Part shown: positions 1 to 64,000 of the stretch, one piece after another
Position numbering within the stretch: position 1 is the first letter of the stretch
Layout: the number at the start of each line of letters is the position of its first letter
Assembly: GCA_943736015.1 (NCBI GenBank)
Contig: OX031061.1
Span: 18,857,290 to 18,921,289, forward strand
DNA: 64,000 nucleotides
Source of the DNA: Tridacna crocea
Lineage: Eukaryota > Mollusca > Bivalvia > Cardiida > Cardiidae
Direction: 5' to 3'
Translations under genes and position numbers: made by a program
Notes under the pieces: generated by a model
The model's database searches: none
Told to the model about the DNA's origin: nothing
Seen by the model: the letters and a program-made list of their open reading frames with translations, nothing else

Positions 1-507
1 TGCCTCTAACTTATGAGGTTTTTTTACCAAGACTGAATTAAAGGCATCTGAAGGCCAAAAGTCAGATCTAGCTCAAATGATGATTTCAGTCTTTTGTAGG
101 ATCGAAAACATTGCTGGAAAAGTAGGAAATGCTGGCCTTGTCCACTTTGCTGAGATTTTTGTGGCAAAAATATTGAAAGTTAAATTATGTATCTCATCTA
201 GACTGAAAAGTGTTTGTTGAGTTGTTCACGGTGGTAGAGATTGATTAGGGTTGACTGCTAGGGGTAAACATAATTTTTTTCATGCTGTTACTATCAGGTC
301 AACCATTATCAAATTGCCATTACTATGGAAGGTGCAATATTGTGATGCATTATAATTCTATCAGGGATCAATTTATTCAGTTATTAGATTATCATTCTGT
401 GAATATTTACCAAAAAACAATTGTCTGATAGAAATAATGGTCCGACTCTGTTCAAAAGAATGGCACCAAAAACTTGCTTTTTCAGCTTTTTGAGAGAAAA
501 AATATCT
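1..507. other. AT-rich unassigned flank
   Basis: No coding signal. Positions ~100-138 read like the middle of a decayed MITE-A copy (GAAAACATTG, then GGAAATGCTGG), but neither end is recognisable. The rest has no repeat or structure that I can name. Confidence 0.4.
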
Positions 508-3378
508 GATGATATATTAATATTGATACAATGACATTGGTAGGAAAACAGATGGTAAGGGTTTGGCTGTATGGGAGGAGGAGGAGGTCATGATATTTCC
601 ATTCATTATGACAAGAAAACCAATTAAAAAAAAAAAGTGAAGAAAAAACCACAAACACACACAAATATTAATACAATGGTACTTGGTAGGCAAAAAAGTG
701 GTGAGGGTTTGGCTGTAGGGGAGGAGGAGGCCATGATATTTCCGTTCATTATGACAAGAAAACCAGTAACAAAACAAAACAAAAAAAATACCACACACAC
801 ACAAATATTCATACAATGATATTGGTAGGAAAAAAGATGATAAGGGTTTGGCTGTAAGGGAGGAGGAGGCCATGATATTTCCATTCATTATGACAAGAAA
901 ACCAGTAACAAAATTAAAAGAAACACACACACACACACACACACACCCACACACACAGAGATATTAATACAATGATAATTGGTAGGAAAAAAGGTGGTAA
1001 GGGTCTGGCTGTAGGCAAGGTGGAGGAGGCCATGATATTTGCGCTCATTATGACAAGAAAACCAATAACAAAACAAAAAAAAAAAAAACACACACACACA
1101 AACATTAATACAATGATATTGGTATGAAAAAAGGTGGTAAGGGTTTGGCTGTAGGGGAGGAGGAAGCCATGATATTTCCATTCATTATGACAAGAAAACC
1201 AGTAACAAAACAAAAAAAAAAACACACACACACAAATATTAATAGAATGATATTGGTAGGAAAAAAGATGATAAGGGTTTGGCTGTAAAGGAGGAGGAGG
1301 CCATATTTTCCGTTCATTATGACAAGAAAACCAATAACAAAATTAAAAAAAAAAAACACACACACAGATATAAATACAATGATAATTGGTAGGAAAAAAG
1401 GTGGTAAGGGTCTGGCTGTAGGCAAGGAGGAGGAGGCCATGATATTTGCGCTCATTATGACAAGAAAACCAATAACAAAACAAAAAAAAAACCCACACAC
1501 ACACAAACATTAATACAATGATATTGGTATGAAAAAAGGTGGTAAGGGTTTGGCTGTAGGGGAGGAGGAGGCCATGATATTTCCGTTCATTATGACAAGA
1601 AAACCAATAATGAAACAAAAGAAACGCACACACATACAACTATTAATACAATGATATTGGTAGGAAAAAAGTGGTAAGGGTGTGGCTGTAGGAGAGGAAG
1701 AAGCCATAATATTTCTGTTCATTATGACAAGAAAACCAGTCACAAAAATTTAAAAAAACAGTTATTAATACAATGATATTAGTAGGAAAAAAGGTGGTGA
1801 GGGTCTGGCTGTAGGGGAGGAGGAGGCCATGATATTTCCGTTTGTACAGCAATAAGAAAAAAAAGGTGGAAAGGGATTCGCTGTAAGTGAAGAGGAGGCC
1901 ATAATATTTCCATTTATTATGACACGAAAACCAATAATAAACAAAAAAAAAAAAACCCACACACAAATATTATTAAAATGATATTGGTAGGAAAAAAGGT
2001 GGTTAGGGTTTGGCTGTAGGGGAGGAGAAGGCCATAATATTTCCGTCCATTATGACAAGAAAACCAGTCACAAAAATCAAAAGAAAGACAGATATTAATA
2101 CAATGATATTAGTAGGAAAAAAGGCGGTGAGGGTCTGCCTGTAGGGGAGGAGGAGGCCATGATATTTCGGTTTATTATGACAAGAAAACCAAAAACACAC
2201 CAAAAAAAAGGCACACACATACACACATAAATAGTAAAACAGTGATAAAGGTAGGAAAAAAGATGAAAAGGGTTTGGCTGTAGGGGAGGAGGAGGCCATG
2301 AAATTTCCGTTCATACAACGATATGGGAAAAAAGGTGGTAAGGATTTGGCTTTAGGGGAGGAGGAGTCCATAAAATTTCCTTTCATTATGACAAGAAAAC
2401 CAGTAACAAATATTTCAAAAAAAAATTAATACGATGATAAGGTGGTAAAGGGTTGGCTGTAGGGGAGGAGGAGGCAATAATATTCCTTTCATTATGACAA
2501 GAAAACCAATAACAAAATTTAAAAAAAAAACACACACACACATATTAATATAATGATATTGGTGGGAAAAAAGGTGGTAAGGGTTTGGCTGTAGAGGAGG
2601 AGGAGGCCATAATATTTCCATTCATTATAACAAGAAAACCAATAACAAAATTAAAAAAAAAACACACATACAAAAGTATTAATGCAATAATATTGGTAGG
2701 AAAAAGGGTAGTTAGGGTTTGGCTGTAGGGGGGGAGGAGGCCATATTTCCATTCATTATGACAAGAGAACCAATAACAAACTTAAAAAATGCACACACAT
2801 TCACACACAAATATTAATACAATGATATTGTTAGGAAAAAGGTGGTAAGGGTTTGGCTGTAGGGGAGGAGGAGGCCATGATATTTCCGTTCATACAACAA
2901 TACGGAAAAAAAGGTGGTAAGGGTTTGGCTGTAAGTGAAGAGGAGGCCATAATATTTCCATTCATTATGACAAGAAAACCAATAACAAAACAAAAAAAGA
3001 AACCCACACACACAAATATCAATACAATGAAATTGGTAGGCAAAAAGGTGGTAAGGGTTTGGCTGTAGGGGAGGAGGAGGCCATAATATTTCCGTTCTTT
3101 ATGACAAGAAAACCAATAACGAATTAAAAAAAAAAAAACAGATACACACGCACCAATATTAATACAATGATATTGATAGGAAAAAAGGTGGTAAGGGTTT
3201 GGCTGTAGGGGAGGAGGAGGCCATAATATTTCCCTTCATTATTCATGACAAGAAAACCAATAACAAAATTAAAAAAAAAACACATACACTAATATTAATA
3301 CAACCACATGGGAAAAAGGTGGTAAGAGTTTGGCTGTAGGGGAGGAGGAGGCCATTATATTTTCCTAAATTATGACAT
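508..3378 (+). repeat. Satellite array, 23 units, mostly 130-150 bp
   Basis: The core GGTTTGGCTGTA recurs near 561, 707, 847, 1004, 1145, 1277, 1412, 1549, 1682, 1805, 1878, 2009, 2135, 2272, 2346, 2452, 2585, 2719, 2852, 2922, 3059, 3198 and 3330. A full unit runs: TTAATACAATGATATTGGTA, an A-run, the core, GGGGAGGAGGAGGCCAT, TTCATTATGACAAGAAAACC, then poly-A followed by (CA)n. Three spacings are only 70-74 bp (1805, 2272 and 2852); these half-units lack the poly-A/(CA)n block and share a CGTTCATACAAC-type junction. Open frames of up to 145 codons on the minus strand are by-products of the periodicity: they repeat the same ~45 residues and are rich in V, C and F from the (CA)n tracts. No gene is called. 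Confidence 0.95.
922..958. repeat. (CA)n microsatellite inside the satellite
   Basis: This is the longest CA run of the array and is broken by a single CCC. Other units carry 4-8 CA repeats at the same point, so the microsatellite belongs to the unit and has expanded here. Confidence 0.9.
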
Positions 3379-4203
3379 GTATTTGATATTAAGCAATCAT
3401 TCAACACATTACAGTATAAATGGTTGACAGAGTGGAAGGAGGCCTGTCTGTTATATCCAACTCTGTTTGTATCATTGGGCAGAAGATATCTCCTCAAACC
3501 TTATCCATACTTGCCTGTGAAAGACACAGGAATATATTATCCTGGATCACCCAGCCTATAGGAAATTGTATATGTGAGGTTTTAATGTTCACACTTGCAA
3601 AGTAAACTTTTGTTTACCATAAATGCCTACATATGATAAAGGTGAATATGTAAAATAACATGTGAGATTACAGTGCTTTCATTTACAAAGAGAAAACATG
3701 ACATTTAGGAGTTGTTGTGATTGTGTGGTTCCCATGCACACTATACAGACAACAACAATGACGGGCTACCACCAATGCTAATGTGTATGTTTCAGTGCTA
3801 GAACTATAAATTTTGATAGGAAGTGATATTCATAATTTGATGAGAATAGGTGGTCTGCAGCAAGGTTTAAAATGTATACTTGTTAATCCATAAAAAACAT
3901 GTTTTGTTATTCCTTAGCTGTATTCCCATGTTGCAGACAGTGCACAAGGGTTGTCCCATTGAATCATAGACACTTTATAGAAAAATATTTCTTAATGTCT
4001 AATTGCAATAGTTTTATAAGTATATGTATTATAAAGAAGTGATGTGCTATATTTTAGAGCATTGATGTGCTATATTTTACAGCAGTAATGTACTATTTGT
4101 AAAGGACATAAGCTCACTGTTACATGCAGTTGTTAACTTCAAAATGTGCGCTGGTTGGCATTTGTGATATATTTCAAAATTGTTTAAGTTAATGACTTTA
4201 CAT
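3379..4203. other. Unassigned, with a short 23-bp tandem
   Basis: No gene or known element seen. At 4040-4097 a 23-bp unit (TGATGTGCTATATTTTA...) occurs two and a half times. Confidence 0.6.
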
Positions 4204-4204
4204 C

Positions 4205-4432
4205 TTAGCTCTTTACCACTCAATGCCAACTGTTAACGACCCTGAGAAAGAAAGCCTTTGAAAACATTGTGGAAAAAGGAAAAAATGCTGGTAACCAGCA
4301 TTTTCTCCTTTTTCCAACAATGTTTTCTACCCTTTCCAAATCACATTTCAAAATTAGATTCAGATTTATTTTGTCATCTGCAAATACTTTCAATCTGGAC
4401 TGGTCCAAAATTTTGTCAGTTGGTAAGGAGGC
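4205..4432 (-). mobile_element. MITE-A, full length, reversed
   Basis: About 228 bp, with TTAGCTCTTTACC at the left and GGTAAGGAG at the right. It carries the family's central palindrome (here TGCTGGTAACCAGCA) flanked by GGAAAAAGG and CCTTTTTCC, plus the TTTTGTCATCTGC and GGACTGGTCC blocks. Compared with better copies, both terminal TTAA sites have decayed. TTAA ends beginning CYCTTTACC suggest mobilisation by a piggyBac-type transposase (inference). Confidence 0.88.
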
Positions 4433-4534
4433 AGTGATATTTTTAGCAAATAGTAATCTTGGTTTAAAAAGTGATGAATAGAATCTCTTTAAACTGTATC
4501 CCTCACTTTTATTGTTACTTCAATTGTCTTTGAT

Positions 4535-4660
4535 TTAATGGGACATCCTGGTAGATCAAGATCAAGCTGCACAGGGATGCAGTCCCAACTTTGATGTACA
4601 CTTTGATATTTTGTGAGGTGTTCTGGTGAGAGCAGCCTTGAAATTGCTTTAATTATACCT
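4535..4660 (+). repeat. Fragment of the 7.0/14.4-kb dispersed repeat
   Basis: It shares the AAGATCAAGCTGCACAG... GATGCAGTC... TTTGATGTACACT... CCTTGAAATTGC order with 7395-7510 (+) and with the reverse complement of 14350-14480. Only this ~125-bp 3' portion is present. Confidence 0.65.
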
Positions 4661-4671
4661 ATACTACCGAT

Positions 4672-4735
4672 AAACTCACCTGAGCATGAGGTGCTTCATG
4701 TGAGCCATTGTGATTGCTTATTGTCCAACCACAAT
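4672..4735 (+). mobile_element. Array family 1 head remnant
   Basis: ACTCACCTGAGCATGAGGTGC followed by TGTGAGCCATTGTGATTG is the diverged hairpin head of the element seen complete at 7761, 37908 and 51701. Nothing of its internal array follows. Confidence 0.6.
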
Positions 4736-5192
4736 TCTAAAATCTCTCCCAGACACTAGTGGATGAAAGAAAATTGAATTTAATGTCCAAACTCCTCTGG
4801 ACATATCAATCAAAAGTTGATTCAAAATCATTTTAACAATGTGAACAATTTACTACTTGTGGTGTTGGCATGTGTTGGAGGAAGCATTTACATTTACCGT
4901 TTTTTTACATTTACGATTTTTAAGAGTTTAACCATATGGATTGGTTTGTATTTGTTATGACGATAGATATACTGGTAGGTTCAAAGTTTCTGTCAGCAGT
5001 GCAATGCCCATGATCTGAAAATCCAGGATGTAGGCTTTAATACTGTACATCAAAGTTACACATTCTGCAAGTTTTTTTAAGACGTCATATTTTCCAAACT
5101 GAATGATGGATTAGGTTCAAATATGGCTTGATAACAGATACAGGTCCAAAGTTTAATTGAGCTATTCCCTAGCCATGCCCATACTCACTATC
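4736..5192. other. Unassigned AT-rich
   Basis: No gene, motif or repeat recognised beyond short A/T runs. Confidence 0.5.
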
Positions 5193-5342
5193 TTAACCCT
5201 TATCCTGCCGTTACGCAACCATGGATAACTTTCGTGGAGATTGTACAGCAAGATCAGCCTGCACATACGTGCAGTCTGATCTTTCTCTACACCCACCGCT
5301 GCTTTATCTGGAGTTTGGGTCATATGGCAGGATTAGGGTTAA
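5193..5342. mobile_element. Second TTAA MITE, 150 bp, foldback
   Basis: It starts TTAACCCTTATCCTGCCGT and ends ATGGCAGGATTAGGGTTAA, giving ~17-bp TIRs with one mismatch and TTAA at both ends. An internal hairpin at ~5251-5281 pairs AGATCAG...CTGCAC with GTGCAG...CTGATCT. The overlapping 79-codon frame at 5221 is incidental. Confidence 0.85.
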
Positions 5343-6653
5343 GGTCAAGGTCACCACTTTTGAAATTTTAAATTCAATCATTCCTTGTGTTTATTTTTGT
5401 CACACCCATTTGTTAACTTTGTACATTTTTGGTAGTTCTGTACAGGTCTTCAAATGCTAATCATTTCCAACTGACTTTTGAATTTCATATTGGTCATTAA
5501 AAGTTTTGCTTTAAAATTTTTGAAGAACCCACGTCTGCAAAACTGTATGATGACTGGTTCATTTTTGTGATAGAGGTTGTAAGTTTCTTTCAGCAAAATA
5601 CTCCTCGCCACACCTATGATTTTAGAGTCTTGGTCATTGAAATTTCATATTTAGTTGTTCCAGAGTGTTTATTTTCTCAAGTTCAAATGTTTGTTTCATA
5701 TTTAGTTTGGTGATGGATATTCTTCATACCCTTGCTATTGAGTTAGTCTCGGGTTTTCTGTTTTGTGCTGGAACCCTGTAGCTGTTTCAAGGTACTGCCC
5801 CCCTTCCCCCTCCCATGACAAATTAACTTATACAGGCAAACTGTGCTGTATGATGACAGTTCTTGTTTATGGGATTCTATGTTCTGTGCTACACAAGTAT
5901 CAAAAACTTTGAAGGTTTTCTTTTTGAGCACCACAAGACCTGGAATGTTGATACTTGATATTTAGCATGTTAGGATAGTTGTTTGTCAAAATTCTTCATT
6001 ATATATCCGTGGTGTAAAATAATGTCCTCTTATAATGTCCTCTTATATTGGTCACAGGTTGAGTAAGAAGAGGAAAATGGTACAAAAAAAATTGCTTGAT
6101 ACCCATCAGCATAGAATGTTGATGTGTGGTATGGGTCTACTACATAGGTTGATCCATTCTCAAAGTTGTTCAGAATATGCCCAAAGATGTTAAAGATTGT
6201 CCTGTCCCAGGGGTCTCATGTTTTACATCATGTTCTGAAAAACTTCAAAATTCATCCTTTGGTTCTGTAGTTTTTAACATTCTATGAGCTATGTCCGTGA
6301 AACTTGACTGTGATATAGATCTTTATATGTAGGTGATGTGCACACCTTTTATCGACATAAAACATTGTCATGCACAGTAAACAGGAATAGTGAAACCTAC
6401 AATTTCTTGAACACTCTTTGAGCTGTGTTTGTGGAATTTCATTTGTCAATAGGTTTTAGCAGGTAGATTATAACTACTAATCATTAACAGCACATTTTGC
6501 TATTACTTAAGGACGATAGAACAATCAAGATTCAAGCTCTGAGCTAGTATAAGTATTACCTTTTGTCATGCAGTTTTAGCTCTTTTTTAACTAGCTAGGT
6601 GAGCGATCATGTTTTCCTTCCTCAACTTGTCATTTTATTCATATGGCAGGCAC
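5343..6653. other. Unassigned, degenerate repeat-like DNA
   Basis: No coding signal. 6165-6250 (GTTGTTCAGAATATGCCC... TGTCCTGTCCCAGGGGTC) resembles a unit of the 27.4-29.8 kb array. 6576-6612 has a TTTAGCTC...GGTGAGCGATCATG stretch like a decayed array-element end. Confidence 0.45.
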
Positions 6654-6884
6654 TAAACCCTTTCCCAAACAGCAAATTTTGGACCAGACCAAATAGAAAG
6701 CATTTTGCAAGTGACAAATTAACAGTTGCTAAAAAGATTATTTTTCTATATTGTTGGGTAAAAAACATTGTGGGAAAAGGAGACAATGCTGGTTACCAGC
6801 ATTTTCTCCTTTTTCCACAATGTTTCCAAAAGGTTTTTATTCCTGAACCGTAAAAAACGGGGATTGTTTGGGAAAGGGTTAAAC
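6654..6884 (+). mobile_element. MITE-A, full length
   Basis: 231 bp. TAAACCCTTTCCCAAACA at the left mirrors TGTTTGGGAAAGGGTTAA at the right. The central TGCTGGTTACCAGCA is perfect, flanked by GTGGGAAAAGGAGA and TCTCCTTTTTCCAC. Its termini match each other better than in most other copies here. Confidence 0.92.
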
Positions 6885-6959
6885 CCTTCTCTGCTGAAAG
6901 AAGTCTTCTATTGGGGCCAAAACAGAGATACACACCTTGGTGATTTGGAACTAAATTGA

Positions 6960-7560
6960 ATCATCTCTAGGGGCACAGTCTGTTTTGATCACCTGTAAAT
7001 GCCAGCAAGTCAACGGTGTGGCACCCACACACCAGTGTGGTGGGATGGGACGACTCTGTCAATCTTTAGAACATCACCGACGGCAAACCTGCGGTAGTCT
7101 GTCACAAACTGGAGCTGAACCTGGATAGCCTTTGGTCAGAACATGCAATTCAGCTTCTTGAACTGGGACAAAACCAGGTAACATTGGGTCTATGAGAGTG
7201 TTACCCCATTTTTTTGGGGAAAATGCCCCTGATATAATTGCTACACTTCACCATGAGGAATTCAGACCATTATCTTGAGCATGAGTGTGAGAATGGGATT
7301 TACTTGGAGACTTGGGATGATCCTCAGTAAAGTAGATTTTTATTTTTTTAGAGTCAAGTACAACTTTTATTTCCAATTGCAGAGTGTAGATTAAGATCAG
7401 ACTGTACAGAGCATGCAGTCACATTTTTGATGTACACTGTCTGACGGTTTGTGAAGAGTGATGATGAAAGAAACCTTGAAGTCGCAGTATCTGTGTCTTG
7501 TCTATTGGTTTAAGATATCCTTTTCATGGCAGGCATTTTAACAGTTTTAAAATAATTCGA
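6960..7560 (+). pseudogene. Dispersed repeat carrying a protein-like segment
   Basis: This segment is homologous in inverted orientation to 14340-15010, in the same order over ~600 bp. Around 7038-7165 one frame reads WDDSVNL, a stop, NITDGKPAVVCHKLELNLD, then SLWSEHAIQLLELGQ. The matching strand of the partner gives WDNSGNLQNVLDDKP ... YLDSLWSQHTIQLLF. Conserved amino acids across synonymous and non-synonymous changes suggest the repeat derives from an exon or a transposon coding piece. I do not recognise the protein. The in-frame stop here, and a further one in the partner, argue for a relic. Confidence 0.55.
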
Positions 7561-7676
7561 TCTTGAAAATGAAAATATTTGTATATAAAAAGATTCCGTG
7601 TGATTCCATCGATCAGCTTTGTCTTTCAAAAGGAGTAAAACAATACATAAGTGAATAAAATATTATTACAATTTTT

Positions 7677-10140
7677 AGCTCTATTGGTCAAAGGCCAGCA
7701 GAGCTTACATCATGGCCTGTTTTCCTGGTCATTCTGTCCATTTATTTGTTCTTTGTGTTTTTAGCTCACCTGAACACGAAGTGCTCAGAGTGAGCTATTG
7801 TGATAGTGCTGTGTCCGTCGTCCATCGTCAGCTTTTACCTTGTGTACGCTCTAGAGGCCACATTTATGTCTAATGCTCATGAAACTTGGTCAGAATGTTT
7901 GCCTTGATGAAATCTCGTACGAGTTTGAAATTGGGTCATGTCGGGTCAAAAACTAGGTCACCAGGTCAAATCTTAGAAAAACCTTTGGTAAGTTCTAGAG
8001 GCCACATTTTCAGTCTAAATCTCATGAAAGTTAGTCACAATGTTTGCTTAAGATATCTCAAAAATGTTTGAAAATGGGTCATGTCGGGTCAAAAACTTGG
8101 TCACCAGGTCAAATCTGAAAAAAACCTTGTGTAAGCTCTATAGGCCACATTTTCAGTCCAAAACTCTTGAAAGTTGGTCAGAATGTTTGTCTTGATGATA
8201 TCTTGGATGAGTTTGAAAAATGGGTCATGTCTGGTAAAAAACTAGGTCACCAGGCCAAATGTTAGAAAAACCGTTTGTATGCTTGAGAGGCCACATTTTC
8301 AGTCCAAAACTCTTGTAAGTTGGCCAGAATGTTTGTCTTGATGATATCTGGGACAAGTGTCAAAATGGGTCATGTTGGGTCAAAAACTAGGTTACCAGGT
8401 CAAATCTTCGAAAAACCTTGTATATGCTCTGGATGCCACATTTTCAGTCCAACACTCTTGAAAATTGGTCAGAATGTTTGCCTCAATAATATCTTGGATG
8501 AGTTTTAAAATGGGTCATGTTGAGCAAAAACTAGGTCATTAGGTCAAATGTTATAAAAACCTTGTGAATGCTCTGGAGGACACATTTTCAGTCCGATTTT
8601 CCTGAAACTTGTTCATAATATTTGTCTTGGTGACACCTTGAATGAGTTTGAAAATGGGTCATGTGGAGTCAAAAACTAGGTCGCTGGGTTAAATATTAGA
8701 AAAACCTTGTGTACACTCTAGATGCCACATTTTTGTCTGATACTCTTCAAACTTGGTCAGAATGTTTGTTTCGGTGATGTCTCAAATGAGTTTGATAATG
8801 AGTAACTGTGGGGTCCAAAACTAGGTCACTTGATCAAATTTTAGAAAAAACTTTTGTACACTGTAAAGGCCACTTTTTCTGTCCAAAACTCATGAAATTT
8901 GGTCAGAATGTTTGTCTTACTGATATCTCAAACGTGTTTGATAATGGGTAATGTCTGATAAAAAAAACTAGGTCACTGGGAAACTAGATTGAAATGGTTC
9001 CATGTTTGGTCAATAGACTCGGGTGAGCGATTTCAGGGCCATCATGGCACTCTTGATCTTGTTTAATCATTGAAGTTGTTTTGTCATATTTTCATAAAAA
9101 TTAAAGGGTTTTGTAATACCATCAACAGTCTAAACCCTATTGATTTTGAAACAAGTGTCCCAATTAGGCAAAAGTTGTCACAAAAGGTTGTAAATTCACA
9201 ATTCTTGTTGATGGGATGAGATCCACATGTTGTGGCTGGATTTTTGTTATATCTGCACAGTTTTATATCATCATAAGCTTGAACCCTATTGAGTTTGATA
9301 ATAACCTGATGATAAAAAGGGGTAAATTGGCCATTTGAAGTAGTACATTAATTTTGCTTTTCTTGTTTTCACAATAAAGTCTGCCTTTGTGGTCAGATTT
9401 TTGTAAAACTTGCACAGATCAATTGTAATATCAATAGCTTTAGCTCTATTGATTTTGAAAAAAAAAATTAGACTGTTAGGAGGGGAAAAGTAGCCAGTTA
9501 AAAAGTTAACATTTGTCCTTCTTGCTTACACAATTTAAGACTACATTATTTTGTTGTCAGAATTTCTTCAAACTTGCAGAGGTTATTTTTATCATCAACC
9601 CAGACCCCATTAAGAAAAGTAGATATTTTGAGTTGCATTTCTTTTGTACTTCATCAAGTAGGCAATTTTGATCCAGTTGCTTTTAAACTTGCACAGATCA
9701 CTAGTCTTGTATAATCATCAAGGGATTTTTACACTTAAATTGAAAGTGAATTGAAAGTGAAGAAAATCTAGCATCATTTAAGGTAAAGTAAAGTCTTGTT
9801 CATTCAACGAAGTCCACATTGTTGATTCATGTAAAATGCATGAAATCCAAAACTTTTTATCATAATGAGCAGTAATCTGACAAGTACTGAATGTTTGTCA
9901 GATTTCCAAACAAGTGGTTTCAACAAATTCTTCTTCGATTATTTCACTAATTGTTCAATTCTTCATGCATACTTGTTATGCTGCATTAGTGGACTCAAGT
10001 CCAATTATAGGCCCCACCATGTTTTGTCAGTGTGTTTGTCTTTTTCCTTCTAACACGAAGGATTGTATGCTAGAAAATACTAGTAAGCAAACTTACAGCC
10101 AGTAGAGCAATTCAGGCCCTCAAGGGCCTCTAGTTCCTTA
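7677..10140 (+). mobile_element. Array family 2 element, interrupted
   Basis: The head TTAGCTCTATTGGTCAAAGG and GCCAGCAGAGCTTA is at 7677-7710. The tail GCAATTCAGGCCCTCAAGGG with CCTCTAG is at 10108-10135; GGCCCTCAAGGGCC is a hairpin. Inside lie degenerate ~130-150 bp units: aqueous paraphrases of 'lead to the next CACATTGTTGTGGC, CTTGCACAGATCA, TATCATCAATAGC, CCCTATTGATTTTGA' recur from 9120 to 9620. The element is split by a complete family 1 element at 7761-9062. It has no transposase frame and is non-autonomous. Confidence 0.75.
7761..9062 (+). mobile_element. Array family 1 element nested in family 2
   Basis: The head hairpin is TTAGCTCACCTGAACACG with GTGCTCAGAGTGAGC, then TATTGTGAT and a CGTCGTCCATCGTC run. 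The tail is GGGTGAGCGATTTCAGGGCC and ATCATGGCACTCTTG. Between them are eight tandem units of ~144 bp; GGTCAGAATGTTT or a variant lies at 7888, 8032, 8175, 8322, 8467, 8611, 8755 and 8901. Each unit also has GGGTCATGT and AAAACTAGGTCACCAGGTCAA. This head hairpin, tandem core and tail hairpin layout is that of bivalve pearl and DINE/Helentron-type elements (established for the class; membership here is inferred). Simple insertion between T residues (gttt/ttag, cttg/ttta) fits. Confidence 0.85.
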
Positions 10141-10240
10141 ATTTCCTAACATCAATGATTGTATGCTAGAAAAAACTACTAAGCAAACTTACAACCAGCA
10201 GAGCAATTCAGGCCCTCAAGGTTCTCTAGTCTCATAAACT
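10052..10240 (+). repeat. 96-bp duplication of the family 2 tail
   Basis: GATTGTATGCTAGAAAA, AGCAAACTTAC, AGAGCAATTCAGGCCCTCAA and CTCTAGT occur at 10061-10133 and again at 10157-10231. The second copy's hairpin is spoiled (GGTTCTC for GGGCCTC). Confidence 0.85.
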
Positions 10241-10274
10241 TCCATACTTCGGATTTTAAAATGAAAAATTATTC

Positions 10275-10418
10275 TATAAAGGGTTAACTGTCATCGAAAT
10301 GAAAAAAAAATAGACTTGTTCACAGACAAATTGAAATTTTATGGATTTTTTTTTGCAATGGTATCCAGCATTTTCTTTTCTCACAGTTTTTCAAAGCTTT
10401 ATTCAGTAAAGGATTAAG
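10275..10418 (+). mobile_element. Decayed MITE-A
   Basis: Order retained: TAGACTTGTTCACAGACAAATT, then GGTATCCAGCATTTTC, TTTTCTCACAG, CAAAGC and TAAAGGATTAAG. The left half of the palindrome is lost. Confidence 0.5.
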
Positions 10419-11429
10419 AGGAAGGAGGTCAAGCTTATACCATTATCCCCACATAATTTTTTTAACTACTCTGATTTTTATGCTGCCACAGAAATCCAGC
10501 ATAAGTTTGTACCTATTTTACGTGAAATGAAGACAATTATATATACAAGTACATGTAGGCAAATGGAAAAATTACTCGCCTAGAAGAGTTTCCTTTTATA
10601 ATGGTAGAGACTGCCAATGGAAACTTTACTCTATAGTCAAATGTGATTGCTTGTAGTCAATGCATTTATCCACATTTAGTTGCATAAATTGCTTGTCTTT
10701 GGAAACAAATGGGCAAAATGAAAGTAGTATTTAAACTCGGAGCTAAATTATAAAGAGTTATTCTTATTCAGGACAAAAACTAATATGATTCTGGTGCTGA
10801 AATCGCAAAAAACTTGGTCCAGTTTCACAAAAAAACCTAACCTCTTATTTTGCTCTGGTCCATTAACGGACTCAGTGTATGATTTAAGTTGACTTGGTCA
10901 TTTCAGTCTAATTTCGTTAACATTTGCAGTCTTCAGTAACATTCTCCAATCTCAAGTTGACTCAATGTTTCAGATTCAGCTAGTCAAAAAAATTTACCCA
11001 AGTCATTTTAACAGACTTTATTCCATTATTTTGCTGAAAATGAGTGAAAAATGTTGTGCCAACTTTTAATGTTTCTAAAGCCTGTTGATATGAGGAAAAT
11101 GGGTCTCAACTCTTAAGTAACAGACTTACTATAAGCTGGAAATGGGCTCCTTCAATAGAGACTTGAGTTTTTGTGTGAAACGGGGCCCAGTTTCATGCAA
11201 AAACTAAGGTTTCTTTTTGCACTCAAATCAGGTAACTTGTCGTCCAGCTTAGGTTGAGTTTGTTATTTGTCATTTGTCATCCTCTTGTTTATATAAAACT
11301 TGACAGTGTTATGAAAAAATACGAAATGACATTTCATTTTCTTTTTAACACTGCTGAAGTCAAACTAGTGAGTTGTTTTTTCTATTCTAAAATCCAAAGG
11401 AGGACTTTCGTATCATGGACAGAAAAGTT
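10419..11429. repeat. Degenerate repeat with a repeated CCAGTTTCA motif
   Basis: GGTCCAGTTTCACAAAAA (10816) and GGCCCAGTTTCATGCAAAAA (11186) lie ~370 bp apart and are each followed by AACCTAA- or AACTAAGG-like sequence. The material between is rich in AAGTTGACT/AGTCAACTT-like words in both orientations. No gene seen; the 60-codon frame at 11254 has no recognisable features. Confidence 0.4.
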
Positions 11430-12335
11430 GAAATAGACTGTCACCAATGATTGTTCAAGGCAATCCAGAAAAGTTGTTGACCTATTAAGGTGCAGACGAT
11501 TATAGAAAAGTAACCCCAGCATGGTTTATTTGTCTCTATTCAATGCTGATAATTTTAGAGAATTCATTACAACAGCTCTTATCTATCTCTATCCATAGAT
11601 TTTTGGGAGCGTAAAATGTCCATCAGAATAAGTCAAGGTTTGTACAGTTAGCAAGATATTTCATACAAGCTAGACTAGTACTGGCTAAAGTCCAGGATAA
11701 TGGCTGATTGGTAACTGCCCATAGATGGGGTGAGGATACTGTCACCAAAGACGGACCAAGGCAAGCTAGAAAAGCTGTCGGTCTATTCAGGGGCAGCTGT
11801 GTTCAAGTGTACAGTCAATCTTACTGGTGTGACGTATTTCGTCAAAATGAAGAAATGGAAAATAATGAACAAGTAAATCACCCACAGGGCAGAACTTTTT
11901 TACAGGCCACATCAGTGGACCTTTTTCACTTTCTAATCCAAGATTGTGATTTAAATGAATTTAACATTTGCAGAGATCAAGACTAGACTGCAAAAATTGT
12001 GTTAAGACCAGTACTAGGATAGTTTTAACTGAAAATAATTTTCAGGGGAATTTTTTCCTGGACCCTGAAAAGTAATGAGCTTGTCTGACAAATCTTGCCT
12101 TAAACTGTCCTTACCAGGACTTAAAAAGACGTAACTCAAACTCTTCCTTAACTGTATGGATAGAACCTAGACTCTTACCAGTATTAGAGTAGCTGACATT
12201 GGCCCTTGTTATAACCTGATAGTCATGGAGATAATTTTCAGTCCTACTAAATTCAAAATACATCATACATGAAGAATTTTTCCTGGATCCAAATCAGTAT
12301 ATGGCTTGCATATTTTTACTTGCCATTGCACTTAC
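11430..12335 (+). repeat. Dispersed repeat shared with 31.6-32.4 kb
   Basis: GTCACCAAAGACGGACCAAG, GCAAGCTAGAAAAGCTGTCG and TTCAGGGGCAGCTGTGTTCAA at 11740-11810 match 31745-31808 and 32108-32171. An older copy of the same block starts at 11438. Downstream, TTTTCCTGGACCCTGAAAAG and ATCTTGCC (12054-12105) match the 32010-32050 end of the other unit. The 92-codon frame at 11708 falls inside the repeat and is not called as a gene. Confidence 0.7.
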
Positions 12336-12563
12336 TGTTTGGATTCTAACCCTCAAATAATTTCTCTTTAATCTTGCTGTGACATTGATGTACTAGGTGC
12401 TTTGATATCTATGATAAGAGAAAATAAAACTTGAGGGGATTATTTTTTTTACAACAATCTGTCCCTGAAAGATCAATAACCATTCCAGTTTGTTTTGGTC
12501 CAACTTTAGAGGCAGTATATTTCTTCTTTTGCGCTGTGAAATCGAAAATCTTGGTATTTTCAC
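12336..12563. other. Unassigned
   Basis: No gene, repeat or motif recognised. Confidence 0.5.
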
Positions 12564-12791
12564 TTAACCCATTACCACACAATCCCTACTTTTGACGACC
12601 TTGGGAAAGTAGCCTTTAGAAAACATTGTGGGAAAAGGAGAAAATGCTGGTATCCAGCATTTTTCCTTTTTCCACAATGTTTTCTACCCTTAACAAAACA
12701 AATTTCAAATTTTCAGTCACTTTTATTTTGTCGTCTGCCAATACTTTCGATTTTGGCAAACCTAAAATTTTGTCGTGTGGTAAGGAGTTAA
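12564..12791 (-). mobile_element. MITE-A, full length with intact TTAA ends
   Basis: 228 bp from TTAA to TTAA. Left TTAACCCATTACCACACAAT, right GTCGTGTGGTAAGGAGTTAA. The centre is TGCTGGTATCCAGCA between GTGGGAAAAGGAG and CTTTTTCCAC. One of the best-preserved copies and a good reference for the family. Confidence 0.93.
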
Positions 12792-13069
12792 GACATAAGA
12801 CTTCCACTATTTTGTCTTCAGTTGAGTAATCAACTCTGCACTTTTTCTTAATGGAATTTCCCTGATGCTTAACAGACCAAATAAAAAGTTTGGGAAGGTT
12901 TTTTGAAATTGATAAGAAAAAAACTACACATTTTTTTTCCTGTTTACAACATGCTTTTAAGACTTTTTAAGACTTTACAAACCCACCTTTCCTCCCACAC
13001 TCGACAAATTTCTTAATGAGGATTCATTCCTCTCTCACAGCTGATTAATGTTTCAAAGATTATTATGTG
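12792..13069. other. Unassigned
   Basis: Poly-T and AAGACTTTTTAAGACTTT duplications only. Confidence 0.5.
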
Positions 13070-13215
13070 GGAAAGCAGACAGTGGCTTGGAAAGAAGATT
13101 GTGTGGAGTACTGGTAAAAGAGATTCCAGGAAAGCATGGATAGGTACTCTGGCTGCAGCAATATAACTGAAATAATGTAGTTAAACGGCATCAAATACCA
13201 CCCAATCATAAGAGT
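13070..13215 (+). mobile_element. SINE remnant (3' part)
   Basis: CAGTGGCTTGGAAAGAAGAT, GAGTACTGGTAAAAGAG, CCAGGAAAGCATG and AATGTAGTTAAACGGCATCA correspond in order to the body and tail of the intact SINE at 59908-60163. No tRNA-like head can be recognised upstream. Confidence 0.6.
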
Positions 13216-13317
13216 TTATTTATAAAATTCATTTACCGATATTATTGCACTTTATTGAAGTTATTTTCGAATTTGTGTTTAGAGAGTTCATAGGAGAAAA
13301 TTCAAGTAGTGAACTGT

Positions 13318-14182
13318 TTAGCTCTACAGGCCTGAGGGCAGAAGAGCCAGTGCCAAGGCAAGTTTCTGTCATCTATCCATCCATCTGTCCATTCATATAC
13401 AATATATTTGTAATGTAGTTCACATTTGTAGTTTGATCTTTTTTAAAGTTATGCACATGATTCATTATTAATCAATAGTGTGAAACCTTTTGAACTTTAA
13501 GAAAATTCAACAACTAGGGAGAGTTTGATTGGTACACAATAAGGTTTACATTTTTTTTTTAATCAGATATTTCTGCAACTTGCACAGATTATATGTATTA
13601 ACTCTTTACCAAACAACGTGATTTTAGACACAACCAAATTGAAAGGATTTGTAGAAAGCAAATAGTGAAAATTGTCTTTGAAATTGGTACAAAATGTTGT
13701 GAAAATGTTAAATACCTGCATTTTCCCTTTTTTCCTCAATATTTTAAAGCTGCTGTATTTGCTGACTGATTCATGTGCACAAAACAATGTCCAAATTATC
13801 TGTGGCACTTTTTTTTAAAGCTTGATTCTATTGTGTGTTAAAAGTGTTTAATAAAGCCCTGTTTAATTTGGACTGATTTCGAAAGATTTGAGGATTTTCC
13901 TTGATAAGTGCCCTATTTGTCCCTTGCAAGATCTGTATTAAGCTGTTTTTATTCTACTACTCCGACTGGCACACATTCAGGCCCAGTGCAAACCTATTTT
14001 TTTTTTTTAATTTGGTATAAGTGACTAATGGATGTTAGAAAATGACAGAAATTTCCTGCAATATTGCTTGAAGCTGATGATACTGTAGGAAAATTTAGCA
14101 TAAATTTAACTGCTTCTATCACTTTATTGGTCATTAATGGCTGGTAGAGGAATTTAGGCCCTCATGGACCTGTAGTTTCATT
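13318..14182 (+). mobile_element. Array family 2 element with MITE inside
   Basis: Head TTTAGCTCTACAGGCCTGAG and GGCAGAAGAGCC at 13318; tail GGCTGGTAGAGGAATTTAGG and CCCTCATGGACCTGTAG ending near 14175. The interior has only a partial unit (TTTCTGCAACTTGCACAGAT) before a MITE-A insertion. No open frame of interest. Confidence 0.7.
13598..13755 (+). mobile_element. MITE-A, 3'-truncated, nested
   Basis: TTAACTCTTTACCAAACAAC at the left, TTTTAGACACAACCAAATTG next, then ACATTTTGTAC-like decay and TACCTGCATTTTCCCTTTTTTCC. The right TIR is missing. It lies within the family 2 element at 13318-14182. Confidence 0.75.
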
Positions 14183-14339
14183 TGTTGAAATGTATTTTTA
14201 TGTATAAGTCTCTCTACATTTAAGGCATAACATAATACAAGTTTGATCTTCATTTCTTTATTAGTGTACAAGTTATGTAGTTGGAATTTTCCAAAAGGGG
14301 GGGTAATGGTATAAGTTTGACCCTTGAAAGTGCCTGCCA

Positions 14340-15010
14340 AGTAAGAAAAGGACCATTAAAATCAATAGAACAGACATAGATTGTGTAATTTCAAGGTTGA
14401 TTTCACCAGAACAACGAACAAACTGTCAAGCATTGCACATCACAGATGATACTGCATGCTCTGTGCAGTCTGAACTTGATCTAACATATCTGCAAAATGA
14501 ACTTAAAGTTGTACTTGGCTCATGATTTTTAGCAACCAGTCTCTTTTATGCAATTCAAGAAAGGTCAGAGAACATAAATTAAGAATCTACTTTAAGTAAG
14601 ATCAACCCAGTCTCTTGTTAAAGCCCCACTCTCACAATCATCAGTTTTTCCTGGGTTCTTTTTCTTTCATGTGAAGTGTAGCTGGTTATCAGAGGGTGTT
14701 TTCACCCTAGGAATGGGTTAACATTCTCATACACCTGATGTTTCCCCGGTTTTATCCTGGAAAAGAAGCTGTATTGTGTGCTGTGACCACAGACTGTCCA
14801 GGTAACGCTCCGCTTTGGGATGGAATACCAACGGCTTGTCGTCAAGGACGTTCTGAAGATTGCCAGAATTGTCCCATCACACCCCACTTGTGTGACAGTG
14901 ACATGCCAATGTCATGCTGTCATCAACAGGTTACCAACACAGAGTATGTTCCTGGAGGTGATTGAACTTGCAGCCAAATCACCAAGGTTTATAATAATTT
15001 TGGCCCTGAT
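14340..15010 (-). pseudogene. Inverted copy of the exon-like repeat
   Basis: Reverse complement of this interval aligns with 6960-7560 throughout. On the minus strand, ~14875 to 14735 reads WDNSGNLQNVLDDKPLVFHP, then KAERYLDSLWSQHTIQLLFQ and DKTGETSGV before a stop. The stop-free run is ~50 codons and compositionally protein-like. A possible splice donor follows (TCAG/GTGTATGAG; the other copy has CCAG/GTAACATT). I cannot name the family. It may be a decaying gene duplicate or a coding scrap of a transposon. Confidence 0.55.
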
Positions 15011-15137
15011 ATATAATGCAGTTTCAAGGCAACTCTCACAAGAATACCTCACAAAATATATTGTACATCAGAGATTATGCCACTTAGAATATTCTCTTTA
15101 TGTGGCCTTGGTTTGTCCTTTTACCTTTCAATCCCGT

Positions 15138-15222
15138 TTTAATAACCCTGAGAGAAAGAGTTTATGATTTCACAGTGGAAAAAGGAGAAACCAGCATTTT
15201 CTCAAATTTTCAACAATGTCTT
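15138..15222 (-). mobile_element. MITE-A fragment
   Basis: AATAACCCTGAGAGAAAGAG, GTGGAAAAAGGAGAAACCAG and CATTTTCTCAAATTTTCAACAATG. This is the right TIR side and the central palindrome only, with the loop partly deleted. Confidence 0.6.
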
Positions 15223-15601
15223 ATGCCCAGTCAGTAAAAAATTCTTTTTGATACATTCAGGGCTTTATGCTTGATCACTGTTCAAATTGTGCACAATTCT
15301 TTTACTGTGAAAAGTGCAGTCTGATCTTAAATCTATGCTTATCTGTTGATTCATTCTAGTCCAAGATTAGACTAGAGATTACCTCCATAATACCCCCAGA
15401 ATGAAGTTAACTGGGGTATACTGAAATTGTCATGATTGCCTGTCTGTCCGTTTGTGCAATTTTGTGGAATTTTAAAAAAGCATAACATAAAAGTTTTCAT
15501 TGTCATAGTTGAATTTCTAATTTTATTTCACAGCTTTTTGGAAAAAGTCTGTGGGAAGAATGACATTGACAATGTTTTGGTTTGATAATTTTTTCTCTGT
15601 T

Positions 15602-15804
15602 GTGGCCCTTATATTTCATAGTTTCTAAGTCTGTTCCCATGCTGGGCCCCCGCCATTCGGGGCCTTAGAAATAGATGGCTGCCTTCACCTCTGTGGCATA
15701 TGGGTGGTAGGAGTCCCCAGAAACAGTGCAGACCGACGTGCAGTATCACCCTTCTCTACCAGCTCTTTTTTTGGTAGAGTTGTTTGTCTGTCAGGGCACC
15801 TGTC
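15602..15804 (+). repeat. Left direct repeat bounding the 7-kb array
   Basis: GTGGCCCTTATATTTCATAG at the start and TTTTTTGGTAGAGTTGTTTG near the end match 23088-23268 in order and orientation. The middle shares CTGTGGCATATGGG and GAGTCCCCAGAAACAG. No other copy lies in the array between them. The 3' end coincides with a MITE-A insertion. Could be a terminal direct repeat of a large element or remnants of a duplication. Confidence 0.75.
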
Positions 15805-15934
15805 TTAACTCTTTACCAAACAACAAAATTTTAGACTGATCCAAATAGAAAGGGCTTGCAGATGACAATACAAATGTAACTCAAAAATTGAAATTTGTTT
15901 CCAGCAGGGTAGAAAACGTGGGAAAAGGAGTTAA
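15805..15934 (+). mobile_element. MITE-A left half
   Basis: TTAACTCTTTACCAAACAAC, TTTTAGACTGATCC, TTGCAGATGACAA, AACTCAAAAATTGAAATTTG and GGTAGAAAACGTGGGAAAAG, then abruptly GAGTTAAC. The right half is missing: a secondary TTAA closes it at 15931. Confidence 0.8.
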
Positions 15935-18900
15935 CAGTTATTTGTTTTTATTTCATGAAATGCCATGAAAAAAGGAGGCTAAAAGTATGATTTCATTATC
16001 GACTAAAAACAGTCTGTTTGCCCATCCGTCCACCCCAATCCAAATCTTGTAAAGTCTTTGACAAAAATCTATGAAACTTCATGCATGTCTTCCATTGTAG
16101 ATCGTTATTACTATTTTATTTATATAATGATGTGTCATGGAAAAAGGATGCTTAATGTTTATATATTTTATCATACTGCTTGCTATGAAAAAGATTTAAA
16201 TAAAAAAGCCAGAAAAAGAAAAAAAATCAATAAAAAATATACAGAAAATCCAAAAAGATTGAAATATTTTACATAAAAAAAAAAAACTGTTGTTGTATCA
16301 TGGTCCAATAAACATATGATCATATGTCTTTAAGGGCAGATATCTTCCAAAGTCTATGTACAAAAACTAATGGAAATTCATACACTGGTTTGTTATGATG
16401 TCTGCCCAGTTATTTTTCTATTTTGATATTCAATATGGTGTCATAGAAAAAGGGGGATTTATGTATCCTTCCATTAGGGATCAGTCCCCTTTTAACTTGG
16501 AATCCTACATGAACATTTATGAAACTTCATTCGGTTTCTCATAATGGTACGCCAAAATGTTGTGAAATTGTATGCTTATGTTGTTTATCATCAGCCACAG
16601 ACAACACTTATTTGTTTTTATTTCATAAATTCCACATCATGAAAAATGAGGGCTAAAAGTATAATTTCATTATGGACCAGAAATAGTCTGTTTGTCCATC
16701 CATCCACCCCAAACCATGTCTTGAAAATTTATGAAACTTCATGCATGTCTTTCATTGTGTAGATCATTGATACTATTTTATTTATATAATGATGTGTCAT
16801 GGAAAAGGGGGGTTTAATGTATATTTTATCATACTGCTTGCTATGAAAAAGATTTTAAAAAGCCAGCAAAGTAGAAAAAAAAAATCAATAAAAATATATA
16901 CACAAAAGTCCAAAAAGATTGAAATATTTTACATAAAAGAAAAAAAGAATTAAAAAAAAGGAGAAAACAATAAAAAAAAAGAAACTATGACTGTAAAATT
17001 AATAAATAATAAAAGTGTTTTAGAAAAAGGTGAAAAAGAAATGATAGGTTATATGAGGCAAAAAAGTGAAAAAGGATTTACGAAAAAAAGATGTTTGTAT
17101 ATTAAAACATAATAGTTCGTGTTTGAAGTAACTTTTCGGGGGTATACTGGACGTTGATACTTTTTCATTTAGTATCAAGAAAAAAAAGGGGTTTAATGTA
17201 TATTTTATCATACTGCTTGCTATGAAAAAGATTCTAAAAAAAACCAGCAAAGTAGAAAAAAAATCAATAAAAATATATACAGAAAAATCCGATTGAAGAT
17301 TGAAATGTTTTACATAAAGGAAAAAAAAAGGAATTAAAAAAAAATTGGAAAAAAAAATTCAAAAAAAACTATAATTGTAAAATTAATAATAAAAATGTTT
17401 TAGAAAAAGAAAATGATAGATTTTATAAGGCAAAAAGGTGAAAAAGGATTTACAAAAAAAGATGTTTGTATATTAAGACATAATTGTTAGTATGTGTGAA
17501 GCGACTTTTCAGGGGAATACTAGAATTGGCCTGTCTGTCTGTGTGTGTGTCCATCCGTGTGTGTACAAAATCCAAGCAATTGCCTTTTTCTGTCAAAGCG
17601 CTGGCAGGGTTCTTTAGTCACATTTGTGACAGCGCTAGTTGTATCATGGCCCAATGAACATCTGATCATATGTCTTTCTGGGCAGATATCTTCCAAAGTC
17701 CATGCACAAAAACTAATGGGAATGCATACAGTGGTTTCTTATGATATCTGCCAAGTTATTTTGCTGTTTTGATAGTCAATATGGTGTCATAGAAAAAGAG
17801 AGATTCATGTAACCTTCCATTAGGGATCAGTCCCCTCTTAAGTCAGAATCCTACATGAACATTTATGAAACTTCATAGGGTTTCCTATGATGGTCTGCCA
17901 ATATAGGTATTTCAGCCCTTTTCATTAAACATTGTCAATGTAAAAGGGTGCTTGATCTATATTTTCATTATGGGCAATATTTCTTTAACTAGAGGACAGA
18001 ATGTTGCGAAATTTCATTTTTATGTTGTCTATCATAAGCCACAAACAACAGTCATTTGTTTTTATTTCATGAAATGCCATGTCATGAAAAAAGGGGGCTA
18101 AATGTATGATTACATTATGGACTAAAAATAGCCTGTTTGCCCATCCGTCCACCCTAACCTGTATCTTGTAAAGTCTTTGACGAAAATTCATGAAACTTCA
18201 TGCATGTCTTTCATTGTGTAGATCATTGATACTATTTTATTTATATAATGATGTGTCATGGAAAAAGGAGTTTTAATGTTGATATATTTTATCATACTTA
18301 TTGCTGTGAAAAAGATTTTAAAAAGCCAGCAAAAGAAAAAAAAAATCAATAAGAAATCCAAAAAGATTGAAATATTTTACATAAAAGAAAAGAAGAATTA
18401 AAGAAAAAGAGGAAACAAAAAAAAGAAGCTATAATTGTAAAATTAATAAAAAAAAAAAAATAAATAAATAAAAATATATACAGAAAATCCAAAAAGATTG
18501 AAATATTTTACATAAAAGAATAAAAGAATTAAAAAAAAGGAGAAAACAATAAAAAAAAGAAACTATAATTGTAAAATAAAAGTGTTTTAGAAAAAGGTGA
18601 AAAAGAAATGATAGATTTTATGAGGCAAAAAAGTGAAAAAAGATTTATGAAAAAAAGATGTTTATATATCAAGACATAAAAGTTCGTGTGTGTGAAGTAA
18701 CTTTTCAGGGGAATACTATTCGTTGATACCATTTCATTTATATAATGATGTGTCATGGAAAAAGGGGGTTTAATGTATATTTTATCATACTGCTTGCTAT
18801 GAAAAAGATTTAAAAAAAAAAAAAAACCAGCAAAGTAGAAAAAGAAAAAGAAAAAAAATCAATAAAAATATATACAGAAAAATCCAAAAAGATTGAAGTA

Positions 18901-21900
18901 TTTTACATATAAGAAAAAAAAAAAAAGAATTTAAAAAAAAAGGAAAAAAGAATTAAAAAAAACTATAATTGTAAAATTTATAAAGAAAATGATAGATTTT
19001 ATAAGGCAAAAAAGTGAAAAAGGATTTACCAAAAAAGATGTTTGTATATTAAGACATAATTGTTAGTACGTGTGAAGTGACTTTTCAGGGGAATACTAGA
19101 ATTGGCCTGTCTGTCTGTGTGTGTGTCCATCCGTGTGTGTACAAAATCAAAGCAATTGCCTTTTTCTGTCAAAGCGCTGGCAGGGTTCTTAAGTCACATT
19201 TAGTGACAGCTCTAGTTGTATCATGGCCCAATGAACATCTGATCATATGTTTTTTCTGGGCAGTTATCTTCCAAAGTCCATGCACAAAAACTAATGGGAA
19301 TGCATACAGTGGTTCCTTATGATATCTGCCCAGTTATTTTGCTGTTTTGATATTCAATACGGTGTCACAGAAAAAGGGAGATTCATGTATCCTTCCATTA
19401 GGGATCAGTACCCCCTTAACTCAGAATCCTACATGAACATTTATGAAATTTCATACGGTTTCTTAGTCCGCCAATATAGGTATTTCAGCCCTTTTCATTA
19501 AACATAATGTCATGGTAAAAAAGGGTGCTTGATGTATATTTTCATTATGGGCAATATTTCTTCAACTAGAGGACAAAATGTTGTGAAATTTCATTTTTAT
19601 GTTGTCTATCATAAGCCACAAACAACAGTCATTTGTTTTTATTTCATGAAATGCCATGTCATGAAAAAAGGGGGCTAAATGTATGATTACATTATGGACT
19701 AAAAATAGTCTGTTTGCCCATCCGTCCACCCCAAACTGTATCTTGTAAAGTCTTTGACGAAAATTTATGAAACTTCATGCATGTCTTCTGTTGTAGATCG
19801 TTGATACTTATTCATTTATATAATGATGTGTCGTGGAAAAAGGATGTTTAATGTTGATATATTTTATCATACTGCTTGCTAAGAGAAAAAATTTAAAAAA
19901 CCAGTAAAAGAAAAAAAAATCAATAAAAATATATACAGAAAATCCAAAAAGATTGAAATATTTTACATAAAAGAAAAAAAAAAGGATTTAAAAAAATCAA
20001 TATTTCAGAAAATCCAAAAAGATTGAAATATTTTACATAAAAGAAAAAAAAAAAGGATTTTAAAAAGGAAAAAACAAAAAAAAAAAAGATACTCTAGTTG
20101 TATCATGGTCCAATAAACATATGATCATAAGTCTTTCTGGGCAGATATCTTCCAAAGTCTATGCACAAAAACTAATGCAAAATCATTCACTGGTTTCTTA
20201 TGATGTCTGCCCAGTTATTTTTCTATTTTGATATTCAATATGGTGTCATAGAAAAAGGGGAATTTATGTATCCTTCCATAAGGGATCAAAAACCCTTTAA
20301 CTCAGAATCATGTTCTGCCAATAATATTATTTCAGCCTTTTTCATTAAACATTATGTCATGGTAAAATGGTTGATATATATTGTCATTATGGGCAATGTT
20401 TCTTTAATTAGAGGACAAAATGTTGTGAAATTGCATTTTTATGTTGTTTATCATAAGCCACAGACAAGTTATATGTTTTTATTTCATGAAATGCCATGTC
20501 ATGAAAAGTGGAGGCTAAATATATAAGTTCATTATGGACCAAAAATAGTCTGTTTGCCCATCCGTCCACCCCAACCCATAGCTTGACGGAAATTTATGAG
20601 ACTTCATGTATGTCGTCCATTGTGTAGATCGCTGATACTATTTTATCTATATAATGATGTGTCATGGAAAAAGGGGGTTTAATGTATATTTCATCATGCT
20701 GCTTGCTATGAAAAAGATTTAATAAAAAAAAATCAGCAAAGAAAAAAAAAATAAATAAAAATATATACAGAAAAGTCCAAAGAGATTGAAATATTTTACA
20801 TGAAAGAAAAAAAAAATAAAAAAATGGAAAAAACAATAAAAAAAAAAACACTGTAAAATTAATAATAAAATAGAAAATGATAGATTTTATGAGGCAATAA
20901 AGTGAAAAAGGATTTACAAAAAACAAATGTTTGTATATTGAGACATGATTGTGTGTGTGAAGTGACTTTTTGGGGATATACTGGACATTTATCATACTGC
21001 TTGCTATGAAACAGATTTAAAAAAAAAACAGCAAAGTAGAAAAAAAACTAAAAAAAATTATAAAAAATATATACAGAAAAATCCACAAAGATTGAAATAT
21101 TTTACATAAAAGAAAAAAAGTATGAAAAAAAAGAAAAACCAATAAAAAAAAAACTATTATTAATATTGAAATTCTTCCAAAATCCAAGCAATTGCCTTTT
21201 TCTGTCAAAGCGCTGGTGGGGTTCTTAAGTCACATTTAGTGACAGCTCTAGTTGTATCATGGACCAATGAACATCCGATCATATGTCTTTCTGGGCAGAT
21301 ATCTTCCAAAGTCCATGCACAAAAACTAATGGGAATGCATACAGGGGTTCCTTATGATATCTGCCCAGTTATTTTGCTGTTTTGATATTCAATATGGTGT
21401 CATAGAAAAAGGGGAGATTCGTGTATCCTTCCATTAGGGATCAGTACCCTTTTAACTCAGAATCCTACATGAACATTTATGAAACTTCATACGGTTTCTT
21501 ATGATGGTCCGCCAATATAGTTATTTCAGCCTTTTTTTAATTAAATGTTATGTCATTGTTTAAAAGGTGCTTGATCTATATTGTCATTATGGGCAATATT
21601 TCTTTAACTAGAGGACAAAAATGTTGTGAAATTTAATTTTTATGTTGTTTGTCATAAGCCACAGACAACAGTTATTTGTTTTTATTTCAAGAAATACCAC
21701 GTCATGAAAAAAGAGAGCTAAATGTATGATTTCATTATGGACCAAAAATAGTCTGTTTGCCTATCCATCCACCCCGACCCACATCTTGTGAAGTCCGTGA
21801 CGAAAATTTATGAAACTTCATGCAGGTCTTCCATTGAGTAGATCGTTGATACTGTTTCATTTTTATATAATGATGTGTCATGAAAAAAGGGGTTTGATGT

Positions 21901-22905
21901 ATATTTTCTTTGTTTTCATTTCATGAAATGCCATGTTATGGAAAAAGGAGACTTAATGTACAATCCTATTATGGACCTCTAAAATAATCTTTCATACCGT
22001 TTACTTTTAAAAAGACAAAAAAGAAAAACAGCAAAGGAAAAAAAAAAAACAATAAAATATTTACAGAAAATTCCAAAAAGATTGAAATATTTTACATAAA
22101 AGAAAAAAATGAAAAAAAAAAAGAAAAAAAAAACCAGTAAAAATAGAAACAATAATAGTAAAAAATAATAATCAAAGTTGAAAAAAAGAAAAAAAGAAAA
22201 TAGATTTTATAAGGAAAAAAAGGGGAAAAGATTTACCACAAAAAAGGTGTTTGTATATTAAGACATAATAGTTTGTATGAAGTGACTGGAGAATATTATG
22301 AATTTTATGTTACAAAACGTTTGTATTCATCCATTTGAGTTAGCCATTGCTGTCTGTCTGCCTGCCGGTCTGTTCCGCCGTCCCTTTGTTCCTCTGTCCA
22401 TCTGCTGTCCATAGACACAAATGTGTCCCTTGAAATACTCTGACAGTTCTTCAAGTACTAAATTCAGATTCACGTTCCGTATTTTTATATAATATATGAA
22501 GTTGTGCATGTGTAATGTTCATGGCTGTGGTGCAATGTGTTATGGAATATTCTTCCCTTGAACTTTTTTCAATTCTTACTTTACTAAATCATTCTACTTT
22601 CTGTGACAGAGATAAAGACCTGTTTTGTGATATGTCATGGAAAAAGGGAGTTTAATGTATACATGTATTTTCTTTGTTTTTATTTAATGAAATGCCTTGT
22701 TATGGATAAAGAAGACTTAATGCACGATACCTTTGTGGATCCCTAATATTTTTTATCATACTGCTTGCTATAAAAAAGACAAAAAAATGAAAAGTTGAAA
22801 AAAAAAATCAATAAAATATATACACAGAAAAGCCCAAAAAGATTGAAATATTTTACGTAAAAGAAAAAAGATTAAAGAAAAAAAAGAAAAAAAATGGAAA
22901 ATATT
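15935..22905 (+). repeat. 7-kb AT-rich mosaic tandem array
   Basis: Built from repeated blocks in variable order. Block A, GTCTGTTTGCCCATCCGTCC, is near 16010, 16687, 18130, 19707, 20548 and 21750. Block B, TTGCTGTTTTGATATTCAAT or a variant, is near 16412, 17760, 19335, 20213 and 21372. Block C, GATTGAAATATTTTACATAA, is near 16253, 16917, 17298, 18365, 18497, 18890, 19953, 20022, 20788, 21090, 22080 and 22845. Full periods of ~1.45-1.6 kb occur between 16687, 18130 and 19707; others are shortened or carry an extra C block. C blocks are purine/A-rich on the plus strand (many 10-15 bp A runs), giving long minus-strand F-rich frames that are not genes. Confidence 0.88.
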
Positions 22906-23087
22906 ATAAGACCATAATTCAGAAATGAAAACAGAAATGATTTAATGCGTAATGCTTTGTTGGATGGTCTGTGTGAGACCATACATGTTATATTTTGTGG
23001 CCAAACCTTTCTATGAGGATTGTTGAAATTAAAGCTGTTGGTCGAAAGTAATCCTGCTTTAGGAAAGGACATCATTATAGCTCAGCC
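22906..23087. other. Spacer between array and right direct repeat
   Basis: Unique-looking in this window; no gene. Confidence 0.5.
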
Positions 23088-23268
23088 GTGGCCCTTAAAT
23101 TTTATAGTTTCTAAGTTTGTTTCCATACTGGGCCCCGCCACTCTGGCTGCCTTCGCCTCTGTGGCATATGGGCGGTAAGAGTCCCCAGAAACAGAGGAGA
23201 CCGATATGGACCATAACCCCTAACCAGCTATTTTTTGGTAGAGTTGTTTATTTGTCAGAGTACCTATC
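23088..23268 (+). repeat. Right direct repeat bounding the 7-kb array
   Basis: 181 bp against 203 bp on the left; the difference includes a ~20-bp deletion around the GGGGCCTTAGAAATAG stretch. The shared order of CATACTGGGCCCC, GCCACT, CTGCCTTCGCCTCTGTGG and TTTTTTGGTAGAGTTGTT is clear. Confidence 0.75.
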
Positions 23269-23482
23269 ACATTTCTTTGTGCATGCTCCAAAGCTCCCGA
23301 TATATTGCCTGAATTTTGCTAATATGTCACATATATTTCAGCCTTAATACCACAGCATGTGGGACTAAGGGTTTACATATCACTACATACAAGGTTAAGG
23401 TCACAGCAAGGGTCCATATGAACTCCTTGTCCCTGTTTGTTTTCCATGGATTCCTTATCTGTCTCATCCTTTGTAAAGAGTT

Positions 23483-23775
23483 TTATAGTGATAGCTCTAC
23501 TGGCCTTTTGTTTGAATTTGGTTGGCTGCCTATCGGTCCATCTGTCTTTTTGTCCCTTTATATTAAAACAGGTACATCCGAATTTTAGGTCCAGTTTTCT
23601 TAACCTTTGTGCAGTTTCTTTTATCATGAATGGCTTTCATCCTATTGAATCTGAAGAAAAACTCATGATTTGATGGGGAAAAGCCATGTAAAGTTGAAAA
23701 TTTGCAGTTTGTGTGTACATGTTTGAGTATGTATCTTTTGTGCCATTCTCTTGAAATTTGCACCAATTAGTTCTA
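23483..23775 (+). mobile_element. Array family 2 head fragment
   Basis: ATAGCTCTACTGGCC at 23494, then a pyrimidine-rich TCGGTCCATCTGTCTTTTTG stretch, and part of a unit with TTAACCTTTGTGCAGTTTC, TATCATGAATGGC and CCTATTGAATCTGAA. No tail found. Confidence 0.6.
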
Positions 23776-24140
23776 ATTATAATTCAAGGCAATATTTCTC
23801 CACTTGTATGGCAGATTATAATTCTGTGATTACATCAGCATGCCAAACAATGAAAAGGACTTCTTTAATTGAAGTATGAACTTGACAAACTTTCAACGCT
23901 AAAAAAGTAACCAAATAAGTGTGAAAAAGTCTTTGGTGGCATTTCATTTGTGTAATCCTGCTTCATTTTGGCATTGACATTTTTTTTCCATTCAGACTGT
24001 CATATGAAAAATATTACATATAAACAATGTTTGACACCAAACCTATTCTTTTCTTACAAAAACAACAATTTCTGATTGTTTCGGGAATTCCCGGAAGAAT
24101 TATAACACCAATATTGCACCTTTTATACGGAATTTGACCT
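23776..24140. other. Unassigned
   Basis: AT-rich; no gene or repeat recognised. Confidence 0.5.
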
Positions 24141-26215
24141 GTCATGAATTAGGATATTTGAGAGTTGGCTTTTTATGTATTAGAATACTGTTTGAAGTAA
24201 CATATAATTGAGAGTATTCTTAGGATTTTGCAGTGGAATGCTGTCTGAAAAGGGTGTATCATTGTAATGGAAGTAATATGAATAAAAGAATTTTCAGGAT
24301 TTTTTAGTGGAATAATGTCTGGAACCGATGTATCATTTGTTGGAAGTAACATTATGAATGAAGGAATTTTTAGGAATCTTTTAACAAGTATCAATGTTGG
24401 AAGAAACATATGAAGAAATTTTCAGGATTTTTTAATGGAATACTATTGGGAAATAACATATGAGTGAGGGAATTTTCAGGACTTTTTATTAGAATACTTT
24501 CTGGACTGGAGCTGATGTATCGTGAGTTGAGAGTAACAGAATTATGAAATATTTTTAAGATTGTTTTTAAAAGAATTCTGTTAAGAACAAAAGTATCTGT
24601 GTTGGAATAAACATATGAATGAAGGAATTTTCATGATTTTTTTTTTAATACTATCTGGAACCAATGTTGGAAGTAACGTATGAAAGAGCGAATTTTCAGA
24701 ATTTTTTTTATAGAATACTGTTTAGAACAAAAGTATCTATGTTGGAAGTTATATCTGTGTTGGAAGTTACACATGAGTGAAGGAATTTTTTAGTGAAATA
24801 GTGTCTTGAATTAATGTATCATGTGTTGGAAGAAAGATATGATTCCGGGAACTTTAAGTTTTTTTTTTCTGGAACCGATGTATCATGTGTTGGAAGTAAC
24901 ATATGAATGAGGGAGTTTTCAGGAATTTTTAAAATAGAATGCTGTTTAGAACAGAAGCATTTGTGTTGGAAGTAATGTATAAAGGAATTTTCGGGACTTT
25001 TAAGTGGAATACTTTCTGGAATCAATGAGGGAACTTTCAGGATTTTTTAATAGAATACTGTTTAGAACAGAAGTATCTGTGTTGTATCATATGAATGAGG
25101 GTTTTTTAGGATTTTCTCAATAAGAAAACTGTCAAGAATGAAATATTGGTGTTTAAAGAAAATGACATGAAGGAACCTTTAGGTTTTTTTTAAATGGAAT
25201 ACTATCAGGAATGATGTATCTGTGTTTGAAGTAGCATATGAATAAGGTACTTTTAGAATGCTGTATAAGACTACTTTTCAGAATCTGCTGGTATGTATCA
25301 GTGATTGACATAACATAAATGAGGCTACTTTTAGGATATTTTAATGGAATACTGTCCAAAATCTATGAATCTATATCGGAAATAACGCACGAATGAGGGT
25401 ATGTATGGGATTTTCTTTTTTAATAGAACCTTGTCTGGAGCCAATGTATGACGGTTTTTGTTGTAGGGTATGAATTTGGATATTTTATGAATGGGTTAAT
25501 TTTTTATGATTTTTTAAATGAATACTGTTTAGAACAGAAGTATCTGTGTTTTAACATATGAATGAGGGTATTTTTAGAATTTTTTTAAAAGAAATCTGTC
25601 TGAACCCATGTGTCTGTCTTAGATGTAATGCATATTGACTTATTGAGGGTATTTTTAGGATTTTTTATAGAATGGTGTCTGAACCAATGTATCTGTGTTG
25701 GAACTAATGCACATGAATGAGACTATTTTTTAATTTTTTTATTAGAATACTTTCTGAAACCAATGTATTGGTTTTTGAAGTAACATATGAGTGGGGGTAC
25801 TTTCATTTCTATATTGCCCAGAACGAAATACCCATGTTTGAAGAAACAAAATGAATGACAGAACTTTTAGGATTTTTCAATGGAATACTTTCTGGAACTA
25901 TGTATCTGTGTTTGAAGTAGCATATGAATGCAGTACTTTTAAAATGTTTTATAGGAATCATTTCCAAAAATTAACTATCAGTGATTGAAGTGACATATGA
26001 ATGAAGGTATTTTCAGGATTTTTTATTTGAATATTGTCCATATCGATATATCTTTATTTTGAAGTAGCATGAATGAGGGTATCTTTAGGATTGAATGAAA
26101 TGTTGCCCTGAACAAATCTATCCATGTTTGAAGTGGCGTATGAATAAGGGTATTGTCAAGAACCAATATATCTGAGGGTATTTTTAGCATTTTTCAAAAG
26201 AATAATAATTGTCTA
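24141..26215 (+). repeat. Degenerate minisatellite, ~70-80 bp units
   Basis: Around 25-28 units of the form: GGAAGTAACATATGAATGAG, GGAATTTTCAGGATTTTTTA, a T/A step, GAATACTGTCTGGAACC, then ATGTATCTGTGTT. Copies vary widely (TTTTAGGATT or TTTCAGGATT, GAACAGAAG or GAACCAATG). Frames of up to 78 codons on the minus strand with repeating IPLK.PENS.IH motifs are a product of the period. Confidence 0.9.
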
Positions 26216-26739
26216 AAATTTTGTCATTTGTTTCAGTGTTATGCTTGTTTTAAACTGTACTCTTTGGAGAAATCATTCTGTCTGATTGTCACATTTGTAA
26301 AGCGTTGCAATTTGTTTTCTTTTGTTTTTCAATCTTCTCGACTGGAACTAAAAAGCCCAAGATTGTATGCCCATAGACTGAAGATTTCCTGAAAGGATTT
26401 CTTTTTTCTGTTCTGCTCATCTGAAATATTTGAGCCTAGAATCTTAAAATGAGTTTCTTCAAATTCTACCACAGGCCATGTACAAATGGTCTGTTGTCGT
26501 ACATCGATTTCTATATTTTTTTATTTAATCTTCTATGGAGAGTTCAAGCTGAAAGTCTAAATGTTTGGTACATGTACATAGCATTCAAGGAGCATTACTT
26601 TGCTTAGTTGCACATAAGGTAAAAGGCGGCTTGTTCCCAAGGTCTGTTGTACATTTACACAGTTGCTTTTTTTTAATCTTTATGGCTGAACCTTGTGAGA
26701 AGTTGTATATAGCAACATTATCGAGTGTATTCCTTTCAC
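26216..26739. other. Unassigned
   Basis: No coding exon or repeat recognised; the 94-codon frame at 26565 lacks protein-like features. Confidence 0.45.
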
Positions 26740-27400
26740 TACTCCAAACACTCCGAACATGTTCTAGTCAATGGAGTATTTCGGAATACTGGGCCATGTT
26801 CTTCAGAACATCATCTGGCGGAACTTACGTGACAGCATGCATGTCGTAAAAGGCAACAAAAGGGGCATCATTTTGTGTTTTGTCCATTCCTCGTATATCA
26901 TGTTTGTCTTATGTATGTTACCGGTATTTTCACCTTGCATTATTGTTAACTAAGTAAGTGTGCCTAATATGACCCAAGTCGTCGACGGGACTTAAAACGC
27001 TATTCATTCTTCAGAACATATTTTGGCTGTTCTAAATCAATTGAGATGCTGAATGGTTGCTAGGTTATACAAGATGGCTGAAAAGTGGATAATTCTTCAT
27101 GGTCAAACTTGCAATTGTATTTTTTACAATATGACTGCCATCAATCTGAGCATTGTAGACTTGTCTCTACTCCCTCCTCCGCAGCTTATCATATCCCCCC
27201 ATTATTTAACAGCTAAGACAGTAGCTGTTGGAACAGCCATCATGGCAATGTACTTTCATTTTGAATGGTTTAGAACAATGTTCCGAAAATGCTCGATTCA
27301 GAACATGCTTCCGGATCAGTGTACATGTTCTGAAATATTCCTTTTGCACATTTCAGAGAAGCATTTCAGAACACAAGATATTGTGCCAGAACAGGTGAAA
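26740..27400. repeat. GAACA/TGTTC-rich inverted-motif cluster
   Basis: Short inverted repeats are crowded here: GAACATGTTC at 26755, AGTATTTCGGAATACT at ~26773, ATGTTCTTCAGAACAT at ~26797, and further GAACA or TGTTC half-sites at ~27014, 27031, 27270, 27280, 27302 and 27327. GCATGCATGTCGTAAAAGGC at 26836 looks like part of a dispersed mollusc repeat. No function assigned. Confidence 0.5.
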
Positions 27401-28177
27401 GGAATATGCCTATTCTCCACCTCTGATGTTCAAGTCTTGCTCATGGGGTCAAAGATGGCCAATATTGGTGTTACAATTCTTCAGGGAATGCACGAAACAA
27501 TCAGAAATTGTTCCCAAGGTCTGTTGTCTGTTGTTGTTCTGTAAGTTTTTTTCATTTTTTTTCAGCCAAAACTACCAAGATGTTAGTCTAGGTAATAAGT
27601 TTTTGGCATCAAAACATAGGCCTAGTTATTCACAGATGTTGTTCAAGTCGTGCACGCGGGGTCAAAGATGGCCCTATTCTCATGGTCTGTTGTTCTTGAG
27701 GTTCTGTAATTTTTAAAATCTATTTGACTTACATTATTGAGATTATAGACAATATCTAATATATAAAATAAAAAGATAGTTATTAATATAAATTGTTCAA
27801 ATGAGTTCAAAGATTGCCCTGTTTTTTCCAATGTATGTCGTTGACTTGTGGTATTATGTTTTTTTATTCGCTATTAGAGGCGATGTATATTGTTGTCATT
27901 TTCTCCCTTTGTCAGTCCTTCCGCGTCTGTTCATCACTTCATCCATATGTACATCAGTTTCTTTTGAATGCAACTTCTCCAACATTTCTTGATGGATTTG
28001 GATGAAATTTTCACAGAATGTTCCTCTTCTTTTTAATGTGTTCGGCTGAAACTATGGAGATATTTCACCAAAAGAGTGAATATTTAGTATATAAAATATA
28101 AAAGAGAATTATTTTCAGAGTTGTTGAATTCCTGCACATGGGCTGAAAGATTGCCCTGTTCCCAAATTTTGTCTTTA

Positions 28178-28545
28178 GCTCACCTGAGCATAACATGCTC
28201 ATGGGGAGCTTTTAGGATCACCCTGTGTCCATCGTCCGTCTGGCGTGCATCGTCAACAATTCTTTTAACATCAACTCCTCCATAATTGTGGGGTCAATTT
28301 GGACCAAACTTTAAAATTGTTCACAAAGTTTGATTTTATCAAAAGCTCTGGTTGCCATGGCAACCAAATGGAATTTCCTAAGAAATTCTTTAAAAATCAT
28401 CATTGAAACTGCTGGTCAGATTTTGAAATAGTTTCACAGAGATGTTCCTTTGGTGATTCATTTCAAGAATTGTAAGAAAAATTTATATACGACGAAAAAC
28501 AGCAGCCAATTGTTGGCACCTGCATGTGGGGCTCTAGTTTGACTT
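28178..28545 (+). mobile_element. Array family 1 element, truncated
   Basis: TTAGCTCACCTGAGCATAAC, ATGCTCATGGGGAGC, TTTTAGGATCACCCTGTGTC and CGTCAACAATTC are the same head type as 51701. One core unit follows (CTGGTCAGATTTTGAAATAG, TTCACAGAGATGTTCC) and then homology fades before 28545; no tail hairpin. Confidence 0.75.
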
Positions 28546-28774
28546 ATTTTTTAGTCACTATGCTCTTTTTCAAGAAATGGTCCTTGGTTAATCTATCCGT
28601 CAATATATTTGCAGAATTCTGATTCAAAATCATTACTGTGGTGATGATTGTAGGGGTGGTGACAGATTTTGTCATGTCATAGAAGGAGAGGGCCTTAATA
28701 TATAATATGGCATACTGTACATGTATGTTTTAATCTTAAATCTTGGCTGAAACTATGGCAACTTGGAGCCTGTA

Positions 28775-29010
28775 CCCTGTACCACATAATCCTGAATTCA
28801 GTGATCTTGAGGAAAAAGGCTCTTTTGAAATCATTATTTGAGAAGGGAGGCATTGCTAGTAACTAGGAGAAAATGTGGTGACCAGCTTTTTCTTTTTTCC
28901 AAGAACATTTTTTACCCTTTCAAAGACAATCTCCATCATTTTTTATCTACACTTATTTTGTTGTCAGATGTGATTTGGACTAGAAAAAGTCTGACAGGTT
29001 ACCATAATTA
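28775..29010 (-). mobile_element. MITE-A, strongly decayed
   Basis: TGACCAGC, TTTTTCTTTTTTCCAAGAAC, TTTTTTACCCTTTCAAAGAC, TTTTGTTGTCAGATG and GATTTGGACTAG keep the minus-strand order. Ends are eroded. Confidence 0.5.
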
Positions 29011-29835
29011 TCTTAGTTGTTCAAGTCCTGCACATAGTGTCAAAGATGGCGCTGTTCCCAAGGTCTAATGATCTATATAGAGTTTTAAAGGTTTTATTTA
29101 AATCTTTTTGGTAGTTACTGTGACGATTTTTGACCTCAAGTCTTACACTTATGTGAGTAGGATCGTAGGAAGGTTCTTAGATAAAGTTTAATTCCTGGGT
29201 CAAAGATGGCCCTTTTCCAAGGATTTGGTGTTGTACACTTCTTTTTTTATCAATCTTGGAACATGCAGCCAATAACACCGAAATTTTGTATGTTCCATCA
29301 AGGGATGGTCATTAAAGATTTTAGAATTAGCCATATGCTCTAAAAGTTTGCCATTCCCAGGGTAACCATATTTCCAAAAAATAAAAGTTATGTGTATTAT
29401 ACAAGTTACAAAAACCTGCTCTACAACCATTTGGCCTGGTGTGCTGATATTATGTAGCATCACTTGTATAAATAAAGTAAACATCTTCAAAACAGGTCCT
29501 GCACAGAGGTCAGTTATTTTGCAGAGTTACAATTTCATTTTCTTTTCTACTCTCCCTGTCTTGAACTATGAGACACGAGCCAGATATTTGGTTTTGGCAT
29601 TATAAAATAATTCAAGTGCTTCTGGGTCAAAGAGGAGCCTACAAAGGGGTCACCTGTTTTACTTTGTGTTCTGTAGGAATCTGTTTCAGAAATTTATTTA
29701 TTTTTTGTTATTGTCTGAAACCATGGAACCTACAGCATAATAAATACAGTTGTATCATAATGGTGTTCCTAGTCAAAGTTGTTCAAACTGTACACTTTGG
29801 GTCAAAGCTGGTCCTGTCCCAGGTACACATATTTT

Positions 29836-31194
29836 GCAGAAAGAAACATATCGGTACCCAATATACCACAGAAAGTGACATAACTAACCCTTTCAAAAGA
29901 AGCATATCTCTTAAGACCATAAGGTCTGGTGTATAGTTATTTGTTACATAGCATCATACTGTTGTCCTGCATCAAATCTGCATGTCAATGTCAATTTTGC
30001 CAGGAGATAAAGGTCTGCTGTCTTATCTTTTGAAGCCTTTGCCTGGTCTTAATACTGTTCCACACATATCAGTCTTGATACTTGATGGGATGCAGAGTAG
30101 AAGTTTTGCATACCTGTCTGTAAGGTCAAGATTATAACAGCAGTTAAAAGTTGAAAACGCAGAATTAATATCTCCTGAACTTTGTCCAGTTCTGAAGATC
30201 AGTCGCACTCATTATGTCATCAGAACCAGTACTACTTACAAAACTTCACAAAAAGGCACTTGTACTCAATAGACATTGATCCTTTAAGCAGGACTTTTGG
30301 GAAAGGGAGCTTAATGCACCTTTCTGATGTATTATACTAAGCAAGCTGTCACCAGGTTTGACTCAATTTTGTCTAAATGCCAGGTGAATCATGAAGAAAA
30401 TTACCACATTTTGACCTGTAGCCAAACCCTGGACCGTGGTAAGGCCTCACATACTCAGAGGTTAATGTCTGCATAAGACAATATATGTTACATTGTATAT
30501 TATAGATTATAGTAAGTACTATATCATCGAAATATGCATTACAAATTCTCCAGGCCATCATAACTGTGTTGACATCATTTAGCTGAAATAGACTTAATTA
30601 TGAACCAGTATTGTATGGAAAAAAGTTTTCAAGGACATTTGTTCCAATGACAATGGTGTACATGGCTGTGTCTCCCATAAGTTTATTTTGGAAAGACATG
30701 TTGATTGCTTTTATTGCTGTCTGTCTGCCCATCCATGTTTCATAATTTTTGTATAACCTCCATAATCTCTTCAACTGTTTGACTGCTTGCCAAATCATGA
30801 AAAGAAAGTCACACAAATGTCTACCATAATCAGCTGACATGCAGAGGTCTTACATAACATGCAGTCATCCTTTATCATCATATTGATGGGAGATTTTATT
30901 CACACAAGTATCTAGTTGAAATGATAATTATAGTTATAACATGACTAAAAGTGCACAAAAAAAATCTAATATCTTCATATAGATGAAATACAGTTATAAT
31001 GTAAAAAGCTTCTGGCCCCTCTTTACATGTGACATTCACATACATAGCCTATGCTTTATTTTATTCATCTTTTGAATGAGGTATGCGTGCTAAATGACCA
31101 AAGCTGCCAATGCTCCATAAAACAACTTTCATTCACATTTACATAGCTTATTTAAAGCTTATATAGATAAGATTCTATTCCTTTAGTAACAGCA
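29836..31194. other. Unassigned
   Basis: No gene, clear repeat or structure. Small frames on both strands lack protein character. Confidence 0.5.
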
Positions 31195-31199
31195 TTGGC

Positions 31200-31421
31200 A
31201 TCTTTATCAATTGACAAAATCGTACACCAGTCAGAATTGAAAGCATTTGCAGACGACAAAATACATATAGCTCAAAAATTGATATTTGTCTTGGGAAAGG
31301 CAGAAAACATGGTGGTAAAAGGAGAAAACCCTAGTTACCAGCAACTTATCTTTTTCCTACAATGTTTTCAAAAAGGCTTCTTTCTCAGGATTGTTAAAAT
31401 GACATTGGTCATTGGATAAGA
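31200..31421 (+). mobile_element. MITE-A, ends eroded
   Basis: TTGAAAGCATTTGCAGACGA, AGCTCAAAAATTGATATTTG, GGTAAAAGGAGAAAACCCTA, GTTACCAGCAAC and CAAAAAGGCTTCTTTCTCAG appear in order. The left TIR is changed to TCTTTATCAATTG and the right to CATTGGATAAG. Confidence 0.75.
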
Positions 31422-31574
31422 TTAGACAATATGGGAAAGACTTTATTGCAATAACTGTCTTTGAAATGAATTGCTCAGACAAGTTGTCCTGGCCAAATGG
31501 GTGATTTTGCTGCACCAGTAAGTATACATGAAATATAAAATTGATTAGGAATTCATACCCACAATGTGTTTTTG

Positions 31575-31688
31575 GTTTTCTGTGTTTCTGTCCATGAATT
31601 TTTGGGGACAGTAAGATTCTCACTAATGTGAGTCAATAGTTAGAGTAACTGTAGTCAAGATATTTTATACAAGCTACCCTAGCACTAG
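31575..31688 (+). repeat. 5' part of the 11.4/31.7-kb dispersed repeat
   Basis: GTCCATGAATTTTTGGGGAC and GATATTTTATACAAGCTA match 11590-11680, immediately ahead of the duplicated block. Confidence 0.6.
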
Positions 31689-32411
31689 CTGAAATCCAGG
31701 TAAATTTCAGGGTGAAAATGGTCTATAAATAAAGAGTTTATGCTGTCACCAATGACAGATCAAGGCAAGCTAGAAAAGTTGTCGATCTATTCAGGGGCAG
31801 CTGTGTTTAATTTGCAAAGTGGATAAAAGCTATGTATATTGCCTTTTCTTGTTGAGAGGCATAAATAAATCCACTGATGTAGCATTTAACAATCTGACAA
31901 AAAAGCTTAACCGGGTTAAGTTTGTCAGAAGTGTAGCAATTTCTTCTATAGTTCATTATGGTGCTGGAACCATACCAGTAAAAAAGACCATTATGATGCA
32001 TATTTATCTGGACCCATACCAGTAATTAGCTTGCATAAAATGATATCTTGCCTGAAATCCAGGTAAATTTCAGGGTGAAAATGGTCTATAAATAAAGAGT
32101 TTATGCTGTCACCAATGACGGATCAAGGCAAGCTAGAAAAGTTGTCGATCTATTCAGGGGCAGCTGTGTTTAATTTGCAAGGTGGATAAAAGCTATGTAT
32201 ATTGCCTTTTCTTGTTGAGAGGCATAAATAAATCCACTGATGTAGCATTTAACAATCTGACAAAAAAGCTTAACCCAAGTTTGTCAGAAGTGTAGCAATT
32301 TCTTCTATAGTTCATTATGGTGCTGGAACCATACCAGTAAAAAAGACCATTATGATGCATATTTATCTGGACCCATACCTGTAATTAGCTTGCATAAAAT
32401 GATATCTTGCC
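31689..32411 (+). repeat. Recent tandem duplication, 363-bp period
   Basis: CTGAAATCCAGGTAAATTTC starts at 31689 and again at 32052; both copies end in TAAAATGATATCTTGCC. Only a handful of differences are visible: CAGATCAAGG/CGGATCAAGG at the start, an indel at AACCGGGTTAAG/AACCCAAG, and ATACCAG/ATACCTG near the end. This near identity contrasts with the decayed repeats around it. The 68-codon frame at 31819 is interrupted in copy two by the indel. Confidence 0.95.
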
Positions 32412-32820
32412 TACAATTGTCCAAACATGACTTCTATTGAAGGGAATCTAAACACCCCCAAAGATTTATACAGAAAACCCTTGGCCCATATCAGAATTAG
32501 GCATGCTATGAATTAAAAATAGGAGAATTAAAGTTGTACCTTGTCTATGACAAGAAAATGTTGCCTGAACCAAAGCCAGTGTTTACTTTGCTTAGTTGTT
32601 AATTTCCTGGATACTTAACAGTGCAAGGAAACAACTCATTCAGGTAGGAAAGTCTGAGCAATTACTTTTTTGAATACTTTTGTGTCATTCATACAGTTTT
32701 ATTTTGATCAGACATTTTGCTGAATTTTATTAAATCTAAGACTATAAATTTGATCAAATCCATCAGAGACTTTAATTGTGAAATGTTGATTTATACTATA
32801 CTTGGATTACATGAAGTCCA
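32412..32820. other. Unassigned
   Basis: No gene or repeat recognised. Confidence 0.5.
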
Positions 32821-32823
32821 TGT

Positions 32824-32935
32824 TTAACTCTTTACAAAATGGAATTTAACACCTGTCCGATATCTAAGCATTCATTACAGATATATGTATTGACATAATG
32901 GTAAATACCAAAACCAGCATTTTTATCAAGGCTCT
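32824..32935 (+). mobile_element. MITE-A remnant
   Basis: TTTAACTCTTTACAAAATGG at the left and ACCAAAACCAGCATTTTTATC about 100 bp on. The middle is unrecognisable. Confidence 0.45.
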
Positions 32936-33338
32936 CAAAGTCCAATTGAGATGCTTCTTACATCATTTGTCTGCCTGTTTTTCTGTGGATTTTCTGTGCA
33001 CTCCATGTCACTTGTTCCTTTAATTTATAAGCTCATTCAATAACGTTTACCTTGATGTGACTACATGCAAAACAGGGTATCATAAGCTCACGTTTGTATT
33101 TAAAGCTAATATATATGTACTACAAGATTTCTTGAACCTACAATATTTCATTTCTGACAGTGAAAATATTTCACAGACATCTCTCATTAATGACTTTACA
33201 TAACATGATATGCAAAGTGAAGGCAGAATTTCATTGAAAAATAATTTTCTTGTTCCAGTGATGTTTATTTGGTAGCAGCCATTGTTTTCTCCAGTCTGCT
33301 GTCTTGTATTCTGTAGCAGTTCTTTCTTTATAAACCTA
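32936..33338. other. Unassigned
   Basis: No gene or repeat recognised. Confidence 0.5.
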
Positions 33339-33545
33339 CTAGCTGCTTTCCTTCATTAACAAATGATATATTGCAAATTAGAATAATATTTAGGCACTGT
33401 ACTATTTCTAAACCAATCAGCTGCTTTCCCTTATAATAAGCAAATGACAGATTGCAAATAAGAATGTATTTCTAAACAATTCTTCCCAAATCCTTTAGAT
33501 GCTTTCAGTTATAAACAAAAGGCAGATTGCAAATAACAGTGCATT
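33339..33545 (+). repeat. Three-unit ~75-bp tandem repeat
   Basis: AGCTGCTTTCC, a TAA-rich step, CAAATGA, then AGATTGCAAATAAGAAT and ATTTCTAAAC; the units begin near 33340, 33419 and 33496. The third is shortened. Confidence 0.75.
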
Positions 33546-33744
33546 TACTTTCCAATAGTGAAACTAAATTTATCTTTTATATATTACTATATAACTATAA
33601 CGTTACAATGATAAGATTTTTTTATCATCCTGAAGCCCCCAGATCGTCGTATACTTTTTCTTTTTATAATTCTTTTACATGTACACAGTTTCAGTGATTG
33701 TAAGTAATCTTTTTACATAATTTTATCACTTCAGAGCCCTAGCC

Positions 33745-33860
33745 TTGTACTGGTGAAAACCAGGCAAATATGAATACTGTAATTATATGAGCTGTTGTCT
33801 TGGTATGACTGAGATAACGTTGAAAGTGCCATAAACACCATTCAATCAATCAATTAGCAT
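33745..33860 (+). mobile_element. SINE tail remnant
   Basis: TTGTACTGGTGAAAACCAGG, GGTATGACTGAGATAACGTT, GAAAGTGCCATAAACACC and a (CAAT)n end are characteristic of the 3' region of mollusc tRNA-derived SINEs. No 5' tRNA part visible. Confidence 0.5.
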
Positions 33861-33899
33861 ACATTATGTGCATTAAAGTATTATTGGCATACAAATACA

Positions 33900-34115
33900 T
33901 TTTTACAAGCTGCTGGAGCTGAAGTATAACTGGCCCCCATCTTCTCCCCAATCGTCCATTCATCCACCTGTCCCTTCATCCATCTGTGTGTATGTCCATT
34001 TTTTGTAAACACAACTCCTCCAATGTTTCTTGACAGATTTAGATGAAATTTTTACAGAATATTTCTCATCATGTGACCCATCGCATATTGCAATGCAGGG
34101 TTTTGCAATATAGCG
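33900..34115 (+). repeat. Fragment related to 27.93-28.03 kb
   Basis: AACTCCTCCAATGTTTCTTG, ACAGATTTAGATGAAATTTT and TACAGAAT match AACTTCTCCAACATTTCTTG and following at 27967-28020. A hairpin ATATTGCA...TGCAATAT lies at ~34085-34114. Confidence 0.5.
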
Positions 34116-34366
34116 GAGTATGTTGAGACAATGGCACTTTTGTTTTAGTACACATTAGCATTATATACAATGACAATCTTATCAAATTTCATGATGACAA
34201 ATTACTCTATGTACACACTCTGTCCTAAAGCTGGCTACAATGAGTTGGATGGTATCCAATGACACCCTTGCAATAATTATGCAGATAATACTTTGTGACC
34301 ATACATTGATCTTTTACAAGGAAAGATATCAATGTATGAGCATAAAGGGGGACCAGTATCCTTGGA

Positions 34367-34578
34367 CATGCATTATCCTTTACAAGACTACAAAATTTTA
34401 GCCTTATCCAAATTCAAAACATTGAAGATGACAATTTCAATGAGGTTCAAATAGTGCAATTTTCACTGGTAAGTTTAAACACATGGGAGAACCAGCATTT
34501 TCTCTTTTTCTCACATTGTTTTCAAAAGGCTTCTCTCTCGGGGTCATTAAAAGTCGGCATTGTACGGTAAAGGGTTAA
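34367..34578 (+). mobile_element. MITE-A with good right end
   Basis: Right side intact: CAAAAGGCTTCTCTCTCGGG, GTCATTAAAAGTCGGCATTG and GGTAAAGGGTTAA. The left TIR is degraded (ATCCTTTACAAG) and the left half of the palindrome is missing (GGGAGAACCAGCATTTTC). Confidence 0.75.
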
Positions 34579-34699
34579 AGATTGCAGAATGGCATTCACA
34601 TATTAAGAGCTGTGCTCTGGCAAACATGCCTACTGTATCATACCATGCAATACATCACATAATTAGGGATCCATAAAATGCAGAATGTCCAACAACAGG

Positions 34700-34865
34700 C
34701 TGTGTATCATAAGGTACACTGGTCCCTTGACATACAGAAAATTGACCAATAGTGAAAGGTTTTGGCCTGGGTCAGCCTGCATGGACTACACAGGCAGACG
34801 TGAGTTGATAGTTTTCGCTGATGCTTTAAGACCCTTTTTACCAAAGCATAGCACATATATTATTC
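34700..34865. mobile_element. GTCAGCC-hairpin MITE, decayed
   Basis: ACATACAGAAAATTGACCAA, TAGTGAAA, GGTCAGCCTGCATGGACTAC and ACAGGCAGACG correspond to the intact copy at 44135-44275. Its stem is mostly lost. Confidence 0.65.
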
Positions 34866-35136
34866 AAATGAATTGACTTGCAATTGACCTTTATGCAAAG
34901 AATCATTAAAGAATGAATATTTATATCATTGGGTATAATTGGACAGTATGAAATTCTGTTGAAGGTAAATGTCAAGTTTGAACCTTACTGTGCCATAGGC
35001 AAAATAAGAGGCGTTTGCTGATGACATAGATCAAGACCAGGGCTGCCCCTGCAAGTTTCAAGTTTGGCGCCATCAAATTTGTCACCTCATAAAAATTGGG
35101 GACAGTAGGAGCCAAATGAGGTAGCCACATAGTACA
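34866..35136. other. Unassigned
   Basis: Nothing recognised. Confidence 0.5.
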
Positions 35137-35373
35137 TTAACTCTTTACCACACGACAAAATTTCAGACTAGTTCAGATTGAAAGCATTTACAGACGACAA
35201 AAAAGGTAAACATAAAGGTGACTGAAAAATTGAAATTTGTTCTGGGAAGGGTAGAGCACACTGTGAGAGAAGGAAAACATGCTGGTTATCAGCATTTTCT
35301 CCTTTTCACACAGTATTTTCAAAAGGCTTCTTTCTCAGGGGCGTCAAAAGTAGGGATTGTGTTTTAAAGAGTG
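35137..35373 (+). mobile_element. MITE-A, nearly full length
   Basis: TTAACTCTTTACCACACGAC at the left; centre CATGCTGGTTATCAGCATTT; right CGTCAAAAGTAGGGATTGTG then TTTTAAAGAGTGAAA in place of the usual GGTAAAGGGTTAA. Confidence 0.88.
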
Positions 35374-35424
35374 AAACATTTTGACAATTTATTGGCCAAT
35401 GTTAAAGCTACTAAAAACATTGCT

Positions 35425-35636
35425 CAGTAGTGTTGTTTAAGCTTAGTTATGCTCCTTTTTACCCAAGGGTTTTCAAGGTTGTGAGATGCAGGAACATCGA
35501 ACTTGTATTTGAACAGTAATATAGCACATTCAGTAGTGTTGTTTAAGCTTACTTATGCTCCTTTTTACCCAAGGGTTTTCAAGGTTGTGAGATGCAGGAA
35601 CATAGAATTTGTATTTGAACAGTTATATAGTACCTA
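35425..35636 (+). repeat. 106-bp tandem duplication
   Basis: CAGTAGTGTTGTTTAAGCTT starts at 35425 and 35531. The copies share ACCCAAGGGTTTTCAAGG and GAGATGCAGGAACAT and differ at only a few bases, so it is recent. Confidence 0.95.
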
Positions 35637-35667
35637 AATACTACAACTGCCAACCTGTTAGATTTCC

Positions 35668-35700
35668 TTAACTCATTACAAAACAACAATATTTTAGACT
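35668..35700 (+). mobile_element. MITE-A left end, cut by the 5-kb element
   Basis: TTAACTCATTACAAAACAAC followed by AATATTTTAGACT, which stops exactly where the composite element begins. The remainder resumes at 40685. The last seven bases, TTAGACT, are repeated there. Confidence 0.85.
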
Positions 35701-35853
35701 TTAGGCTAAGGCCCAGATCAAAAAAGAGCCCTATTTTTAATTTTTTTTCAATCCATCTGGTAGAAAAATTCAAATGGTACTGTGAGTTAGGATAGCCTAT
35801 TAGAGTCACTTTAAGCATGGATGCCAGATCTGAAAGTGGTGCAGATTTTTTTT
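35701..35853. repeat. Left TIR of the composite element
   Basis: It begins TTAGGCTAAGGCCCAGATCA. A second copy of AAGGCCCAGGTCAAAAAAGG occurs internally at 36546, so part of this end has been copied inward. Identity with the right TIR is strongest over 35741-35853. Confidence 0.8.
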
Positions 35854-36415
35854 ATATGCTAATAAACGCGCCTACCCCAAATTTGCCTTTAACAAAAATT
35901 AAACTTTTCCTATGTTCACAATAATGGAAAAAACAATGAAACAATGCAATCTTTTTAACAAATCTTTTGAATTTAAGATGCTCATAAAAATCCACATTTA
36001 TATGTATGTATGACTTTGATTAAATCAAGTCTGACCAATTTCACATACCGTAAAACACGTAATAAATGTTCCTAGCAGAATGAATTGAAAATAATCTCTG
36101 AATTTCAGTCTTCACATTGAATGTGTTAATATTTCTGGCTAGATTTTTTCACATTTTTGGCTAGAGCTACTAGGACAGACATAGAGGACCAGAATTAAGA
36201 ACAGTTATGGAGTTTTAGCATTTAGCACCTCAAAAATGATCTATTTATGAGTGTAACAGTATAATTTGTTGTTGCACACTAACCTTTGATTTCGTTATTT
36301 CATTATATATTCACAACTGTAACCATAAGTATGCCAACACTAAGATTTGGCTATTTTCATTACTTTATTTTTTTTGTTATTCTTACTCTCCTACTCTGTT
36401 AATCTATTTCACTGA
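35854..36415. other. Unassigned interior of composite element
   Basis: AT-rich; no gene. CGCCTACCCCAAATTTG at ~35870 is the left-side counterpart of the right end's GGTGGGTGGGGTAA motifs. Confidence 0.5.
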
Positions 36416-36770
36416 TGCAATAGGGGATATGACTTGAAGCAAGAGGGTCATGATGGCCCTGTATCGCTCCACTGGCTAAAAATGAAAACACTGCAAGCCA
36501 AACATTACAACTCCTGCCAAATGGTTTCAAACTTGAAGACATACAATAAGGCCCAGGTCAAAAAAGGGCCCTATTTTTTTCATCCATCTGTTTCTCTAGT
36601 TCACTGATGCAATAGGGGATATAACTTAAAACAAGAGGGCCATGACGACCCTGTATCGTGCCACTGGCTAATTAGTGAAAACATTACAAGCCAAATATTA
36701 CTACTCTGGGCAATTGGTTTTAAACTTGAAGACATACATTTTTTTCCCTATAAAATCCTACGGGAAAGTT
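36416..36770 (-). repeat. ~185-bp tandem duplication of a family 3 tail
   Basis: GATGCAATAGGGGATATGAC, AAGAGGGTCATGATGGCCCT, GTATCGCTCCACTGGCTA and AAACTTGAAGACATACA appear at 36416-36550 and again from 36606. The second copy leads on into the full element; the first ends in the AAGGCCCAGGTCAAAAAAGG block. Confidence 0.85.
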
Positions 36771-37739
36771 ATGACCCCTTGACCCCTGAGCAAAGCCATT
36801 ATTGACCACAAAGCTATAATAACTTGAATCCTGGTGGAGGTCTTCAAGATAAACCCCCGTACCAAATCATACAGGTCTAGAATGTTGTATTATAAACAAG
36901 AAGATTTTCAAAGTTTCCTACAAGAAAAAAGGCCATGAAAAACATGAGACCCATGAAACAGGGCTAAATTTGGTAGCCCTAGGCTTTATTATGGTTAGTA
37001 AAAAGATCATTTATAAAGTTTTCAACACAAAAGCTAAAGTAAAACTTGTGACCCCTGGTGTGGGGACAAACTTAACCCCAAGGCTATAATTTGAGCCCTT
37101 CTGGTAGAGGCCCACTATATAAAGCTACATTCAAAATTTGGTAGTCCTAGGCCTTGCGGCTATGTACAAGTAGATTTTTAAAGGCTTTCCCAATATAAGC
37201 TCATGTAAAACTTGTGACCCCGGGGCCGGGCCAAATTTGACCCCAGGACTATAAATTGGGCAGTCTTGATAGACGCCCAGTTGTTAAAGACACATGCCAA
37301 ATTTGATAGCCCAAGGCCGTAAAGAATGATTTTAAAGTTTTCCGTATATAATCCTGTATAAAACTTGTGACCCTAGGGTTGGTGCCAATTTCGGCTCCAT
37401 GGCTATTATTTGAAGGAACTTGGTAAAAGTTCACGACATAAAGCTACATGCCAAGTTTGGTAGCCCTAGGCCTTATGCTTTCAGATAAGAAGATTTTCAA
37501 AGATTTCAATATTTTTCAGTTTTGTTGCCATGGCAAACAGAGTTTTGGAAGGAATCAGATTCTTTCAAGAAATTCTGAAGAAAGCCATGGCAGGATCATT
37601 TCTGTGAAGTTTCATCAAGTTTGGATGGGTAGTGTCAGAGGAGATGTTTGAAATATAAGTTAATGCACGTACGAACAGACACACGACGGACAGCGAGCCA
37701 TAAAGTAAGCCCGCTGGCCTTCGACCAGTGGAGCTAAAG
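36631..37739 (-). mobile_element. Array family 3 element, reversed
   Basis: On the minus strand the head is TTTAGCTCCACTGGTCGAAG with GCCAGCGGGCTTA and GTCCGTCGTGTG. The tail is AGCCAGTGG...CGATACAGGG followed by a diverged CATGGCCCTCTTG. Between them lie ~120-150 bp units marked on the plus strand by CCAAATTTGGTAGCCCTAGG, GTGACCCC and a TAAAGCTACATGCC word. Its head resembles family 2 but its core sequence is different. Confidence 0.78.
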
Positions 37740-37907
37740 TCCTCTTGATGTCAGACTTGAAATTAACAAATGCACTGTTCATTCAGCATAATTGTGACGT
37801 ATTATCAATCATCAGTTTCTTTGTTTGCTGCATTGACACTACAGCTGCGTTGTGTGTGTATGTGTATATGTGTGTGGATGTGGGTGTTTTTCTTGGTTCT
37901 TTCTTTT
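37740..37907. other. Spacer with (TG)n
   Basis: A short (TG)n tract at ~37848-37882 sits just before the next element. Confidence 0.6.
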
Positions 37908-39361
37908 TTAGCTCACCTTAGCACAAAGTGCTAAAGGTGAGCTATTGTGATCGTCCTATGTCCGGCATCAAGCCTCTGTCGTCCGTCAACAATTTCTTTA
38001 AACATCTTGTCCTAAATCACTGTGCATATCTTAATGAAACTTGGCAGGGATGTTCCTTGGGTGAAGCTCTACCAAAATTGTTCAAAGAACAGAATTCCAC
38101 TCATAATTCTGATTGCCATGGCTGCAAAAGGGGGAAAAAATCTTTGAAAATCTTCTCTGAAAGTAGAAGGCATAGAGCTTTGATATTTGGTATGTGGCCA
38201 TCTCCTAGTGGACCTCTACCAAGTTTGTTCAAATAATGCTCCTGGGGTCAAAACTGGCCCCATCCCCGGGGTCACAAGTTTGAGCATAGGAACAAAGAAG
38301 AAAAAAAATTATTATTCTTCTCCTCACAAAGTAAAAGGTATAGCACTTTGATATTTGGAATGTAACATCCACTAGTGGACTTCTACCAAGTTTGTTCACA
38401 TGATGCCCCTGGGGTCAAAACTGGTCCTGCCCAGGGGGTTACAAGTTCAAACATAGGAACAAAGAATGAAAACTTTGATATTCTTCTCCTCACTAAGTAA
38501 AAGGGATAAAGCTTTGATATTTGGAATGTAACATCTCCTAGTGGACCTCTACCAAGTTTGTTCATATGATGCCCTTGGGTTCAAAAGTGGTCTTGCCCCG
38601 GGGGTCATAAGTTTGAACACAGGAACAAAGAAGAAAAACTTTACAAATTTTCTTCTCTAAAACTTGATGGCGTAGAGCTTTGATATTTGGTATGTAGCAT
38701 CTTCTAGTGGACCTCTACCAAGTTTGTTCATATGATGCCCCTGGGGTAAAAACTGGCCCCGCCCAGGGGGTTACAAGTTCAAACATAGGAACAAAGAATG
38801 AAAACTTTGATATTCTTCTCCTCACTAAGTAAAAGGCATAGAGCTTTGATATTTGGAATGTAACATCTCCTAGTGGACCTCTACCAAGTTTGTTCATATG
38901 ATGCCCTTGGGTTCAAAAGTGGTCTTGCCCCGGGGGTCATAAGTTCGAACACAGGAACAAAGAAGAAAAACTTTACAAATTTTCTTCTCTAAAACTTGAT
39001 GGCGTAGAGCTTTGATATTTGGTATGTAGCATCTTCTAGTGGACCTCTACCAAGTTTGTTCATATGATGCCCCTGGGGTCAAAACTGGCCCTGCCCTGGG
39101 GGTCACAAGTTCAAACATAGGAACAAAGACTGAAAATTATAAAATTCTTCTTCTCTAAAACTAGAAGGCATAGAGCTTTGATATTTGGCATGTAGCATTT
39201 CCTAGTAGACCTCTCCCAAGTTTGTTCATGTCATGTCCATGGGGTCAAAACTGGCCCTGCCCCTGGGGTCACAGGTTAGTTTAAAGTTCATCACATAAAC
39301 ATGAGGGAAATAAAGCTATAGTCTCAGGTGAGCACTCCAGGGCCAATGTCCCTGGCTTGTT
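37908..39361 (+). mobile_element. Array family 1 element, 166-bp units
   Basis: Head TTAGCTCACCTTAGCACAAA with GTGCTAAAGGTGAGC forms a perfect ~14-bp stem, followed by TATTGTGATCG and a GTCGTCCGTCAAC run. Tail CTCAGGTGAGCACTCCAGGG and CCAATGTCCCTGGCTTG. The core has seven units: the TCTACC marker is at 38215, 38382, 38548, 38714, 38880, 39046 and (TCTCCC) 39212, so spacings are 167 then 166 five times. Adjacent units alternate between two types. No open frame of significance; the two 60-codon frames at 38383 and 38715 are the same repeat. Confidence 0.9.
38433..39100 (+). repeat. 332-bp dimeric higher-order repeat
   Basis: The pair 38440-38771 and 38772-39103 is nearly identical, while neighbouring 166-bp units within each dimer differ (AAGAATGAAAACTTTGATAT against AAGAAGAAAAACTTTACAAA). 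That is a higher-order repeat made by a recent duplication of two units. Confidence 0.9.
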
Positions 39362-40186
39362 GAAATATTAAGATGTAATGGATTTATTTCCTACATAACA
39401 ATGATATTTTTAATGCATAAAGCATGAATATAGTTAACAGTGGGCGCAGAAGAGTAATTGAAATAACTTAAATGTAATTGTAATAAGATTTAAAGCCTTA
39501 ACTTGTCAACAAGACAGTATTTTTGGTGCAAATGACTTTTCTTTATTTCATGTATAACTATTCAATTATTGTTTCATTTGCATTTTCTCAAATAAAGGCA
39601 CTAGGTATATGATACTTATATGTGTCTGTGCTGTAACATTTTGTGTCATTGCTGTAAAACATGAGTCGTATATATAACAATGATAAAAAAATGCTCATGA
39701 AAGAGAGCCGCGACATTTAATTTAATAAAAACAATTTCTGGGAACAAAACGAAAAATACAGTTACATTTTTAGTACTAACAGCTAGGAATCATTTACTAG
39801 ATCTATATAACTTTTTCAAGAAATTAAAATAGTTGCAAAACACTGATCTTCTCTGACATAACGTGCCAAAATTTTGTTCCAAAATACTCAATTAATATAA
39901 AACAAATATGTGTTATACAGGTGATTCAAAGTGAAATATTATAATCTGAACTGGAAAATATTTATTTTTCCTAAATTAGAATGTAATTTCTTTTACTTTA
40001 CAATTTTGTTACATGAAGGACATGTCGATGTGTTATGACTAGCATTGCATCACAGTAGACAATATTCCAGTGTGGATGTAACGATTCTTATCAAACAAAA
40101 AAATCTAACTTAATTTTCAAAAATCGTGTCTCCTAAAATCTGCCATAATTATATAATAGCTCATAGATGGCCGTGTATATACATTT
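39362..40186. other. Unassigned interior of composite element
   Basis: No gene or repeat recognised. Confidence 0.5.
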
Positions 40187-40540
40187 GTGGGTGGGGTAAA
40201 AGATAAGCACGACCGTAACAAATATACAACGCAGCAATTTAGTACAATAGTAAGCATTTAGTTCTCATTAAACCCTTTCACAAGAAATTGAAACACAAAA
40301 GTCTTAAATGATATTAAGTTTCTCATGATTTTCAAAAAATGTATGCAAATTTGGTGGGTGGGGTAACAACAGGACACCCAGTGTATTTTATCTTCTCCTG
40401 TAAATGGATTTTTTTCATTGCTTATGTGCTTAACTGTCAATTAGACCTATTTGCAATCAATATACTCCGGAAGATATTGAAATTTTGTGGTTTATACACA
40501 TAAGCTCAATTCAGTGCATTTTCAGTGGGTGGGGTAACAA
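40187..40540. repeat. Subterminal repeats, ~170 bp
   Basis: GTGGGTGGGGTAA starts at 40187, 40354 and 40525 (spacings 167 and 171). The flanking sequence of the units is weakly similar. Possible transposase-binding or end-maturation repeats of the composite element (inference). Confidence 0.65.
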
Positions 40541-40551
40541 AATGTCGTCTG

Positions 40552-40684
40552 AAAAAAATCTGCACCACTTTTGTTTCTGGCATCTACTCTAATTTGACTT
40601 CTATATAGCTATACTATCACCTGGTACTAATGAAATTTTTCTACCAGACGGATTGAAAAAAAATTGAATCCAGCTTGCCAGGCC
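40552..40684. repeat. Right TIR of the composite element
   Basis: GAAAAAAATCTGCACCACTT, GGCATCTACTC, AGTACTAATG-like and TTTCTACCAGACGGATTGAA are the reverse complement of the left TIR. It ends CAGCTTGCCAGGCC before the target duplication. Confidence 0.85.
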
Positions 40685-40889
40685 TTAGACTACTTGTTAA
40701 AATCAAAAGCACTTGCAGAAGACAAAATAAAAGTGACTGAAAGTTTGAAATTTGTTTTGTAAAGGGTAGAAAACATTGTGTGAAAAGGAGAATATGACGG
40801 TTACCAGCATTTTCTCCTATACTCACAAGTTTTCTAAAGGATTCTATCTCGGGGTCGTCGAAAGTAGGGATTGTGTCGTAATGGGTTAA
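40685..40889 (+). mobile_element. MITE-A right part, after the 5-kb insertion
   Basis: From TTAGACTACTTG through AAAGCACTTGCAGAAGACAA, GTGTGAAAAGGAGAATATGA, CGGTTACCAGCATTTTCTCC to GTCGTAATGGGTTAA. Together with 35668-35700 it makes one ordinary-length MITE-A. Confidence 0.88.
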
Positions 40890-40917
40890 GTTTAAATGAA
40901 ATTCAGAAAGAAATTTG

Positions 40918-40941
40918 GGATTGTGTGGTAAAGGGTTAATA
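40918..40941 (+). mobile_element. Solo MITE-A right terminus
   Basis: TGGGATTGTGTGGTAAAGGG then TTAA, 30 bp beyond the previous MITE end. Only the terminal ~24 bp are present. Confidence 0.7.
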
Positions 40942-41365
40942 CATGATTTCTTTTATCCTAACTACTACCTAATTTATATTTGTTAAAAGGTCCTTTTATT
41001 CTGGTCTTTTTCTCTCTATTATCTCCACTGTTATGATTGTCCTATATAGTTACTTGTTCCATGCTAAAGCATTGTAAGACAAAGTGGCCTACAAAGTGTA
41101 ATCCCCCACCCCCACCCCCCTCCCACTCCATCATACAGCATTTTCATAACATAAGATCACCCAAGCTTTTTCCTCATTATTAGACATTTTAGCTCCTACT
41201 TATAGTTTTATTCATATGTTTGTGTAAACTTATTGTTTGAGGTCATTATCAAAGCTGAAGACAGTCTGAAGTGCTTATGATCAGACACCGTCAAACTGGC
41301 ATGTTGTTGCCATGGGTTTTCACGTTCTTTCGACGATCCATTTTTCGTGTCATTTAATTTAAAAA
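40942..41365. other. Unassigned, with a C-rich tract
   Basis: A C-rich run with scattered A at ~41105-41128; otherwise nothing recognised. Confidence 0.5.
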
Positions 41366-41905
41366 ACAAGAGGGCCAAAATGGCCCTGGATCGCTCACCT
41401 GATTTTCCGAGAGAACCATAGCCATTTTTTTTTCAAAATCTAATCAGCCATTTTAGACAAAAAGAATTTTCAAGAATTTCTTCATATCTGTATAGTGTAA
41501 AAAGCCCACAGTCATCAGAATCATGTTTCTTGATGGATCCAAATTTCTAGAGCAATTTTTGAAAAGGGTCAGCCAAGAAACATTTCGAAAATTATTTCAA
41601 AATCTGATCAGCCGTTTCAGAGAAAAAGAATTTTAAAGAATTTCATCATGGCCATATAGTGCAAGAAGCCTCCATTCACTAGAGCCATGTTTCTTGATGG
41701 ATCAAAATTTTGTAAACAGGAAAAGGGTCATCCGAGGAACATTTCTGTGAAATTATTTCAAAATCTGACAAGCGGTTTCTGAGAAGAAGGATTTTAAAGA
41801 ATTTCTTCATTTCCTTATACATGTGGTGCAAGTAACCCCCATTCATTAGAGCCGTGTTTCTCGAGGGATCAAAATTTCGCAAACACTTTTTGGAAACATT
41901 TTTGG
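41366..41905 (-). mobile_element. Array family 1 element, tail half, reversed
   Basis: ACAAGAGGGCCAAAATGGCC, CTGGATCGCTCACCTGA opens it; three units follow with TTTCTTGATGGA at ~41527, 41691 and 41857 (164 and 166 bp apart). Units match the 51701 element. It stops in mid-unit at ~41905 without the GCTCACC head. Confidence 0.82.
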
Positions 41906-41909
41906 CAGC

Positions 41910-41934
41910 GGGTGAAACCCGCTGTCATAGTCCC
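41910..41934. repeat. Hairpin GCAGCGGGT/ACCCGCTG
   Basis: GCAGCGGGTGAAACCCGCTG is a 9-bp GC-rich stem with a GAA-type loop. It lies exactly where family 1 homology ends, so it may be a boundary or the end of another element. Confidence 0.7.
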
Positions 41935-42158
41935 CAGGTATGAGTAACTAATTTTCGACGCCTATGATATTTATCTAGATCGAGAATTCTTGCATCCGGC
42001 AGCTTAATTTTCCCTGGATACGCGAGGTAAACAAAACTTAATTCCTTCGTGTGACTAAATAGTTCCTCCATGAATACCCAAACGATCTTGTATAAATACC
42101 TGCTACTCCCGCAGACGACACCCTTCAAAACCGCCTTACACCTTACGAATTCATCCAT
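41925..42158 (-). CDS. Possible exon or transposon frame, 77 codons
   Basis: Minus-strand frame beginning MDEFVRCKAVLKGVVCG and including FMEELFSHTKELSFVYLAYP and DARILDLDKYHRRRK. It has a mixed, protein-like composition and a higher GC content than its surroundings, unlike the low-complexity frames elsewhere. The frame starts with ATG and ends just past the hairpin at 41910. I do not recognise a family. It could be an unannotated first exon, a 5' fragment of a mobile element's frame, or chance. No splice donor is convincing. Confidence 0.25.
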   Translation of the reverse strand: MDEFVRCKAVLKGVVCGSSRYLYKIVWVFMEELFSHTKELSFVYLAYPGKIKLPDARILDLDKYHRRRKLVTHTWGL

Positions 42159-42301
42159 AATGTATGATAGAAATGGAAAGAGGGCGTCGGCATTTACAAA
42201 GACCGAGAAAGTGCAAAAGAAAATATTTTCAGAGCAAACTTAATGTTTTTATCAGTGTTTGTTGGCATGCTGAATTTTGAACATATGGCACCCTAATGGG
42301 A

Positions 42302-42370
42302 TTCGTTGTAACATCGCCTTTCATCGCCAAAGTCGTACGGATTCCGCTATGAAAGGCAATGTTACACGAA
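42302..42370. ncRNA. Pre-miRNA-like hairpin, function unknown
   Basis: Left arm TTCGTTGTAACATCGCCTTT followed by CAT pairs with right arm ATGAAAGGCAATGTTACACG followed by AA. The stem is ~21 bp with one 1-nt bulge and one mismatch, and the loop is ~22 nt. Size and near-perfect pairing resemble a microRNA precursor, but short MITE foldbacks look the same, and no sequence match to a known microRNA is claimed. Confidence 0.3.
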
Positions 42371-42387
42371 AAGTCACCTGCAGTAGG

Positions 42388-42615
42388 ATTAAGCCTTTGG
42401 CAGACGACAAAATCTCAGCTGTGTTCAAATTGAAAGCATTTGCAGACGACAATTTCATTGTGGCTAAAATGGTACATTTTTTTATATTAGAGGGTAGAAA
42501 ACATTGTGGAAATTAAAGAAAATGCTGGTTCCCAGCATCTCCTTTCCCACATTGTTTTCACAAGGCTTCTCTCTCATGGTTGTTAGAAGTCGGCATCGGG
42601 TGGTAAAGCGTTAAA
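42388..42615 (+). mobile_element. MITE-A
   Basis: GATTAAGCCTTTGGCAGACG, TTGAAAGCATTTGCAGACGA, GTAGAAAACATTGTGGAAAT, ATGCTGGTTCCCAGCATC, CACAAGGCTTCTCTCTCATG and GGTGGTAAAGCGTTAA. The left end has a second GCAGACGACAA block, a small internal duplication. Confidence 0.85.
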
Positions 42616-42654
42616 AGTAGTTATAATTGCTGATTATGTTATACATTTACTTGT

Positions 42655-42795
42655 ACAACACAATCCCAAGTTTTAACGAGCCTTAGAACTTAACTTTTCA
42701 CAAACATTGTAGGAATGGGAGAAAATGCTGGCAAGCAGGAGAAAGCATTTTCTCCTTTTCCAACAATGTTTTCTACCCTATCAAAGATGCACGCT
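42655..42795 (-). mobile_element. MITE-A, truncated
   Basis: ACAACACAATCCCAAGTTTT, AACGAGCC, CACAAACATTGTAGGAATGG and GAGAAAATGCTGGCAAGCAG. Its central palindrome loop has been lengthened (GGAGAAAGCATTTTCTCC). The TTTGTCGTCTGC side is missing. Confidence 0.75.
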
Positions 42796-43050
42796 ATTAT
42801 TTGAGCCATGTTTAAATTTTTGTTTGCAAATGGCGTCTTTCAGTAAAATTTATTGGACTTTAATGTAATTTTAAACAGCTTGGGTCATATAACAGCTGCC
42901 AGTGCACATAAGTATGCGTATCTTGGCTTTCTCTTACCAGTGACCAGTACTGACACAACTTTCTTTCCAAACCAGGCTTCAGAGGTCACAGGCAATAAAT
43001 CACATAAAAGAAAGCTTGTTGAACAGGGTATTTTTGCTACACAATGAAAA
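42796..43050. other. Unassigned
   Basis: A 64-codon plus-strand frame at 42853 has no recognisable features. Confidence 0.45.
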
Positions 43051-43262
43051 CTTAACGACCCTCGGGTAGAAGTCTTCTGAAAACATTGTTGGAAAAGGAG
43101 AAAATGCTAGTTACCTGCATTTCCTCCTTTTCCAACATTTTTTTCTATTCTTTCAGAAACAAATTGAACTATCTGAATGTCGAAATGCTTTGAATTTGAA
43201 CTGGTCTAAAATGCTCTGAATTTGAACTGGTCTAAAATTTCCTTGTGTAGTGATGAGTTAAG
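43051..43262 (-). mobile_element. MITE-A with 26-bp internal duplication
   Basis: TTAACGACCCTCGGGTAGAA at the left; TTGGAAAAGGAGAAAATGCT centre; the block TGAATTTGAACTGGTCTAAA occurs twice in a row near 43191 and 43217; right end TGATGAGTTAA. Confidence 0.85.
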
Positions 43263-43279
43263 AGTATTCTCATGAATTG

Positions 43280-43470
43280 ATTCGTTCCCTATCAGACATT
43301 GAACCAAATAGTAAGAATCTGCTGAAGCAAGTTAAAAATTGATACTTATCTGTAAGTCAAATAGTCTGACACGGTGAGAAACATTGTGGAAAAATATGAA
43401 CTTGCTTATTACAGGCAATTTCCCCACTTCTCACAAAGTTTTCCTTGAACTTCCTAGGCTAGTAAAAATG
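43280..43470 (+). mobile_element. MITE-A remnant
   Basis: TTGAACCAAATAGTAAGAAT, GTGAGAAACATTGTGGAAAA, TTACAGGCAATTTCCCCACT and TCTCACAAAGTTTTCC keep the order; ends not found. Confidence 0.55.
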
Positions 43471-43814
43471 TTCGATTTAAAAAATAAATTTGTAAAAGTG
43501 TAGATTAAGTATTAGTTGTTGTTTCTACTTCAGCTGTTGCTGTTCATGATTTTGGACATTCCAAAAAGTTTCCTTTAATTCATGGACTGAATAACAACAT
43601 GGCATAAATGACAAGTGGATCAGAAAGAAGACCATGCTGCAAATTTAAACCAGCCACTCTGATTTCAAGTTTTTGAGCTACCAACTCCGTTAAAGGGATC
43701 GGTAAAAGATTCATAAAGCATATTATTTGACCTACAAAGATTTTGAGCTGTAAAACCTCAAAATTATACTGAAACTGGATTTCAGTACTCAAAGATACCT
43801 TTCAACAATCGCAT
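43471..43814. other. Unassigned
   Basis: Nothing recognised. Confidence 0.5.
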
Positions 43815-43934
43815 TATTGTTACGGATAGGATAGAAAACATTGGTTAAATGCACTTTCTCCATTTCCACAAATGTCTTTAAAGGCCTGTTCCACAGGGTC
43901 ATAAGATTTGGGATTGTTTTGGAAAGGATTAATA
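43815..43934 (+). mobile_element. MITE-A right half
   Basis: GGATAGGATAGAAAACATTG, CACTTTCTCCATTTCCACAA, AGGGTCATAAGATTTGGGAT and TGTTTTGGAAAGGATTAA. The left half is missing. Confidence 0.7.
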
Positions 43935-44134
43935 TAATTTATTCTAGTTCTTGTTTTCTGCTTGTGCTCATGTACTAGATTATATCTTTGTTTAAGCCAC
44001 AAACAAATGAGCTGTGATTTGGCAAAAGGGGCTTCTTGCATCATCGTGATGGATTAAACCAAGCAAGAGATAAATAATTATTGATCCATAATAACCTCTT
44101 CTTTTAACAACCCGCTTCGTTTTTGGGTATACCG
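43935..44134. other. Unassigned
   Basis: Nothing recognised. Confidence 0.5.
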
Positions 44135-44275
44135 ATCCTTCGATGTACAGAAAATTGACCAATAGCGAAAAGTTTAAGTCCAGGTCAGCCTGTGCAGACT
44201 GCTCAGGCTGGCCGTCTGCACAGGCTGACCTAAGTCTATACTGTTTGCATATTGATTAAGGCACCTTTTTATTTT
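44135..44275. mobile_element. GTCAGCC-hairpin MITE with perfect 18-bp stem
   Basis: ACAGAAAATTGACCAATAGC leads into a hairpin at 44182-44231: AGGTCAGCCTGTGCAGAC, a 14-nt loop, then GTCTGCACAGGCTGACCT, perfectly paired over 18 bp. The outer flanks (CAGTATAGAC/GTCCAGG region) are also partly complementary. The related copy at 34700 has lost the stem. Confidence 0.8.
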
Positions 44276-45235
44276 TTTAGAGTCAAGTGTAAAGGAAACC
44301 TGTGCAAAGAAAATAATAAGATCTGTAGCTTGCACAAACCCGCTGCCTTCAGTGCGTCAGCGCTTTGATTCATTAACGGCATCACTATATAAAATAAAAA
44401 TCTAGCCAGTGAGAGGATGCTGACCAGGTAAGGCATAATCAAGGCATGGCTTCAGAAATTATGTGCAGTGACTGAATCTGGTATCTTATTTCTGATTGGT
44501 TTGCAGTAGATTGTGTATAAAATATTCTTTGTACTCAAAGGGGCTTGGCGAAATTGATCTCTGATTGTTTAGCATTGCATGGTGTGCATACAAGTATGTT
44601 GTGTAATTAGACAAGACCGTTAATGAATGCCAACCTGACAGGGTGTGATAAAAAGTAATGCAGGCTTCCTTTATACTTGATACAGACTGTTTAGGTCAGA
44701 GCTATGATCTTTTAAGGATAGTTTACAGACATTTACTTGTCGCCAGTACATTCGCCAGTGCTTCAGGTTTGGTGCCATTTTTTCCAAGGTTTTCACATTT
44801 TGCACCACTGGTGATTGACAGCGAGAACACTGTCAAGGTAAGACATTAAGAAAGTGCATCTTACATCTATATCACCCGCCAGGTATTACTACTTTAAACC
44901 AACGAATTCATGTTTATTTTAGGTATATAAAGTATTAAAAAAAAGACACGCTGAATCTGTTAGCAGCATAAGAGTCAAAAACATTTACACAGTTTCGCAT
45001 GCTAACATCCAAATTGGCACCATCGATCCGTTGATAGGATCTGGACTCTTACACAAACATAATGCGTAACAACGGTTCAGCCTGGTGAACATTTGAAAAT
45101 AAAAAGCAAGTTGTAATTTAATCACAGGAATTTGACATTCTATAACCAAAATGAATGATCAAATATGAAAAAAAAATCTCCCCTATATAATATAAACACA
45201 AGGAATGCAACGTCTCGATTGCCGGTGTAATGCAG
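44276..45235. other. Unassigned
   Basis: No gene recognised; 63 codons at 44658 end without protein-like features. No repeat structure seen. Confidence 0.5.
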
Positions 45236-45412
45236 AGAAATGACCCCCCTTACAAAATGACCCCCGGGTCATTTTACTACGTAGAGGAATGACCCGGGTC
45301 ATTATTCTACGTAGAGAAATGACCCGAGACCGTAGAAAAAGGACCCCTCTAGCTGTAGTGGAATGACCCTCTCATGATGAGAAAGGACCCGTAGAGAAAT
45401 GACCCCCCTTTT
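45236..45412. repeat. Self-complementary GACCC minisatellite, left array
   Basis: Units of roughly 30 bp carry GTAGAGAAATGACCC or GTAGAGGAATGACCCGGGTC and ATTCTACGTAG. Both ACCCGGGT and CTACGTAG are palindromes, so each unit can pair with itself or with its neighbour. Six or so degenerate units; the 3' units are more diverged (GGACCCGTAGAGAAATGACC). Confidence 0.85.
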
Positions 45413-45417
45413 TTTTT

Positions 45418-45655
45418 CGTTGCGGCATTGTTGTTGCTGCTGATGCTGATACTACTACTACTACCACTACCATTACTACAACAACAACAACAACTACGAC
45501 TAGTTCTCGTATTCTACTATCCCCATTTTGCCTTAATATTGTTGTTGCTGCTGATGTTTCTACTACTACTTCTACTTCCACTAATACAGCTGCTGCTGCT
45601 GCTGATGCTACTACTTCTTCTACTATTTCTACAACTACTACTGCTTTGTAAGATG
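45418..45655 (+). repeat. Imperfect trinucleotide repeat (CTG/CTA/TTG)
   Basis: Two copies of TTGTTGTTGCTGCTGATG (45428, 45539), each followed by (TAC/CTA)n, with a (ACA)n run at 45476-45494. The non-repetitive part CATTTTGCCTTAATATTG before the second copy recurs inverted at ~54815-54835, so this is a dispersed sequence with expanded triplets. Leucine-rich frames here are artefacts. Confidence 0.85.
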
Positions 45656-46004
45656 GTTAAGATAAGGAAATGGAATCAGAATATGAAGAATGTGTTCTAT
45701 CAGATTCATATAAGTGTGTAAAGGTTGATGGAGACTTTGTTGATAACATGAGCCCTAACATTAAACTTTGTCGTGATAAAAATACAAACGACGTCATGAT
45801 GTCGCCATAAACTGCCCCGCTTCCGACACCCCTATATATCTCCAGAGCTTGTAGAATCAGACAAGATACCGCGCTGAAATTTTGTAAACTTGTGCAAAAG
45901 ATATAATGTTCACAGCTCACGAAATTGTTTATTTCTGCCTTAACTACTATGAAAGTTATAACAAAAGTTTACGTAATTCTGGGACAACCCTCATACCTCT
46001 TCTG
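45656..46004. other. Unassigned
   Basis: No gene or repeat recognised. Confidence 0.5.
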
Positions 46005-46070
46005 TATGTACTATTGCTACTACTGCCACCACTTTTATTTCTACTACTACCACCACTACTACTACCTGCC
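46005..46070 (+). repeat. Short (CTA)n/(CCA)n triplet tract
   Basis: CTATTGCTACTACTGCCACC then ACTACTACCACC-type sequence, abutting the foldback element that follows. Confidence 0.8.
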
Positions 46071-46072
46071 AG

Positions 46073-46425
46073 TGTCACTGATTTTTTCTCGATATTTCAA
46101 GTATATTTCGACTGATCATAATGAAACATATCTTTAAATGTGTAAACTTTTTAGACAAACTCTGTGACGAAATTTCGTCAAAATCGGTTGATAGACAAAA
46201 ATTTCTCCATTCACCCCCACTGTAAGAAATACGCAGAATTTGCCCATATACCCCATTGTAACAATCTTTGAAATGGGGTGGGGGTGTTATGGGTTAATTC
46301 TGTACCCGATGTCAGATCCTAATAAAATTTCGTCATAGAGTTTTTCTAAACGCTGATATATCTGAGGTAAGTTTGAATTTGATCGGAATGAAAATAAATA
46401 AAATATCGGCAAAAAATCAGTGACA
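46073..46425. mobile_element. 353-bp foldback element, ~105-bp TIRs
   Basis: Starts TGTCACTGATTTTTTCTCGA and ends in the reverse complement type, ATCGGCAAAAAATCAGTGACA. The inverted arms also share GATATTT, GATCA-, AACTCT(G/A)TGACGAAAT and TTTTTAGACAAA/TTTAGAAAAA positions over ~105 bp, leaving a ~140-bp loop with TACCCCATTGTAACAATC. No coding capacity. The flanks (GCCAG / AATGC) do not show an obvious target duplication. Confidence 0.85.
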
Positions 46426-46734
46426 AATGCATGTGAAACGGACGGTTTATATCCAAAACATAATATATATTAATTATTTTATTTGAACAAGGTTAAGCTT
46501 GTTAAACTCAGTGTGAGAAATAGAGGCGGAAAAGTCGCAACACGTCCAATCGTGTGTTTATTTCACCTGCAACGCGGAAAAGATTTGAAATTGCACACTA
46601 TGACCATGGACCATTTATGTGAGTTTTCAAATATTGATAAGTGCGTAATAATTATTGATATAAGATTAAATCTGTAGGGATATCTTCATCCATCAGCCTT
46701 TTGTCTGAACGATGAGAGTCCAGAATGTAAGAGC
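46426..46734. other. Unassigned
   Basis: No repeat recognised; the 64-codon frame at 46483 is unremarkable. Confidence 0.5.
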
Positions 46735-48792
46735 TTTTTTTCTATTGCTATAATACATGTAAAACACATGGTCCCTTTAAGGTCGATACTAATAATGATA
46801 CTGTAGTTGTTGATGAAATTGAAAGCAAATTTGTTAAATTCATTCTTTGTTTCGCAATCGCAACTAGATGATACTGCTCATTTGTTACCGAATGAATGTA
46901 TGAGAATTGTTGAACATTCTTTAAGTTCAATCAGAATCTACCCGTCCGAGGTCAAGGACATTCTAAAAACTCTTAAAGTTGGGAAAGCTTCTGGTGCAGA
47001 TGGTATTAACAACATTGTCTTGCGTCAGGCTGCAAATGAGTTAGCAACTCCCTTATGTCACTTTTTTAATTTTTCTTTGGAATCATGCAGTTTACCTTCT
47101 TCGTGAAAAACATCTAATGTTTGTCCAATTTTTAAGAGTGGCGATCCCTCGATACCATCCAACTACAGACCCGTGTCACTTCTTAACACTATGGAAAAGG
47201 TTTTTGAAAAATTAATCTATAAGCATGTCTTTAATCATTTAATAGAAACACGTTTCTTCACGCCGTGCTAGTCAGGCTTCTTACCAGGTGACTCTACTAT
47301 TAATCAGCTAATTTTTCTTTATAACAAAATATGTAAAGCTTTAGATGAAGGCTTCGAAATTAGATTTATATTTTTTGACATAAGTAAGGCCTTTGACAAG
47401 GTTTGGCATAAAGGCCTTATTTTTAAATTAAAACGGGCAGGAATAGAAGGAAAACTCTTGGCATGGTTCTCTGACTATCTTTCTATTAGATGCCAAAGAG
47501 TTGTATTGCCTGGCTGCCAGTCAAATACTAAGCATTTAAATGCCGGTGTCCCTCAGGGCTCTATTCTTGGTCCTCTTTTATTTCTTGTATACATTAATGA
47601 CATTGTCGAAAATATCGAATCCGGTATCAATCTTTTTGCGGACGACACTAGCTTGTCACTGGTTGTTAGAAATCCTGCGGAAGCGGGTAATACTCTTCAA
47701 AACGATGTCAATAAAATCAATTCTTGGGCGGAATCGTGGCTTGTTAAATTTAATCCAACAAAATCGGAATCTCTTGTCATCTCACGCAAAAGTTCGAAAG
47801 CTACTCACCCGGACCTAAACATGTCTAACATTCTTATTCCAAATGTACAAACACATAAACATTTAGGAATACACCTTTCCAGCGGTGGCTTATGGGATTA
47901 TCATATTAATAGTATAGCACAAAAGGCTTGGAAAAGAATAAATGTTATACGCAAATTAAAAAATCGTCTTGATAGAAAGTCTCTCCAAGTGATATACTTC
48001 TCATTTGTTCGACCAATTTTAGAATATGGTGATGTGGTTTGGAACAATATGCCTCAATATTTGAAAGATGATTTGGATAAAATTCAGAATGAAGCTGCCA
48101 GGATAGTTACAGGTTGTAGTAAACTAGTCTCTTTGTCTGATCTACGAAAGGAGTGCGGTTGGGAATCACTTAGTGAGCGTAGGCGTAAGCATAAACTTAT
48201 ACTTTTCTTTAAAATGATGAAAGGCTTTGCACCAACATATTTAAGTTCTCTTGTTCCTCAACTAAATAGTAGCATCAGTAACTATAATCTTCGGAATTCT
48301 AATAACCTTTACAGCATTGCATGCAGGACAAACTTGTATAAAAATTCATTTCTTCCATCTGTCGTTGATGAATGGAATTCAATTCCACAAGATATTAGAA
48401 ATTTAGCGTCTGTTTCGAGTTTTCAGAATTATTTGAATATTGATAGACCAATTCCAAATCAGTTATTCTTTGTCGGTAAAAGACGTTTCCAAATTATTCA
48501 TGCCAGATTAAGAAATGAATGTAGTTCTCTCAAGCACCATTTATTTATGCGAAATATAGTTGAGTCGCCTCTCTGCGTCTGTGGTGCAATAGAAACTAAT
48601 CAACATTATTTTTTTGAATGCCCAGTATATCGAAATGAAAGAAGCGTTTTACTTCGTTCTCTTTCACACCTTTCATGTGTGGTAGATCTAAATACACTCC
48701 TCTTTGGAAGTGATGCTTTAAGTTTTTGGGATAACAAAGAATTATTTCTTCAAATTCATTTATACATAAAAGAAAGTAAAAGATTTGACTAG
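46735..48792 (+). pseudogene. LINE reverse transcriptase, inactivated
   Basis: Reverse transcriptase that would copy element RNA by target-primed synthesis. One frame runs from ~46840 to the TAG at 48790. RT motifs in order: SGADGINNIVL (~46990), NYRPVSLLNTMEKVFEKL (~47160), FFDISKAFDKVWHKGL with the first catalytic Asp at 47377, GVPQGSILGPLLFLVYIND (~47545), FADD with the catalytic Asp pair at 47641-47646, and HKHLGIHLS (~47850). A C-terminal CVCGAIETNQHYFFEC from 48574 has a C-x-C-x7-H-x4-C pattern found in several LINE clades. Defects: TGA at 47104 and TAG at 47269, both explicable by single C>T or G>A transitions. A probable 1-base frameshift lies at ~46836-46845, because the preceding ~30 codons read on in another frame. 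The remaining 444 codons from 47458 are intact, so decay is recent. Confidence 0.93.
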
Positions 48793-48810
48793 TACTGCAT
48801 GAACCTCCAT

Positions 48811-48834
48811 TCTCTCTCTCTGTCTCTCTATCTC

Positions 48835-48873
<39 letters not shown>
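48811..48873. repeat. (CT)n microsatellite in LINE 3' UTR
   Basis: Interrupted CT repeat followed by a GTGTGTG-GCGCGCG-TGTGTG stretch at 48884-48918. Confidence 0.95.
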
Positions 48874-49048
48874 ATTAAGGTATGTGTGTGGGTGTGGGAG
48901 CGCGCGCGTGTGTGTGTATGCTTTTTGTTGTAAATATGGATTTATTGTATGAACCATTTGTATTTCGGAGAGGGACTTTATAAGCTTTCGTTAGCTTTCG
49001 TCCCAATCCTTTTGTAATTCATTATTACAATTAAATATGTTTAAACTA

Positions 49049-49184
49049 AGGTCTTTTGCACCAAATTAATTGACATCTAGCTGCCAAATCATTGTCTGTG
49101 TAAACTGCTAAATAGTCGGGTCCGGTCTGTGTTTATGTTGCGTCTATAATATTATGGAACAATATTCGTAAATGTCAGCTTAGA
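49049..49184. other. Unassigned spacer
   Basis: Nothing recognised. Confidence 0.5.
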
Positions 49185-49522
49185 GGTAAAGACCTGGGTC
49201 ATTAGTTTTCGTCAAATATTGATCTAGGGTCATTTTTCTACGTAGAATATTGTCCCGGGTCATTTTTCCACGTAGAATATTGACCCCGGGTCATTTCTGT
49301 ACGTAGAATATTGACCCCGGGTCATTTTTTCTACATAGAGTATTGACCCTGGGTCATTTTTCTAGGTAGAGTATTGACCCTGGGTTATTTTTTATACATA
49401 GAACATTAACCCTGGCTCATTTTTACTACATAGAACATTTAACCGGGGTCATGTTTCTTCGTAGAATGATAACCAAGGGTCATATTTCTTCGTAGAATGA
49501 TGACCCTGTGCAATTTTACTAC
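49185..49522. repeat. Self-complementary GACCC minisatellite, right array
   Basis: About ten units of ~32 bp: TACGTAGAATATTGACCCCG then GGTCATTTTTC. The best units (49235-49335) retain both palindromes, TACGTA and GACCCCGGGTC; later units decay (CTACATAG, GACCCTGGGTT, CTTCGTAGAATGATAACC). Same unit as 45236-45412 but regular in spacing. Confidence 0.9.
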
Positions 49523-50024
49523 AAAGAATTAGGACTCTTAGGTACGATTCTGTGTTTAAGGGCTCTAGGTTCTGTCTGCTTTTATAAATGGAAATTTGAC
49601 CCAAACATAAGTAAATTGACAACCGTACAGCCACCGTGCCGAAACTGCACCGCAAGCCATGCGATTCGAACTTTCTATAACCGTTGGTAAGATAACAAAA
49701 ATAAGTCTGAAACCTTGTGAGACATGACGTCTTACCAGGATTTAAGTTTTTCACAACATACGTTGTTTGAATAACAGAGGATCTATGTAACATCATATTA
49801 CATATCACGGCATCGCCACCGCAAATTTTGCTAATTTGATTATGTTCACACAGTCGCACATGCAAATATACTCTCTGCTTGTTAACATATCTGTACAGCA
49901 TTCGCTCTTTACTCTTTCAACAGTTCAGACCTGTTTAAAGGGCGCTTGTGATAACTGAAAACAGTGTAGACAAAAATCAGAGGGTTCCTAAATGTATATG
50001 AGCCCTCTCCTCTGATCTGTTTTC
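49523..50024. other. Unassigned
   Basis: A 150-codon minus-strand frame (49449-49901) overlaps the minisatellite and lacks recognisable features; not called. Confidence 0.45.
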
Positions 50025-50131
50025 AATGCTTTTAAAATGAATTTTGTTAGACTGGTCCAAAAGTTTGAAACAGAAGTACCAAGAGGGACCATTTACCCGC
50101 TAGACTTAGTTACTTAGTGTGGAAAGAGTTA
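50025..50131 (+). mobile_element. MITE-A remnant (uncertain)
   Basis: ATTTTGTTAGACTGGTCCAA near the left and GTGTGGAAAGAGTTAAG at the right fit MITE-A termini with most of the interior deleted. Confidence 0.4.
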
Positions 50132-50744
50132 AGTAACTACTCGGCTGGTACTAGCATATGCCTCCTCCTGCAAGGGATCGAATCTCAACGGCAACAAGTG
50201 GTTTTTTAGGCCAGGGAATCCCTCTAAAGGGATTCCCTTGCCTATAGGGATCGTAAGCTGCCTATTCAGACAAAAATGTTGGACGGTGTGTCCACTCTAT
50301 ATCGCTAACTCCGCCAAAACAACTAGTTTCCCAAGTATATACAGAGATTGCTTATCACACGTTGTGAATGCTTTCCTTTCCTCAAAGCTTTCATCTGCAA
50401 AATGCCATGGAATTGCAAGGGTATTACAATCCTTTTAATAACTGACGAGTGTGTGTTTTTTATCCCGTTTTTGTCATTAACACTGACCTAATAAAGGCGT
50501 AACCTAATGAACTTAGCTTTATCCGGCAGTTGTGTATTCTTACGCGTTATATACAGTTAATATCTATAACGCTCTCTCTTGCACTCCGGATCATTCACAT
50601 TCAGGTATGGTACTTAAGGTTAACGAACGACGACTCTGCTCGGAGTTTGTCTATAACGTTGTGTTGACATTTGAATATGTGTGTCACAAAACACGTCTCC
50701 GCTAAAATGCAATTGTAAATAAAGCAAACTACATATAGAATATT
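50132..50744. other. Unassigned, one tRNA-like box
   Basis: GGGATCGAATCTC at ~50173 resembles a Pol III B box, 40 bp after TGGTACTAGCATATG; it may be a SINE scrap. Otherwise nothing recognised. Confidence 0.35.
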
Positions 50745-50960
50745 GGCCCGTGTTATGTTTATCACTTTTTCTTATGTATATCGACCAAATCTAGGGTACT
50801 TCAGCGGAATGCTTGAGAAATCGGCCCCTGGAGAAATCGTCCCCAAACTGCTTGGTCCGTGTTATGTTTATCACTTCGGAGAAATCGTCCCCTGGAGACG
50901 ATTTCTTTGGTGAAATCGTCCCCAAATAAAATTTTAGAAAAATCGACCCCAACATCAAAT
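50745..50960. repeat. Degenerate GGAGAAATCGTCCCC minisatellite
   Basis: GAGAAATCGGCCCCTGG, GAGAAATCGTCCCCAAA, GAGAAATCGTCCCCTGG, GTGAAATCGTCCCCAAA and AGAAAAATCGACCCCAA lie in 50815-50955, with GTGTTATGTTTATCACTT twice. CGTCCCCTGGAGACGATTTC contains a hairpin. It is related in style (GAAAT-GACCCC) to the 45.2 and 49.2 kb arrays. Confidence 0.7.
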
Positions 50961-51340
50961 TATCGTTAATCAAGTTGTCTATAAAAATATTTTTGAAATT
51001 TTGTTGTCTTTAGTATGTACATTATGTGTATTAGTTACCTTTATCCAAGAGTTATTTGGTAGTTTTGTCATTGTTTACACTGCCTATTTCACACTGATAG
51101 GATGTACTTCACACCTATTATACCTGTCACACATAGATTACACCTGTGTGATTCTTAAAAATGTCTTTGATTGACTTTGATTTGAAACCAAATAAATGCT
51201 TATAATTTTTTTCTTAGTCGTTCGCTTGTCATTTAATGTATTTTTTTTTTCTCTCTCTCTCTACTAGTGTCATATGACATACCTGTGACCAATACCATTT
51301 AGCAGGGGCATAAGTGTCTCTGACACACATATTTCTAGTG
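50961..51340. other. Unassigned
   Basis: A (CT)n tract at 51250-51262; otherwise nothing recognised. Confidence 0.5.
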
Positions 51341-51680
51341 TTCACTAAGGCTTGTGAATATTTCCGGTCCATAACTTCTACAATTGTGGATGGATTTCAA
51401 AATAATTTGGCACAAGTGACCTCCATCACGGTTAGATGTGCCATTTGAATGATCTGTTCAAGTAGGTTCAAGATTAAGGCCACATTGAAGGCCGATTTTT
51501 CGTCCGAACCATAACTCCTACATTTTTGGATAGATTCCGATATAAATTAGCATAATGCATTGTTCTCCATCATGAGCAGAAGTTCCCTTTGAAACATTTA
51601 TTCAGGTCCAGGTTCTAGGTCAAGCTTGAGAGTCAAGTGTTCGCGGGCTTGACACAAGTTGTCCTTGGACAACGATTATG
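51341..51680 (+). repeat. Two-unit array with hairpin tail
   Basis: TTCCGGTCCATAACTTCTAC and TTCGTCCGAACCATAACTCC open two related ~150-bp units (TTTTGGATGGATTTCAAAAT / TTTTGGATAGATTCCGATAT type). The tail CGGGCTTGACACAAG ends in the hairpin GTTGTCCTTGGACAAC. This layout is that of a truncated array element of yet another family, directly upstream of the family 1 element. Confidence 0.65.
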
Positions 51681-51700
51681 AATTAGGATTAACGTCTTTT

Positions 51701-53290
51701 TTAGCTCACCTGAGCACAACGTGCTCAAGGGGAGCTTTTAGGATCACCCGGTGTCCGTCGTCCGTCGTGCGTCGTGCGTCGTCAACAATTCTTTAAACAT
51801 CAACTCCTCCTAAACCGCTGAGCGGATTTGGACCAAACTTGGCTGGAATGTTCCTTGGGAGGTCCTTTTTAAAAATTGTTCACAGAATTTGATTCCGTCA
51901 AAAACTCTGGTTGCCTTGGAAACGAAATGGAATTTTTTAGCAAATTCTTTAAAAATCTTCTTCTCTGAAACCGCTGGCCAGATTTTAAAATAATTTCACA
52001 CAGATGTTCTTTAGGTGACCCTTTTCAAAAATTGTTCGTGAAATTTTGATCCGTCAAGAAACATGGCTCTGGTGAATGGGGGCTTCTTGCACTATACAGA
52101 AATGATGAAATTCTTAAAAATTCTTCTTCACTGAAACCACTGGCCAGATTTTAAAATAATTTCACACAGATGTTCCTTGGATGACCCTTTTCAGAATTTG
52201 TTCGCGAAATTTTGATCCGTCAAGAAACAAGGCTCTGGTGAATGGGGGCTTCTTGCACTGTACAGAAATGAAGAAATTCATAAAAATTCTTCTTCTCTGT
52301 AACCGCTGGTCAGATTTTAAAATAATTTCACAGAGATGTTCCTTGGATGACCCTTTTCAAAAATTGTTTGTGAAATTTTGATCTGTCGAGAAACATGGCT
52401 CTGGTGAATGGGGGCCTCTTGCACTATACAGAAATGAAGAAATTCTTAAAAATTCTTCTTCTCAGAAACCGCTGGCCAGATTTTAAAATAATTTCACAGG
52501 AATGTTCCTTGGATGACCCATTTCAAAAAGTGTTCGTGAAATTTTGATTTGTCAAGAAACATGGCTCTGGTGAATGGGGGCTACTTGGCTATAGGGAAAT
52601 GAAGAAATTCTTAAAAATTCTTCTTCTCATGAACGGCTGGTCAGATTTTAAAATAATTTCACAGAGATGTTCCTTGGGTGACCCTTTTCAAAAATTGTTC
52701 GCGAAATTTTGATTCATCAAGAAACATGGCTCTGGTGAATGGGGGCTACTTGCACTATAGGGCAATGAAGAAATTCTTTAAAATTCTTCTTCTCTGAAAT
52801 GGCTGGTCAGATTTTGGAAAATTTTCACAGAGATATTCCTTGGGTGACCCTTTTCGAAAATTGTTCATGAAAGTTTGATTTGTCAAGAAACATTGCTCTG
52901 GTGAATGGGGGCTACTTGCACTATATGGAAATGAAGAAATTCTTGAAAATTCTTCTTCTCTGAAACGGCTGGTCAGATTTGAAAATTGTTTCACGGAAAT
53001 ATTCCTTGAATGGCCTTTTTCAAAATGTGTTCGCGAAATTTTGATAGGTCAAGAAACATGGCTCTAGTGAATGGGGGCTACTTGCACTGTACGGAAATTA
53101 AGAAACTCCTAAAAATTCTTCTTTTTTGAAATTGCTGGTCAGATTTTGAGAGGACTTTTACAGGTGACCTTTTGAAAATTGCTTGGCAAAATAATGATTT
53201 TGTTTCCAGTGTTTCAATACCTTCAAAAAAAAAGGCTATGGTCCTCTCAAAAATTCAGGTGAGCGATCCAGGGCCATCTTGGCCCTCGTG
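51701..53290 (+). mobile_element. Array family 1 element, most regular copy
   Basis: Head TTAGCTCACCTGAGCACAAC, GTGCTCAAGGGGAGC, TTTTAGGATCACCCGGTGTC and CGTCGTGCGTCGTGCGTCGT. Tail TTCAGGTGAGCGATCCAGGG and CCATCTTGGCCCTCGTG. Seven core units are marked by ACATGGCTCTGGTGAATGGG or a variant at 52061, 52227, 52393, 52559, 52724, 52890 and 53056: spacing 166, 166, 166, 165, 166, 166. Each unit has CTGGTCAGATTTTAAAATAA, TTTCACAGAGATGTTCCTTG and GTTCGCGAAATTTTGAT. No coding frame of significance. Confidence 0.92.
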
Positions 53291-54624
53291 TATATTATGT
53301 AGATATAAGTATCGAAGCTCAAGTCACTGTGACTTGTCCGTAAAATAGGCAAGTAAAATAGGAAAACCGAGCCTAATCGTTTTCACAAAACAATCCAACC
53401 TTTTCACAGTATTTTATTGAGAAAATATTTTGTAACAAGCAATTCCTCCCAATTTCCCCAAAATCTTACTTTTCAATATACACGAAGAACTACTTTGGAT
53501 TTTCATCTACAACTTCCTTCAAATATGACCAGTTCAAAATTTCGTCGACATGTGGAAGGTAGAGACAACATGACCAACAGTACTGTCATATCACTCCAAT
53601 CTTTATTATTCATTACATTTTACCTTGATATCTATCTTACATGTATTTTCATTGAAATCAATAAAAATAAATATGTTCTTGCGTCATGAATGTAAAAAAT
53701 AACGTCATTCAGGACTACAAGACATCACATGTCTCAGAAAATTTAGATAACCAAAAGTTGGTATTGCGCCGATTGAATACGGTTCAATTTTGACAAGGGA
53801 TTGTTTACAAGCACGACAAATTACTAAGTATTCTAAGACATTATCAAGCACCCCATAACTGTGAGCACATGCCTAGCTCTGGCTTAATTAGTTTCTGGCT
53901 TTCTAGTATCAGTTCAAAATTTCCTTATAAAACCAAGAATTCCAGGGGCTTAGTGGAATCCGCTTGTATCCCTGTCCGTCTACCTGTTTGTATTAATTAA
54001 AATTGACCGCTTGTGTTGTTTCGTATCCTCAATTTTCTGGCCTTCAGTACTGTCAGTACTTTGATTTTTTTCGCCAGCGAGCGTTTCTCGGTAACTGTTC
54101 CTTCAACCCAGGTTGACGGAAAAATGCAGGATTAGTTTTTGGGATTTTCCCATCACCATGGTAACCGGATGTAATGTATTTTCAAATTATTGAGTATCTT
54201 AATAAAAGATATGTATATACACTTGATTTTACTTTGATTTAGTAAATAAGAGATAATTAACAAAATTCTAACACAAACTCCGCGTTGACCCCAAAAGGTT
54301 TTTAAAAGTCCGGATGAGGGTTATCGTTAAGATTGCTCTAAATGATGCGAATTCCCTAGGGTGCAAGCAATTAGCCTTGAAAAAAAAAAAAGAAACAACA
54401 CACACAAAAAAAAAAAAACAGCAAAAGCAACATCTAGAAGCTTTGCGGTATCACTTAAAACAACCAAGATCCCACCGATACCGCACCGTAGAATGATGTT
54501 CCTGTCAATAATTATAATGATGTTCAATGCTGTATAACCAGCATTTGTAAATACACAACATTATAATAATCAGTTTTCAATACAAAAATAGTAATTATCG
54601 TTGTAGAACACTTCGTAAAATATA
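53291..54624. other. Unassigned
   Basis: No gene recognised. ATTTTCATCTACAACTTCCT and GACCAGTTCAAAATTTCGTC at 53500-53545 may be a far-diverged MITE-A end. Poly-A with (CACA) near 54390-54420. Confidence 0.45.
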
Positions 54625-54842
54625 GACTAAGAAATGAGAAAAAGGAGAAGAAAAAGAAAAAGAAGAAGTAGATGCAGTAGTAGTAGCAGCAGAAGTAGCA
54701 GTACTTGAAGTTTTAGTGGTAGTAGTGGTACTAGAAGTAGTTACAGTAGCAGCAGCTGTAGTAGTAGTAGTGGTATTTGTAGTAGAAATAGTAGTAGAAA
54801 CATCAGCAGCAACAACAATGTTAAGGCAAAAATGGTAAAAGA
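54625..54842 (-). repeat. Triplet repeat, inverted copy of 45.5 kb
   Basis: On the minus strand it begins CATTTTTGCCTTAACATTGT and TGTTGCTGCTGATGTTTCTA, matching 45527-45570, then diverges into (CTA/CTG)n. GA-rich AGAAAAAGAAAAAG at the other end. Confidence 0.8.
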
Positions 54843-54844
54843 GT

Positions 54845-55125
54845 TTAACTATTTACCAAACAAGAAAACTTTAGACTGGTCCAAACTGAAAGCACTTGCA
54901 GACAAGAAATTAAATGTGACTCAAAAATTGAAATTTGTTTCCATCAAGGTAGAAAACATTGTAGAACAAGGAGAAGCACTTGCAGACAACAAACGTAACT
55001 CAAAGATTTAGATTTGTTTCCATCTTGGTAGAAAACATTGTGAGAAAAGGAGAAAATGCTGGTTACCGGCTTTTGTTTTCAAAAGGCTTCTATTTCGGGG
55101 TCGTAAAAGCCAGGATAAAAGGTTG
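54845..55125 (+). mobile_element. MITE-A with internal duplication
   Basis: TTAACTATTTACCAAACAAG, TTTAGACTGGTCCAAACTGA, then GCACTTGCAGACAA...GTAGAAAACATTGT occurs twice (54893-54965 and 54988-55040), lengthening the element to ~280 bp. The right half of the palindrome is partly deleted (GGTTACCGGCTTTTG). Confidence 0.85.
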
Positions 55126-55239
55126 AGAACTAGACTGTGAAAAGGAAATGAGCATAATTATCCTCAACTAACATTTTTTGAAGAAGGTGAAAGTCTCAAA
55201 ATTGTAAAATGCACTTCAAAAAAATAGCTGATCATTAGA

Positions 55240-55270
55240 TTAACTCTTTACCAAATGACAATTTTTTATA
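55240..55270 (+). mobile_element. MITE-A left end, cut by the mariner foldback
   Basis: TTAACTCTTTACCAAATGAC and AATTTTTTATA; continues after the insertion at 55902. Confidence 0.85.
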
Positions 55271-55396
55271 CACAGGGTGGTCCAATAAAATGTAAACAGT
55301 TTTGTACTCGCTTGTCATTTCCAAGAAAATTCACATTCCTTTCTGAATTTTAGTTGAATTTTAGCTGAGACATTAGATTTTTGTTTCCAAGCAACA

Positions 55397-55545
55397 ATGG
55401 ATCCAGCGACTCGATGTTCGGTACAGGAGAGGATCAAGATCATGGAGGCCTATTTTGCGACTAAGTCACTCATCCAAACACAGAGACAATTTCGTAGAGA
55501 TTTCCCTGGCAGAAATGCTCCAACCAGAGCAACTATTGTCGATGT
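55397..55545 (+). pseudogene. Transposase HTH segment, plus-strand arm
   Basis: From ATG the frame reads MDPATRCSVQERIKIMEAYF, then IQTQRQFRRDFPGRNAPTRA. This is the helix-turn-helix N-terminal part typical of mariner-like transposases (the region often classed as DUF4817), which binds the element's ends. After ~50 codons the arm ends and the frame runs into the palindrome loop, so the catalytic DDE/D part is absent. Confidence 0.75.
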
Positions 55546-55795
55546 TGGGGTCAGTCCTAGCAGACCTCGGTCGTCCACTGTGACTTTTATTCTTATCTTG
55601 AACACTTCCAGTTTCCCTAGATTTATTCAAGAGGTGCAGAATAGTGGCTCTGGTTGGAGCATTTCTGCCAGGGAAATCTCTACGAAATTGTCTCGGTGTT
55701 TGAATGAGTAACTGAGTCGCAAAATAGGTCTCCATGATCTTGATCCTCTCCTGCACTGAATATCGAGTTCCTGGATCCATGTTGCTTGGAAACAA
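55470..55795 (-). pseudogene. Transposase HTH segment, minus-strand arm
   Basis: Minus-strand frame of 109 codons starting MFPSNMDPGTRYSVQERIKI, with PRQFRRDFPGRNAPTRATIL and further ILHLLNKSRETGSVQ and GRPRSART, which the plus arm lacks. It reaches the second half of the paired DNA-binding region, then crosses into the opposite arm read backwards (SGWSISAREISTKLS). No catalytic domain. It is still open, so a short DNA-binding polypeptide is conceivable but not shown. Confidence 0.7.
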
Positions 55796-55901
55796 AAATC
55801 TAAAGTCTCAGCTACAATTTACCTGAAATTCAGACAGGAATGCGGATTTTCTTGGAAATGACAAGCCTACAAAACTGTTTACATTTTATTGGACCATCCT
55901 G

Positions 55902-56079
55902 TATTATTTTTATATAGACCGGTCCAAATCGAAAGCATTTTCGAACAACAAAATAAAAGTGACTAAAAATTTGAAAATTGTTTTGTGGTGACCAGCATTT
56001 TCTCCTTTTCCAACACTGTTTTTCTAAAGGCTTCTTTATCAGGGTCGTCAAAAGTAGGGATTGTGTGTTAATGGGTTAA
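55902..56079 (+). mobile_element. MITE-A right part, after the mariner insertion
   Basis: TATAGACCGGTCCAAATCGA, GAAAGCATTTTCGAACAACA, TGACCAGCATTTTCTCCTTT, GTCGTCAAAAGTAGGGATTG and TTAATGGGTTAA. The left part of the palindrome is deleted (TTTTGTGGTGACCAGC). Confidence 0.87.
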
Positions 56080-56325
56080 GATCAGGCTGCATTGAAATGT
56101 GTTTTCTGGTCTCGATCAAATTGTCTTCTGGTCTTGGATCAAATTGTTAGATATTTCTTGAGAATTTTAGCAAACAGGAGTCTTGAAGTTGCAATATAGA
56201 GGTCACATCTGCTACTTATTTAAGGCATTGTTCAAATTCTGGGTTCATATGCGTACTGGATATGTGATTGGCAGAAGCGAATTCTCCAGTAACCAGGTGG
56301 TCAGACTTAGTAGCTAGTGTTAGGA
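56080..56325. other. Unassigned
   Basis: Nothing recognised. Confidence 0.5.
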
Positions 56326-56566
56326 TTAAATCTGTACCAAACGACACCATTCTAGACATTTCCCAGTTGAAAACAGTTAAAAGCATGTACCAAGAACAAA
56401 ATTAATGTTGACTCAAAAATTGAAATTTGTTGTTGGAAGGACAGAAAACATTATAGGTCACAGAAGGAAATACTGGTTACTAGCATTTTCTACTTTTCCC
56501 ATAATGTTTTCAAAAGCCATCCCAGTAAAGGTCATTAAAACTCAGGGTTGGGTGTTAAAGGGGTGA
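56326..56566 (+). mobile_element. MITE-A, full length, diverged
   Basis: GATTAAATCTGTACCAAACG left; ACTCAAAAATTGAAATTTGT; TACTGGTTACTAGCATTTTC centre; CCCAGTAAAGGTCATTAAAA and TTAAAGGGGTGAA right. Confidence 0.82.
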
Positions 56567-56679
56567 ATATAAAATAAGGTCAAATTTTAGAATCAGATTT
56601 AGAAGGCTTGGTTTAAAAGGTTTTAAGGGTTTTTCCCCTGCAACCATGAACGTAGCCATTTTATTTACATAGAGACTTA

Positions 56680-56880
56680 AAAACCCTTTATCACATAATT
56701 CACATTTTCGCCTGTTTTAGTAAAGCAGTGCTTTAGAAAACACTGTGGAAAAGAAGAAGAAAATGCTGGTTACCAGCATTTTCTCCTTTTTCCCCCAGTG
56801 TTTTCTACCACGTCAGAGATAAATATCCAATCAGTTGAGTGAGCCACATTCAGAGCACGCTCTACAGATGGACTACCCTA
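56680..56880 (-). mobile_element. MITE-A, 3' part decayed
   Basis: AAACCCTTTATCACATAATT left; AGAAAACACTGTGGAAAAG; TGCTGGTTACCAGCA intact; TTTTCTACCACGTCAGAGAT, then loss of family sequence. Confidence 0.75.
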
Positions 56881-57126
56881 AAACTTTGTTAACAGTTTAG
56901 ATGTCCCCCGGATGGGTACAGCAGTGGTTATACTCTTCAACTTGATATAAATGTACAACAGTTTCATTATTTTCTTTTACTATTTTTTGCTAGTTTCATG
57001 AAATCATTTGCATACATCACATGAACTATAAAACATCTTGATATCAATTGTAAACATGCCTTATTGTTTCTTTCTTGGAAGAGGTTTGTTAACTCTATGC
57101 CAAATTATCCAATCTTTTTGGAACAA
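56881..57126. other. Unassigned
   Basis: Nothing recognised. Confidence 0.5.
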
Positions 57127-57845
57127 TGTTACGGAGACCACCCTTTCATGCTCCTTATGCATATGGTGTTGGCCTTACGTCCGGGTATTCTAGGTTTGAT
57201 TCCTGCCTGGTCTGTGTATTTATGTATTTATGCTGTGTATTTGTTTCTTTGTTACAGACTTCGTTCATAAAATGGGGGCTCATCCAGGATTAGCCATTTA
57301 GCCATTAATTCTATTTTGTTGTCCAAAAACTGTCTTTCTGCCTAAAAAGGCCTCGAGTCACCTAAAAATGATGAATTTAAGAGGGGTGTGTTACAGAAGA
57401 CTACTGCATCATGCATGGATTAAATACAATACCTAACGACTGTGTTACGGTAATCCCCTTAGCACAGTGATTATGGTGTTTGCCTTTCCTGCAGTTCTAG
57501 GTTCGAATACTGCCCAGTCCCTGTATTTCTGTTAAGCATTTGTTTATTTGCTTCTTTGTTACAGACTTTGTAAGAAAGGGGCTTGTCTAGGTTTGGCTGT
57601 TGAGCCATTCATCCTTTATGGCTTTGAATCCTCAATAAATGATGACTTTTTCCTTCAATTCATTCATGAATTTATCCTGGTTTAGATACGAAACATCTGA
57701 GTTTGGGAGAATTCTCTTTAGCTCAGTGGTTATGGTCTTGGCCTTTCATCTGAGTGTTCTAGGTTCATATCCTGCCCAGTCCCTGTATTTCTGCTATGTA
57801 TTTGTTCATTTGTTTCTTTGTTACGGACTTTGTTCATAAGAACAC
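57127..57845 (+). repeat. Tandem trimer of tRNA-like SINE units
   Basis: Three units each have an A-box-like start (GCATATGGTGTTGGCC; TTAGCACAGTGATTATGG; TTTAGCTCAGTGGTTATGG), a B-box-like stretch (GGTTTGATTCC at 57192, GGTTCGAATAC at 57499, GGTTCATATCC at 57763), CTGCCCAGTCCCTGTATTTC-type linker and the tail TTGTTTCTTTGTTACAGACT. Box B spacings are 307 and 264 bp. They look like tRNA-derived Pol III units tandemly arranged, not functional tRNA genes, since no acceptor stem closes. Confidence 0.65.
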
Positions 57846-57859
57846 AGAGACAAAAAGCT

Positions 57860-57948
57860 TTTCAAAACATTGAAGGATAAGATAAAAAACCTGATAACCA
57901 GCATTAATTTTCTTTCTTTTCCCACATATCTTCTGACCTTAATAAATA
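57860..57948. mobile_element. MITE-A core fragment
   Basis: CAAAACATTGAAGGATAAGA, CTGATAACCAGCATTAATTT and TTTTCCCACATATCTTC; core palindrome only. Confidence 0.5.
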
Positions 57949-58006
57949 CTAGTGAAATCTTGATTGTCTCAGATTATAATGCTTGCAGCATGCAGTAAGG
58001 GGCTTT

Positions 58007-58240
58007 AGGATATTTGCATAAAATATTGTCTCGGATCAGCATGCGCATCCACACAGGCTAATCAGACACAGCACTTTACTTCTACGTTAGAATTTGTTCT
58101 TCTGCAGACCTTTGCAAAACAGAAAATTACATAAAAACGGGAAGTGTCATTTGGATAAGCCTGCGCGGACTTCACAGGCTGTTCTAATGTGACGCTTTAC
58201 CCAAATGTCCGAATGCCCCTTTCCGCGTGTTGCAAGCCAA
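58007..58240. mobile_element. Double-hairpin palindromic element, older copy
   Basis: Left arm TTGTCTCGGATCAGCATGCG and ACACAGGCTAATCAGACACA; right arm AAGCCTGCGCGGACTTCACA and GTGACGCTTTACCCAAATGT, ending CCGAATGCCCCTTTCCGCGT. It corresponds to 60195-60456, with both arm hairpins eroded. Confidence 0.75.
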
Positions 58241-58459
58241 TTATAGAAATAATATTTTTGATTAGTCGAGAAATTACCTCTCACTTAATATGGACAATCA
58301 GTTTATAGTGTTTAATCTAAATACCATATTTGTAGTTGTCAGGTTTATTTAAAGATATAAATCAGCTCCTGTAGAATTAAATACGAAAAAATGTATTGCA
58401 CATAATTTAATTTTGTAATCTTTGTAACTGTAATTCCTGTTATCTACACTGACTCGACT
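58241..58459. other. Unassigned
   Basis: Nothing recognised. Confidence 0.5.
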
Positions 58460-58662
58460 CTATACGGACAAATTTTTGGACTGCACCAAATTCAGAGCAT
58501 CTGTAGACAACAAATTAAGTCTTGTTAATGTGATTATTTCTTACTTTGATAGAGTAGAAAATATTGAAAGAAAAGGATAAAGTTCTGGTTCCAGCATTTT
58601 TCTCCTTTTCCCACAATATCTTCTATAGGCTTGTTTCTCACGGTTGTTTAAAGTCGAGACTG
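58460..58662 (+). mobile_element. MITE-A, ends eroded
   Basis: TGGACTGCACCAAATTCAGA, GTAGACAACAAATTAAG, GAGTAGAAAATATTGAAAGA, TTCTGGTTCCAGCATTTTTC and CTATAGGCTTGTTTCTCACG. Confidence 0.72.
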
Positions 58663-58925
58663 AATGAATGAATGATTGCTGTATTATGGCACATCGACAG
58701 CTTTGGTTATTTAGCGAGCATATCTGTATTAAAAGATAATAAAAAGTGGAATTGTTGAAACCAAATAAAGTTTGAATGAATGAATGAATGAATGAATGTT
58801 GTTTTATGGCGTATCAACAACTTAGGACATTTAGCGCGCATACCTGCGTTAAAAAATATTAAAACGTGAATTTTTAATACTGAAAATGTTTGAATGTATT
58901 AATGATAGTAAAAGGTTGAATTAAG
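58660..58925 (+). repeat. Duplicated retroelement tail with (GAAT)n
   Basis: (GAAT)n then TGCTGTATTATGGCACATCG, ATTTAGCGAGCATATCTG at 58665-58790; again (GAAT)n, TGTTGTTTTATGGCGTATCA, ATTTAGCGCGCATACCTG at 58780-58910. Period ~125 bp. The GAAT-tailed form resembles LINE/SINE 3' ends. Confidence 0.7.
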
Positions 58926-59324
58926 AAGGGTTATGTTAACTAATATACCGAGTGCTGAACGCAACATAGGCCTAACTACATTTTTTTAAATTTTACAGGA
59001 GACACAAAAAACAGTGTCATAAAATAGAATTGAATATTATGGCCAATTTTTATGTCACCTCTCATCTTTTACGGCACTTCAGGATAGGGAAAAAATGGGA
59101 CCTCTGCAGTGAAGGGTTAAGAAAAAGGAGGAGGAAAAACAAAAAATGTATAGCCGATACATTTACTGACAAAAATATCCAGCCATACCCAGACTGGCTG
59201 GAGTGCCGACAAAAACTTTGTATGTAATCTCCTGTTTTTACCACTCAAATAGTTTCCGTCTTTCGCTCGATTCTTTCCCCTTTGTAAGACATACATTAAT
59301 TGTTCAGTGGTAGGAATTAGCATA
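58926..59324. other. Unassigned
   Basis: ATAGGGAAAAAATGGGACCT, GAAGGGTTAAG at 59086-59122 may be a mobile-element end. No gene. Confidence 0.45.
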
Positions 59325-59560
59325 CTATGGCCCCAACATGCAAATAGGGACGTTCAGACATTTCCATGTAGTGTTGTCTCTGATCAGCCTGCGCAATCTC
59401 GGCAGGATAATTTGAGACCACACATTCTGATCTTGTGTGATTTTCTATTTCACCAGTCTACTGTAGGAGAAAACAATGTTGACATAATGTACCGTCTCAG
59501 ATTAGTGAAAGCTGTTCTAAGACTACACTTTGCACAAATGTCTGAATGCAAGACAATCCG
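59325..59560. mobile_element. Double-hairpin palindromic element, second copy
   Basis: GGACGTTCAGACATTTCCAT, GTTGTCTCTGATCAGCCTGC, GACCACACATTCTGATCTTG, GTCTACTGTAGGA, then CCGTCTCAGATTAG and TTTGCACAAATGTCTGAATG. The right hairpin is mostly deleted. Confidence 0.75.
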
Positions 59561-59895
59561 TATATCATGTAGGTGGAAATCTGTGAATTCCGTATATCAA
59601 GTAAGTGGAAACAGATCAACAATAGTGCAGGTCAATTTAAGTTGCTAGTCCAAAAAAATTGTATAACAAGGTAGAATAGCCAATTTTCATACAGAAAATA
59701 TCATAAAAGCCTACAAAATTTGTGCAGTCTAACCAAGGTTCACACTCTTTCCAGTTCCTAGATGGTCCCTTTTTGTGTGACGGATAACATATTACATAGA
59801 TATATCCAGGCATTTGAGCAACATATGATTTGTCTGCAAATAATTTCAATTTCACCAAGTCTAGATTTTTGTGTTTGGTAAACATTCAGATGAGG
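59561..59895. other. Unassigned
   Basis: CCGTATATCATGTAGGTGG/CCGTATATCAAGTAAGTGG is repeated at 59559 and 59590 (a ~31-bp tandem). No gene; the 82-codon minus frame is unremarkable. Confidence 0.45.
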
Positions 59896-60175
59896 CCCCA
59901 TGCAGTAGCCCGCCAGGGTGGCTCAGTGGTGAGCGTGTCGGACTCATGATCTAGTGGTTGTGAGTTCATTACCCGGTTGAGGCGGACTTTCTTTCGGGCG
60001 TATTTTTGCCTCTCACCTCTGTGAGAAAAGTCAGTGGCTTAGGGAAGAAAGTTGTCTTAGTACTGGTGTGAGAAAGCCAGGAAACACATGTGCGTCACTG
60101 ACCGCCATGATGTGACCTTAGCTGTTAATGTGGCGTTAAACCCCCAATACAACCAACAACTAACCCCATGCAGTA
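59896..60175 (+). mobile_element. Intact tRNA-derived SINE with 12-bp target duplication
   Basis: CCCCATGCAGTA occurs at 59896-59907 and 60164-60175, bracketing a 256-bp SINE. The head has a box A TGGCTCAGTGG (59919) that fits the TRGCNNAGYNGG rule and a weaker box B AGTTCATTACC (59963), about 33 bp apart, as in a tRNA. The body has AAAAGTCAGTGGCTTAGGGA and TCTTAGTACTGGTGTGAGAA; the tail has AATGTGGCGTTAAACCCCCA. Perfect duplication shows a recent insertion by LINE machinery. Remnants of the same family are at 13070. Confidence 0.93.
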
Positions 60176-60194
60176 TCTCAGCCCATATATGGCG

Positions 60195-60456
60195 TCCAAC
60201 ACACGAAAAGGGGCATTCGGACATTTGCGTAAAGTGTCGTCTCGGATCAGCCTGCGCAGTCCGCGCAGGCTAATCCGAGACGGCACTTTCCGTTCTAATG
60301 TGATTTTCTGTTTTGCAAAAGTCTACTATAGGACAATATCTAATGTAGTCGTAAAATGCCGTCTCGGATTAGCCTGCGCGGACTGCGCAGGCTGATCCGA
60401 GAGGACACTTTACGCAAATGTCCGAATGCCCCATTTCCCGTGTTACAGGCCATTAT
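60195..60456. mobile_element. Double-hairpin palindromic element, best copy
   Basis: Left end AAAAGGGGCATTCGGACATT, right end AATGTCCGAATGCCCCATTT. Between them are two inverted arms, and each arm is itself a hairpin: GTCTCGGATCAGCCTGCGC with GCGCAGGCTAATCCGAGAC at 60239-60281, and GTCTCGGATTAGCCTGCGC with GCGCAGGCTGATCCGAGAG at ~60360-60402. The loop is ~70 bp (TTCTGTTTTGCAAAAGTCTA). No coding capacity. Older copies are at 58007 and 59325. Confidence 0.9.
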
Positions 60457-60483
60457 AGGGCATAAATCTACAGGTCCTGAATT

Positions 60484-60548
60484 AATTCTTTACCAAACAA
60501 CAAAATTTTAGACTGGTCTAAATTGAAAGCACTTAGCAGACAAAAATA
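60484..60548 (+). mobile_element. MITE-A left end only
   Basis: TTAATTCTTTACCAAACAAC, TTTTAGACTGGTCTAAATTG and AAAGCACTTAGCAGACAAAA, then unrelated sequence. Confidence 0.75.
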
Positions 60549-60990
60549 ATTAGGACTCATTATTTCCCATGGCGTACCCCTTCCGCTTAATTCATTCCAT
60601 ATTACATCAAGCTGGAGAAGTGTCATTTAAATGATATTACGCTCGTATATTTCCGTCTGGCTGTAAAGCTTCAATTGAAGCGTAAGAATATACAAATCGG
60701 TATTTTCACTAGTCATAACCATGAATACAAAAAAAAAATATTTAAAAGATATTTCTAGATAACATACTAGAAAGCATGAAACAAATAGTGTGTAATGCTT
60801 AGTAGATGTAATAGCAACCCATAGATTGGTGGACATGATATGACTGAATATGACATATTAAGTTGAAACTATGTAACAGCAAACATACCTTTCATTCAAA
60901 ATATGTTCTCTTTCAAACGACAAATATCTATGCAATGGCTGCTCTTCACTCAATGTAATTATTCTTTGAATTTGAGCAAAGCAGCTAACA
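60549..60990. other. Unassigned
   Basis: Nothing recognised. Confidence 0.5.
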
Positions 60991-60991
60991 T

Positions 60992-61193
60992 ATTAAACTC
61001 TTTACCGAATGACAAAAGTATAGACTGGTCCAAATTTAAAGCACTTGCAGACGACAAACTAAAAGCATCTAAATTTGTTTGTAGGAACAGGAGAAAATGC
61101 TGGTTACCAACATTTTATCCTTTTCCTACAATGTTTTCAAAAGGCTCCTATCTCAGGATCATAAAAACCAGGGTTTCTATGGTAAATGGTTCA
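60992..61193 (+). mobile_element. MITE-A
   Basis: TTAAACTCTTTACCGAATGA, ATAGACTGGTCCAAATTTAA, CACTTGCAGACGACAAACTA, ATGCTGGTTACCAACATTTT and CTATGGTAAATGGTTCAG. About 30 bp shorter than the family norm, missing the GAAATTTG...GTAGAAAACATT stretch. Confidence 0.85.
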
Positions 61194-61317
61194 GCAAAGG
61201 GTCAGACAAAAAAGATTTGAATAATCATGTTCCACCTGGAAAGAAATATTTCGAACCTTTACCCAATAATATTTAATAAACAATTCCGAACAGTAACAAC
61301 TTGGGGTGGAATGATTT

Positions 61318-61460
61318 TAAAATCGATGCGGGAAAAGAAAAAAATGCTGATAACCAGCATTTTCTTTTTTCCCCCCATTTCAGACAGAATTCATAATTTC
61401 AGCTTCACTGGAAATTATGTTTTAAATTTTGACAAATCGAAAGATTTTCAGTGTGCTAGA
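61318..61460. mobile_element. MITE-A core fragment
   Basis: GCGGGAAAAGAAAAAAATGC, TGATAACCAGCATTTTCTTT and CCCCCCATTTCAGAC; the terminal regions are not recognisable. Confidence 0.55.
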
Positions 61461-62415
61461 AAGTGAAGACCACGAGAAAGAAGGTATTGTAAATATCCTA
61501 GGTTAAGGAAGAAAAAGAAATCCAATCCTTCAATGTGAAGAAGGCCACAAATTTGCCTAAAGAGTCGATGCTTTTGAGAGAATAACCACTGTAAAATAAA
61601 AAAAATAAGGGCAGGAAATGGAATCACTGCTTTAATTCACATCATTTTATCATACTTTACAACATTTTACCAATCTTATCATACTTAAATTTTATCAATC
61701 TTTAGAAAAGAGATTATCCCATGACCAAAGAGGCTACTATCAGATACATCATTGACCTTCATACCCTTAAGCTATAAGCATGCTCCCAATAGCAACTCAA
61801 GGGTCGCTGATTAAATTTAAGGTGCAAATTATTACTTTAGGTAGCATTCTATTAACAAATGTGGTACAATCTTACAGAAGAGAACTTTAGACAAAATATC
61901 TGTTGTTACAATGTAAACTCACTCAAATCCAAGGTAAGAGTGAATTTTCTAACGCCATTCCTCTAACATCAAGATCAGTTCAGCTAGACTCGTTAACACA
62001 TCTTTAAAAAAAAAATCATAAAATCAGCAATTACACCTCTGTGTGAAAAGCACTGCTTTTCCTGAATAGTTTTTAGCAATCTGAAGGGTGTATGATAACT
62101 TTTGGACCATCACTCTTTACATTTGTTCAATATACAACATCCACTGTCTGGGTTCTTTTTCTCAGTAAGATGGTTCATCTCGGCTTTACCATATTGTATG
62201 TGGCTCTTGTACTATACTGTGCCTAAAAATAAAAAAAAAAGTAAGGGTAAGGAACTACAACCACATCCCTAAGTAGGCCAAAATAATCATTGAATTCGGC
62301 TTATTGCTCTCAGAATTGCAAATTTTGAAAACTACACGATTATATTCACTAGTCATTTCTTTGTAAGCTGACACAATATTGTATTTTGTATCATAAAAAT
62401 TCAAACACTGACCCA
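61461..62415. other. Unassigned
   Basis: No gene or repeat recognised beyond ATTTTATCATACTTTAC repeated at 61642-61690. Confidence 0.5.
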
Positions 62416-62900
62416 GACTAGACTGTTCACTTGGCACTGTGTGGCCAATATTTAAGGAAAAGTATATTGTGCATATTAATGGTCATTTTCTTGAATTGCT
62501 CATTTTGGTGTCAGCTTTGCAATGACCATTTTCACCATCTTTTTGAGATCACAATCAGATGTTTTCAAACACACTCTGGCCACACAGTCTTTCATAAAAA
62601 CTCACCACCATAGAGTTATGGTAATGTATGGTAGAAAGTAAAGTTTATTAACCGTATTAAAATGCTGACACAAATATTTGATATATTTTAAGAGTCCAGA
62701 CATCAGACAAGACTGTCCACCTAGCACGGTGTGGCCAATATGGATAGGAGCAGTTTCTCTAAGCATGCCAATGGCCATTTTCTTACCTGCTCAATACAAT
62801 GTGGGTGTCAGCATATAAATGGCCATCTAACTGTAACTTTGGGGTCACAATTTCAATGTTTTCTGACATGCCTGGGCCTAACAGTCTTATGTAGATCAAG
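62416..62900 (+). repeat. Diverged duplication, ~290-bp period
   Basis: GACTAGACTGTTCACTTGGC, ACTGTGTGGCCAATAT, ATGGTCATTTTCTTGAATTG, GGTGTCAGC and GAGATCACAATCAGATGTTT at 62416-62570 correspond to GACAAGACTGTCCACCTAGC, ACGGTGTGGCCAATAT, ATGGCCATTTTCTTACCTGC, GGTGTCAGC and GGGGTCACAATTTCAATGTT at 62707-62865. Confidence 0.8.
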
Positions 62901-62977
62901 AAGACAGGGATGCATTGCTTTTTTATAAATAAAGTGTAATTTGTTGGGGGTGAGGTTTTGAAACAGACTGGGCACCT

Positions 62978-63003
62978 GAGATCTTATACCCATATAAGAT
63001 CTC
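62978..63003. repeat. Perfect 11-bp hairpin
   Basis: GAGATCTTATA, loop CCCA, TATAAGATCTC. It follows the duplication above, with GGCACCTGA before and TGGACCTGGG after. Confidence 0.85.
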
Positions 63004-63192
63004 TGGACCTGGGTTGCAAACACACTCCACGGCAGTACTATCTTAACCTGCAAATACATGCATCAGAAAAGGAAAGGCCTATAATCCTCTCTGCACATTG
63101 GCCATTTCGGGTACATTTTTGCAGACCGGTACCTAGGTAATCAATGTGGTGATAGCACTGCACACAAAACCTCTGCAAAAGTTTGAAGAAAA

Positions 63193-63246
63193 CATGAAAA
63201 ACAAACAAACATACACACAAACAGACAGACAAACAACAAACAAATA
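63193..63246. repeat. (CAAA)n/(CAGA)n low complexity
   Basis: AACAAACAAACATACACACA followed by AACAGACAGACAAACAACAA. Confidence 0.85.
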
Positions 63247-63429
63247 GCAAAGAAAAACATTTTTGGATTTTGAAAATTAACACCAAGATTTACAGGTTCA
63301 AGTATTTGTTATTTCATTCATTTTGGTATGATCAAATATGGAAGCGACCACAATCCTGATTTTGTATGAAAAGAAGTACAAAATATTCATATTGTAGGCT
63401 TGAATTATAATTTTAAGATTCACAGGACA

Positions 63430-63642
63430 TTACAGCTGCCCTAAACTAGCTACCTCAAATTTTGAAAGAGAAAAATTTAATGCAGTTGATATTTTTCTAG
63501 TGACCTACATTTTCTCTTTTTCCCCACAATGTTTTCTTCCCTTCTAAAAATAAATTTCAATTTTTCAAACACATTCATTTTGTCGTCTGCAAATGCTTTC
63601 AATTAGTCCTGTCTAAAATTTTGTGATTTGGTATGGAGTTAA
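63430..63642 (-). mobile_element. MITE-A plus duplicated flank
   Basis: TTTTCTCTTTTTCCCCACAA, CAATTTTTCAAACACATTCA, TTTTGTCGTCTGCAAATGCT and GATTTGGTATGGAGTTAA. The upstream flank AACTAGCTACCTCAAATTTT, GAAAGAG, AGTTGATATTTTTCTAGTGAC belongs to the duplication that recurs at 63675. Confidence 0.75.
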
Positions 63643-63674
63643 AGTTGTAAGTATAACATGACATTAAACCTGCT

Positions 63675-63775
63675 CTAAACTACCTCATTTTGAAAGAAAA
63701 AATTTATTGAAGTTGATATTGTTATAATGACATGCATTTTCTCTTTTTCCCAATAATGTTTTTGATAGGCTTTTT
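63675..63775 (-). mobile_element. Second copy of flank plus MITE-A core
   Basis: AACTACCTCATTTTGAAAGA, AGTTGATATTGTTATAATGA, CATGCATTTTCTCTTTTTCC and AATAATGTTTTTGATAGG repeat 63446-63540 with ~230-bp period. Confidence 0.65.
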
Positions 63776-63799
63776 CCTACTTTACAGTTAGTTTAAAGA

Positions 63800-63995
63800 C
63801 AGTTTTGCTTAAGACCTAAATTTAGTGGAGACTTGCATTATAAATTTACCCAAGATATTTATGTAACAAAGAAAATGGCATTATTTGCAACCTGAATTTA
63901 ATGTAGGATTATTTTACAAGTTTACCTGAAGAAACTTACATTACAAATAATTTCAGGATGGCACTGCTTTTGACCTGAATTTAAAGAAGGCTGGT
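63800..63995 (+). repeat. ~80-bp tandem repeat running off the window
   Basis: GACCTAAATTTAGTGGAGAC, AACCTGAATTTAATGTAGGA and GACCTGAATTTAAAGAAGGC start near 63811, 63889 and 63972; TTTACCCAAGA and TTTACCTGAAGA follow. Probably continues beyond the window. Confidence 0.75.
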
Positions 63996-64000
63996 TTTTT

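Follow-up and report, generated by a model that had tools for sequence, protein, structure and literature searches.

The 64,000-nucleotide stretch of DNA analysed here (the window; G000:C6:18857290-18921289) contains several copies of a repeat called MITE-A, and one of these copies is split between positions 35668 and 40889. This raises the question of what separates its two halves, where the intervening DNA begins and ends, and whether it was built up at this locus or arrived with its contents. Comparison with other copies in the genome makes it very likely that the insert, which occupies part of contig C6, belongs to a non-autonomous cut-and-paste family that is present in many copies, was active recently, has long inverted ends and duplicates 3 bp of its target.

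Other genomic copies fix the ends of the insert

In our search of the genome (31 contigs, 1.05 Gb), a first look gave 859 candidates, and 40 matches to the left 301 bp of the element were scored, 39 of them besides the window at 97-98% identity. The 20 best after the window were taken as further copies, a choice by left-end similarity that biases the sample toward young left ends. All 20 share both ends with the window copy: they span window positions 35702 to 40692 within a few bases and carry tips that match the window's TAGGCTAAGGCCCAG...GGCCTTAGACTA with small changes (Table 1). Counting the window, matching 3-bp duplications flank 20 of 21 copies (CTT, ATA, CAT, ATA, GTT, ATT, GTA, GAT, TAT and AAT in the first ten; TAG, CAG, ATA, ACA, AAA, ATT, ATT, CTT, TAT and CTT in the other ten), the exception being L014, with unequal flanks CTT and TAT. 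Duplications of 3 bp were also found at L035, L036 and L037 and around an array on contig C2 taken whole; besides L014, a matching duplication was absent at L038 and L029/30, in both of which the recorded tip is an inner one.

That the insert interrupts a MITE-A is borne out by the other copies of this repeat, several of which start with TTAA and several of which finish with GTTAA, and by an empty-site comparison. Against 11 of 12 MITE-A copies, a join of the two pieces at a 3-bp duplication outscored a join at 7 bp, and the twelfth, c56325, favoured the 7-bp join by one point.

A sequence-only reading of the window had given the element a 7-bp target duplication, and we regard an element of that kind, grown at this locus by capture of array elements, as extremely improbable. 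TTAGACT does occur at both 35694-35700 and 40685-40691, but the match is a coincidence because the element's own right end reads CCTTAGACTA: the window target TTTTAGACTT meets this CCTTAGACTA, and other copies carry the same right tip at unrelated sites. The 3-bp duplications of 20 of the 21 copies and the empty-site scores, c56325 apart, likewise stand against 7 bp, and growth at this locus is contradicted by cargo that other copies have in common (see below). With its ends placed at 35702 and 40692 by the other copies, the window element has a duplication of 3 bp, CTT.

Table 1. Features of the element and of the interrupted MITE-A, in window coordinates
Feature	Position	Strand	Remark
MITE-A, left piece	35668..35701	+	its last 3 bp are the target duplication
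Target site duplication CTT, left copy	35699..35701	.	
Whole non-autonomous DNA transposon	35702..40692	+	4991 bp; ends common to 20 other genome copies
Left tip TAGGCTAAGGCCCAG	35702..35716	+	
Left terminal inverted repeat, body	35736..35852	+	
First, truncated copy of HINE A 3' end	36436..36545	-	inner left tip comes next; limits set by eye
Eroded second (inner) left tip TAAGGCCCAGGTC...	36547..36590	+	first five bases TAGGC missing
HINE A (Helentron-like non-autonomous element)	36628..37738	-	limits by eye
HINE B	37908..39361	+	core of about 6.7 tandem units of 166 bp; limits known to within a few bases
Subterminal motif GTGGGTGGGGTAA (13 bp)	40187..40199	+	about 505 bp from right end
Subterminal motif GTGGGTGGGGTAA	40354..40366	+	about 338 bp from right end
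Subterminal motif GTGGGTGGGGTAA	40525..40537	+	about 168 bp from right end
Right terminal inverted repeat, body	40552..40668	-	
Right tip, minus-strand reading TAGTCTAAGGCCTGG	40678..40692	-	
Target site duplication CTT, right copy	40693..40695	.	
MITE-A, right piece	40693..40889	+	

The family is numerous and has moved very recently

Exact matches to the tip number 777 in the genome (382 forward and 395 reverse), against 0 forward and 2 reverse matches for a reversed control pattern. Copies fall into groups with high internal identity (97.8-99.98% among five copies and 99.3% among four), and the window's group of 12, the window included, ranges from 93.0 to 98.2%, the nearest relative of the window copy being L011 at 98.2%. 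Two copies 84 kb apart on one contig, L013 and L017, are 99.98% identical, yet they are flanked by different duplications (ATT and TAT, respectively) and their flanks differ over the 25 bases compared, indicating that movement was very recent. The 18-base tip pattern had no match in viral_contigs, nor did the left 599 bp have one in the phage collection. Among the titles listed in literature searches, none concerned this transposon family.

Inverted ends and a conserved subterminal motif

Alignment of 35736-35852 with 40668-40552 supported the long inverted ends proposed from the sequence, giving 79% identity over 119 columns and a local score of 108, with the tips lying outside these bodies. 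The score exceeds the 99th percentile (48.6) of random pairs of window stretches (500 pairs drawn, those less than 600 bp apart skipped), of which the maximum, 149, is presumably due to other inverted repeats in the window. Subterminal repeats of about 170 bp had also been described; repetition does exist at the right end, in the form of the 13-bp motif GTGGGTGGGGTAA, but the 166-bp tandem units are those of HINE B. At up to two mismatches, the motif is present three times in 20 of 21 elements and twice in L019, with no further occurrence elsewhere in the window. Across six copy groups, 37 of its 39 columns are constant, compared with 75% of the right arm overall, and we consider these positions putative transposase binding sites.

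Passengers were acquired by ancestors of the window copy

Two tandem-array elements, HINE A and HINE B, lie inside the window copy, as had been claimed, and the description of a DNA transposon that is non-autonomous and houses foreign elements is right. All 20 other copies hold HINE A, or at least its head, at the same place, and a deletion cuts HINE A in L011, L025 and L027. HINE B is absent from seven copies (L012, L013, L016, L017, L021, L036 and L037), whose empty site, at which no duplication was seen, reads GTTTTATTTTGAAATG in five and GTTTTATTCTGAAATG in two; the limits of HINE B stay open by a few bases, several cuts having scored alike. By eye, HINE B has the features of a HINE, namely a subTIR with an inverted repeat, a tandem core, a 3' palindrome and a T-rich, duplication-free empty site. 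A further passenger of about 550 bp is found in L014, L023, L025 and L027; in L014, where it was read, its ends are inverted and it is flanked by a duplication of 9 bp, ACTAACCTT. Because the cargo is found in other copies too, with the presence or absence of HINE B following subfamily, it was gained by ancestors and amplified rather than captured here. Growth by capture of array elements thus holds as a history of the family but not as an event at this locus.

Doubled left ends, hybrid elements and an array

The five bases missing from the inner left tip of the window copy are intact at the same site in L029 and read TACGC in L023. We surveyed the first 100 tips listed, which cover contig C1 and part of C2, pairing each right tip with left tips that lay up to 12 kb away in the correct direction. 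Among these, 21 of the 38 right tips had two left tips, 13 had one and four had none, and seven left tips were unpaired. The two left tips were spaced by 810-830 bp in 11 cases, 850-864 bp in six, 926 bp in one, 1403-1409 bp in two and 2461 bp in one, with three of the 21 cases, that of 2461 bp included, belonging to one array. Left ends are often doubled, a feature that the earlier reading had not anticipated; self-insertion is the apparent cause, and all the doubled copies may descend from just two founding events or a few.

Two kinds of inner left end were found. In L012-type copies, a full second left end starts exactly at the tip after ACATTA, and this junction of ACATTA with TAGGC is present in L012, L013, L016, L017 and L021. 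The window copy and its kin carry a worn second left end after ACATACAA, 38 bp further into the head of HINE A, a junction with TAGGC that is intact in L029. Compared with the window copy, the L012 type is 96% identical in its outer left arm and 82-86% identical in its inner arm and the rest, the pattern of a younger arm on an older body. A single left end is found in L036 and L037, which have duplications AGG and CTT, respectively, and are 100% identical to each other in every 100-column window over the first ~1300 bp. Their left arm is of the outer type until about alignment column 600 and of the inner type after it, with a few exceptional diagnostic sites on either side.

The most economical account begins with self-insertion and has three steps. 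One copy would insert into another and give rise to new subfamilies, with two target sites, 38 bp from each other, in the head of HINE A; the left end of the outer copy and the right end of the inner one would then be mobilised jointly; and recombination between the repeated left arms would yield a hybrid, single-left element. L036 and L037 could also come from recombination between two separate elements. Doubled left ends might instead arise, with no self-insertion, from deletions in head-to-tail tandem copies: such an array does exist on C2, and the parts would stand in this order too if a deletion ran from HINE A in one unit up to the left tip that follows. We consider this unlikely, as the inner left ends at both sites start exactly at the tip, an outcome that random deletions would hardly produce twice. 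We lean against, but keep in view, a scheme in which the family is renewed by arm swapping. Copies would insert into one another at a preferred internal site and produce units with two competing left ends, a class that accounts for over half of the sampled right tips (21 of 38, three of these in one array); recombination between the two left arms would then fix a fresh left arm on an old body. In the same scheme, excised circles closed at their tips, which overlap by TA, would enter resident copies and build arrays.

Judged from its tips, the C2 array (15316154-15331514) has three units head to tail and is apparently a trimer. Both junctions read GGCCTTAGACTAGGCTAAGGCC, sharing TA (L031 and L032), and a single 3-bp duplication, ACT, flanks the whole (L039 and L040). 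Self-insertion as the source of the array predicts GACTA remnants to its right; we rejected it because L039 shows none of these extra bases and one ACT duplication surrounds the whole. The array could have formed when an excised, tip-joined circle, whose junction would read GACTAGGC, entered a resident copy by homologous recombination, and an assembly fault is a possible source as well.

Coding content and superfamily

In agreement with the earlier description, the window copy holds no transposase-like frame, its longest stop-to-stop frame being 104 codons, and six chassis ORF fragments and one passenger fragment, from another copy, matched no Pfam family at E up to 1. An autonomous relative sought in the genome was not found among the tip pairs and unpaired tips read. 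The longest tip pairs read are this element with inserts: in an 11.4-kb pair on C2, a candidate partner, the element is interrupted by an LTR retrotransposon, classified by eye as Gypsy-type, and a 6.4-kb pair contains an insert of 1.8 kb in which the longest stop-to-stop frame detected has 101 codons. Among the first 100 tips listed, 11 were unpaired (four right and seven left), and about 1.1 kb was read at six of them. At four of the six (L041, L042, L044 and L045) the sequence continues as the known element, while L046 leaves it after 255 bp and L043 after about 750 bp, into sequence without long frames. A single 110-codon frame, located in a repeat, was seen beyond the exit points of L043 and L046. 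No relative carrying a transposase was found, which leaves movement in trans as an inference.

Terminal inverted repeats, a duplication of fixed 3-bp length and the lack of a transposase frame together place the element among non-autonomous cut-and-paste TIR transposons. EnSpm/CACTA elements have tips of the CAC type, and those here read TAG...CTA; PIF/Harbinger elements make a 3-bp duplication of the type TWA, and neither TAA nor TTA occurs among the 20 matching duplications. The genome contains 11 matches to EnSpm transposases (PF02992), and the two of these loci that were fetched had no paired tips at up to two mismatches and one unpaired match, in L033. The Academ nuclease is of the XPG type, and XPG_I (PF00867) gave just three genome matches, in open frames of 62-68 codons, and nothing element-like. 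By duplication length, AcademX, Zator and EnSpm are the candidate superfamilies, AcademX being our first guess with Zator and EnSpm behind.

Membership in AcademX is quite possible, though we lean slightly away from it. The 3-bp duplication agrees with the 3 or 4 bp given for this branch of Academ, as it does with the 3 bp given for Zator, in PMC10045372; and Academ is abundant in bivalves, and its curated elements average 5565 bp, according to PMC10294476. The HINE/Pearl-type repeats of the genome suggest that it is that of a bivalve mollusc. Against the assignment stand the three short PF00867 matches and the lack of any link between the tips of our element and a transposase.

Discussion

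Our data show a real and young family of an ordinary sort, that of TIR transposons that are non-autonomous and carry passengers. A transposase from elsewhere in the genome would bind the tips, and perhaps the GTGGGTGGGGTAA sites too, cut at TAG and CTA and join the ends to a target opened with a 3-bp stagger. The HINEs would have inserted by their own route, which for HINE B led to a T-rich site where no duplication was seen, and would then ride along as passengers. The intermediates suggest self-insertion, arm exchange and arraying.

Beyond the corrected boundary, the analysis defines a family that has moved very recently and whose subfamilies, empty sites and intermediates allow passenger uptake and end exchange to be tested in transposons that encode no protein. 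It also permits tests of how a carrier other than a Helentron may spread satellite-like arrays, here the HINE cores.

With TIR transposons that make 3-bp duplications (AcademX, Zator and EnSpm/CACTA), the family has in common inverted ends, a 3-bp duplication of unfixed sequence, non-coding content and many copies, but no transposase links these superfamilies to TAGKCTAAGGCC tips. The HINE, Cg_HINE and Pearl elements of bivalves, which are non-autonomous Helentrons, resemble cargo B, and cargo A by its ends, in a subTIR with a nearby inverted repeat, a GTCC-like stretch, a tandem core and a 3' palindrome, a plan described for Crassostrea gigas and for Helentrons in PMC7492417 and PMC4067079. 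This match is to the passengers; the carrier itself is marked by its duplication of 3 bp and by long inverted repeats at its termini, features missing from those HINE descriptions. Insertions of HINEs inside other repeats are reported for Crassostrea gigas in PMC7492417; what differs here is that the host transposon has been re-amplified together with its passengers as one unit.

Element copies elsewhere in the genome

On contig C2, units of the element, apparently three, are arrayed head-to-tail (G000:C2:15316154-15331514; loci L031, L032, L039 and L040). Adjoining units meet tip-to-tip and share a TA, and a single 3-bp duplication (ACT) encloses the whole array. Judged by tip spacing, the middle unit exceeds its two neighbours in length by ~1.6 kb.

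The copy at L029-L030 (G000:C2:30685100-30697100) holds a nested LTR retrotransposon with gag/pol-like frames on the minus strand, putatively Gypsy-type as named by eye, and the copy at L046 (G000:C2:1171040-1172145) breaks off 255 bp in from the left tip, where it gives way to sequence with many GGGGGCAGATGTCCTA-like repeats lying in either orientation. Within the copy at L014 lies a passenger of ~550 bp (about 986-1537 of that locus), found by alignment in L023, L025 and L027 as well; its ends are inverted copies of CATCTTCGCAARCCAAGGATACT, a 9-bp duplication, ACTAACCTT, accompanies it, and its 87-codon frame with CRVCDENL matched 0 Pfam families.

Other repeats in the window

Tandem arrays, MITE-A copies and an open stretch in the window
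Feature	Position	Strand	Description
Large tandem array	948-3377		~105-140-bp units or multiples of these; contains runs of AC
Tandem array	7837-8976		145-bp unit
Tandem array	41431-41885		164-bp unit
Tandem array	51942-53147		166-bp unit
Open stretch	47272-48789	+	506 codons
MITE-A family	35133-35382, 12550-12800, 4200-4440		also other places in the window

The arrays with 164-bp and 166-bp units are related to each other in inverted orientation, and both look like further cores of HINEs, the Helentron-like non-autonomous elements. The open stretch looks, by eye, like a putative LINE reverse transcriptase.

For MITE-A, the short repeat that the element interrupts, the empty-site comparison drew on 12 siblings (copies or fragments). 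Copies carry TTAA at some ends and have CCCTTTACCA-like inverted ends, features that suggest a piggyBac-like MITE.
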